This document shows, piece by piece, positions 1 to 36,338 of a stretch of DNA of 36,338 nucleotides; position 1 is the stretch's first letter; every line of letters starts with the position of its first letter. The notes under the pieces are model-generated. The model had not been told where the DNA came from, searched no databases, and saw only the letters and a list, made by a program, of their open reading frames with translations. Origin of the DNA: Candidatus Gastranaerophilales bacterium. GTDB taxonomy: Bacteria; Cyanobacteriota; Vampirovibrionia; Gastranaerophilales; Gastranaerophilaceae. The translations under genes and the position numbers were made by a program. The stretch is from the NCBI GenBank assembly GCA_944323405.1, contig CALUSJ010000160.1:1-36338 (forward strand), written 5' to 3'.

Positions 1-2
1 TG

Positions 3-836
3 CTTGAATACAATAAAATAAGGGAAATATACGTTCAAAACAGGCGTGTATTTAAAACTATTCAGAAACAGGAAAAGAAGAAAAACCGCCCGCTTTCAGA
101 TGACGCAAGAGAATTCGGGCGCCAGACCAAAGAAATGCTTCATAAAATGCATTCTTATGAGTGCGACACCTGCAAATTGTTTAAAAAACACATGAAAAAT
201 ATTGACGTCCTTAACCGTTATGAAGCAAAACAAAAGGAATTAAACAAAGAAATCGAAAGACAGAAAGATATTTTCTGGAACAAATTCCTTTCGCATAGAG
301 CTGTTTTGAATGAATACGGGTATTTAAAAGAAGATTACCCGACGGAGAGAGGGGTTACAATCTCTCAAATCCGCTCGGAAAACGAACTCTTCTTAGCACA
401 GATTATATTTTCAGGAGTTCTTGAAGGGCTTACGCCGGCTGAGCTTGCTAGTGTAATTTGTGCAATTACTACAGAAGACATGCGAGCGGATTTGTATTCA
501 AGATTACCGCTCTCTCCTAATGTCAGAAAAAGATTGAATAAAATTAAGGATATCAAGCGGGATTTAGATAAAAAGCAGAAAAAATACGACGTTGAAGATC
601 CTATGTACATTAATGCCTTCTATTCTCCGCTTATTGAAATGTGGGCAACAGGTTCGGAGTGGGATGATATAATCGATCAGGTTGATATGGGAGAAGGTGA
701 TATTGTAAGGTGCTTTAAGCGTGTAATAGATGTTCTGCGCCAGTTCTGCACAATATCTAATATCCCAGAAGAACTTGTATTCACTGCTCGTGAAGCAATC
801 GATTTAATACAAAAAAGCCCGATTGATATAGATTAA
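3..836 (+). CDS. Ski2-like DEAD/DEAH RNA helicase, C-terminal part (HelY type), 5'-truncated
   Basis: The reading frame is open to the left edge, with its first full codon at base 3, so only the end of the protein is present. The visible part has a basic helical stretch, then a CDTCKLFKKHMKN segment. After that comes a domain containing GYLKEDYPTERG, ENELFLAQII and LEGLTPAELASVICAI. This order matches the end of the arch region and the DSHCT C-terminal helical domain of HelY/Mtr4/Ski2 helicases; the mycobacterial HelY equivalent reads GLSPAELAACLSAL at this point. The helicase motor motifs lie outside the window. The family unwinds structured RNA with ATP, in RNA processing or decay; the cellular role here is unknown. 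The stop lies 8 bp from the stop of the convergent next gene. Confidence 0.88.
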   Translation, partial: LEYNKIREIYVQNRRVFKTIQKQEKKKNRPLSDDAREFGRQTKEMLHKMHSYECDTCKLFKKHMKNIDVLNRYEAKQKELNKEIERQKDIFWNKFLSHRAVLNEYGYLKEDYPTERGVTISQIRSENELFLAQIIFSGVLEGLTPAELASVICAITTEDMRADLYSRLPLSPNVRKRLNKIKDIKRDLDKKQKKYDVEDPMYINAFYSPLIEMWATGSEWDDIIDQVDMGEGDIVRCFKRVIDVLRQFCTISNIPEELVFTAREAIDLIQKSPIDID

Positions 837-844
837 TATCTTTG

Positions 845-1243
845 CTACTCTTCAGGAACCTCGATTTCTACATCATCAACATCGTCCTGATCTTCTTTCT
901 TGATAATATCGATGACATTTTTTGCCATCTCTTTTGCTATAACTCCTCTTGTAGCTTCAGGACAATTTTGAAGCAGACTTATTGCTGTTCTCAGCGTACC
1001 ATCCAAATCATACCATCTGCCGTGCTTTGAATCATCAAGGACATCCTCTGTTGCTGAGACGATATCTTCTACAGATTCATATTCTGTGCTTGAAAGATGA
1101 TGTTCTGTTATTATTTTAATCAAATTCAAAGCAACCTTAATCTGAGTTTCATCATCAGATTCTTCCAGGGTTTTCATTGCTGAAGATAAAACAGGATCTT
1201 TGTCATACCAGCGTCTGCTATTTGTTGTAAACTCTTCTTTCAT
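845..1243 (-). CDS. Small acidic protein with a duplicated RWYD module, function unknown
   Basis: This 132-residue soluble protein has no signal peptide or membrane segment and is strongly acidic at its C-terminus. It contains two copies of one module. Residues 11-45 begin RWYDKD, followed by L19, A22, L26 and an IKII end. Residues 76-114 begin RWYDLD, followed by L84, A87, L91 and an IDII end. The copies are about 65 residues apart, so the protein probably arose by internal duplication of a helical unit. The ATG at 1243 has a GGAGG Shine-Dalgarno sequence 6 nt upstream and a good promoter at 1277-1305. The gene is monocistronic and convergent with the helicase gene. I do not recognise a named family. 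Confidence 0.8.
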   Translation of the reverse strand: MKEEFTTNSRRWYDKDPVLSSAMKTLEESDDETQIKVALNLIKIITEHHLSSTEYESVEDIVSATEDVLDDSKHGRWYDLDGTLRTAISLLQNCPEATRGVIAKEMAKNVIDIIKKEDQDDVDDVEIEVPEE

Positions 1244-1276
1244 AAAAAACCTCCTGACAATCTGACACGTGAGTTT

Positions 1277-1305
1277 ATTATACTATATTTTCTACATTTT
1301 GTAAA
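1277..1305 (-). promoter_or_regulatory. Promoter of the RWYD-module gene
   Basis: On the minus strand a TTTACA -35 box (1300-1305) and a perfect TATAAT -10 box (1277-1282) are separated by 17 bp. Transcription would start near 1270, giving a leader of about 27 nt that includes the GGAGG ribosome-binding site. Confidence 0.7.
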
Positions 1306-1311
1306 ATCTTA

Positions 1312-2244
1312 TCAAACAGATTTCATTGCAATATTATACAAAACTCGTTTTCTTATAGATATAGGGAGAATTTTTAATTCTATATTCTTATCAATCAAAC
1401 TCATTGAATTATGAACCGCAACACTTTCTTTTTCCATAGGTAAACAACTATTTACCCTGGAATTGTTACACAACCCAGAGATTATTAAATCTAAGTCATC
1501 CTCATTTGATACAGGCTTTTTCAACATAATATTATCCACAAAACTCTTATCTACTACCGTCACACTATGACCATTTAATGTGTATTCAGTATTCAAATAC
1601 CCAGTACACGTAAAATGATTTGTTATTATAATCTTATTTTCCATTTTATCAGTTATTGTATAAGATAGCAACTCATTTTTATTACTTATACCGCTTACAA
1701 AAATTGTTTGATTTTCATCTGAATATTCCGTAACACGGTTAAGAACATCATAACCGTAACTCTGATTTAGAATTAAATCTTTATTTAAATATATCTTACG
1801 GCTTATAATTCTATCAATACTATCATATTCATAAGCTGCTAATACTTCATTATTTAAACATTTTCGACATATACTATTTGTACGGTTCAAAGCATCATAG
1901 CCATAATGATACTCATATACACAACTTCCATCCTTTTTGTATAAATACTTTGAACAGACTTTATTTGCTTCATAAAATTCTCGACAAGTTAATCTATCAT
2001 TCCTATAATAGTTAATCGATTCAATATTATCACCATTAAAAAATACCTGCTTATACAACTCATTATCGACATTATAAAACCCCGCAGATACAAGCCTTCC
2101 CCTAGCATCTCGGTTTAATACAGCTTGAGACGATATTGTAAAAAGTCCATTCTCTTTATCTTCACAATTGATTACCGTATCTAAGATTTTTTTATATGAA
2201 ATTAATTCCTGAGGTATTGATTCTTTTGAAAACGAATTAACCAT
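1312..2244 (-). CDS. Small cytoplasmic YD-repeat (RHS-like) protein
   Basis: This 310-residue protein has three clear YD-type repeats in its middle: YGYDALNR, YEYDSIDR and YGYDVLNR. Further degenerate copies lie upstream (for example LNRDARGRLVSAGFY). YD repeats form the beta-cocoon shell of RHS and teneurin proteins. This protein is far shorter than RHS toxins. It has no signal peptide, no PxxxxDPxG-type core-end motif and no recognisable toxin domain, so it is probably a cytoplasmic repeat protein and not a secreted effector; that last point is inference. The ATG at 2244 is preceded by GGAG at a spacing of about 7 nt. It is read from the unusual promoter at 2282-2338 and lies directly downstream of the RpaA-like regulator gene on the same strand. 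Confidence 0.75.
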   Translation of the reverse strand: MVNSFSKESIPQELISYKKILDTVINCEDKENGLFTISSQAVLNRDARGRLVSAGFYNVDNELYKQVFFNGDNIESINYYRNDRLTCREFYEANKVCSKYLYKKDGSCVYEYHYGYDALNRTNSICRKCLNNEVLAAYEYDSIDRIISRKIYLNKDLILNQSYGYDVLNRVTEYSDENQTIFVSGISNKNELLSYTITDKMENKIIITNHFTCTGYLNTEYTLNGHSVTVVDKSFVDNIMLKKPVSNEDDLDLIISGLCNNSRVNSCLPMEKESVAVHNSMSLIDKNIELKILPISIRKRVLYNIAMKSV

Positions 2245-2281
2245 AGAAGATTCTCCATACTTAATTTATTAAATATCTCCT

Positions 2282-2338
2282 CATGTATATAAAGTATATA
2301 TTAAGTATAGAATTGCGTTTTTTTGCTAAATCTTTACA
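2282..2338 (-). promoter_or_regulatory. Shared-architecture promoter (GTAA box plus TACTTTATATA box)
   Basis: Read on the minus strand, a TGTAAA box (2333-2338, TTTACA on the plus strand) is followed 40 bp later by ATACTTTATATACATG (2282-2297). A GCAATT block lies between them. The same order and spacing occur upstream of the 50-residue gene (7012-7072) and in the gyrA-decarboxylase gap (22923-22982), and shifted by one base upstream of the gene at 19059. No usual TTGACA-type -35 box is present, which suggests activator-dependent transcription. Confidence 0.5.
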
Positions 2339-2341
2339 AAA

Positions 2342-3037
2342 CTAAATATTTAATTTATAACCGCCGCCATAGATTGTTTCTATATATTTTTTGCCATCAG
2401 AAATTTTATCTATTTTACTTCTCAAATGCCTTATATGGACTCTTATAGTTTCAACATTATCGTCCGGCTCATACCCCCAGATTTCTTTCAGAAGCCTTGC
2501 GCCTGAAACCATATTACCGTGGTTTTGGAATAACAAATTAAATATATCAAACTCAATCGGAGTTAGCTTTTGGATTTTGTCATTAATCTGAACACTATAT
2601 GTTTCAGGTAAAAGCGTAATTTCTTTATATGTTAAAAGTTCCCTGACCGCAGAAGTTTTAGGAATCTGTTTTGTTCTTTTTAAAAGAGCACGCACTCTTA
2701 CAATAAGTTCATCGATTTCAAACGGCTTTGTAAGATAATCATCAACCCCGAGATTAAAACCGTTTACCTTGTCATTAAGTTCAGAAAGCGCTGTCAGCAT
2801 AATTATTGGAGTTTCAGCTATTTCAGGGCATTGGCGGATTCTCTGCGCAACCGTAAAACCATCAACTTCCGGCATCATGACATCGAGAATAATAAGCGAC
2901 GGCTCCTCCTGTTTTGCAAGCGCAAACCCTTCTATTCCGTTGAATGCCTGTATTACCTCATGCCCTTGAAGCTCAAGATTTATTTTAATCAGTTCATTAA
3001 TAGCCTTATCATCATCAACTACAAGTATTTTAGCCAT
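2342..3037 (-). CDS. RpaA-like OmpR/PhoB-family response regulator
   Basis: This 231-residue two-domain regulator has an N-terminal receiver with acidic pair D8/D9, phospho-acceptor D52 (LDVMMPEVDGFT), T82 and K104, all conserved. It is followed by a winged-helix DNA-binding domain ending WGYEPDDNVETIRVHIRHLR and YGGGYKL. By memory, the receiver (VDGFTVAQR, DKVNGFNLGVDDYLTKPF) and the winged-helix segment resemble cyanobacterial RpaA, the circadian/energy output regulator, more than RpaB or PhoB; this was not confirmed by a tree. No histidine kinase is adjacent. The start lies inside the end of rmuC (8 bp overlap), so the two are translated from one message. Confidence 0.85.
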   Translation of the reverse strand: MAKILVVDDDKAINELIKINLELQGHEVIQAFNGIEGFALAKQEEPSLIILDVMMPEVDGFTVAQRIRQCPEIAETPIIMLTALSELNDKVNGFNLGVDDYLTKPFEIDELIVRVRALLKRTKQIPKTSAVRELLTYKEITLLPETYSVQINDKIQKLTPIEFDIFNLLFQNHGNMVSGARLLKEIWGYEPDDNVETIRVHIRHLRSKIDKISDGKKYIETIYGGGYKLNI

Positions 3038-4232
3038 TTATTAATACTTCCTCCGCTATCTCACTATTTTCATCAATTTCTTCCAATAATTTATCAGGAA
3101 TAGTTTTAGCAGAATTTATTCCCAATTCTTTCAACGCTTCCACCTGAGAGAATAAGCTTGGTTTGTTTTTATTGCCTCGCTTAAATCTGTTTATTGTTGT
3201 ATTAAGTTTTTTTCCGACATCTTCAAAACGTTTTTGCACATCAATCAAATCTTCGCAGAACTGAACAAAGGTTTCGTACAGATTTACTCCTGCATTTACT
3301 ATTTCTTCAACACTTTCGCATTGTTTTTCCTGTGCAAATAATTGGTCAACAAGCCTCATCGTTGCAAGAAGAGAGGCGGTTCCTACAATTATTATTTTTG
3401 ATTTATATGCACTGTTTATCAAATCCGCATCTTCATATAAAAGGCTTAAAGACGTTTCTATCGGAATATACATCATTATAAAATCAGGCTGCCAGAGATT
3501 TTCTGCATTTTGGTAATTTTTGTTCGCTAAATCGGTAATTCTCTTTTTAACTTCCGCTTTAAAATCTTTGAGCCTAGATGGGTCATCAATGTATTCAAGA
3601 TAACTTGTGAGGGTTACTTTTGAGTCAATAATTATATGCCGGTTTCCCGGAAGATTTATTACAATATCAGGTCTTATAATATGGTCTTCGTCATCTTTAA
3701 GGTTAGAAGAAGTGGTTACAAGCTGCTTATCATAATGAATACCTTCCCTCATTCCGCAGTATTCAAGAACAGTATCTAGAATATTTTCACCGTAAGCACC
3801 TTTTATATTTTGATTTTTAGTTAAAGCTTCGGTCAAATTTTTAGCTTCCTGTGCAATAAGTTTGTTATTCTTTTCCAGATTTAAAATCTGTTCTACAATT
3901 TTTGTAGTATTCTCAACTCCTGCAAGATTAAATTTTTCAACTTTGTTTTTAAATTCGCCTAACTCATTTTTTAGGGGCAGAATCTTTTCTTCCAGCGCTT
4001 CTCTATTTTGTTTCCTTAAATCTTCCTGCTCGTTTTTAATAGTTTCATTTGCAAGTTTTACAAAATCGTTTTTAATAATCTCCTGCAAACTACCTGTTGT
4101 TTCCATTTGAGTTTTCAACTTTATAAGCTCTTCATTTACCAAAGCTTGCTTTTTTGTAAAAAATAAATATAAAACAATACCGCAAATTAACGCTCCTAAT
4201 ATAAAAGAAACAACTCCCGTTAAAATCAGCAT
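3030..4232 (-). CDS. rmuC: DNA recombination protein RmuC homologue
   Basis: This 400-residue protein starts with a membrane anchor (residues 2-25, LILTGVVSFILGALICGIVL). A long charged coiled coil follows (about 30-130), then the RmuC domain. The nuclease-like core is visible as RPDIVINLPGN followed by HIIIDSKVTLTSY, a PD-(D/E)xK-type pattern. RmuC proteins limit recombination between inverted repeats in E. coli and are thought to be membrane-tethered nucleases. The ATG at 4232 has a strong AGGAGG 5 nt upstream. The gene overlaps the downstream RpaA-like regulator gene. The BI-1 gene lies 56 bp upstream, separated by a hairpin. Confidence 0.9.
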   Translation of the reverse strand: MLILTGVVSFILGALICGIVLYLFFTKKQALVNEELIKLKTQMETTGSLQEIIKNDFVKLANETIKNEQEDLRKQNREALEEKILPLKNELGEFKNKVEKFNLAGVENTTKIVEQILNLEKNNKLIAQEAKNLTEALTKNQNIKGAYGENILDTVLEYCGMREGIHYDKQLVTTSSNLKDDEDHIIRPDIVINLPGNRHIIIDSKVTLTSYLEYIDDPSRLKDFKAEVKKRITDLANKNYQNAENLWQPDFIMMYIPIETSLSLLYEDADLINSAYKSKIIIVGTASLLATMRLVDQLFAQEKQCESVEEIVNAGVNLYETFVQFCEDLIDVQKRFEDVGKKLNTTINRFKRGNKNKPSLFSQVEALKELGINSAKTIPDKLLEEIDENSEIAEEVLING

Positions 4233-4249
4233 ATATACCTCCTGAAAAA

Positions 4250-4280
4250 TTAAGCTTCTTTTATTATAAAAGAAGCTTAA
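4250..4280 (-). terminator. Hairpin terminator of the BI-1 gene, with a -10 box in its loop
   Basis: Fourteen-base arms (4250-4263 and 4267-4280) pair perfectly around a 3-base loop. On the minus strand they are followed by TTTTTC, giving an intrinsic terminator. On the minus strand the top of the stem and the loop read TATAAT (4263-4268), and the rmuC Shine-Dalgarno sequence begins 6 nt after the stem. The hairpin could therefore end the BI-1 transcript and also hold the -10 box of rmuC. Confidence 0.7.
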
Positions 4281-4288
4281 TAAAAAAT

Positions 4289-5014
4289 CTATTGTCTGTC
4301 CTGTAGTTTAGCAAGCAGCCTTAGTATTTCAAGATAGAGCCAAACAAGCGTAACCATAAGCCCGAATGCCCCAAACCATTCCATATCTTTTGGAAGCATC
4401 ATCTGAGAACCGCGTTCTATAAAATCAAAGTCAATTATTAAATTTAGAGCCGCTATTACACAAATTACAGCACTTATTGCAATCCCGGCGGGAGTTGCCG
4501 CATTAATCATTGGAACCTGCATATGGAAAAAGCTGCCAATAAAATCTACTAAATAAACCGCTGCAATTGATAATGTTGCAATAAAAATAACACTTCTGAA
4601 TTTATCAGTACATCTTATCATATTTGTTCTATAAAGAATTAACATTGCGAATAAAGCAGCAAAAGTACCTGCAACCGCTTGTGATACAATTCCAGGATAA
4701 GAAGCTTCAAAAGTTGCTGATAATCCTCCTAAGAATAAACCTTCACATACGGCATAAACAGGTATCAAAAATTTAGTTCTCGTAAAACAGATTATAAGCG
4801 CTAGAATAAAACCAACAATTGCTCCACCACCTGTAAGCATTACGGCCAGGTCTGTATATCCCATAGTCATACGTGACCAGACAAAAGCAGCAGCCGCTAC
4901 CAGCAATATCGCTAAGAAAGCCGTAACCTGTATAGTGCCGTTTACTGTCATCGGCTCGCCTTCTAGAACTCTCGACTGCTCTGCAAATTTTTCGTTTAAT
5001 ATAGGGTTTGACAT
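4289..5014 (-). CDS. Bax inhibitor-1/YccA-family membrane protein
   Basis: This 241-residue, very hydrophobic protein has about seven membrane segments. The family pattern is clear: the acidic LIIDFDFIERG segment after TM6, and a final WFGAFGLMVTLVWLYLEILRLL helix. BI-1 proteins are pH-sensitive calcium-leak channels in bacteria (YetJ type). The N-terminal 25 residues are cytoplasmic. The ATG at 5014 is preceded by GGAGG. An extended -10 promoter lies at 5041-5049 and a hairpin terminator follows the gene, so it can be transcribed alone. Confidence 0.9.
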   Translation of the reverse strand: MSNPILNEKFAEQSRVLEGEPMTVNGTIQVTAFLAILLVAAAAFVWSRMTMGYTDLAVMLTGGGAIVGFILALIICFTRTKFLIPVYAVCEGLFLGGLSATFEASYPGIVSQAVAGTFAALFAMLILYRTNMIRCTDKFRSVIFIATLSIAAVYLVDFIGSFFHMQVPMINAATPAGIAISAVICVIAALNLIIDFDFIERGSQMMLPKDMEWFGAFGLMVTLVWLYLEILRLLAKLQDRQ

Positions 5015-5040
5015 AAAACCTCCTTCTTTCCTTTGACAAT

Positions 5041-5049
5041 ATTATAACA
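5041..5049 (-). promoter_or_regulatory. Extended -10 promoter of the BI-1 gene
   Basis: The minus strand reads TGTTATAAT, an extended -10 (TGnTATAAT), about 27 nt upstream of the ATG. No good -35 is seen, as is usual for extended -10 promoters. It lies back-to-back with the promoter of the ABC transporter gene. Confidence 0.6.
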
Positions 5050-5064
5050 CACATTGTGAAAATA

Positions 5065-5093
5065 TTTACCCGCCTATTTTTTTTATGTAAAAT
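5065..5093 (+). promoter_or_regulatory. Promoter giving a leaderless ABC-transporter mRNA
   Basis: TTTACC (5065-5070), 17 bp, TAAAAT (5088-5093), then exactly 6 nt to the ATG at 5100. The predicted transcription start therefore coincides with the start codon. No Shine-Dalgarno sequence is present. Confidence 0.6.
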
Positions 5094-5099
5094 ATTCAT

Positions 5100-6839
5100 A
5101 TGTTTTTGAGTTCTTATAAAAAATTCTTTTCTTATTTTCAGAAAAATAAAAAATTTTTAAAATTATACTCATATCTATCTTTCATAGTAGGAGCCATTGA
5201 GCTTTTTGGGATTGCACTTACTTATCCCTTTGTTTTAAAGCTTCTTTCCCAACAACCATCCGAAAATATTCTTAACTCTCCTATAATAATCGGGCTAGGT
5301 ATTATTCTTTTATTTCTAGCTAAAAACATTTTAATGATATATTACACATACCTTCAAGCAAAATTCACAAAAGCTGTCGAAGCAGAAGTAAATCTTAGTT
5401 TTATGCGCTATTTCCTTGCAACACCGTATATGACGGGGATGAAAATTCCTCTTGCACAAAAAAGCAATATACTAAACTTTCTGATACCAAATGTTATTAA
5501 TAATTTTGTTCTAAGACTTCTAAACCTAAGAGTTAACTTTTTTATTTTTTGCTTAATTGCACTATTCTTAATAATAAAATTCCCTTTAGCCACAATCTTG
5601 ACTATTATTAGTTCCGTTGTATTAATATATATTCAAAACATCTTTTTTAAACCACGGCTGCGACAAAACGCCGAAAAAATGACAAAAACAAGCTTTATAT
5701 ATACGCAAAGAACAAATGAAGCAATTTTAGACATTAAAGCCGTTAAAATTTCTAACCACGAAATCTTTTTCTATAATAACTATAAATCTGCCATATTGAA
5801 TTATTATAAGACAGGAATTGAAACATTGTTCTTAAATACAATTCCACCGTACGTAACAGAGCCTTTTATTATAATTCTACTATTTATTCTCCTAAGCATA
5901 ATCTCTTGTCAAAGCTATAGTGAACCTGACAAGTTAATTGCATCATTTGCGGTTATTGTATCTGCAATATTTAGACTAGCCCCAACTATTTCCAGGCTAC
6001 AAGTTAATTTAAACGGAATAAACTCTTCTCTTCCAATTGTAGAAGAACTTTTAAAAATCTGCGAAAGTTTAGATATAAATAATACTAAAAAACTTGTTAA
6101 TAAAGAATTTACCCCGCTAAAATCTTCTATCGAGCTTAGAAATATTAATTTTGAATACGAAACTCATAAACCTGTTTTAAGAAATATTAATCTTACCATA
6201 AAAAAAGGGGAGTTTATAGGAATTGCAGGCCTCTCAGGAGCTGGAAAGTCGACTCTTGCTGATATTATTGCAGGACTATTAATACCCACAAGCGGTGAAA
6301 TACTAATCGACGGAGCAGTTAGTGAAAATCCTTTAAAAATTGGCTACATTCCTCAAGAATTCAACATTTTAAATGAATCAATAAAGAAAAATGTTATTTT
6401 CGGCTCTTCTTATGAAAACGATGATTTGGTCATTGATGCCCTAAAAAAAGCCCAATTATACGAATTTATTATTAATAATTACAAAGATGGAATAAACGCC
6501 AATCCTTTTGTAGATTCAACAGGTTTCTCACAAGGTCAAAAACAACGACTCGCAATTGCAAGAGCAATATACTCAAATCCAGATATTTTAATTCTTGATG
6601 AAGCAACTTCTTCACTAGATTTGAAAACAGAAAATGAATTTTGTAATGTCCTTAATAGTTTAAAAGGTGAAAAAACAATTATTGCAATAGCTCATAGACT
6701 ATCCACAATTAAATCCGCAGATAGAATTGCTTTTATGAAAGATGCCACAATAACAGATATAGCAGCTTTTGATGAACTCTACCAAAGAAGCGATGATTTC
6801 AGAGAGCTTATAAAGTTAGCTTCTATTAAATCCTCCTGA
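5100..6839 (+). CDS. MsbA-type ABC exporter (fused permease and ATPase)
   Basis: This 579-residue half-transporter has membrane helices in residues 1-320 and an ATPase domain after residue 340. The ATPase shows Walker A GLSGAGKST (near 380), the Q-loop in IPQEFNIL, signature GFSQGQKQR (near 475; the usual SGGQ reads SQGQ), Walker B ILILDEATSSLD (near 500) and the switch histidine in AIAHRLST. It should work as a homodimer, exporting a lipid, lipid-linked sugar or drug across the inner membrane. The substrate is not evident, although lipid-A or oligosaccharide flippases have this layout. The mRNA appears leaderless. The 3' end overlaps the convergent 50-residue gene by 14 bp. Confidence 0.9.
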   Translation: MFLSSYKKFFSYFQKNKKFLKLYSYLSFIVGAIELFGIALTYPFVLKLLSQQPSENILNSPIIIGLGIILLFLAKNILMIYYTYLQAKFTKAVEAEVNLSFMRYFLATPYMTGMKIPLAQKSNILNFLIPNVINNFVLRLLNLRVNFFIFCLIALFLIIKFPLATILTIISSVVLIYIQNIFFKPRLRQNAEKMTKTSFIYTQRTNEAILDIKAVKISNHEIFFYNNYKSAILNYYKTGIETLFLNTIPPYVTEPFIIILLFILLSIISCQSYSEPDKLIASFAVIVSAIFRLAPTISRLQVNLNGINSSLPIVEELLKICESLDINNTKKLVNKEFTPLKSSIELRNINFEYETHKPVLRNINLTIKKGEFIGIAGLSGAGKSTLADIIAGLLIPTSGEILIDGAVSENPLKIGYIPQEFNILNESIKKNVIFGSSYENDDLVIDALKKAQLYEFIINNYKDGINANPFVDSTGFSQGQKQRLAIARAIYSNPDILILDEATSSLDLKTENEFCNVLNSLKGEKTIIAIAHRLSTIKSADRIAFMKDATITDIAAFDELYQRSDDFRELIKLASIKSS

Positions 6840-6978
6840 CTTTTTCCATAAGTTTAGAAACCTGCTCTTTAAAATCACTATCTACAGGACTTGTAACATA
6901 TCCTGCAATACGTGCCTGCTCTTCCCTTTTTTCCAAATTCTTTTCTAACAAAGCCAATTTTCTCAATGCAATTGTCAT
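6826..6978 (-). CDS. 50-residue charged protein, function unknown
   Basis: A longer reading frame is open up to 7101, but the ATG at 6978 has a strong GAGGAGG 5 nt upstream, and the longer form would overlap the glyoxalase gene. I therefore choose 6978. The 50-residue product is helical and charged: an N-terminal KLALLEKNLEKREEQARIAGY segment that could form a coiled coil, then a linker, then EQVSKLMEKVRRI. It has no membrane segment. It is transcribed from the shared-architecture promoter at 7012-7072 and overlaps the convergent ABC-transporter gene by 14 bp at the stops. Confidence 0.75.
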   Translation of the reverse strand: MTIALRKLALLEKNLEKREEQARIAGYVTSPVDSDFKEQVSKLMEKVRRI

Positions 6979-7011
6979 AAAAACCTCCTCAGATACCTTA
7001 TCCGTTTTAAT

Positions 7012-7074
7012 CTTACATATATATAAAGTATTTTTTTTAGTGAAAATTGACCTTTTGTTAAGAAATGTTACATA
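7012..7074 (-). promoter_or_regulatory. Shared-architecture promoter with HLR1-like box
   Basis: On the plus strand, GTTAAGAA and GTTACATA (7057-7074) form a 10-bp-period direct repeat like the HLR1 element; the second half is perfect and the first matches 6 of 8. Forty base pairs downstream on the minus strand is ATACTTTATATATATGTAAG (7012-7031). Over 60 bp this region closely resembles 22923-22982, including a central CAATTTT block at the same offset. Confidence 0.55.
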
Positions 7075-7081
7075 TATAAAA

Positions 7082-7465
7082 TCACCATACGACTTTTTCA
7101 ATAAGTTCTATCTGGTAGCCGTCAGGATCTGTGATAAAAGCAATTCTTGACCCTTTACCATTCAAGTCAAACGGAGGATAAAGGTAAGAATAGCCGAGTT
7201 TATTAATTTTTTGGGTAAATTCATCAAGAGAATTAACAGAGAATGCAAAATGCCCGAAGCCACTTCCGATTTCATAACCATGAGCTGGAGTCTCATCGTT
7301 TACAGTAAGCTCAATCTGGCAAGTATTTTCTGCATCCCTCAAAAAATATAACCAGCAATCATCAAGTCTTTTTTTATGGTCAAACTGCATATTCAAAACT
7401 TCTGTATAAAATTTTAAAGATTTTTCAATATCTTTTACTCTTATCATTGTGTGTAAAAACTTCAT
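7082..7465 (-). CDS. gloA: Lactoylglutathione lyase (glyoxalase I)
   Basis: This 127-residue protein has two beta-alpha-beta-beta-beta modules of the vicinal-oxygen-chelate fold. The four metal ligands of the E. coli-type (Ni-dependent) enzyme are all present: H5 (FLHTMIRV), E52 (QIELT), H72 (GFGHFAF) and E120 (YQIELIE). The enzyme isomerises the methylglyoxal-thiol hemithioacetal to a lactoyl-thioester, detoxifying methylglyoxal. Length and start agree with the family. It lies 18 bp downstream of the large unknown protein at 7484, on the same strand, so it is probably co-transcribed with it. Confidence 0.93.
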   Translation of the reverse strand: MKFLHTMIRVKDIEKSLKFYTEVLNMQFDHKKRLDDCWLYFLRDAENTCQIELTVNDETPAHGYEIGSGFGHFAFSVNSLDEFTQKINKLGYSYLYPPFDLNGKGSRIAFITDPDGYQIELIEKVVW

Positions 7466-7483
7466 AACATCTCCTTTTAATCT

Positions 7484-9229
7484 CTAATACCAAACAAATT
7501 TTCTTTTTATACTAAAATTCTTTTTGTCGTTCAAAAGTTTATCTTGCAAAAGCTTATAATTTTTATTCTCACCCTCTGTTGAATTATATCTTACAAAGAC
7601 ATCATAACTTACATTAAAACTCAAATCCTCATTTGGTTTTATTAATTTATAATTTAAATCTACGAGTTCATTTTCATCCGCCATATGTTTAAAGTCTTTA
7701 ATCCCTCTTGTAAAATCATCTTCTATAATACCGAGAGTATTATTATCAAGCCAAGATAAAGATATTCGGTGGAAACCTGAATCAGAGTATATTTGATTAA
7801 ATATATTAGTAAATTTATTGATTTTATCTAAATCGTTTACTTGTTCTAAAACAGCCTCTGTTATTGTTTTATAAACAATAGAATACTTGTCAAATAAATA
7901 CTCTTGTTTTTGTTTCAACTCCGAATTATCATTAACTTCCAACACGGTCATCAATTCTTTATTCTTGAAATCTTCTAAGATTTTTATTATATTTTCATCA
8001 ATATCACCATTGTTTTTCAATGATGTAATAGAATAGTCCAAAATATCAGCCATTTCTTTAATCTTGCCATTTTCTTTCAGTTTGAAAAATAATGATGGAT
8101 AACCCATGATATTAAAAATATTCCCACATATATTTGTATATTCATTAAGCAATTTTATATTTGGATTATTCAAATTTACATTAACAAAATCCGCAATCTC
8201 ACTATAAACTTCCTTTGGCAGTACTGGATAAATCATATCAGCCGTCTGCATCAAGCGCTTAAAAAGCTTTATTGGACGATCTTTCATTGCGAGGATATTA
8301 TCGATTTCCTGTAAATGCCTTTTATATGAAAGCAAGCGATAGCTCAAATAGTTTTCATCATTCTCTAAAAATAAACTATGCTTAAGATAATTAGCAGAAG
8401 TATTATTAACAAAAACCATTGGCGCAAAAAATCTTCTGGAGAGTTGAAGACGATTGCCAATAAAGGCTTCTGGAACAATTTCAAGATTATATACTTTACC
8501 TTGAAACTTAATATTAACATAAAACTCTGGAATTATTGAAATTTCTCTCATATAAGATGGCATGGAACTATTATAGCGGACCATATCACTGAAAAGAATT
8601 ATAGGGCGCCTGTCTTCCACCAAGACTTCACCCTGCCTCATTATATACGGCATATCAACGACAACGTCAAATTCTTTTTCGTTAAACTTTTTCTTCGTAT
8701 ACTTAACATAATATTTTTTGAAAAGAGCATCATCAAGAGAATCTGCAATATTTTTTACACTTGTACTCTTCTGTTTATCCAATAAAGATAAGTATTCTAA
8801 GGAACTAATCGTACTGTATATTTCACCAGATGACATATTTATGTAAAAATTAAACGCTGATTCAAAAGAATTCATCTTATCTATAATATTTTCGGCAATC
8901 TCTTGAGAATTCTTGCCATTATATTCGTACTCTCCGAGATCAATCCCAACAGCAAAATCTAAGTCATTAGGGATTTTATTATTGCGAATAAACCCCGAGC
9001 CATAAGCATTATAATACAAATAATTTATATTATAACCAGAACGAGCTGAAGAAAACTTTGCATACGCAAACGCTTTATCTAGTTCTTTTATCGGTTTAGA
9101 AATATTTGGCAAAACAGAAGTGTTAGTTAGAGGATTAAGATATACGTATGCTAATACATGCCCTCTCAATATAAACATCAAACCAAGTAAACACAATACA
9201 ACGACGCCAATAAACAGTTTCTTTTTCAT
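7484..9229 (-). CDS. Large membrane-anchored protein of unknown function with a nucleotidyltransferase-like motif
   Basis: This 581-residue protein begins MKKK followed by a hydrophobic segment (residues 5-21), a signal anchor that would place the rest in the periplasm. No signal-peptidase site is obvious. Early in the soluble part there is YGS (76-78), ten residues, then DLDF (89-92). This matches the hG[GS]-x(9-13)-Dh[DE]h pattern of pol-beta-type nucleotidyltransferases, but on the periplasmic side it cannot have its usual nucleotide substrate, so it may be a coincidence. The remainder is helical and charged, with no recognised domain. The ATG at 9229 has GAGGG upstream, and a good promoter lies at 9251-9278. 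Confidence 0.75.
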   Translation of the reverse strand: MKKKLFIGVVVLCLLGLMFILRGHVLAYVYLNPLTNTSVLPNISKPIKELDKAFAYAKFSSARSGYNINYLYYNAYGSGFIRNNKIPNDLDFAVGIDLGEYEYNGKNSQEIAENIIDKMNSFESAFNFYINMSSGEIYSTISSLEYLSLLDKQKSTSVKNIADSLDDALFKKYYVKYTKKKFNEKEFDVVVDMPYIMRQGEVLVEDRRPIILFSDMVRYNSSMPSYMREISIIPEFYVNIKFQGKVYNLEIVPEAFIGNRLQLSRRFFAPMVFVNNTSANYLKHSLFLENDENYLSYRLLSYKRHLQEIDNILAMKDRPIKLFKRLMQTADMIYPVLPKEVYSEIADFVNVNLNNPNIKLLNEYTNICGNIFNIMGYPSLFFKLKENGKIKEMADILDYSITSLKNNGDIDENIIKILEDFKNKELMTVLEVNDNSELKQKQEYLFDKYSIVYKTITEAVLEQVNDLDKINKFTNIFNQIYSDSGFHRISLSWLDNNTLGIIEDDFTRGIKDFKHMADENELVDLNYKLIKPNEDLSFNVSYDVFVRYNSTEGENKNYKLLQDKLLNDKKNFSIKRKFVWY

Positions 9230-9250
9230 ATAAAACCCTCATTATTAACT

Positions 9251-9278
9251 ATTGTAAACTTTAATTAAATTTAGTCAA
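9251..9278 (-). promoter_or_regulatory. Promoter of the large membrane-anchored protein gene
   Basis: Minus strand TTGACT (9273-9278), 16 bp, TACAAT (9251-9256). It is arranged back-to-back with the acyltransferase promoter, the two -35 boxes being 7 bp apart. Confidence 0.65.
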
Positions 9279-9285
9279 ATAAGTG

Positions 9286-9314
9286 TTCACAAACACGGCT
9301 TAAATGTGTATGAT
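9286..9314 (+). promoter_or_regulatory. Promoter giving a leaderless acyltransferase mRNA
   Basis: TTCACA (9286-9291), 17 bp, TATGAT (9309-9314), then 6 nt to the ATG at 9321. An upstream in-frame GTG at 9306 lies inside the promoter and so is unlikely to be the start. Confidence 0.6.
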
Positions 9315-9320
9315 ATTTAT

Positions 9321-10139
9321 ATGATAAATTTAGAGGATTTATATTCGGAAGTACCGCCTACTAAGTTGAGAAACATTGATGAGAAATTTCGTCCTGCACA
9401 AACATCGCCATTCTGGCTATGGGTTGCAGATCGATTCTTTTACGGAATGTTGGAAAACAGATTCTATGCTTTTCGTTATAAGGGTGCTGAAAATTTTTAT
9501 AATAAGGATCCTCAAACCCCGATTATACTTTTTGCTCCACATAGCAATTGGTGGGACGGTATTGTCGGATACAATATTTGTAATAGAATATTCAAAAAAG
9601 AAATCCGGCTTATGGTAGAAGAGCTAAACCGTTTTCCGCTTCTAAGACGCGGCGGTGCATTTAATGTTAACAAAAAATCTGCGCAAGCTTCTATGAAAGC
9701 GATACAGTATTCTGTAGAAATATTAGGCGATTCTAATAATATACTATACCTGTTCCCTCAAGGAATAATAAAACCGCCTAACCATAGACCTATCGAATTC
9801 CAGACAGGACTAACTTATATAGCAGAAAAAGCTGCTAAAAAATATGGCAAGGTAGCGCTCATGCCTATTGCAGTAAATTATATGTTTTTAAGAGACAACA
9901 GGCCCGAAGTTCTAGTTGAAATGGGAAAAGTTATAGAGCTTGATAATGACAAACCTAATCGGAAAGAATACTCTGAATATTTAGCAAAAACTTTAGAAGA
10001 CTTATGCGACAAACAGTTTTATGATATAAGCCAAGGGAATTTCAAAGGTTACGAAACGCTTTTCCAGAGAAAACTTAAGTGGTATCGCAGAATTGAACAG
10101 AGACTTAAAAAGATTGAAGTTAAAGGTTCGGGTGTTTAA
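9321..10139 (+). CDS. Lysophospholipid (1-acylglycerol-3-phosphate-type) acyltransferase
   Basis: This 272-residue protein of the PlsC/LPLAT superfamily has the catalytic HX4D motif H74-S-N-W-W-D79 in LFAPHSNWWDG. The substrate-binding block is FPQGIIKPP (145-153), a variant of FPEGTR. Such enzymes move an acyl chain to a glycerolipid at the inner membrane. The variant motif and the length are closer to the glycerol-acyltransferase-like branch than to classical PlsC, so the exact acceptor is unknown. The ATG at 9321 is chosen over the in-frame GTG at 9306 because the -10 box lies at 9309-9314. There is no Shine-Dalgarno sequence; translation is probably leaderless. Confidence 0.87.
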   Translation: MINLEDLYSEVPPTKLRNIDEKFRPAQTSPFWLWVADRFFYGMLENRFYAFRYKGAENFYNKDPQTPIILFAPHSNWWDGIVGYNICNRIFKKEIRLMVEELNRFPLLRRGGAFNVNKKSAQASMKAIQYSVEILGDSNNILYLFPQGIIKPPNHRPIEFQTGLTYIAEKAAKKYGKVALMPIAVNYMFLRDNRPEVLVEMGKVIELDNDKPNRKEYSEYLAKTLEDLCDKQFYDISQGNFKGYETLFQRKLKWYRRIEQRLKKIEVKGSGV

Positions 10140-10162
10140 TATTAAATTCGTATTTCCAGTTA

Positions 10163-10191
10163 TTTACCTATTTTTACCTTTTTGATATAAT
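10163..10191 (+). promoter_or_regulatory. Promoter of the lptF/G operon, with a TTTACC direct repeat
   Basis: TTTACC (10163-10168), 17 bp, TATAAT (10186-10191). The -35 is the first half of a direct repeat, TTTACC at 10163 and 10173, with the 10-bp period of an HLR1 box (A replaced by C at the sixth base of each half). The predicted start is near 10198, leaving about 6 nt before the ATG at 10204. Confidence 0.65.
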
Positions 10192-10203
10192 ATTCTGGAG
10201 CTG

Positions 10204-11331
10204 ATGATTAAGTTTATTAAGAATTTAATATATCAAATAGAAAATATGAAACTGCTGGACAAATATATTCTAAAGCAGGTCATTGAAATGTTTATAATGG
10301 GCGTTCTTGTCTTTACTTCAATCATTTTTGCCTCTGACACTTTCATCACCCTTATTAAACAAATTTCCATGTACGGTATACCGTTTAAAATCGCATTTTT
10401 AATTATAATACTACACCTTCCGGCTGTATTTGTGATGACAATTCCAATGGGTGTCTTATTAGCAACCGTTATGACACTGAACGGCCTGAGCTTAAGCTCA
10501 GAAATCACAGTCATGCGGGCTTGCGGAATCGGATTAAATCGAATTGCAAAACCTATTTTTATTTTTTCTATAGTCATGGCATGCGTAAGCTTTGTATTAA
10601 ACGAAACAGTTGTACCAGTCATGACTAAACAATCAACAGACCTTGCTCTTTATGCTTTCAGCAAAAAAAATATTCCTGAAGGAAAACATAATTTTACATT
10701 TAAGGAAGTCAAAGACGGGGGGCTGCTAAAACGCCTTTTCTATGTAGGAGACTGCACCGATAAACAATTACATAATATAACCGTTCTGGATGCATCAAAG
10801 GATGGTACAATCCAAATCCTTCAAGCAAGACAAGGTGCTACAACTCCCGAAGGGTGGAAGTTCCAAAAAGGTGCTATCTATACCATTACAGATAGCGGTA
10901 AAACACTTGATACAACACTATTTGAAGATTCTACCGTAAAATTCGGCATGGACTTATCCAAAGAAATGGATAGAAACCTCGCAAACGAGCATAACTTTAT
11001 ACAGCTATGTAAATTTTTGGCCAAGTCTGATGTTGATAAAAAGCAAGAATTGGAGATAAGTTTGTTTGATAAAATTGCACTGCCCCTAACTACAATTGTT
11101 CTTGTGCTAATAGGTGTTCCGCTTGCAATTACACCACCGAGAGTCAGATATAACAGGGGGTTTTTGTTTAGTATTTTGATTATTTTTGCCTATTACTTAA
11201 TAAGAGCTCTGTCTATATCATTCGGAGAAGCAGGTTCTCTTGCGCCTCTTCTTGCAGCATTTATGCCAAACATTATATTAACAATTATTGGCGTTGGACT
11301 TTATTACAGGAAAGTTTATACTATATGTTAA
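10204..11331 (+). CDS. LptF/LptG-family lipopolysaccharide export permease
   Basis: This 375-residue YjgP/YjgQ-family protein has three N-terminal and three C-terminal membrane helices around a periplasmic beta-jellyroll domain (about residues 150-275). Family signatures are LLDKYILKQ at the start of the conserved region and SLSSEITVMRACGI in the second cytoplasmic loop. In the LptB2FG complex this subunit extracts LPS from the inner membrane. Only one F/G gene is present here, as in cyanobacteria, where it probably forms a homodimer (inference). The start at 10204 lies just after the predicted transcription start; the ATG at 10246 is the conserved family start and a possible alternative. It is the first gene of a four-gene operon. 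Confidence 0.9.
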   Translation: MIKFIKNLIYQIENMKLLDKYILKQVIEMFIMGVLVFTSIIFASDTFITLIKQISMYGIPFKIAFLIIILHLPAVFVMTIPMGVLLATVMTLNGLSLSSEITVMRACGIGLNRIAKPIFIFSIVMACVSFVLNETVVPVMTKQSTDLALYAFSKKNIPEGKHNFTFKEVKDGGLLKRLFYVGDCTDKQLHNITVLDASKDGTIQILQARQGATTPEGWKFQKGAIYTITDSGKTLDTTLFEDSTVKFGMDLSKEMDRNLANEHNFIQLCKFLAKSDVDKKQELEISLFDKIALPLTTIVLVLIGVPLAITPPRVRYNRGFLFSILIIFAYYLIRALSISFGEAGSLAPLLAAFMPNIILTIIGVGLYYRKVYTIC

Positions 11332-11343
11332 GGAGTTAAGATA

Positions 11344-12150
11344 ATGCGATATAGATATATGGGCAGATTAATTGCAACAGCTGTAATTTTAATTGTTTGG
11401 CTGTTTATTCTCTACCCTATACCAGCAATAATAACTTCGATAGTTTTAATCGCTGGATATATAATATTATCACGCACCAGAGAAAATACAATCTTAGATA
11501 GAGGTCAGACTCTTAGGCGTCAAGAAGCCCTAAAAACAGCAAAAATATATCTTGCTCCATATAAAGATATTTGGAGAAATTTGAAACTATCAAACAAATA
11601 CTGCACACTTAAGCTCGGGATTGACGGCTTAACAATTACAGCCAAAGAAAAAACACGAACAAGAGGAGCTTATAGAATGTTTCGTGTCGTCACATCACAA
11701 GTCCACCCTATTCAAGATTTATGGGATATGTTTTGCATAAGTTTTAATCATAATACAACATTCGACGGATTAATTGACGACTGCCGCCTTTATAGAGTCA
11801 TAATATCAGAAGAATGGATTGGTACCCCGGAGCCTCGAAATATAACGCAAGAACAAACTAAAGAGATTAAAAATGAGTCAAAACCTTTACTCAAGCCTAT
11901 TGATAAAATCGATATAAATAATGCTTCTGAAGTTGAGCTTACCGAACTTCCCGGAATCAGCATAGTTTTGGCAAAAAAAATCGTTAAAGAGCGCACTGAA
12001 ATCGGAGGGTTTCAGAATATAAATGATTTTTTCTATTTCTTGAGACTTAAACCTCATATGGAAAAACAACTTAGAGGACTTGTTTGTGTGAATAAAATGA
12101 AACTTCCTAAAATTATCAGAAAATATAACGAAAGAAATGTTGACTTATGA
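11344..12150 (+). CDS. Membrane protein with C-terminal ComEA-like helix-hairpin-helix domain
   Basis: This 268-residue protein has two membrane segments (about residues 9-25 and 27-43), a cytoplasmic middle domain and a helix-hairpin-helix domain at 189-250. The last contains INNASEVELTELPGI and GGFQNINDF, as in ComEA and other DNA-binding HhH proteins. The middle domain (about 84-150, with FNHNTT at 134-139 and LID after it) is shared with the next gene, so the two are paralogues and this one gained the HhH. AAGGAG lies 8 nt before the ATG. A DNA role is plausible, but the HhH is predicted to be on the cytoplasmic side, unlike ComEA. The stop overlaps the next start by 4 bp. Confidence 0.8.
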   Translation: MRYRYMGRLIATAVILIVWLFILYPIPAIITSIVLIAGYIILSRTRENTILDRGQTLRRQEALKTAKIYLAPYKDIWRNLKLSNKYCTLKLGIDGLTITAKEKTRTRGAYRMFRVVTSQVHPIQDLWDMFCISFNHNTTFDGLIDDCRLYRVIISEEWIGTPEPRNITQEQTKEIKNESKPLLKPIDKIDINNASEVELTELPGISIVLAKKIVKERTEIGGFQNINDFFYFLRLKPHMEKQLRGLVCVNKMKLPKIIRKYNERNVDL

Positions 12151-12659
12151 ATACAGCGCTTATAGCATTAGGTCTTATTTTAATTCCGATACTAGAGTAT
12201 ATACCATCAGAAGCAAAGCTTCCTATCGGCTGCTGTTATGCAGCTGGATTGGGAGTTTGTTATTTATCAAATAAGCTGCATTATTTAGCAAAACAAAGAA
12301 TTCTAAATTCTGTAAGTAAATATATAACAGGCAAAGGTAATAATCTTAATGATGAGCAGATAAAAAACTTACGTCTTATAAACAATAACGTTTATGTAAA
12401 ACTAAAAATTGATACCATAGCAATTTGTAATGAGTATTTTGTTACAACTATAAAAAATACAAATACAAGAGAAATTGAAAAAATATTTTTGTATCTATGT
12501 AAAAATTTTAACGACAATACCACATACAAATCCCTCATAGATGCTGTTAAAAATTATTCTTCATTGAAAAAGCGCAGATTCAAAGTTAACCCGCCTCTAG
12601 ATAGGCAATACATAACTAATACCCAAGATGAAAGGGAAAATGAAGCTTCGGATATTTAA
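12147..12659 (+). CDS. Small membrane protein, paralogue of the preceding gene product
   Basis: This 170-residue protein has two N-terminal hydrophobic segments (about 2-17 and 24-41). A soluble domain follows whose features LKID (86-89), FNDNTT (121-126) and LID (130-132) align with those of the preceding HhH protein. It lacks the HhH domain. The tail is basic and then polar. It starts in an ATGA overlap with the previous stop, so translation is coupled. Function unknown; no named family is recognised. Confidence 0.75.
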   Translation: MNTALIALGLILIPILEYIPSEAKLPIGCCYAAGLGVCYLSNKLHYLAKQRILNSVSKYITGKGNNLNDEQIKNLRLINNNVYVKLKIDTIAICNEYFVTTIKNTNTREIEKIFLYLCKNFNDNTTYKSLIDAVKNYSSLKKRRFKVNPPLDRQYITNTQDERENEASDI

Positions 12660-13224
12660 CATTATAAAAAATACAAAAGTTGAAGGGCCAGGGATTCGTT
12701 ATTGCATCTGGACTCAGGGCTGTTCTCGCCATTGCAGGGGTTGTCAAGCAGTTCATACTTGGGCTCATAATGGCGGCACTTTGTTAGACACTGACGATAT
12801 AATTGAGGATATTCTAAAACAAAAAGATATTGAAGGGGTGACTTTTCTCGGCGGAGAACCTTTTGAACAGGCTCAAGCCTGCGGAATTATTGCAAGGGAA
12901 GTTAAGAAAAGCGGATTAAGCGTTTTATGCTTTACAGGCGGATTATTAGAAAATTTAAGAGTTGAAGAAAAAAACAGGCTGCTATTAGAAAATACAGACC
13001 TTTTAATTGACGGAGCATTTGAGCTGGAAAAACTGGATTATTCCCGCCCATGGTGCGGCTCTTCAAACCAGCGATACCATTTTCTTACAGACAGGTACAA
13101 CGATAGCATTTTTACAAAATACAAAAACAAAGTTGAAGTCAATATTTCAAAAAATGGTATTATTTTTATGAATGGTATGGGCAACTTTGATGAAATTCTG
13201 CAAAAATTAAACCTTTCAAAATAG
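12640..13224 (+). CDS. NrdG-like radical SAM activating protein
   Basis: The protein has about 194 residues, starting at MKLRIFNI. The glycine-rich VEGPGIRYCIWTQGC segment leads into CSRHCRGC, the C-x3-C-x2-C cluster that binds the 4Fe-4S of radical SAM enzymes. TFLGGEPFEQA is the SAM-contacting GGE motif. The layout is that of anaerobic ribonucleotide-reductase activases (NrdG) and related single-cluster activating enzymes. No nrdD is present in the window, so the partner is not proven. A start at 12628 is possible, but the ATG at 12640 fits the family N-terminus and has AAGGG just upstream. It overlaps the previous gene by 20 bp. Confidence 0.83.
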   Translation: MKLRIFNIIKNTKVEGPGIRYCIWTQGCSRHCRGCQAVHTWAHNGGTLLDTDDIIEDILKQKDIEGVTFLGGEPFEQAQACGIIAREVKKSGLSVLCFTGGLLENLRVEEKNRLLLENTDLLIDGAFELEKLDYSRPWCGSSNQRYHFLTDRYNDSIFTKYKNKVEVNISKNGIIFMNGMGNFDEILQKLNLSK

Positions 13225-13239
13225 AACAATATTCTATTT
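13219..13239. terminator. Weak AT-rich hairpin between convergent genes
   Basis: Eight-base arms AAATAGAA (13219-13226) and TTCTATTT (13232-13239) with a 5-nt loop span the stop codon of the radical SAM gene and lie next to the dapL stop. It has no GC-rich stem, so its strength as a terminator in either direction is doubtful. Confidence 0.35.
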
Positions 13240-14409
13240 CTATTTAAATATTGCTTCGAATCGCTTCATAGCTTCAACAGTGTTTTCTCTGGAACCAAAA
13301 GAAGTAAGCCTGAAATAACCTTCGCCGTTTTTACCAAAACCAGCACCTGGAGTACCTACTATCTGAGCTTTTTCAAGAAGATAATCAAAGAATTCCCAGG
13401 ATTTCATATTATCAGGGCATTTCAACCAAATATAAGGAGAATGCTTGCCACCAACATGCCAGATATTGCATCTTTGAAGTGTTTCAGAGATTATTTTTGC
13501 ATTTTCTTTGTAATAACTTATATTTTCCTTGATTTCCATCTGTCCTTCTTCTGTAAACACAGCTTCAGCACCTCTTTGTACTATATAAGGAACCCCATTA
13601 AACTTGGTTGTCTGACGTCTAAGCCACATTTTATTTAATTTTCCTAGAGCTTTAGGAACAATCGTATAACCGCATCTTGTCCCTGTAAAACCGGCTGTTT
13701 TTGATAAAGAGCAAAACTCTATTGCACAATTCTTAGCTCCTTCTATTTCATATATACTTCTTGGTAAATTTTCATCTGAAATAAAGCATTCGTAAGCAGC
13801 ATCAAAGAGAATTATAGCATTTTGAGAGAGTGCATAATCAACCCATTTTTTAAGCTGCTCCTTGTTATAAACTGCACCTGTCGGATTGTTAGGAGAACAG
13901 AGATATATCAAATCCGCCTTAATTGATTCATCCGGCAGCGGTAAAAATTCATTTTCTCCGTTTGCATTAATGAAAACAACTTTTCTGCCTGCCATAACAT
14001 TAGTATCAACATAAACAGGATAGACAGGATCTGGAACCAATACGGTATTTTCTGGGCTAAATAGGTCTAAGATATTCCCCACATCACTCTTTGCTCCATC
14101 CGAAATAAAAATTTCATCTAGTTCTAAATCAACACCATGCTTTTTGTAGTAATTCTTTACAGCTTCTCTTAAAAAATCATAACCTTGCTCAGGGCCATAA
14201 CCTCTAAATGTAGCTTGAACTCCCATCTCATCAACTGCTTTATGCAGAGCTTCAATAACTTTTCTGCACAAAGGCAGGGTTACATCACCAATCCCCAGCC
14301 TTATAACCTTTTTATCAGGATTTTTGCTAATAAAATCATTTACTTTATGCGCAATAGTTGAAAACAAATAACTTTGCTCAAGATTATCATAATTTTTATT
14401 TATATTCAT
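13240..14409 (-). CDS. dapL: LL-diaminopimelate aminotransferase
   Basis: This 389-residue PLP enzyme of fold type I converts tetrahydrodipicolinate directly to LL-diaminopimelate, for lysine and peptidoglycan synthesis. DapL signatures are visible: VIRLGIGDVTLPL (35-47), FRGYGPEQGYDFLREAV, CSPNNPTGAVY and the Schiff-base lysine K237 in SLSKTAGFTGTRCGY. This route is used by plants, cyanobacteria and chlamydiae, which supports the lineage call. The ATG at 14409 has AGGAAGAGG upstream, and an extended -10 promoter is at 14476-14484. It is convergent with the radical SAM gene. Confidence 0.95.
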   Translation of the reverse strand: MNINKNYDNLEQSYLFSTIAHKVNDFISKNPDKKVIRLGIGDVTLPLCRKVIEALHKAVDEMGVQATFRGYGPEQGYDFLREAVKNYYKKHGVDLELDEIFISDGAKSDVGNILDLFSPENTVLVPDPVYPVYVDTNVMAGRKVVFINANGENEFLPLPDESIKADLIYLCSPNNPTGAVYNKEQLKKWVDYALSQNAIILFDAAYECFISDENLPRSIYEIEGAKNCAIEFCSLSKTAGFTGTRCGYTIVPKALGKLNKMWLRRQTTKFNGVPYIVQRGAEAVFTEEGQMEIKENISYYKENAKIISETLQRCNIWHVGGKHSPYIWLKCPDNMKSWEFFDYLLEKAQIVGTPGAGFGKNGEGYFRLTSFGSRENTVEAMKRFEAIFK

Positions 14410-14475
14410 TGAAACCTCTTCCTTTTAATTTTACAAACCGTGAATTAATAATACAAAAACTAACTTACTATATTC

Positions 14476-14484
14476 ATTATAGCA
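14476..14484 (-). promoter_or_regulatory. Extended -10 promoter of dapL
   Basis: The minus strand reads TGCTATAAT, a full extended -10 with no clear -35. It gives a leader of about 60 nt before the dapL start. Confidence 0.6.
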
Positions 14485-14677
14485 AAACCGAAAAAATTTA
14501 TCAGTAAAAAAACTAAAATTGAGCATGTCATGCTTTTATATAAAGCGTAATAATTACAATTATTCTTAAAAATAATTTTTGGCTGCATATGTTAAGTTTT
14601 GTAAAGCAAAGAAACCCAGTATTTACAATAGTTTTAGTTCTTTTCCCAATTTTCTAAAAAATATTTAACAACAATGC
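14485..14677. other. AT-rich intergenic spacer with one short palindrome
   Basis: This part of the 457-bp gap between dapL and the MFS gene has no open frame with a ribosome-binding site. The only structure I see is a perfect odd palindrome, AGCATG-T-CATGCT, at 14522-14534, followed by TTTTATATAAAGC. It could be an operator, but nothing links it to a particular gene. Confidence 0.4.
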
Positions 14678-14707
14678 TTGACAATAAAATCTTATGTGCA
14701 ATAATAA
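14678..14707 (+). promoter_or_regulatory. Candidate promoter of an intergenic RNA
   Basis: A perfect TTGACA -35 (14678-14683), 18 bp, then TAATAA (14702-14707), in a stretch with no plus-strand gene. It lies about 110 bp upstream of a strong plus-strand terminator. Confidence 0.5.
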
Positions 14708-14713
14708 TAATAC

Positions 14714-14853
14714 ACACTTTAAGTGTAGCCGAAACACTAAATAGCTATATACCCCAAAAATCATATAAACTCCTAGATAATAAACACTAAAAAGACCATT
14801 AGGATGCAGAAAACAAAACCCACTCGAAACACACACCGAGTGGTTTTTTTTTT
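14714..14853 (+). ncRNA. Candidate small RNA of about 140 nt
   Basis: The segment lies between a TTGACA/TAATAA promoter and a strong intrinsic terminator and has no ORF with a ribosome-binding site. Near its 5' end ACACTT/AAGTGT around 14713-14727 can form a hairpin. TCCTA and TAGGA (about 14770 and 14799) can pair, and the 3' end is the terminator stem. I do not recognise an Rfam family: no SRP GGAA tetraloop and no 6S or tmRNA signs. The terminator could instead serve only the convergent MFS gene. Confidence 0.4.
14820..14853 (+). terminator. Strong intrinsic terminator, T-tract on the plus strand
   Basis: CCACTCG (14820-14826) pairs perfectly with CGAGTGG (14837-14843) around a 10-nt loop, followed by 10 T residues. 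On the minus strand the same stem is followed by GTTTTGTTTT, so it may also end the MFS transcript. Confidence 0.8.
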
Positions 14854-14866
14854 ATGTTTTTGAAAA

Positions 14867-16105
14867 CTAATACTTATTCGATAATTTCATAGCTTTATAT
14901 AGTTCAAATACACTTAATAAAAAGAATAATCCGAAAACAGCCAAATAAGAGAGATTAGAATAGACTAAAACATTTCCGTATTTCACCGGCTCAAAAATAT
15001 TTAACAAAAAACCGCTCACTGTACCTAAGATACCAACCATCATAAAGAAACAAAAATTCATAATACTTACGGCTGTTCCAGAAACCATTTTTCGGTTTGT
15101 CAAATGTAACACTGGAACAAGTATTGAAGTAAGGCTTGCATTACCTGCAAGTATAAAGAATAAAAGTGCAATTAGCTTTGTTCTAATATTTAGAATTAGG
15201 CAGATACATATACACAACAGAACCAAAAAAGTTATTACTGAAGCATTTTTGAGATAAAGCACCCTATGATTATGACATAACTTGCAAAAAGAAGCGTTTA
15301 CAATATTAAAAACAGCTGCTATTACTGCCATTATAGAAAGTATCATGGCAGCATCAGCTGACGACATCAAGCAAAAGTCTTCAAGAAACTTTTTCCCAAG
15401 TATTGCTTGCACAACATATGATATTCCAAAATTACAGCAGGCAAAGCTAAATAAATTACGATTATGTTTTTTATGTAAAACCAACCTAAACGGTAAAAGC
15501 CGCATTTTCACATTTTTATTAATAGGTTGATTTTCAACATGTTTTGTAAGGATATAAAATAACAAAGCCGCAAAAGATATTACACCGGCTAAAACAAATA
15601 AGCATTCTCTCCAGCTCATATATTTCATCGCAAAAACAAAGGGAGCATTAGCAGCTATCCCTCCGGCGTACCCTATAAAAAGCATTATAGAAATTGCAAT
15701 ACCAAAATCTTTTTCAGAAACGCATGCTTTAATTTCACGGATTAAGCTCAAATAAAACATACTTCCGCCCAGCCCTACTAGTGCTCTTGAAAAATACATT
15801 AGATACAGATTTGATGAAATCGGAAATAATAATGTTCCAAGAGCGAGTATAATTGCACCCGTCAGTATAACTCTCAGCCCGCCAAAACGTTCTACCATTA
15901 CACCAATAATTAATTGATTAAATGCATATATATACATAAATATTGCACCGAAAGCTGTAATATATGGAGCACTTAAGTTTAATTCGTGCTGAAGAACGTC
16001 AAATATTGCACCCGGAATTGCTATACGATGAAAATTAGCGAAAAAATAAAATAAACAACCTAAAAATATTAACGAAAATGATATCCAAGCCTTCTTAGTA
16101 TTCAT
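14867..16105 (-). CDS. Major facilitator superfamily transporter
   Basis: The 412-residue integral membrane protein has about 12 helices. The loop 2-3 motif is VERFGGLRVILTG (variant of the MFS motif A), and helix 4 reads FSRALVGLGGSMFYLSLIREI. The layout resembles the sugar-phosphate or organic-acid branch of MFS, but the substrate cannot be told from sequence. The frame is open to an earlier ATG at 16129, but that codon lies inside the promoter at 16114-16142, so I choose the ATG at 16105, which begins MNTKKAWISF. The mRNA would have a leader of 1-2 nt at most. The gene lies downstream of waaA, with its own promoter. Confidence 0.87.
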   Translation of the reverse strand: MNTKKAWISFSLIFLGCLFYFFANFHRIAIPGAIFDVLQHELNLSAPYITAFGAIFMYIYAFNQLIIGVMVERFGGLRVILTGAIILALGTLLFPISSNLYLMYFSRALVGLGGSMFYLSLIREIKACVSEKDFGIAISIMLFIGYAGGIAANAPFVFAMKYMSWRECLFVLAGVISFAALLFYILTKHVENQPINKNVKMRLLPFRLVLHKKHNRNLFSFACCNFGISYVVQAILGKKFLEDFCLMSSADAAMILSIMAVIAAVFNIVNASFCKLCHNHRVLYLKNASVITFLVLLCICICLILNIRTKLIALLFFILAGNASLTSILVPVLHLTNRKMVSGTAVSIMNFCFFMMVGILGTVSGFLLNIFEPVKYGNVLVYSNLSYLAVFGLFFLLSVFELYKAMKLSNKY

Positions 16106-16113
16106 AATGTAGT

Positions 16114-16142
16114 AAAATACTGCTAACAAATACTCTTGTCAA
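16114..16142 (-). promoter_or_regulatory. Promoter of the MFS gene, near-leaderless
   Basis: Minus strand TTGACA (16137-16142), 17 bp, TATTTT (16114-16119), then 8 nt to the ATG at 16105. The -35 box begins 4 bp after the waaA stop codon. Confidence 0.6.
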
Positions 16143-16146
16143 TCAG

Positions 16147-17367
16147 TTAAGAAAGTTTATGCTTCAGTATATTTAAAACAAATTCCAAAGCACCCTGCTG
16201 CTCTTGAAATACTTTTTTGCCTGCTAAAGAAGTCTTAGAATATAAATCTTTATCACGCAGGAGTTTACCGGCAGTTTCTATAAGCTCACCAGGAGTATTT
16301 ACTACAAATCCGGCACCTGCATTTTGGATAATTGCGTAAATATCCTTAAAATTGTTAATTGAAGGCCCTGAAATCACTGGTTTTCCAAATATTACTGCCT
16401 CCAAAGGGTTATGCCCGCCTGTTTTATTAAAGCTTCCGCCTATAAAAGCGATATCACAAAATGCAAAGATTTTACCTAATTCCCCCATAGTATCGAGTAT
16501 CATAACATCGCTGCACAGTAAATCTCCGCCCTCTGAGCGCAATACATAATTTTTCACTACCGATTTTACTTCATCAAGTCTTGTCAAATGCCTTGGTGCA
16601 ATTACAAACTTCAAATCGTCATATGTCTTTTTTAATTCTTTATAAGCCTCAAAAACAATTTCGTCTTCGCCTGAATGCGTAGATGCAGCCAAAAATACTC
16701 TGCCCTCTCTCTTCAAATCAATATCTACATTCGGAGGAGTGATATCAAACTTTAAATTATTCATACGCTTTGTTGAATTTGGCTCAGCACCCAATTCAAG
16801 AAATTTATTCAAGTCTTCTGTACTTTGGGTAAATATTCCAGTATAATTTGCCAGCAGCGGCTTGAAAAAAAACTTTAGCTTTTTATACGAATTAAATGTT
16901 CTATCCGAAATTCGTCCGTTTATAATATATAAATCAATATTACGTTTCCGGCATTCTTTTCCGAAATTAGGCCATATCTCAGTTTCTGCCATTAAAATAT
17001 CAGTTGGTTTAATTTTGTCCAAAAAACGACTCACACAGCTCGGAACATCAAAAGGAAAGTATGTTACTAAATCCACAACCTCCCCGAGCTTTTTATGAGC
17101 AATTTCCTGTCCTGTATTCGTACCTGTAGTTACTATTATTTGAGCAGATGGAAATGTCTTGCGTGTTTCTTTGACCAATTTTTCGATTGCATTTATTTCT
17201 CCAACCGATACGCCGTGAAACATTATTACACGACCCTTAGGTTCAAATCCATTTACTTGCCCTAGTTTTAAACTGTATGCCTCACTTGAATAACCAAAAT
17301 GTCTATGTAGTAAATACAAAAGCGGAGAGGTCAATCTAAAAACTGTTTCACTGATTAATCCTATCAT
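16147..17367 (-). CDS. waaA: 3-deoxy-D-manno-octulosonic acid (KDO) transferase
   Basis: This 406-residue GT-B glycosyltransferase transfers KDO from CMP-KDO to lipid A precursor on the cytoplasmic face of the inner membrane. The N-terminal hydrophobic anchor is followed by FHGVSVGE (50-57), which holds the catalytic Glu57. The C-terminal half has FIGGSFNKTGGHNPLEA, the nucleotide-sugar binding signature of WaaA. Length is close to E. coli WaaA (425). Translation is coupled to the upstream GT83 gene through a 4-bp ATGA overlap. Its presence implies an outer membrane with KDO-containing LPS. Confidence 0.93.
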   Translation of the reverse strand: MIGLISETVFRLTSPLLYLLHRHFGYSSEAYSLKLGQVNGFEPKGRVIMFHGVSVGEINAIEKLVKETRKTFPSAQIIVTTGTNTGQEIAHKKLGEVVDLVTYFPFDVPSCVSRFLDKIKPTDILMAETEIWPNFGKECRKRNIDLYIINGRISDRTFNSYKKLKFFFKPLLANYTGIFTQSTEDLNKFLELGAEPNSTKRMNNLKFDITPPNVDIDLKREGRVFLAASTHSGEDEIVFEAYKELKKTYDDLKFVIAPRHLTRLDEVKSVVKNYVLRSEGGDLLCSDVMILDTMGELGKIFAFCDIAFIGGSFNKTGGHNPLEAVIFGKPVISGPSINNFKDIYAIIQNAGAGFVVNTPGELIETAGKLLRDKDLYSKTSLAGKKVFQEQQGALEFVLNILKHKLS

Positions 17368-19007
17368 TTAACCCTTTCTACTAATATATATTTTCTTCCC
17401 TCTGCAATAACATTGTATTTCAAAACTCTTATATCACGGGTTAAGTCTTCGTAAGGTATAATAATTAGATTATTCTCCTTGTCCAACGCCCGCTTTAAAT
17501 CTTCAATTCCATACTCCGGCCCGTATTCTACAGGTTTACCGCCATAATATATTAATGAATATTTATGAGAAAATCTGTAACACGTAAGCGTTTTATTATT
17601 TTCTTTTGCATACTGCGCAAATTTCAACAAATCATTCTGTCCAAAAGCATAATCAATTTCAAAAAACTTCTCTGTCCCATAAGCTGACAAAACTAGTATA
17701 AATATAACATAAGTAAAAAATACACCAAGATAGCGTTCTTTTTTTGCAAAAACAATTGATAAAATACCAAATAACGCAAAGGATATTATACACAAATTCT
17801 TAGCTGGCAAAATATCACAATACAACTGATATGGCAGGAATAATGCCGAATAAGATGCGATAATAGCAGCTAAAACAGCCAGCCCGCCTAATACATAAAC
17901 CGTTTTGTTAATAATCCTGCTATATTCGCCACGTTCAATATAATTTGCCCAGATATACCCACCAAGACAAGCAAGAGAAGGATAAATCGGCAATATATAT
18001 GTTATAAGCTTTGTTTTTGAAATAGAGAAAAAGAATAATGTAAATACTACCACTACTCCATTAAAAAGTAAAAATTTTCTTGTATCACTCAAATTTTTGA
18101 ATTCAAAATCTTTTTTGATTATTTTCCTTATCAAAACCGAGAAGGTCGAAACAATCCAAGGGAAGAACCCCCACAAAAGCGTTACAAAATAAAACCAGAA
18201 AGGCTGTTCTCGCCCAAGTTCTTTTGAGCCCAAAAAGCGTGAAACATGATGTTTAATTATGTATTCATTAAAAAACAAAGGATCGTGCAATTCTAACATT
18301 GCAATATGCCAAGGAAGGATTATTATAAAAAATATAACAAACCCCACAATAAAATACTGTGGTCTAAAAATCTCTTTAAATTTTCTAGAAACTATTGCAA
18401 TAAAAAACATTGAGCCAAACGGAACCACAAACCCAGGAATACCTTTAGCCAATACTGCCAATCCAGAAAAAACATAAAACAACCACCAAAAATATTTCTT
18501 GTTTTGCTCTTTACAAAAATAAGTGAACATACCAAATGCAAGAGAGAACCATACGCAAGTTGAGAGTACAATATCAAGAATTGCGAATTTAGAAAGAATA
18601 ACAAATTCAAATGATGTAGCCAGCATAAGAGCAGCAACAACACCGTAGGTTCTGGAGACTATTTTTCTGCCTAAAAAATATGTTAAAAACGAACACATTG
18701 TACCGTAAAAAGCAACTGGGAATCTTGCCGTAAATTCATTGATTTTACCAAATAGCGCAAATGAAAGACATTCACCCCAAAAGTACAAAGGCGGTTTTTC
18801 GAAAAAATACCTTTTATTCAAATACAAGGTCAAAAAATCTTTAGAATTGAACATATCTTTTGCCATTGAAACATATCGGGATTCATCTACATCCATTAAT
18901 GCATACGCCCAGATATTATGAAAGAATATGAAATAAAACAATATCATAAGTCCTAGAATTGTAAACAATTCCGAATGTTTAAAAACAAACTCTCTTATTT
19001 TCGTCAT
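17364..19007 (-). CDS. ArnT-like (GT39/GT83) membrane glycosyltransferase
   Basis: This 547-residue polytopic GT-C enzyme has about 11-12 membrane helices. The first periplasmic loop contains the catalytic acidic pair in MDVDESRYVSMAKDM (D41/E42), followed by YFFEKPPLYFWGECLSFALFG, the classic ArnT/PMT-family pattern. These enzymes use a polyprenyl-phosphate sugar as donor; ArnT puts aminoarabinose on lipid A. Being in an operon with waaA suggests a lipid A or core target (inference). The ATG at 19007 has GAGGAT at good spacing. The C-terminal periplasmic domain is short. Confidence 0.88.
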   Translation of the reverse strand: MTKIREFVFKHSELFTILGLMILFYFIFFHNIWAYALMDVDESRYVSMAKDMFNSKDFLTLYLNKRYFFEKPPLYFWGECLSFALFGKINEFTARFPVAFYGTMCSFLTYFLGRKIVSRTYGVVAALMLATSFEFVILSKFAILDIVLSTCVWFSLAFGMFTYFCKEQNKKYFWWLFYVFSGLAVLAKGIPGFVVPFGSMFFIAIVSRKFKEIFRPQYFIVGFVIFFIIILPWHIAMLELHDPLFFNEYIIKHHVSRFLGSKELGREQPFWFYFVTLLWGFFPWIVSTFSVLIRKIIKKDFEFKNLSDTRKFLLFNGVVVVFTLFFFSISKTKLITYILPIYPSLACLGGYIWANYIERGEYSRIINKTVYVLGGLAVLAAIIASYSALFLPYQLYCDILPAKNLCIISFALFGILSIVFAKKERYLGVFFTYVIFILVLSAYGTEKFFEIDYAFGQNDLLKFAQYAKENNKTLTCYRFSHKYSLIYYGGKPVEYGPEYGIEDLKRALDKENNLIIIPYEDLTRDIRVLKYNVIAEGRKYILVERVK

Positions 19008-19058
19008 AAATTATCCTCAGTATTATCTATAAGTTTATCATAAAGATAATAAGAAATT

Positions 19059-19961
19059 TTATTTATTTTTTATAGAATCAATACCCGGGCCTATATACTT
19101 TCCAATCAAAACTTCTTCTACAAAATAATCTATAGGTTTTATTGCAAGTCCAAGAGCTACAAATCCACCAAGCGTTTTTAAAAAATCACCTTTCATCATT
19201 TTTTGCTTTTGAAATTTACTTAAAACATTTTTTATTGCAACATTCTCGGTTTGTCCGTATTTTAAATTCTTTATATATTCGGAATACCATTTTGACGCTT
19301 TAAATTCTGTTGAAGGGTTTAAAATATCTTTTCGAAGCTTTATTAAATCTTCTATTGTTCTTTCTGTATATTTTGAAATGCTGGACTTTTTATCCGTTTT
19401 AAACACTCTAAATATGTTTTGATATGATTTCTTCTTATCTTTATAATCCATAGAATCAGAAACAATATTTAAAAATTCTTTTGTACACTCATTATCTCTA
19501 CCATGAAAAGCATGCATTTTACCGTTTGCAATAAATTGCTCTGCAAGCTTTGAAATATGCTCCTTAGAATTAAGACTTATTTTGTCAGCGCCTAATTTCC
19601 CAAATTGCGAAAATACATTTTGTCCGAGTTTTACAGCAATAAGCGGCAGAAAAATACTTGCCATCCCCTGAAAAACTGCCTGTTTTAAACATCTTCTTGA
19701 ATCTGGACTATATTCATTTTTATCATTTTTATACTTATCATAAATATCAGCACCAATATATAAAAGTGCCGGTATCCAACTTAAAGTAGCATAATTTCCT
19801 ATAACAGGCCTTAAAGCTTCTCCGACTTCATTTGTAAATGCAGCACCTCTTAGGGGCCACCTCATAAGAGGATCTTTATATTCACCCGTCGTTTTATCTA
19901 TCGTACGATTATCCGCCTTAAAACTTTTTTGTTTTTGTGATACTGCATCTAGAGTTAACAA
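19059..19961 (-). CDS. Lineage-type protein of unknown function with membrane-active C-terminus
   Basis: About 300 residues. The N-terminal part has MRWPLRGAAFTNEVGEALRP, then NYATLSWIPALLYIGADIYDKYKND with a hydrophobic segment. A second hydrophobic segment (QGMASIFLPLIAVKLGQ) follows, then a charged helical middle and a third hydrophobic stretch (LGGFVALGLAIKPIDYFVEE) near the end. I do not know a named family. Start choice: GGAGG precedes TTG at 19961 by 6 nt, whereas the GTG at 19967 is too close to it, so TTG at 19961 is preferred. It is transcribed from the promoter with the perfect HLR1-like box (19985-20043). The GT83 gene follows after 51 bp. Confidence 0.75.
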   Translation of the reverse strand: MLTLDAVSQKQKSFKADNRTIDKTTGEYKDPLMRWPLRGAAFTNEVGEALRPVIGNYATLSWIPALLYIGADIYDKYKNDKNEYSPDSRRCLKQAVFQGMASIFLPLIAVKLGQNVFSQFGKLGADKISLNSKEHISKLAEQFIANGKMHAFHGRDNECTKEFLNIVSDSMDYKDKKKSYQNIFRVFKTDKKSSISKYTERTIEDLIKLRKDILNPSTEFKASKWYSEYIKNLKYGQTENVAIKNVLSKFQKQKMMKGDFLKTLGGFVALGLAIKPIDYFVEEVLIGKYIGPGIDSIKNK

Positions 19962-19984
19962 AACCACCCTCCATATTGTGTCTG

Positions 19985-20043
19985 ATGTGTATATAACGTA
20001 TGAAAAAAATATTTTTTTTGTTTTATTTACAAAATTTTACAAA
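19985..20043 (-). promoter_or_regulatory. Shared-architecture promoter with a perfect HLR1-type box
   Basis: On the plus strand 20026-20043 reads TTTACA-AA-AT-TTTACA-AA. This is an exact match to the HLR1 consensus, two (G/T)TTACA(T/A)(T/A) repeats separated by 2 nt, bound by RpaB in cyanobacteria. Downstream on the minus strand is ATACGTTATATACACAT (19985-20001), the same TATATA box found at three other places, with spacing differing by one base. Confidence 0.6.
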
Positions 20044-20113
20044 GTAAAAGATAAAGATGGATTATTAAAACTTACAATATTATTAAAATAAGGCATCTGT
20101 ATTTGCATATTTA

Positions 20114-20132
20114 TGTCAGGCAATGCCTGACA
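20114..20132. repeat. Perfect 9-bp inverted repeat downstream of gyrA
   Basis: TGTCAGGCA and TGCCTGACA flank a single A. There is no T-tract, so it is not a simple terminator. It lies 2 bp from the larger palindrome and may belong to the same dispersed element. Confidence 0.7.
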
Positions 20133-20134
20133 AT

Positions 20135-20169
20135 TGTCATTGCGAGAACGAATCGTCCTCGCAATGACA
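20135..20169. repeat. REP-like palindromic element (TCATTGCGAG type)
   Basis: TGTCATTGCGAG (20135-20146) pairs with CTCGCAATGACA (20158-20169). The interior continues as ACGA/TCGT after one mismatch, giving an almost complete 35-bp palindrome. The TCATTGCGAG core is known from dispersed intergenic palindromes in many unrelated bacterial genomes. Its GC content is higher than its surroundings, which fits an inserted repeat. Confidence 0.7.
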
Positions 20170-20227
20170 TCAAGAATTTGAATAGGTCTATTGTTTACCC
20201 TAATTTTTCTATTATATGTTTATAATC

Positions 20228-22792
20228 TTACTGTTCATCAGTCTCTATAATTGAAATTTGTTCGCTGTCAGCCATCTGTTCTACTGTGCATCCGCCTGAT
20301 ATACCAGCATCAGAACCATCAACATTTTCTTCTTTATCAGTATTTACAATCTTATTAACAGATACAACTGTATCATTATCAGTTAAGTTTTGAGCTCTTA
20401 CACCAGTTGCAGGACGTCCTTGGCAAGAAATATCTCCGGCTTTAATCCTTGTAACAATACCGTTTGCCGTTACAAGCATAATCTCATCACTTTCTTCTAC
20501 TATTGTTAAAGCTACTAGTCTTGACATATTTGACTTAAACTTAGTCGCAATAAGTCCTATTCCGCCTCTATTTTGAGTCCTGAATTCAGAAAGTTTTGTG
20601 CGTTTTCCAAAGCCATCAGATGTTACAACGAGGAGATCCGCATCATAATTCTTAGGAACAATATCACATCCGATAATTGTATCAGCAGCTCGAAGTTTCA
20701 TTGATGTAACCCCGCGAGCACTTCTTCCCAGCGGTCTCAAATCCTCAATAGGGAACCTTATCGCCATACCACAAGATGTACCGATTATTATTTCATCATT
20801 CGGTTTTGCCAATTTTACCCAATTGAGTCTATCGCCTTCTTCCAGAGATATTGCTATGATACCGCTTCTTCTAATGCTAGCAAAATTATCAAGCTCAATA
20901 CGTTTTATATAGCCTTTTTGAGTCAACATTATAAGATTTAGTTCGTGAGAGAAATTACTTACAGGAACAACCGCTGTAATAGTTTCACCCTGCTCAATCG
21001 GAAGCACATTTACTATAGGAAGTCCTTTAGATTGACGACCGCCTTCAGGGAAATCATATACATTCAGGCTATACACGATACCCTTTGAAGAGAAGAATAA
21101 CACCTTATCATGCATCATTGCGGTAAAGAAATGCTGAATATCATCATCATCTTTTGTTTTTATACCAGCTTTACCACGTGTTGCACGATTCTGACGCTCA
21201 AAAGTATCAAGAGCAATTCTCTTCAAATACCCTTGATGTGTAATAAACACTGCCATTGGAGTATTAGGAGTCAAATCCTCTATTGTAACTTCACCCTGCT
21301 CTGGAACAATTTGAGTTTTTCTGTCATCACCGTATTTTTCCTTGTCTTCAAGAAGTTCAGTCTTAATAATATCAAGAACTTTTTGTCTGTCTGCAAGAAT
21401 ACCCTCATATTCCGTAATCTTTTTGAGAAGTTCGTCATACTCATTCTTAATCTTATCTTGCTCTAAGCCTGTCAATCTTCTTAACTGCATTTCCAAAATT
21501 GCATTCGCTTGATCGACATCAAGCCCGAATCTGCTCATCAAACCAACTCTAGCATCATCCGTAGTTTTAGATTTTTTAATTAGTTCAATAACTTCATCTA
21601 AAGAGCCTAAAGCAATCAATAAACCTGCCAAAATATGAGCTCTGATTTTTGCTTTCTTTAAGAAATAAATAGTTCTTCTTGTAACAATTTCAACCCTATG
21701 TTCCACAAACTCATTCAAAACTTCATAAAGGTTAAGCAACCTTGGCTGTTTACCGCATAAAGTAACCATATTCACACCGAATGTTGTTGCAAGCTGTGTA
21801 TACTTAAACAGATTATTCTTAACAACTTCCGGCTTAGCGTCACGCTTTAGTTCAATTACAATACGCATACCGTCTCTATCTGATTCATCACGTAAATCAG
21901 ATATTCCATTTATTCTCTGCTCTTTGACTAAATCTGCAATTTTTTCAATCAACTGCGCCTTGTTAACCTGATATGGGATTTCTGTTACAATAATGGCCGT
22001 TCTTGTCTGTCTTCCGGCACCGCCCGGAATTTCCTCAATAGTCGCAACTGCTGACATCTTAATCGAGCCGCGGCCGGTTTCATAAGCTTGTTTTATATCG
22101 CTTAACCCAACTATTGTAGCAGCAGTCGGGAAATCAGGACCTTTAATATGTTCCATCAGCCCTTCAACCGTAATCTGCGGATTATCAATCAACGCAATAG
22201 TACCATCTACAACTTCTCTTAAGTTATGAGGCGGAATATTTGTTGCCATACCTACAGCAATGCCTGAAACACCGTTAAGAAGAAGCATCGGAAGCCTTAC
22301 AGGAAGTACAGACGGCTCTTCCAATGAACCATCAAAGTTCGGTACAAAATCAACCGTTTCACAATCTATATCTGCAAGCATTGATGTTGTAATCTTATGC
22401 ATTCTGGCCTCTGTATAACGCATTGCAGCAGCACTATCGCCGTCTACAGAACCAAAGTTTCCATGCCCGTCAACCACAAGATATCTTGTATTGAAATCCT
22501 GCGCCAAACGCACAAGGGCTTCATAAACAGAACTATCACCATGCGGGTGGTATTTACCTAAAACTTCACCAACAATACGAGCACATTTCTTAAACGGCTT
22601 GTCTGGAGTCATGCCCAATTCATTCATTGCATAGAGAATACGTCTATGTACAGGTTTTAACCCATCCCTTACATCAGGAAGCGCACGTCCTACGATTACA
22701 CTCATAGCATAATCTATATAGCACTTTTTCATCTCTTCTCTTATATTTACTGGAACAATTTTACCGTCTGAAAACATATTCTGCTGTGCCAA
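20228..22792 (-). CDS. gyrA: DNA gyrase subunit A
   Basis: This 854-residue type II topoisomerase subunit introduces negative supercoils together with GyrB. The breakage-reunion domain has catalytic R125-Y126 in [11 protein letters not shown]. The quinolone-resistance region reads [18 protein letters not shown]. coli S83 corresponds to S87 and D87 to E91, the acidic residue usual in many wild-type gyrases. The C-terminal beta-pinwheel is complete, with the GyrA-box-like [13 protein letters not shown] near residue 535, so this is GyrA and not ParC. The start is TTG at 22792, with AGAGGAG 8 nt upstream. The acidic tail is unusual in having two cysteines. gyrB is not in the window. Confidence 0.97.
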
Positions 22793-22826
22793 AATCTTTC
22801 TCCTCTATCCCGCTATAACTAATTAC

Positions 22827-22854
22827 ATGCTAGCACAAAAAAGAGCAGTGTAAA
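22827..22854 (-). promoter_or_regulatory. Candidate gyrA promoter
   Basis: Minus strand TTTACA (22849-22854), 16 bp, TAGCAT (22827-22832) preceded by TG (extended -10). The leader would be about 28 nt, including the AGAGGAG site. Confidence 0.5.
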
Positions 22855-22922
22855 GCAAGATATTATATAAAAATATTTTATATATACTTCTTAAATCCTT
22901 ATTTAATAAGTCTTTAAGGAGT

Positions 22923-22982
22923 GTAACATTTTTTTAAAAATAGGCAATTTTTTAAAACAAGATAACTTTATATATATGTAAG
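22923..22982 (+). promoter_or_regulatory. Shared-architecture promoter of an intergenic transcript
   Basis: GTAACATTT begins at 22923, GGCAATTTT at 22943, and TAACTTTATATATATGTAAG spans 22963-22982. This is the same order and exact spacing as at 7071-7012 on the other strand, with the last 17 bases identical. It points towards the decarboxylase gene and is followed by a terminator, not by a gene. Confidence 0.5.
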
Positions 22983-22984
22983 GG

Positions 22985-23128
22985 AAAAATGAAGAAAGTA
23001 AAAAGTTAGAAAAGCAATATAGATTAAATTTTAAATCGTAGTTTGTAACAAATATTACCCAATAAATATTCTCTCTTAATATCCTCGTGTTTATTTAATG
23101 TTTGCCATTTGCGGCAAACTTTTTTTTT
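22985..23128 (+). ncRNA. Candidate small RNA or leader transcript of about 145 nt
   Basis: The segment begins just after the 22923-22982 promoter and ends at an intrinsic terminator (23100-23128). The only translatable frame with a possible ribosome-binding site is six codons, MKKVKS, at 22989-23009, after AAGGG. The downstream decarboxylase gene has its own promoter after the terminator, so this looks like an independent small RNA and not its leader. Confidence 0.4.
23100..23128 (+). terminator. Intrinsic terminator in the gyrA-decarboxylase gap
   Basis: GTTTGCC (23100-23106) and GGCAAAC (23113-23119) pair perfectly around a 6-nt loop and are followed by nine T residues. The end of the T-tract runs into the -35 box of the next promoter. 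Confidence 0.85.
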
Positions 23129-23153
23129 GCATATTTATTATCTATGGTAAAAT
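23126..23153 (+). promoter_or_regulatory. Promoter giving a leaderless decarboxylase mRNA
   Basis: TTTGCA (23126-23131), 16 bp, TAAAAT (23148-23153), then 6 nt to the ATG at 23160. No Shine-Dalgarno sequence is present. Confidence 0.55.
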
Positions 23154-23159
23154 GCTCTT

Positions 23160-24188
23160 ATGAGTTTAGTTGCACTTTTGAAGAAAAAAAACAGAAAAAC
23201 ACTTTTTACAACCCCCAGCCATGCCGGAAATCTCTGCATAATGCACAAATTTTACCAGTGGTATCGCAGCGATATTTCTGAGGTAGAAGCCTACAATCCA
23301 CAGCAAGCTCTAGAAAAGGCTGAAAGTAAGGCTGCCAAAATATATGGAGTTAAAGAAACGCATTTTCTAACAAATGGTTCATCAAGTGGAATTATTGCAG
23401 CAATACTTGCTTGTTGTAATAAGGGAGATAACCTGCTTATTTGGGATAAAGCCCACCCATGCCATAAAAATGGCGGACTTTTAGCTGGAGCAAATATAAT
23501 TGAATATTCACTTGAATTTGACCAAGAATGGGGTATTTACAAGAAATTTGAAAATGCTGAAAAACTTCTTAAACAGCATAACCCAAAAGCTATAGTTATA
23601 ACATCGCCAAGTTATGAAGGTATCGTATCTGACATTCCAAAAATCAGTAAAATATGTAAAAAATTTGGTGTCTATCTTATTGTAGATGAAGCACACGGTG
23701 CATTATACCCATTCAGCCAAAATTTACCTGAAAGCGCAGTAACGTATGCCGATTTTACGGTTCAATCTTTGCATAAAACGGCAGGAGGAATTAATCCGAC
23801 AGCTCTTTTACACTCAAATTGCGATTCAGATATCAAGACCAAACTCAATATGATAACAACAACCTCACCTTCATACCCTATGCTCGCAACAATAGAAGCA
23901 AATATAAATTATCTTAACTCTAAAAAAGGCCGCAACAAGATAGAATCTCTTATTTCTGAAATTAAGAACATAAGAGAAACTCTTACAAACATTGAGTTCT
24001 ATGGAGACGACCCCACAAAAATCCTCATGAAAAAAGAAGGTCTATCTGGCTATGAACTTTCTGATATTCTTTTTAACAGGTACAACATTGAAGATGAGCG
24101 CACGAACGAAAAATCTACAATGCTTCTTACCGGCTTAGGGACAAGTCAAGCTAAACTTAGAAAACTCCGCTATTTAATCAAACTTTGA
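23160..24188 (+). CDS. Orn/Lys/Arg decarboxylase-like PLP enzyme, short form
   Basis: This 342-residue fold-type I PLP protein resembles the major domain of ornithine/lysine/arginine decarboxylases. It has TPSHAGN near the start (19-24), FLTNGSSSGI (69-78), the DEAHGA motif (176-181, D176 contacting the PLP ring) and the Schiff-base lysine K206 in QSLHKTAGG. Family members are usually about 460-490 residues; this one lacks most of the C-terminal domain, so activity on a basic amino acid is uncertain. The ATG at 23160 follows the -10 box by 6 nt, suggesting a leaderless mRNA. The 3' end overlaps the convergent isochorismatase gene by 19 bp. Confidence 0.83.
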   Translation: MSLVALLKKKNRKTLFTTPSHAGNLCIMHKFYQWYRSDISEVEAYNPQQALEKAESKAAKIYGVKETHFLTNGSSSGIIAAILACCNKGDNLLIWDKAHPCHKNGGLLAGANIIEYSLEFDQEWGIYKKFENAEKLLKQHNPKAIVITSPSYEGIVSDIPKISKICKKFGVYLIVDEAHGALYPFSQNLPESAVTYADFTVQSLHKTAGGINPTALLHSNCDSDIKTKLNMITTTSPSYPMLATIEANINYLNSKKGRNKIESLISEIKNIRETLTNIEFYGDDPTKILMKKEGLSGYELSDILFNRYNIEDERTNEKSTMLLTGLGTSQAKLRKLRYLIKL

Positions 24189-24718
24189 ACCTCTTTGAAT
24201 TTAGGATTCTTTGCACCCTTTAACCACTCGAAAAGTGCTATTTCTGTCGTTACTACATGCACTCCATTATCTTTCATCCTGCTTAAGCCGGCTGAATACT
24301 CAAATTCGGTTCTGCTGCCACAAGCATCACATACAACAAAAACTTCATACCCCAATTCGCATAAAGCAGCTGCGGTTTGGCTTACACATATGTGAGTTTC
24401 TATACCGTATAGTATTACTTGTTTCTTATTTGAATTTCTAACCGCTTCTAAAATTTCTTCATTATCAATTGCGGAGAACGCTGTTTTTTCAAAATATTGC
24501 GTTTCCTCGGACAAAACATCTTTTATGCCAGGAATTGTGCTTCCCAAACCTTTTGGATATTGTTCTGTAACGATAATCGGAATTTCTAATATACTAGCAG
24601 CTTTTGCCATTATACAAGCCCTACGTTCCAAAGAATGCTTATTAAAGACTGCATTTAACAGTTTTTCCTGCACATCAATAATTAAAACTAAACTATTTTC
24701 AGAATTAAGTATCGTCAT
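24170..24718 (-). CDS. Isochorismatase-family cysteine hydrolase
   Basis: This 182-residue alpha/beta hydrolase has the full catalytic triad of the family: D15 (LVLIIDVQE), K78 (YFEKTAFS) and C111 (GIETHICVSQTA). The cis-peptide region precedes the cysteine as usual. Relatives include YcaC and nicotinamidase; the substrate cannot be assigned. The ATG at 24718 has AAGGAG 7 nt upstream; the in-frame TTG at 24724 would be too close to it. It overlaps the upstream gene's end by 14 bp and is the last gene of the tkt-ftsEX operon. Confidence 0.88.
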   Translation of the reverse strand: MTILNSENSLVLIIDVQEKLLNAVFNKHSLERRACIMAKAASILEIPIIVTEQYPKGLGSTIPGIKDVLSEETQYFEKTAFSAIDNEEILEAVRNSNKKQVILYGIETHICVSQTAAALCELGYEVFVVCDACGSRTEFEYSAGLSRMKDNGVHVVTTEIALFEWLKGAKNPKFKEVQSLIK

Positions 24719-25898
24719 CTTCAATCTCCTTTTTAAACTCTATAATAAACCGTTCCAATAAATCTTCCAATAATCCTGCTTCTAATTCATCAGGCTCAAA
24801 AGAAATACGCTTTGGCTGCACATTTTTTTTCGTATCGTATGAAATATCAATATTTATTTTTGAAAAACCGGGCCAGGTTATTTCCAAAGCTGCCAAGTTA
24901 TGCCGGCTCTTTATACAAATTCTTTTAAACCCCTCACCACAGTTTTGCTCTATCATCATTCCAAAAAGTTTGCTATTAAATTTTTGTTGTATCTGATAAA
25001 AAACCGGCATTACTATCTGTTCAATTCTTTTATTAAATTCCTGCCTGAATGTTTTGAAATTCTTGTTTGAATTATTATTTATCATTAGTTGTGTATTTAA
25101 ATTATTCTTATCAGCATTTATAGCTTCGTGTAACTTATTAAGCACATCATTAACAAGCTGTTGCCTGCTTTTTGAATTCACGCTTGAAAAACCTGCATAA
25201 ATTTTTTCAGGTATACTGTTTTTTATTTTTTCCCACACCTTTTTAGCCGAATTAATATCCGTATTATACAATAACGCAAAATATTTATTTGCTGCAAAAG
25301 ACATTAAAATATCTGTTTTTCGGATATTATTTAGAATTGCCTCTTCCAATTGCGAAGATTCTATTAAAAACTTGTTTTGCTCATTAGGAGATATTGCAAC
25401 TAAAACAGCTTTACAAGAAACTGCACTGATTTTTTTTAATTCCTCGTCTAAAAGTGTTGTATAGCCTATAAAGACATCATTATTAGGCATTAATAAGTCA
25501 TTTTTTACTAATATTTGCCTATACTTATCAGCCTTTTGCAAATTTGACGCAACATTTAAGGCACTTGCAATTCTTGTATTAAATTCTTCATCCGAAGTAA
25601 ATGGAGTAACAAAACTCAAAGCCCCGAGTTTATATGTCTTAACTTTAAAATCCGAATTTTCGTTATAAGCGAAAATTATAGACGGAATATTCCGTGCTGA
25701 TATCAAAAGCTCTATTGTTTTGTCTTCCACACCTTCGCTGTTGATTATTAGCACAGAATCTGCAAACAATCGGATTTTCTCAAATACTGCACCAAAATCG
25801 TATTTAAATAGTTCATCACTTTTTCGCAAACCAAGCCGGGAAGTAAAATATTCAAAAAAATCCGAATCTTCTGATACCAAGACTACTCGATTTGGCAT
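24705..25898 (-). CDS. Degenerate receiver plus degenerate GGDEF protein
   Basis: 397 residues. Residues 1-125 fold like a response-regulator receiver, but the phospho-acceptor position reads VLIINSEG and the conserved lysine is lost (FVTPFTSDEEF), so it should not be phosphorylated. Residues about 140-260 resemble a GGDEF domain in pattern (NIRKTDILMSF, then AANKYFALLYNTD where RxGGDEFxxLL is expected, then IYAGFSSV), so c-di-GMP synthesis is unlikely. The last 110 residues are charged and unrecognised. It lies 9 bp downstream of the HDOD gene, which suggests a shared, non-catalytic signalling role (inference). Confidence 0.7.
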   Translation of the reverse strand: MPNRVVLVSEDSDFFEYFTSRLGLRKSDELFKYDFGAVFEKIRLFADSVLIINSEGVEDKTIELLISARNIPSIIFAYNENSDFKVKTYKLGALSFVTPFTSDEEFNTRIASALNVASNLQKADKYRQILVKNDLLMPNNDVFIGYTTLLDEELKKISAVSCKAVLVAISPNEQNKFLIESSQLEEAILNNIRKTDILMSFAANKYFALLYNTDINSAKKVWEKIKNSIPEKIYAGFSSVNSKSRQQLVNDVLNKLHEAINADKNNLNTQLMINNNSNKNFKTFRQEFNKRIEQIVMPVFYQIQQKFNSKLFGMMIEQNCGEGFKRICIKSRHNLAALEITWPGFSKINIDISYDTKKNVQPKRISFEPDELEAGLLEDLLERFIIEFKKEIEDDDT

Positions 25899-25907
25899 AT
25901 AATAACC

Positions 25908-26705
25908 TTATGACAATTCTGAGATTAATAACTCGGCTTTCTGCAAGATTGTAGTCCGAAGATCTTCGATATCCGCAAAATCAATACCCAACGTTTTAAT
26001 AAAATCTTTATCCAATGAATTCGGATTGTAATTTTCTTGTACAAGTTTATCTATTAAACAAACCAGATTACAAGGTACAGGTATTGATGATAGTGAAGGC
26101 GTATGGTGATACGAAATAATATTAGCCAGCAATATTGGCAGCTGCCACCTTTTTGCTAATAATGAACCCGTCTTAACGTGGTCTGAATCAAAATATTTCT
26201 TCTCTGCATCAAGAATATCTGCCCCGTCATTAACAGCATCAATTACTTTCATATAAAGTTTTTCATTTGACATATGAAGAACCATCTTGCCAACATCGTG
26301 TACAAAACCCGCAATAAATGCCTCATCTGAATCCATAATTTTTGTAAGATTAGCTAAATATTCACATCCAGCAGCTACTCGCATAGAATGCTTCCAGAGC
26401 TCTTTATCTCCCTGATTTGACATCATGGGTTTCATTGCAACTGCAACTATGATGTTTTTCACCTTTACCATACCCAATAACGACAACGCAATGCTTATAG
26501 AACTTATTTGCTGCGAAAAACCATAATAAGCAGAGTTTACCAAAGCCAGTATTTTTATTGTTAACGATTGATCGTACATAACAATATCACCAAGCTCTTT
26601 CATACTTGCTGTCGGCTTTTTCATAATATTCAAAGCCTTTACAATTACACTTGGCATTGCATGTATATCTTTTACACCGTTTACTAATTCTATAGTTTTA
26701 TCCAT
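25908..26705 (-). CDS. HDOD-domain signalling protein
   Basis: The 265-residue protein is almost entirely one HDOD domain, a relative of HD phosphohydrolases that usually lacks catalysis. Seen: LVNSAYYGFSQQISSISIALSLLGMVKVKNI (in two parts: the S/AxYY and SxxxAxxxLG blocks typical of HDOD), then FVHDVGKMVLH, and YHHTPS. The HD pair is retained, so weak hydrolase activity cannot be excluded. The ATG at 26705 has AAGG 8 nt upstream; the GTG at 26714 is less likely. It follows ftsX by 21 bp, and next comes the degenerate receiver protein. Confidence 0.85.
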   Translation of the reverse strand: MDKTIELVNGVKDIHAMPSVIVKALNIMKKPTASMKELGDIVMYDQSLTIKILALVNSAYYGFSQQISSISIALSLLGMVKVKNIIVAVAMKPMMSNQGDKELWKHSMRVAAGCEYLANLTKIMDSDEAFIAGFVHDVGKMVLHMSNEKLYMKVIDAVNDGADILDAEKKYFDSDHVKTGSLLAKRWQLPILLANIISYHHTPSLSSIPVPCNLVCLIDKLVQENYNPNSLDKDFIKTLGIDFADIEDLRTTILQKAELLISELS

Positions 26706-26726
26706 ATTATTCACCTTATCATTTTA

Positions 26727-27635
26727 TTATACTTGTAAGTGTTTTTTTATTGATAACAAGCTTCCACTTGCACCAAAGGCAGTACCGATTATCAGTAATG
26801 TTATTATGACGATGTTCTGTGCATATTGCGGTGTTGGTATCAAGAAAAATTTATGAACATTTATTAAAAGCCCTTGAACCCAACTTAATGGAAATACTGC
26901 TATCACCGAAGAAACAAAACCGTAAAATGCACCTTGCATTACAAGCGGGGTTTTTATATACCAGTTGCTTACGCCCATAAGACGCATTATTTCGATTTCG
27001 TCTTTTCTGGATTGAATTACCAGCTGAATAGTATTATTTATTATTGTTATTGTAAGTGCTGCTGATATTATTATAACAAAAAACATAGAAGTATTCACTA
27101 CATTTGTCAAAACTTGCATTTTTTTCGCAAGTTCTTTTGCATAACCAATATCTTCAACACCTGCTATCGGCTTTATTTGATTGAAAACCTCACCTATATT
27201 TTCAGGTTTATCAACTTGTACTCTCAAAGTATCCGGCAGAGGATTTGCGACATCATGAAGCCCCAATTCCTGTTTCAAGCTGTTCCAAGAGTCTTCTTTA
27301 GGTTTTAATGTAACACCTTTTACATGCTTTAACTCTTTGATTCTATCTTTCACTATTGATGGCTCTGTATTATTCTTTAAATAAACGGATATTTCCAATA
27401 CATTACCCAGCTCGTTTGCAAAAGTTGAAAGCGATAGCGTAAATCTAAACAAAACACCAAATAAAGTTAATATAGCAGCCATTGTCGTTATAATGACAAG
27501 ATTTATAATCCCTGTTCTTTTTATATCATTAACGGCTTCCATCACAATCCTATACGTTATACGTAATTCGCATAACCAATCTTTAGGAATATGTTTTTTT
27601 ACTGTCTTTTTCAGCTGTTGTCTGCTATTGTCCAT
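26727..27635 (-). CDS. ftsX: Cell-division ABC transporter permease FtsX
   Basis: This 302-residue protein has a cytoplasmic N-terminus, one membrane helix (about 43-65), a periplasmic domain to about residue 170, and three C-terminal helices. The typical FtsX segments VYLKNNTEP, RKDEIEIMRLMGVSNWYI and the final helix are present. FtsX transmits ATP hydrolysis by FtsE to peptidoglycan amidase activation at the division site. The start lies 11 bp inside the end of ftsE, so the two are translationally coupled. Confidence 0.92.
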   Translation of the reverse strand: MDNSRQQLKKTVKKHIPKDWLCELRITYRIVMEAVNDIKRTGIINLVIITTMAAILTLFGVLFRFTLSLSTFANELGNVLEISVYLKNNTEPSIVKDRIKELKHVKGVTLKPKEDSWNSLKQELGLHDVANPLPDTLRVQVDKPENIGEVFNQIKPIAGVEDIGYAKELAKKMQVLTNVVNTSMFFVIIISAALTITIINNTIQLVIQSRKDEIEIMRLMGVSNWYIKTPLVMQGAFYGFVSSVIAVFPLSWVQGLLINVHKFFLIPTPQYAQNIVIITLLIIGTAFGASGSLLSIKKHLQV

Positions 27636-28302
27636 AAGTACCTGCCTGAATGTCTCTTATAATCTCGCCTTTTTCTAGCGTTAGAACCCTTTTTCTAAAT
27701 CTATCAACAAGCGTATAATCATGAGTCGAGACAATAACTGTTATACCACGCTGATTAATTTGTTCCAATATCTGCATAACTTCTAATGAGTTTTTAGGAT
27801 CAAGATTCCCCGTAGGTTCATCCGCAATAAGAAGCGGCGGCCCGTTCACAAGCGCTCTTGCAATACTAACCCTCTGTTGCTCTCCGCCGGATAACTCACT
27901 TGGTTTTGCCTTTGCCTTATCAGTGAGCCCTACAACTTTTAACGCTCCCATAACCCGAGTTCTTATATCAGAAGAACTTATTCCCAAAGTTCTTATTACA
28001 TATGCGATATTATCATATACCGTCTGGTTTTGTAATAGTTTATAATCCTGAAAAACTATACCCATACAACGCCTTAGATTAGGAACTTTCTCTGGAGGCA
28101 GATTGGCTATATTTATACCACCAATTAACACAGTCCCTGTGGTAGGAGTTTCTTCTTTATAAAGCATTTTTATTAGTGTAGATTTTCCAGCACCAGATGC
28201 GCCTGTGATAAATACAAATTCTCCTGATAAAATATCCAAATTAATATTTTTCAGCGCATAATTATTTTTATATTTTTTAGTAACCGATCTTAATTGTATC
28301 AT
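27625..28302 (-). CDS. ftsE: Cell-division ATP-binding protein FtsE
   Basis: This 225-residue ABC ATPase has Walker A GASGAGKST (34-42), the Q-loop in IVFQDYKLL, signature LSGGEQQRVSIARAL, Walker B LLIADEPTGNLD and the switch histidine in STHDYTL. It pairs with FtsX encoded immediately downstream. The 4-bp overlap with the transketolase gene upstream shows that it is part of the same message. Confidence 0.95.
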   Translation of the reverse strand: MIQLRSVTKKYKNNYALKNINLDILSGEFVFITGASGAGKSTLIKMLYKEETPTTGTVLIGGINIANLPPEKVPNLRRCMGIVFQDYKLLQNQTVYDNIAYVIRTLGISSSDIRTRVMGALKVVGLTDKAKAKPSELSGGEQQRVSIARALVNGPPLLIADEPTGNLDPKNSLEVMQILEQINQRGITVIVSTHDYTLVDRFRKRVLTLEKGEIIRDIQAGTYGQ

Positions 28303-29249
28303 TTCTTTAACTCTACTATAACCCTTTTAGCAATACTTTCTGCATCTAACTCATAAAATTTCAATAATTCTTCTGGCGTACCGCTTTGACCAAAAGTATC
28401 ACACACTCCAAGCCTTACAACCTTATGCGGCGCTCTTTCTGATAACACTTCACAAACAGCTGATCCAAGTCCGCCAATTATAGAATGGTTTTCTATCGTT
28501 ACTGCAAAATGCGTTTTCTGAACACTATTTATTATTGAATCAACGTCAAGAGGTTTTACAACAGGAACATTGACTACTTCTGCCAAGATTCCGGCTCTTT
28601 CTAATATCTCTGATGCTCTCAAAACCTCTGATAACAAATCACCATTTGTAAATAATGAAACATCACAACCTTCTTTAAGAACAACAGCCTGATTTATATT
28701 AAACTTGTAATTTTTATCATAAACATCTGGAACATTCATCCTTGAAAGCCTTATATATACAGGTCCCTCATACTCGGCAGCGTAACGCACAGCCTGCCTC
28801 GTCTGCTCATAATCACCCGGAACGATAACCGTCATATTTGGAAGCCCGCGCATAAGCGAAATGTCTTCTAAAGCCTGATGGCTTGCACCATCTTCTCCAA
28901 CAGTAATTCCGCCATGCGCACCTATTATTTTGACATTAGCTTTTTGATAACATATAGAATTACGGATTTGATCATAAGCCCGGCCGGTAGCAAACACTGC
29001 AAATGTTGCTGCAAAAGGAATTTTTCCAGTTAAAGATAAGCCGAGCGCCGTTGTCATCAAATCCTGCTCAGCGATCCCTACGTCAAAAAAGCGTTCTGGA
29101 AACTTCTTTGCAAAAACCGAAGTCTGCGTAGAACCTGATAAATCCGCATCAAGAGCTACAATTTGGGAACACTTTCCGCCCAATTCCGCTAGTTCTTCAC
29201 CAAAAGCACCACGTATAGATTTTTTTGAATCATAGTTTATCTTCAGCAT
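28299..29249 (-). CDS. Transketolase C-terminal subunit (split type)
   Basis: This 316-residue protein corresponds to the pyrimidine-binding and C-terminal domains of transketolase. The catalytic glutamate E61 lies in VGIAEQDLM, with GRAYDQIRN, HGGITVGEDGASHQALED and the C-terminal SIIGGLGSAV. It moves two-carbon ketol groups in the pentose phosphate pathway, and needs an N-terminal, diphosphate-binding partner. No such partner is in the window, which is unusual because split halves are normally adjacent. The ATG at 29249 has GGGG upstream, and an extended -10 promoter lies at 29267-29275. It is the first gene of the run through ftsE-ftsX to the isochorismatase. Confidence 0.9.
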   Translation of the reverse strand: MLKINYDSKKSIRGAFGEELAELGGKCSQIVALDADLSGSTQTSVFAKKFPERFFDVGIAEQDLMTTALGLSLTGKIPFAATFAVFATGRAYDQIRNSICYQKANVKIIGAHGGITVGEDGASHQALEDISLMRGLPNMTVIVPGDYEQTRQAVRYAAEYEGPVYIRLSRMNVPDVYDKNYKFNINQAVVLKEGCDVSLFTNGDLLSEVLRASEILERAGILAEVVNVPVVKPLDVDSIINSVQKTHFAVTIENHSIIGGLGSAVCEVLSERAPHKVVRLGVCDTFGQSGTPEELLKFYELDAESIAKRVIVELKK

Positions 29250-29266
29250 AATTCCCCTTCTTTTTG

Positions 29267-29275
29267 ATTATAGCA
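29267..29275 (-). promoter_or_regulatory. Extended -10 promoter of the tkt-ftsEX operon
   Basis: The minus strand reads TGCTATAAT, about 17 nt before the start codon. Upstream on the plus strand, TTTACA occurs at 29290 and 29301 (11-bp period), similar to an HLR1 box but with one extra base between the halves. Confidence 0.55.
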
Positions 29276-29301
29276 TAAACTATGAAAATTTTACAAAAAA
29301 T

Positions 29302-29538
29302 TTACACGCCTTTAAAATAATCACATATAAGCTTTTCTCGTTTTGATAAAATATTCTTTATCTTGTCCAAGAGAGGATTTTTTTCTAAATTCTCTAATTC
29401 TTTTTTTAAGACAGCTTTCTCAAGTATTAATGTATTGTATAGCTGATTACATATATCAGAAGATGAATGGTGTAAATGCAGCTTTTTTATTTGCAGCTCT
29501 TTTTGATAAATTTGTTTTTTTAATTGATGTTTTCTCAC
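29302..29538 (-). CDS. Small basic coiled-coil protein, function unknown
   Basis: About 78 residues, lysine-rich and heptad-like (LKKQIYQKELQIKKLHL, then LILEKAVLKKELENLEKN), with no membrane segment. GTG at 29538 is preceded by GGAGAGG with 6 nt spacing and is preferred; the in-frame ATG at 29553 would need coupled translation, since it directly follows a TAA. It lies 52 bp upstream of the transketolase gene, on the same strand. I do not recognise a family. Confidence 0.55.
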   Translation of the reverse strand: MRKHQLKKQIYQKELQIKKLHLHHSSSDICNQLYNTLILEKAVLKKELENLEKNPLLDKIKNILSKREKLICDYFKGV

Positions 29539-29708
29539 ACAAAACCTCTCCATTTAAGAATAAAACTTTTGAAAAAGTTTTTCAATCAATCTTTTAGAGT
29601 ATTCCTTCCTTGAGAAATAACACTGTCTAAAAACGAATCTATTGCATATCTCCTCTGTTTATAGTAGGGTTAATATGTATTATTTTTACCAGAAAAGAGG
29701 AATGGCTA

Positions 29709-31001
29709 ATGAACACAACAATTGAAAAACAACCTGAGAATATTGTTAAGGTTGATATTGAAATCCCTGCCAAAGATGCTGTAGGTTACTACAACAATGC
29801 AGCAAAAAGGCTTGCTCAATACGTAAATATTCCAGGCTTTCGTAAAGGCAAAGCTCCAAGAAACATTGTAGAACAATATGTTGGAGAAGAACGAATAAAA
29901 CAAGAAGCTTTAGATAATGCACTGCCTAAGATTTTATCTGAAGTCATCAAGGAAAATAGCTTTGATGTAGTTGCTCAGCCGTATGTTGAATCTTATGATT
30001 ACAAAATCGGCAACGATTTAAAAATTACAGCAAAACTTGAACTTAGACCAGAGGTTACTCTTGGCGAATACAAAGGTTTAAAAATTGAAGTCGATGGATA
30101 CAAAACTCCAGAGGATGCGCTTCAAAAATCTGTTGATTCTTTTGTAGAACAATATGCAACAACAGAAGTTATAACTGATAGAAAAACATTGCCTACAGAT
30201 ATTGTAGTATTTGATTTCGAAGGTTTCGCCAATGGTGAAAAAATTGAGCATGGAGACGCTAAAAATTACTCTTTAGATTTAGCTCACTCCAGTTTTATTC
30301 CAGGATTTGCAGAACAGCTCGTCGATAAATCTTTAGGAGAAGATTTTGAAATTAATGTTACATTCCCCGAAGAGTATCACGAAAAAAAATTAGCAGGCCA
30401 GCCTGCAACATTTAAATGCAAAATAAATGAAATCAAAGCTAAAGTAATGCCTCAATTGACTGATGATCTTGTTCAGAAAAATACAACTTTTAAAACAGTG
30501 GAAGAACTTAAAGAAAATATGCAAAAACATATAGATGCAAATAAAGCTAACATTGATAGAACAAATTCGGAAAAGGCTATTTTTGACAAAGTTGTAAGCA
30601 ATGCAAAAGTTGATATTCAACAATCTTTGATAGACAGAGAAGCTGACCAATTATTAGAAGAGTACAAACAAAAACTTGCAATGCAGGGTTTTACTTGGGA
30701 ACAAGCTTTGGAAGCACAAAGCTATGACAGTATAATGACAAGCTTAAAAGAAGATGCTGCAACAAGAGTAAGAAATTCTTTGATAATTGACAAAATTGCT
30801 AAAGAAGAAAATATAAAAGTTTCACAAGCCGAGTTCGGCGCTAAATTGTCAGAGTTGAGCCAAATGTACAATATAGATGCAGCTACGATGATAAAACAGC
30901 TTTCTCAAACTCCGGGAGTTCTCAACGCCCTTTCTCAACAAGCGTTGAATGAAAAAGTTATGCAGTTCTTAGCTGATAATAACACTGTTGATTTGAAATA
31001 A
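29709..31001 (+). CDS. tig: Trigger factor (ribosome-associated chaperone, peptidyl-prolyl isomerase)
   Basis: This 430-residue protein has the standard three parts. The ribosome-binding N-domain contains GFRKGKAP (43-50), which docks on ribosomal protein L23. An FKBP-type PPIase domain (about 150-240) begins TDIVVFDFEGFANGE. The helical C-terminal chaperone arms run from about 250 to the end. It binds nascent chains at the ribosome exit. GAGG lies 8 nt before the ATG. clpP and clpX, which often follow tig, are absent; a strong terminator follows at 31020. Confidence 0.96.
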   Translation: MNTTIEKQPENIVKVDIEIPAKDAVGYYNNAAKRLAQYVNIPGFRKGKAPRNIVEQYVGEERIKQEALDNALPKILSEVIKENSFDVVAQPYVESYDYKIGNDLKITAKLELRPEVTLGEYKGLKIEVDGYKTPEDALQKSVDSFVEQYATTEVITDRKTLPTDIVVFDFEGFANGEKIEHGDAKNYSLDLAHSSFIPGFAEQLVDKSLGEDFEINVTFPEEYHEKKLAGQPATFKCKINEIKAKVMPQLTDDLVQKNTTFKTVEELKENMQKHIDANKANIDRTNSEKAIFDKVVSNAKVDIQQSLIDREADQLLEEYKQKLAMQGFTWEQALEAQSYDSIMTSLKEDAATRVRNSLIIDKIAKEENIKVSQAEFGAKLSELSQMYNIDAATMIKQLSQTPGVLNALSQQALNEKVMQFLADNNTVDLK

Positions 31002-31019
31002 ATAAATTAATACTTACAA

Positions 31020-31053
31020 AACAAGCGGCAAAAGTTTTTTGCCGCTTGTTTTT
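31020..31053 (+). terminator. Terminator between tig and the convergent pseudopilin-like gene
   Basis: Fourteen-base arms (31020-31033 and 31037-31050, core CAAGCGGCAAAA) pair perfectly around a 3-nt loop, with a T-run of 5 completed by the stem end. On the minus strand the stem is followed by TTTTGT, so it may work in both directions. Confidence 0.85.
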
Positions 31054-31072
31054 ATCCTTATAAACCTCCAAA

Positions 31073-31843
31073 TTATCGAGCTCTTTGAGGATTTGCAAAT
31101 TTCAAAGTTCCATCTCTTGGAGTAACTCTTTCTACACCATTACAGTTTACCAAGTTTCCGAGCGAGCCTCTAATTGTACAAAAAGCACTACGATAATTTG
31201 TATATACAATATGCTGATAGTCAAATGTATTCTGGCGGACAGCGTTGGTTCTACCTACACGCCCATCATCAATATAAACAGTTAGTAAATCCCTGCGGTT
31301 AAGAATATCAGTACTATTTCCAACAGTAACTGGTACTAAATATCCGCTGTCATCATCTATATATGCAAACAATGCAACTGCGTATCCGTTATTATCTCTT
31401 GTTTTTCTTTGAGGAACAATCATTGTTATAGGGATTGCATTTGCGACACCAGCTCCCGCTGCAACACCGTTAAGTCCTTCATTTAAAACGCTTGGATAAT
31501 AGTATTTTATACCATTCACTGCATAAATAAAGGAATCAGCACCTCCTGGTGCAGGCCATCCAGCAGGAACATCCACATCTTCAGGATCTTCGCTCTCGAT
31601 TTCTTCCGAATGTAAAACATCGTGCACATGAGTCATTATCTGTTGATTTGATGGTTCTTCAGCAGAAGCAATTGCATCTGCTATTGCATTATACAAACTA
31701 ATGTATCCATTATAATAAAACAGATCATAAGCCCTATCGGCACCGTGTTTAGCTATTGTCATACCCATTGCTGAAACTATTCCGATAATTGCAACGCAAA
31801 GAAGCAATTCTGCTAGCGAAAATGCTGATTTAAATTTTCTCAT
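31073..31843 (-). CDS. Type IV pilin-like (pseudopilin) protein
   Basis: About 256 residues with a class III (prepilin) signal: a basic leader MRKFKSA, then FSLAELLLCVAIIGIVSAMG. Cleavage would fall between A and F, with the conserved Glu at +5. A gives way to the usual G at the cleavage site, which is tolerated. The rest is a predicted periplasmic domain with two late cysteines (CTIRGSLGNLVNC) that could form the C-terminal disulphide loop typical of pilins. The ATG at 31843 has GGAG about 10 nt upstream. It overlaps the upstream DUF3326 gene by 14 bp. No pilus assembly genes are nearby. Confidence 0.85.
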   Translation of the reverse strand: MRKFKSAFSLAELLLCVAIIGIVSAMGMTIAKHGADRAYDLFYYNGYISLYNAIADAIASAEEPSNQQIMTHVHDVLHSEEIESEDPEDVDVPAGWPAPGGADSFIYAVNGIKYYYPSVLNEGLNGVAAGAGVANAIPITMIVPQRKTRDNNGYAVALFAYIDDDSGYLVPVTVGNSTDILNRRDLLTVYIDDGRVGRTNAVRQNTFDYQHIVYTNYRSAFCTIRGSLGNLVNCNGVERVTPRDGTLKFANPQRAR

Positions 31844-32786
31844 ACTGTAAAAGCTCCATAATTTCTTCATATGTATTTATTATATCACATGTTAATAAAA
31901 ATTTCTCGGGTGTTACATCCAAAATAGTCTTGTTTTCTTTTACTGCAAATATTTTTTTTCTGCGTTTTGTCATTTCTAGTACTGGAATACACCCAATTGA
32001 ATCATATGGAATTATCAGAAAATCAATGTTATCAACACTTAGACCTGTATTAGAAATTTTAGGAGCCTGATTTAATCCTAACAATATACAAGGTAAAAAT
32101 GTTGGTGTAATATATTCTGCTGCACATCTTCTATCAACAATCTTGGTTGAAATATTTATATCATCGAATGCCGGAGCATGTGCACACGGAATTTTAAATT
32201 CCTTTGATATATAGTGAGAAATAATTGCTTCAACTCCTCCTACAGGATCAACCCCTATGCCTGAAGCATAATCTTCACTTTCATCTTCTGGGAATCTGCA
32301 TACAATTGCAATTGCATCCGCACCTCTTTGAATTAAATGTTGAGCTGAAGTTTTTAATGTATCCAAATTACTAACAGTACCTGTTGAAACACCTGATTTG
32401 TCAATAAAAAATTCAACACCAACAGGCTCAGCTGTAATTTCATATCCAACTATATCAAGCCCATAAACCATTTCTACAGCATTTATTGTATTTATATGAA
32501 CATTCAGAACTTCTTGAGTTATTGATCTGTCAAAAATAACCCCAATTTTGTTTCTACAAGAAGGCTCTAGTGCAAGCTTACCCTTAAAAAACTCATCTAG
32601 TGTATAGCCTTCTACATAAAGCATGTTATCACTAATCCCAGAAAAACATGCTGCATTGACAACATTCGGATTCACTATCAACCTAGTATATTGTGCAAAT
32701 TTTCTTGCCCATAAACTTGCATCTCCAGCGTACCCACCTATAGAGGCTCCAATGCCGGTTGGAATTATAAATGCGCCTGTTTTCAT
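31830..32786 (-). CDS. DUF3326-family protein
   Basis: This 318-residue soluble protein starts MKTGAFIIPTGIGASIGGYAGDA, the conserved N-terminus of DUF3326, a family I know mainly from cyanobacteria and plants. Other conserved blocks are VNPNVVNAACFSG, RGADAIAIVCRFPEDE, DPVGGVEAIISH and PCAHAPAF. No biochemical function is established to my knowledge. The start at ATG 32786 lies 6 nt after a TATAAT box and has no Shine-Dalgarno sequence, so the mRNA is probably leaderless. Its 3' end overlaps the pseudopilin-like gene. Confidence 0.88.
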   Translation of the reverse strand: MKTGAFIIPTGIGASIGGYAGDASLWARKFAQYTRLIVNPNVVNAACFSGISDNMLYVEGYTLDEFFKGKLALEPSCRNKIGVIFDRSITQEVLNVHINTINAVEMVYGLDIVGYEITAEPVGVEFFIDKSGVSTGTVSNLDTLKTSAQHLIQRGADAIAIVCRFPEDESEDYASGIGVDPVGGVEAIISHYISKEFKIPCAHAPAFDDINISTKIVDRRCAAEYITPTFLPCILLGLNQAPKISNTGLSVDNIDFLIIPYDSIGCIPVLEMTKRRKKIFAVKENKTILDVTPEKFLLTCDIINTYEEIMELLQYEKI

Positions 32787-32792
32787 AAAACA

Positions 32793-32821
32793 ATTATATT
32801 ATACAAAGATTTAACTGTCTA
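32793..32821 (-). promoter_or_regulatory. Promoter giving a leaderless DUF3326 mRNA
   Basis: Minus strand TAGACA (32816-32821), 17 bp, TATAAT (32793-32798), then 6 nt to the ATG at 32786. This is one of the strongest promoters in the window by match to consensus (11 of 12). Confidence 0.7.
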
Positions 32822-32829
32822 TATAAAAA

Positions 32830-33156
32830 TTATAAAATATTTTTAACTATAGAATATACTATTCTTAATTTTTCATCATCATTTTTTATAAGATTAATTT
32901 TTTTCATCAGAAAATCATACATCTCTTCATTGGTTTTTACTGACATAAACTGGAAAATCTCATATGGTTCGACCTCAAGAACTTCAGTCATTTTTTCAAG
33001 AGTAGCAAGAGTCATAAATCCACGTCCTGTTTCTATATAACTCAGAGAAGTTGTCGCTATATTTATAGCTTCTGCAAACTTCTCTTGGCTAAGACCTTTT
33101 TGTTTTCTTAAGTATTGTATCCTTTTTCCAAGTTGTTTATTAATATCTTTTTTCAT
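32830..33156 (-). CDS. XRE-family transcriptional regulator
   Basis: About 108 residues. An N-terminal Cro/CI-type helix-turn-helix (about 8-65) reads LGKRIQYLRKQKGLSQEKF, then TTSLSYIETG and LATLEKMTEVLEVEPYEIF. A helical C-terminal tail could dimerise. The frame is open upstream to 33198, but the promoter at 33170-33198 and AGGA before the ATG at 33156 support the shorter form, MKKDINKQLG. It is divergent from the sulfatase-like gene, whose promoter carries a CTATAG inverted repeat that this protein may bind (inference). Confidence 0.85.
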   Translation of the reverse strand: MKKDINKQLGKRIQYLRKQKGLSQEKFAEAINIATTSLSYIETGRGFMTLATLEKMTEVLEVEPYEIFQFMSVKTNEEMYDFLMKKINLIKNDDEKLRIVYSIVKNIL

Positions 33157-33169
33157 ACTTCCTAACAAA

Positions 33170-33198
33170 ATTATATTTTTTATCATTATTAATAACAA
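33170..33198 (-). promoter_or_regulatory. Promoter of the XRE regulator gene
   Basis: Minus strand TTGTTA (33193-33198), 17 bp, TATAAT (33170-33175). The predicted start is about 7-8 nt upstream of the AGGA/ATG. Confidence 0.6.
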
Positions 33199-33233
33199 AC
33201 AGGTTTAATGATTAGAAAAATAGATTAAATATA

Positions 33234-33276
33234 TTGACTCTATAGTTTTTATGTATACAATTGAATAAAACTATAG
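33234..33276 (+). promoter_or_regulatory. Candidate promoter with CTATAG inverted-repeat operator
   Basis: TTGACT (33234-33239), 16 bp, TACAAT (33256-33261). CTATAGTTTTTAT (33240-33252) and ATAAAACTATAG (33265-33276) form an inverted repeat around the -10 region. A third CTATAG lies at 33310-33315. A second -10 (TATAAT, 33278-33283) follows. The layout suits repression by the divergent XRE regulator. Confidence 0.5.
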
Positions 33277-33357
33277 ATATAATATAAAGATTTCTCATAA
33301 TTCATATGTCTATAGAAAAATAAATACTATTTTTAAAAGCATGGGATAAATAGAGAG

Positions 33358-35082
33358 TTGGATAAGAAAAAAAGTTATATTTTAATATTTTTCATTCTGT
33401 TGGAATTAATTATGTTATGCGGAGGAATAAGAATTTATTTATCTGCTAATTGTATTAGTATTTCTGCACAATTGAAATCTATTTGTGCAATTTTAGAAGT
33501 TACTAGTTTAGTTTTTATGGCATACATTATGTTCAAACAAAACTATACTAAAACAATTACAGATAGAAAATTTTCTGCTTGGGAGATGCTCTTATTTGCA
33601 CTGCTTGCAAACTATAAAATTGTATATATTTATGCAAATAATATTTTTGAAGTACCATTTTCTTTGTTTTTGGGAATACTTTCCATATTTATTATTTTGT
33701 TTTTCTGTATACAAAAAATTACCAAATTCTTTTTGCACAGTAATCAAAAAAGTATTTGTACTGCTATTATGCTGACTTTTTTAATGCATTTTACTGTTAT
33801 ACAGTATTCCAGCATATATATTATGAATTTTTTAATATTGGATTTTGCGATGTTTTTGGCTTTAGCACTTACTTTTTGTTTTTGTATGAATATTATAAAT
33901 ATTGAAAGAGTATTAGTATTTGCTAAAAAGCTTGTTATTATACTATTGGTTATGCTTTTCTTTTCTCCAGCTTATGATTCTATTGGATATTATTCGGCAA
34001 TGGCAGGGCAGCCTGAAGAAACTAGGATTAATCCAAGCAAAAAGTGCAATAGAGATATATATTTTATTTTGCTAGACATGTACGCCGGAAAAGATACCTT
34101 GGACTCTTTGGGGTTTAAAAATGACTCTTTTTATGAATCCTTAAGGAGAAAAGAGTTTGAAGTTCACGAGAATTTTACAAGCAACTACAATAAAACATAT
34201 TTTACAATACCATCTATTCTAAATTTTGATTATCTGGAAAATGTTCCAATGTCAAATACTTCAGATGCTGTTGATAAGAGTGCTCTTTTTTATTTAGCGA
34301 GAAAATCGGGGTATAAGATATGTTACTTGAACTCTTGGCCCGGGAATTTCCACTTAAACCCTGATTATTATTATAAATTATATGTAGATAGCGCTCTTAC
34401 TAACCAAGATACCATTTCAGCTTTTTTAGGAGAGTCTTTGTTTATTGATATCTGGAATCGATGCCCTTCAAAAAGAATAAGTCAAGTCGAAATTACGAGA
34501 GAATCTTTTATATCAGAGAGTATCGACATCAAGGATAAGAAGCTTGTTTTTATGCACCTTCTAATGCCGCATTGGCCTTATCTCTGTGATGAAAACGGTA
34601 AAAGACCCTTGAGCGGGGATAATGATTTTTCGATAAATAAATCCGGGGATGCGTTAAAAGAATTGAACCATGAATCATATATCGCTTATCTTAAATACAC
34701 TAATAAATATGTTTTAAACCTAATAGACAAAATTCTGGTGTCATCTAAAACGAAGCCTATTATAATTATATTTGGAGACCATGGAGTCAGAAAAAAATAC
34801 TATACATGTAATGAAGAAAAACATATAAAAGAATTATTAACTGATAATGACTATTTATATACGCATTTTAACACCATGCTTGCATACTACAATCCTGACA
34901 AGAACACAAATACAGCTAAAACAAATACACTTGTTAATTTTTTTAGAATTTTTGCTAATGAAACTTTTGGTACAGAGTATAAAAAGCTGGAAGATAAAAA
35001 GTTTTATGCGTACTATGATTCTCCTGGAACAATAAACAAACTTAACGGTTTTTGGGTTGAAACTGCGCTGAATTCAGAATAA
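33358..35082 (+). CDS. Membrane-bound sulfatase/phosphoethanolamine-transferase-like protein
   Basis: About 574 residues. Five to six N-terminal membrane helices (to about 215) are followed by a periplasmic alkaline-phosphatase-superfamily domain. The metal site is seen as ILLDMYAGKD (about 236), with a candidate nucleophile threonine in NKTYFTIPS. MPHWPY and IIIFGDHGVRKK (about 470) supply the later metal ligands. Relatives transfer or remove phospho- or sulfo-groups on envelope glycans and lipids; the substrate is unknown. The start is TTG at 33358, with only a weak GAGAG upstream, but the first helix begins immediately after it and no ATG fits. The next two genes are likely in the same unit. 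Confidence 0.82.
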   Translation: MDKKKSYILIFFILLELIMLCGGIRIYLSANCISISAQLKSICAILEVTSLVFMAYIMFKQNYTKTITDRKFSAWEMLLFALLANYKIVYIYANNIFEVPFSLFLGILSIFIILFFCIQKITKFFLHSNQKSICTAIMLTFLMHFTVIQYSSIYIMNFLILDFAMFLALALTFCFCMNIINIERVLVFAKKLVIILLVMLFFSPAYDSIGYYSAMAGQPEETRINPSKKCNRDIYFILLDMYAGKDTLDSLGFKNDSFYESLRRKEFEVHENFTSNYNKTYFTIPSILNFDYLENVPMSNTSDAVDKSALFYLARKSGYKICYLNSWPGNFHLNPDYYYKLYVDSALTNQDTISAFLGESLFIDIWNRCPSKRISQVEITRESFISESIDIKDKKLVFMHLLMPHWPYLCDENGKRPLSGDNDFSINKSGDALKELNHESYIAYLKYTNKYVLNLIDKILVSSKTKPIIIIFGDHGVRKKYYTCNEEKHIKELLTDNDYLYTHFNTMLAYYNPDKNTNTAKTNTLVNFFRIFANETFGTEYKKLEDKKFYAYYDSPGTINKLNGFWVETALNSE

Positions 35083-35154
35083 TTGTTACACATTAGTAAT
35101 ATTATGATAAAATGTAGATATCTAATTTTTTGGAATAGAAAGGGAAGAGAAGGG

Positions 35155-35370
35155 ATGAAAAGAGATATTATTTTAAAATTATTTGCATTAGTTATTGCAG
35201 CCCAATTAATAGCACCACAGGAAGCATACGCCTATATTGACCCGGGAACAGGAAGTATGATTTTGCAAATTATTGCAGCTTCGATTATCGGAATTGGTAT
35301 AACCTGCCGTGCCTGGGTTGATAAAGCTAAAGTTTTCTTATTTAGAGGAAACAAACATAATGACAAATAA
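35155..35370 (+). CDS. Small YIDPGTGS signal-peptide protein
   Basis: 71 residues. A signal peptide (LKLFALVIAAQLIAPQEAYA) is followed directly by YIDPGTGSMILQII, then a membrane helix and a short basic tail. The YIDPGTGS block after an AxA cleavage site is a recurrent motif of small proteins found next to sulfatase-like and methyltransferase genes in envelope-polysaccharide loci, from memory; its function is not known. The frame is open to 35083, but the ATG at 35155, after AGGGAAGAG, gives the proper signal peptide. It overlaps the next gene by 11 bp. Confidence 0.75.
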   Translation: MKRDIILKLFALVIAAQLIAPQEAYAYIDPGTGSMILQIIAASIIGIGITCRAWVDKAKVFLFRGNKHNDK

Positions 35371-36338
35371 TATCAGCTTAGAATCCGCTTCTTATAAAGA
35401 CCCCGATGCTATTGTGTTTAAAAATGAGGGAAAGTTTTTTCGCAAAATATTTAAATCATATTTTGATTCTTATTCTCATCTGATGAATAGCGGCTTGTAT
35501 GAAGCTCTTGTACAAAAAGGGCTGATTGTTCAGCATAAAGAAATTGAAAAGAATGATGATTTTATTATAATTGAGCCAGAAAATGTCTTCATAAGCTATC
35601 CCTGGGAATGGTGTTTTTCAAAAATAAAAGAGGCTGCTCTTGCGACTTTAGAAATTCAAAAAGCGGCTTTAGAGTATAATATGACTTTAAAAGACGCTAA
35701 TTATTTTAATATCCAATTTGTAAACAACAGACCTGTCCTTATTGACACAACCTCATTTGAAATTTATAGAGAAGGGGAAGCGTGGTGTGCTTACAGGCAA
35801 TTTTGCGAAAATTTTCTTACAGTCCTATCTCTTATGGCAATGAAGGATATAAGACTTAAAGGTTTGATTTTATCAAACATAAACGGAATTCCGCTTGACT
35901 TGACGGTAAAATTGCTGCCATTTAAATGCAGATTTAATCCGGGGTTAATGATGCATATTTATCTGCACAGCAAAATGCAGAATAAATATACAGATAACAA
36001 GAAAAAGATTGAGGGCGGTAAAATATCAAAAGAACAGTTAAAACTTTTTATTGATAATTTGTATAATACCGTTAACAGCATTAATCTGCCGAAGGAAAAG
36101 ACAGAATGGAGTAATTATTATTCAAAAACAAACTATTCAAAAGAGAGTTTTGAAAATAAAAAGGAGTTAATAAAAGAGTTTACTTCAAATATAGCGCATG
36201 CGAAAGTAATAGATTTTGGAGCAAATACAGGTGTTTTTTCAAGATTATTTAAGGATAGTGAAGTTTATTCTCTTGATATTGATGAGATGGCAGTTGAATA
36301 TAATTACAAGAAGGCTGTAGAAGATAGTGAAAACAATA
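35360..36338 (+). CDS. SAM-dependent methyltransferase, 3'-truncated by the window edge
   Basis: An ATG at 35360, with GGAA upstream, opens a frame that runs to the end of the window (326 codons seen). The N-terminal 270 residues contain SYPWEWCFSKIKEAAL and WCAYRQFCENFLTVLSLMA. This N-terminal extension is seen in methyltransferases of polysaccharide loci. The class I methyltransferase fold begins at VIDFGANTGVFSRLF (motif I, SAM binding) and SLDIDEMAVE (motif II acid loop) just before the edge. The catalytic end is missing only because of the window. It is probably co-transcribed with the two preceding genes. Confidence 0.82.
   Translation, partial: MTNNISLESASYKDPDAIVFKNEGKFFRKIFKSYFDSYSHLMNSGLYEALVQKGLIVQHKEIEKNDDFIIIEPENVFISYPWEWCFSKIKEAALATLEIQKAALEYNMTLKDANYFNIQFVNNRPVLIDTTSFEIYREGEAWCAYRQFCENFLTVLSLMAMKDIRLKGLILSNINGIPLDLTVKLLPFKCRFNPGLMMHIYLHSKMQNKYTDNKKKIEGGKISKEQLKLFIDNLYNTVNSINLPKEKTEWSNYYSKTNYSKESFENKKELIKEFTSNIAHAKVIDFGANTGVFSRLFKDSEVYSLDIDEMAVEYNYKKAVEDSENN

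Follow-up and report, generated by a model that had tools for sequence, protein, structure and literature searches.

A conserved -10 box six nucleotides before ATG points to a minority class of leaderless genes in Gastranaerophilales

Four genes in a contig of a Candidatus Gastranaerophilales genome are very probably leaderless, belonging to a class in which a sigma-70-type -10 box lies 6 nt, less often 7 nt, before the ATG. Such genes appear to form a conserved minority in this lineage and in some non-photosynthetic relatives, and the photosynthetic cyanobacteria sampled do not appear to share it. Leaderless initiation is already well known, and with a spacing of 6 nt the +1 position in a sigma-70 promoter falls on the A of the ATG. 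RNA polymerase would start at the A of the start codon, or within about one nt of it, and the ribosome would accept the leaderless mRNA by its 5'-terminal AUG, in place of a Shine-Dalgarno (SD) sequence. This AUG could be recognised by 70S or 30S-IF2 complexes, as is known from other bacteria.

Promoter boxes at gene starts of the window

The window, i.e. the whole stretch of 36,338 nucleotides analysed, is contig C160 of a genome of 172 contigs and 1.76 Mb. The features considered are the following:

5088..5093, + strand, -10 box TAAAAT, with spacer ATTCAT, 6 nt to the ATG at 5100
5100..6839, + strand, ABC transporter gene (PF00005), predicted leaderless, its start fixed by the box
9309..9314, + strand, -10 box TATGAT, with spacer ATTTAT, 6 nt to the ATG at 9321
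9321..10139, + strand, acyltransferase gene (PF01553), predicted leaderless
10186..10191, + strand, TATAAT, 12 nt before the ATG at 10204
10191-10196, + strand, weaker TATTCT, 7 nt before the ATG at 10204
10204..11331, + strand, LptF/LptG permease gene (PF03739), an atypical copy in a family predicted to be predominantly leaderless
16137..16142, - strand, TTGACA, 17 nt from the TATTTT box of the MFS gene
16114..16119, - strand, TATTTT, 8 nt before the ATG at 16105 (MFS gene), a weak case
23100..23129, + strand, terminator-like hairpin and T run, stem end 40 nt before the ATG at 23160
23145..23153, + strand, extended -10, TGG-TAAAAT, with spacer GCTCTT, 6 nt to the ATG at 23160
23160..24188, + strand, PLP-dependent decarboxylase-like gene (PF01276), predicted leaderless
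32793..32798, - strand, -10 box TATAAT, with spacer TGTTTT, 6 nt to the ATG at 32786
31830..32786, - strand, DUF3326 gene (PF11805), predicted leaderless

The four spans of box, spacer and ATG can be read directly at 5088-5102, 9309-9323, 23148-23162 and, on the - strand, 32798-32784. The claim of the initial annotation that a -10 box ends exactly 6 nt before the ATG at 5100, 9321, 23160 and 32786 (- strand), with an SD sequence absent at all four starts, is confirmed to the base, and the spacings of 8 nt (TATTTT) and 12 nt (TATAAT) given for the MFS and LptF/G genes also read as described. Geometry accounts in part for the missing SD, since a box at -12..-7 leaves little space for an SD at -14..-5. 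Other window genes, for instance four on the - strand with starts at 1243, 4232, 5014 and 7465, carry a strong SD.

The box also bears on the choice of start codon. The GTG at 9306, which a mechanical call gives as the acyltransferase start, is not favoured because the box falls inside that extension, and SD-oriented gene callers could misplace starts of this kind. The idea that these promoters guide the assignment of start codons held up in the genome-wide and orthologue tests, and the box is a tested sequence criterion for start-codon correction in a large uncultured gut lineage.

Spacing of -10 boxes across genomes

Boxes of the form TAnAAT, TATnAT or TATAnT before ATG were counted at each spacing, spacings 3-5 and 8-10 serving as controls. 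ORFs of at least 100 aa were retained by greedy overlap removal, a simple rule with no gene finder, and a strict SD was defined as AGGAG, GGAGG, GGAG, GAGG or AGGA at 4-10 nt. The samples were 571 kb of the source genome (463 ORFs), 400 kb of G006, a member of the same family (341 ORFs), and the photosynthetic control G217 (324 ORFs), the stretches of G006 and G217 being evenly spaced. Part of the contigs of the source genome had been chosen for a TATAAT-N6-ATG match, which biases the count in favour of the finding, and 20 others had been chosen without a listed match, which biases it against.

The initial annotation had suggested scanning genes that have no SD for a -10 box at 6 nt, and the counts in these samples peaked at this spacing. 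In the source genome there were 38 boxes at spacing 6 and 15 at spacing 7, versus a mean of 5.7 at the control spacings (Poisson P of 3e-19 and 8e-4, respectively). The 20 contigs without a listed match had 6 and 7 boxes versus 1.8, and G006 had 28 and 11 versus 5.8 (P of 3e-11 for spacing 6). No peak was present in G217, with 2 boxes at spacing 6 and 4 at spacing 7 versus 4.7; there, -10-like boxes were most frequent 26-29 nt before ATG, which suggests that leaders of about 20 nt are preferred in that genome. At GC near 33%, TATAAT-like hexamers could be found everywhere by chance, and background matches do occur at every spacing. The excess is nevertheless specific to one spacing, it recurs in all 85 genomes of the family and the box is conserved in orthologues (see below), so that the probability of a chance origin is practically negligible; the spacing controls and a reversed-box control lead to its rejection. 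The reversed box itself gave a mild peak at 6 (18 in the source genome), in part since TATTAT is unchanged by reversal.

The excess at spacings 6 and 7 corresponds to 9.0% of ORFs in the source genome, 7.4% in its 20 contigs without a listed match and 8.0% in G006, with none in G217. Among divergently headed genes, a box at 6 or 7 nt precedes 31/154 in the source genome and 20/134 in G006, against 5-8 and 8-10, respectively, in two-spacing controls, a leaderless-type share of roughly 8-16%. The proposal that leaderless mRNAs are a common class stands as regards a real excess but not as regards its size, since the class is a minority, some 7-9% of the ORFs counted (100 aa or longer). An SD candidate was present in about half of the ORFs of the source genome (229/463), which supports the view that two initiation modes exist side by side, and at none of its 53 starts with a box at spacing 6 or 7, a null count partly forced by geometry.

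The peak is confined to ATG, being absent at GTG and TTG starts; in E. coli, leaderless mRNAs have likewise been reported to be restricted to ATG (PMC9031893). Two further marks of the class were considered and are unsupported genome-wide. A TG one base upstream of the hexamer, as in a general extended -10, was found at 15/38 spacing-6 boxes of the source genome and 6/28 of G006, and a strong -35 is only somewhat commoner at spacing 6 than in shuffles (at least 4/6 matches to TTGACA in 42-43% versus 27%). In a Pfam scan of 20 box genes of the source genome (+ strand of their loci), 14 had at least one match, including ABC ATPase, PIF1-like helicase, EamA transporter, Mur ligase, outer membrane efflux protein, BioG, RuvC, NanE and thioesterase, and no functional theme was evident among the 20.

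The mRNA could also begin at the ATG next to the box and be translated from a downstream SD-bearing start, the start calls then being wrong. Three of the 52 box genes of the source genome do have an SD-bearing candidate at most 90 nt from the leftmost start, but the other 49 do not, and Pfam matches lie near residue 1 in several box genes (BioG 1-199, RuvC 3-151), which makes this reading very improbable.

Conservation in orthologues

For each family the 30 best matches from searches over 60 genomes were aligned, the window copy included (15 loci were taken for the MFS gene), and in all families the ATG nearest the aligned start was used. The 31 orthologue loci of the gene at 23160 come mostly from Candidatus Gastranaerophilales or Melainabacteria. 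TANNNT lies at exactly 6 nt in 25 of them and in the window (26/32 rows), and the upstream TG and A-8 are invariant in all 26 rows with a box at this distance. The spacer has an identity of 0.40, equal to that of the flank at -60..-31 (0.40). The DUF3326 gene has the box at 6 nt in 27/30 best rows, and the acyltransferase gene in 19/30, with 6 more at 7 nt. Six acyltransferase rows (L117-L120, L128, L129) have GGAG directly 5' of the -10 box, 12 nt from the ATG. This GGAG may be an SD at a distance, a variant of the extended -10 or another element.

The LptF/G gene had been ranked as the weakest case in the initial annotation. Its window copy is indeed atypical, but the family is among the most consistently leaderless by prediction, with the box at 6 nt in 22/30 best rows and at neither 6 nor 7 nt in only 2/30. 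Two families count against a leaderless reading. In the ABC family both patterns occur: 8/30 best rows (window included) have a box at 6 nt and 10/30 a strict SD, so that the gene at 5100 would be leaderless in some relatives but SD-led in others. In the MFS family an SD predominates (8/14 rows, against 1/14 with a box at 6 nt); the orthologues do not keep the box, and the MFS gene at 16105, which had been counted with the class, is rejected as a conserved member.

Across three families, pairwise identity was 0.78-0.85 in the box, 0.31-0.40 in the spacer and 0.33-0.47 at -60..-31; the rows were defined by TANNNT in the box, and A-8 is also near-invariant. The spacing is kept when the start codon moves. 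DUF3326 start codons shift up to 24 nt in the protein alignment among rows with a box, and those of LptF/G up to 57 nt (-24 to +33, all rows), the box moving along. A fixed length between box and ATG amid diverging sequences is, from these alignments, not explained by shared ancestry alone. Together, the orthologue and genome-wide tests support the leaderless reading proposed for the four core genes.

Operon position and signs of transcription start

Five orthologues of the gene at 23160 (L019, L020, L023, L026 and L027) lack a box at 6 or 7 nt. Only these five have a same-strand ORF ending at most 8 nt from the start, and they appear to sit inside an operon. Where the box lies at 6 nt (25 loci), no same-strand ORF of at least 80 aa ends closer than 49 nt, and in L024, with a box at 7 nt, one ends 47 nt away.

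A pyrimidine is expected directly before a transcription start. T occupies position -1 in 53/66 spacing-6 starts (source genome and G006), compared with 51% of 342 SD starts, 57% of 110 controls at other spacings and 47% of 194 further leftmost starts (Fisher P of 1e-5, 0.002 and 3e-6, respectively). This excess fits transcription that begins at the A of the ATG. In addition, 14/30 DUF3326 rows (shuffled mean 0.0) have a terminator-like hairpin whose end lies 15-34 nt from the ATG, in 10 of the 14 at 15-20 nt, so close that little room would be left for a leader. Such hairpins are rare in the acyltransferase (0/30), ABC (2/30) and LptF/G (1/30) families.

The boxes may be real promoters that give very short leaders (1-5 nt) and scattered 5' ends rather than strictly leaderless mRNAs. 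The smaller peak at spacing 7 (15 in the source genome, 11 in G006) would agree with this, as would the 8 and 12 nt of the MFS and LptF/G genes in the window and the few acyltransferase relatives whose nearest -10-like hexamer, judged by eye, lies 10-11 nt from the ATG (L112, L115, L116, L122 and L131, 5/30). However, spacing 6 is dominant, spacings 8-10 are near background and the T at -1 suits a start at the A of ATG, so that short leaders are a possible but rather less likely reading. Alternatively, the AT-rich hexamer could aid translation as an unstructured or S1-binding leader, with the promoter farther upstream; AT-rich upstream signals are indeed described in other SD-poor bacteria (PMC3160421, PMC5397173). 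A leader of this type is hard to reconcile with the fixed spacing and TANNNT specificity, with the loss of the box where the gene is operon-internal, and with terminator-like hairpins directly 5' of the box. The photosynthetic control also has no such signal, although its genes are mostly without a strict SD too. A translational role of the hexamer is therefore quite improbable, and the box is preferably read as the promoter of a leaderless mRNA.

Relation to known leaderless genes

Known leaderless genes have this same architecture (PMC3160421, PMC12340547). Zheng et al. (2011, PMC3160421) describe 'TA-led' leaderless genes with TANNNT about 12 bp before the start codon and no SD, in which high-GC Actinobacteria and Deinococcus-Thermus are rich. 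The window genes share with them the position of TANNNT, the absence of an SD and the coexistence with SD-led genes, and TANNNT with a 6-nt spacer is in genome-wide excess here. In that work many Cyanobacteria are described as having neither SD-led nor leaderless genes, whereas the present non-photosynthetic lineage appears to use both modes.

In Deinococcus-Thermus, a -10 motif at a strict spacing to the ORF served to correct start codons, and experiments demonstrated that it drives leaderless transcription (PMC12340547). The strict spacing is common to both cases, here from sequence alone. About 30% of ORFs are concerned in Deinococcus-Thermus versus about 7-9% here, where the GC content is low and the boxes are mostly TATAAT-like. 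The GeneMarkS-2 classification includes a class with frequent leaderless transcription, for instance Mycobacterium tuberculosis, and gives Cyanobacteria as an example of an unknown initiation signal (PMC9581028). In the former class, as here, a promoter box replaces the ribosome binding site in part of an SD-using genome, a likeness drawn from the description of the class. The open-licence PMC literature yielded no paper on leaderless genes in Gastranaerophilales or Melainabacteria. Judged by listing and beginning of abstract, none of the papers found on transcription starts in Gastranaerophilales or on SD sequences in Vampirovibrio seemed relevant, and none of those found on leaderless genes in uncultivated gut bacteria concerned this lineage. 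A conserved minority leaderless class in Gastranaerophilales, and its contrast with photosynthetic relatives, are, as far as this literature goes, apparently new.

Distribution across Cyanobacteriota

TATAAT was counted at spacing 6 versus spacing 12 before ATG, a pattern count that alone does not prove leaderless starts. The family of the source genome had 9861 versus 4441 matches (higher at spacing 6 in 85/85 genomes), and the class outside this family 2321 versus 1468 (71/79). No enrichment was found in a group of 88 genomes from the rest of the phylum, which leaves out this class and the Photo_RC-negative families (2620 versus 2563; higher in 43/88).

Photo_RC (PF00124) was sought in 35 genomes, among them 12 of the 88 of the rest of the phylum. 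It was present in 12/35, all in the rest-of-phylum group, and absent in 23/35, including every sampled genome of families f3, f5, f9, f12, f13, f16 and f19. The enriched Photo_RC-negative families, all three outside the class, were f5 (213 versus 73), f9 (24 versus 3) and f13 (36 versus 6); f16 (2 genomes, ratio 1.01) and f19 (1 genome, no matches) showed no enrichment, and f3 and f12 had too few matches to tell. Family f46 (2 genomes, ratio 0.96) was not enriched either. The f16 genomes, G088 and G098, lack Photo_RC and have many TATAAT sites without an excess at spacing 6, an exception to the pattern.

Non-photosynthetic relatives appear to use leaderless and SD modes together. A mixture of both might, tentatively, be the ancestral state of Cyanobacteriota, kept in non-photosynthetic lineages and lost in photosynthetic Cyanobacteriia; the enrichment pattern could also come from gains that were independent of each other, from a broad change in promoter use or from AT content. 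These data make it testable whether SD-poor cyanobacterial initiation arose after the split from non-photosynthetic relatives. The anti-SD pattern GGNTCACCTCC had matches, which may or may not lie in 16S rRNA, in 13/19 genomes searched, the source genome having two.

Other observations in the window

In the stretch 22793-23129, the hairpin at 23100-23129 lies on the + strand though the only adjoining gene (20228-22792), gyrase/topoisomerase subunit A-like by eye, points away from it. There could be a small RNA or a short ORF in 22820-23100; a search of the whole window against Rfam gave no match. A pilin-like gene on the - strand overlaps the end of the DUF3326 gene (31830-31870), and its first ATG, at 31870, has TATAAT 8 nt upstream. 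The true start of this gene may instead be an internal ATG that has GGAG upstream and gives a more typically prepilin-like N terminus.

Follow-up and report, generated by a model that had tools for sequence, protein, structure and literature searches.

The order Gastranaerophilales has a dedicated promoter class, in which a rigid core is preceded, just 5', by a box resembling the HLR1 element. The core class is well supported, including its lineage distribution and one of its products, a small RNA. Three of its sites lie in the window, the 36,338-nucleotide stretch of DNA that was analysed here. Control by the OmpR-type regulator RpaB is the most likely reading, based on the match of the binding site and the presence of the gene. 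The earlier note on this DNA had suggested a regulon of uncharacterised genes, and this idea is supported: the class extends genome-wide and family-wide, has a separate activator-type box, and feeds small RNAs, short proteins and unknown proteins. A literature search on Gastranaerophilales promoters, sigma factors and small RNAs found no relevant report.

The same note had described one layout at four places, 22923-22982 (+), 7071-7012 (-), 2337-2282 (-) and 20040-19985 (-), and the four strings are indeed present there. Sites 1 to 3 also share the proposed register, with GTAA, CAATT at +22 and the A/T box at +41; site 1 (22923+) has AAC where the pattern has TAC. The GTAA register is partly accidental, however, since GTAA is a left half-site in sites 1 and 2, whereas in site 3 it is a right half-site, and the box has the opposite orientation. 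Site 4 (20040-) lacks G(C/A)AATT and is thus not a full member. It reaches a score of 1.6 with the matrix described below, retains no element of the layout other than the upstream box and a weak A/T box, and is to be dropped from the core class. The elements at the four sites are as follows.

22921-22938, plus strand: weak HLR1-like box of site 1, GTGTAACATTTTTTTAAA (sequence and motif discovery)
22938-22985, plus strand: core promoter of site 1, GGCAATT (22943-22949) to ACTTTATATATATG (matrix score 43.7; match of model R1)
7056-7073, minus strand: HLR1-like box of site 2, ATGTAACATTTCTTAACA (sequence and motif discovery)
7009-7056, minus strand: core promoter of site 2, GTCAATT to TACTTTATATATATG (matrix score 46.6)
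6826-6978, minus strand: 50-residue protein 3' of site 2; its longer frame has no Pfam match
2331-2348, minus strand: HLR1-like box of site 3, TATTTAGTTTTGTAAAGA, overlapping the rpaA stop codon and kept across the genus
2275-2322, minus strand: core promoter of site 3, CGCAATT to TACTTTATATACATG (matrix score 42.8)
1312-2244, minus strand: YD-repeat-like protein of 310 residues 3' of site 3, without Pfam match
2342-3037, minus strand: RpaA ortholog, the rival candidate for binding the box (267 bits to Synechococcus RpaA 9dvt_R against 146 to the next chain)
20026-20043, minus strand: perfect HLR1-type box of site 4 (consensus match), with a core lacking G(C/A)AATT

Aligned sites from the genome have the layout G(C/A)AATT, 14 nt, TACTTTATATATA, followed by TGTAAG. 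A search of the 1.76-Mb draft genome for the A/T box by itself (TACKTTATATAYA) gives 23 occurrences, and for the backward pattern 2. Wherever the A/T box was aligned, G(C/A)AATT ends exactly 14 nt 5' of TACTTTATATATA, with the exception of site 4 and L002. The latter was rejected as a class member, as it lies inside a gene, lacks G(C/A)AATT and represents a chance match to the A/T box. A 48-column matrix was trained on 22 sites, including sites 1 to 3; within the window it matches these three only, and its reversed form finds nothing above a score of 5. Model R1, which uses sequence only, has 39 matches in the genome at E<=0.001; relaxing the threshold to E<=0.05 raises the number to 47, about twice the 22 training sites.

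Not one of the 47 matrix sites falls clearly within a gene in the stretches fetched around the matches. This covers part of the check proposed in the earlier note, namely whether matches occur equally often inside genes, and they are not spread in this way. In 36 of the 47 sites an ATG lies no more than 60 nt from matrix column 30, and it is usually accompanied by a ribosome-binding site. Most of the ~47 genome sites lie shortly 5' of a start codon or of a short transcript that ends in a terminator, and at least five precede short transcripts with intrinsic terminators (22923 in the window, L062, L008, L012 and L007). For L007, flagellin was considered as a direct target and rejected: a ~80-nt transcript with its own terminator intervenes, so this promoter makes a small RNA, although read-through into flagellin is possible.

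In a phylum-wide draw, the class was present in 95 of 95 family genomes from 22 genera, and absent from the three genomes that belong to another order of the same taxonomic class, as well as from all other Cyanobacteria drawn. R1 matches range from 23 to 64 per genome in the same genus and from 0 to 10 in other families of the order. The named close relatives are metagenome-assembled genomes of Gastranaerophilales / Melainabacteria, many of them from ruminant and other animal guts. In one relative (L131, G073:C1) two class sites lie roughly in tandem. One of these precedes a 62-residue, ribbon-helix-helix-like protein that resembles the L011/L035 target of the window's genome.

The small RNA that the earlier note had proposed downstream of site 1 is supported by conservation and covariation. 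Its parts are:

22980-23128, plus strand: predicted small RNA of ~150 nt with an inferred start, driven by the 22923 site
23070-23102, plus strand: near-invariant 33-nt core
23100-23119, plus strand: terminator hairpin
23120-23128, plus strand: T run

A model of its 3' part finds this RNA in 57 of 60 family genomes and 39 of 41 genera, with one to four copies each, and the 33-nt core is nearly invariant across the 39 genera. L062 is a paralog in the same genome, and a homolog in G019 carries an identical 33-nt block. The same promoter stands 5' of the small RNA in most genomes with a homolog. In the terminator stem, 43 cells are changed on both sides, compared to 17 in shuffles; the pairing is lost when the partners are slid against each other. 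The alignment used for covariation was fitted to the model; the three-sequence alignment behind the model agrees with it. Rfam gave no match at gathering score for the RNA at 22980-23128. Nor does the core of this RNA show enriched pairing with regulon gene starts (mean longest match 5.8, against 5.5 for other genes).

In relatives, the same promoter precedes small RNAs of at least two more families, both C/U-rich. A second family consists of ACACACTAACCTT...CACACGAGAATC or similar, followed by a terminator (L008, L012, L097, L113, L119, L120, L122-L125 and L132). Several genomes have two copies of it, and the neighbouring genes vary. A third, C/U-rich family contains CTAACCTTCCCTTCCTA, then a hairpin and a T run. 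It occurs in other genera and families of the order (L114, L116, L117, L118, L121, L085 and L108), twice in tandem in L121. Among the protein targets, ten were scanned and none reached a Pfam cut-off; judged by eye alone, others are a lysozyme/LysM-like protein, a ribbon-helix-helix protein and some short proteins of coiled-coil type. Many regulon proteins (L049, L063, L065, L066, L072, L077 and L080) have N-terminal stretches rich in Gly, Tyr, Asn and Met without an obvious signal peptide, and those that were scanned have no significant Pfam domain.

Motif discovery in the DNA 5' of the core returned an 18-mer near TRTWAAGNTTTGTAACAA, in both orientations. Written as a repeat, it reads TGTAAM-N4-TGTAAM with a period of 10. 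This is HLR1 in reverse complement; HLR1 is the target element of RpaB and has the consensus KTTACAWW-N2-KTTACAWW (PMC9241938, PMC13421787). Boxes were scored with this published consensus and not with the motif derived here. At least 14 of the 16 positions agree in 37 of 47 sites, compared to 1.6 in dinucleotide shuffles, and in 16 of 22 sites of relatives, compared to 1.0 in shuffles. Control regions upstream of other genes reach this level in 8 of 89 cases. L070, L047 and L061 are among the few sites that lack a good box, and in some sites, such as site 1, the match is degenerate.

Far less variation is seen in the core than in the box. In 66 of 82 cases the distance between box and core is 3-7 or 13-17 nt, which gives two preferred positions ~10 nt, or roughly one helical turn, apart. 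A helical period beyond these two positions is unsupported, as the circular statistic peaks broadly at 11-13. In Synechocystis, HLR1 activates from about -45 to -66 (PMC13421787). If transcription starts 6-9 nt past TATATA, as assumed here, the box distance is close to this range. The box of site 4 sits upstream of an unknown protein at 19059-19967, and here the same regulator possibly acts on another type of promoter.

Two OmpR-type regulators were found in the 80%-complete genome, RpaB (L111) and the RpaA ortholog beside site 3. RpaB matches the equivalog NF045944 with 357.1 bits, compared to a cut-off of 330, and its recognition helix, DTRVVDVHISRLR, is identical to that of photosynthetic RpaB. 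The RpaA helix reads NVETIRVHIRHLR here and is strongly unlike it. RpaB is present in 23 of the 24 genomes examined, G026 being the exception. It is also encoded in sister-order and photosynthetic genomes without the core class, and therefore RpaB cannot explain the core. Homologs of RpaA, RpaB and NblS have been described in the non-photosynthetic Melainabacteria and were judged likely to serve another function (Di Rienzi et al. 2013, PMC3787301).

Taken together, we propose a dedicated class in which the core is read by RNA polymerase and the HLR1-like box is bound by an activating RpaB, with small RNAs and orphan proteins as the regulon (probability about 0.6). RNA polymerase would recognise G(C/A)AATT - 14 nt - TACTTTATATATA, and the sigma factor involved may be an order-specific one of the group-2 type. 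RpaB would bind the direct repeat just 5' of the core and activate transcription; relative to the expected start, the repeat would lie at about -43 to -60 or at about -53 to -70. The output in the genus would be ~25-60 units per genome, comprising several small RNAs and many short or orphan proteins. From the sequence data we infer the start sites, binding and activation by RpaB, the sigma factor and the purpose of the regulon.

Within the same class, the box may instead be bound by RpaA, or by RpaA and RpaB in competition. The main argument for this comes from G026, which lacks RpaB yet keeps the promoters with a good box and has an RpaA ortholog (61% identical). RpaA is also the only other OmpR-type regulator found in the genome of the window. 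A class site directly 3' of rpaA is kept across the genus, lying ~23 nt past the stop codon in 16 loci out of the closest 21 while the spacers have diverged, and in Synechococcus RpaA and RpaB have common target promoters (PMC13421787). However, the box fits the RpaB element, the recognition helix of RpaA is strongly different, and RpaB is nearly universal in the lineage. We therefore consider binding by RpaA unlikely, while ranking it first among the alternatives.

Next in rank, and also improbable, is recognition of the entire layout by an alternative sigma factor, in which case the box would be an UP-like element or belong to another DNA-binding protein. The greater rigidity of the core is in line with this, as is the distribution of two group-2-type sigma factors, L025 and L027, which are, like the core class, nearly confined to the order. 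Each has exceptions, however, and neither tracks the motif exactly: an L027 ortholog is missing from G024, which has motifs, and G029 has both types without a motif. In addition, an independently published consensus in 37 of 47 sites, in both orientations and at two positions, would not be expected for an UP element. Among the rest of the eight sigma factors (L024-L031), a SigF-like protein (L028) occurs throughout the taxonomic class and L031 is of the FliA type; to our knowledge, the core is unlike any FliA, SigF, ECF or sigma-54 consensus. In G196 (L113, G196:C2), a class small RNA promoter (107945) lies ~370 nt from the start of a divergent L027-type gene (106715-107575). Chance similarity among intergenic sequences could be suspected in an A/T-rich genome, with TATATA as part of the pattern. 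It is refuted for sites 1 to 3, the A/T box of site 4 aside, and we give it next to no weight, given the excess of the A/T box over its backward pattern, the absence of the class outside the order even from A/T-rich sister-order genomes, and the fact that many genera retain the same site 3' of rpaA and 5' of the small RNA.

The proposed RpaB-activated class resembles several known systems. With alternative sigma factor regulons it shares a rigid two-block core common to many unlinked genes, and lineage-restricted sigma factors are present. OmpR-family regulators of the WalR/PhoP type act on repeated TGTAA or TTAACA half-sites with a period of 11 bp. Regulator type and repeated half-sites are alike here, but the period is 10 bp and the two OmpR-type regulators of the genome are RpaB and RpaA.

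The closest parallels are to the RpaB/HLR1 regulon of photosynthetic Cyanobacteria. Common to both are the 18-bp direct repeat KTTACAWW-N2-KTTACAWW or its complement, here predicted to lie near the activating distance, an RpaB ortholog with the same recognition helix, and small RNAs among the targets, as PsrR1 is RpaB-controlled in photosynthetic Cyanobacteria. In contrast, the box here is joined to the rigid G(C/A)AATT-N14-TACTTTATATATA, which is absent from the photosynthetic genomes searched, its second half-site is often degenerate (TATTAAG), and both orientations are in use. The targets are orphan proteins and new small RNAs; no photosynthesis or high-light genes were found among those inspected. 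With such targets, and in a lineage without photosynthesis (PMC3787301), we do not file the class as the same regulon, although the same regulator is likely used.

The class thus offers a readable promoter type for a whole order of gut bacteria, together with a small RNA family that spans 39 genera and is absent from Rfam. It is also a concrete candidate for an RpaB regulon in non-photosynthetic Melainabacteria. Control by RpaB, if true, would give a role to a protein that had been noted in these organisms without explanation (PMC3787301), and it hints at a task for a cyanobacterial light-response regulator in an organism unable to use light. More tentatively, and at less than even odds, control of small RNAs through RpaB and HLR1 may predate oxygenic photosynthesis. 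A master regulon of conserved small RNAs and orphan small proteins would then be governed, in the gut Gastranaerophilales, by RpaB together with RpaA and by a lineage-specific sigma factor, and in that reading the photosynthetic role of the RpaB/HLR1 system would be a later recruitment.
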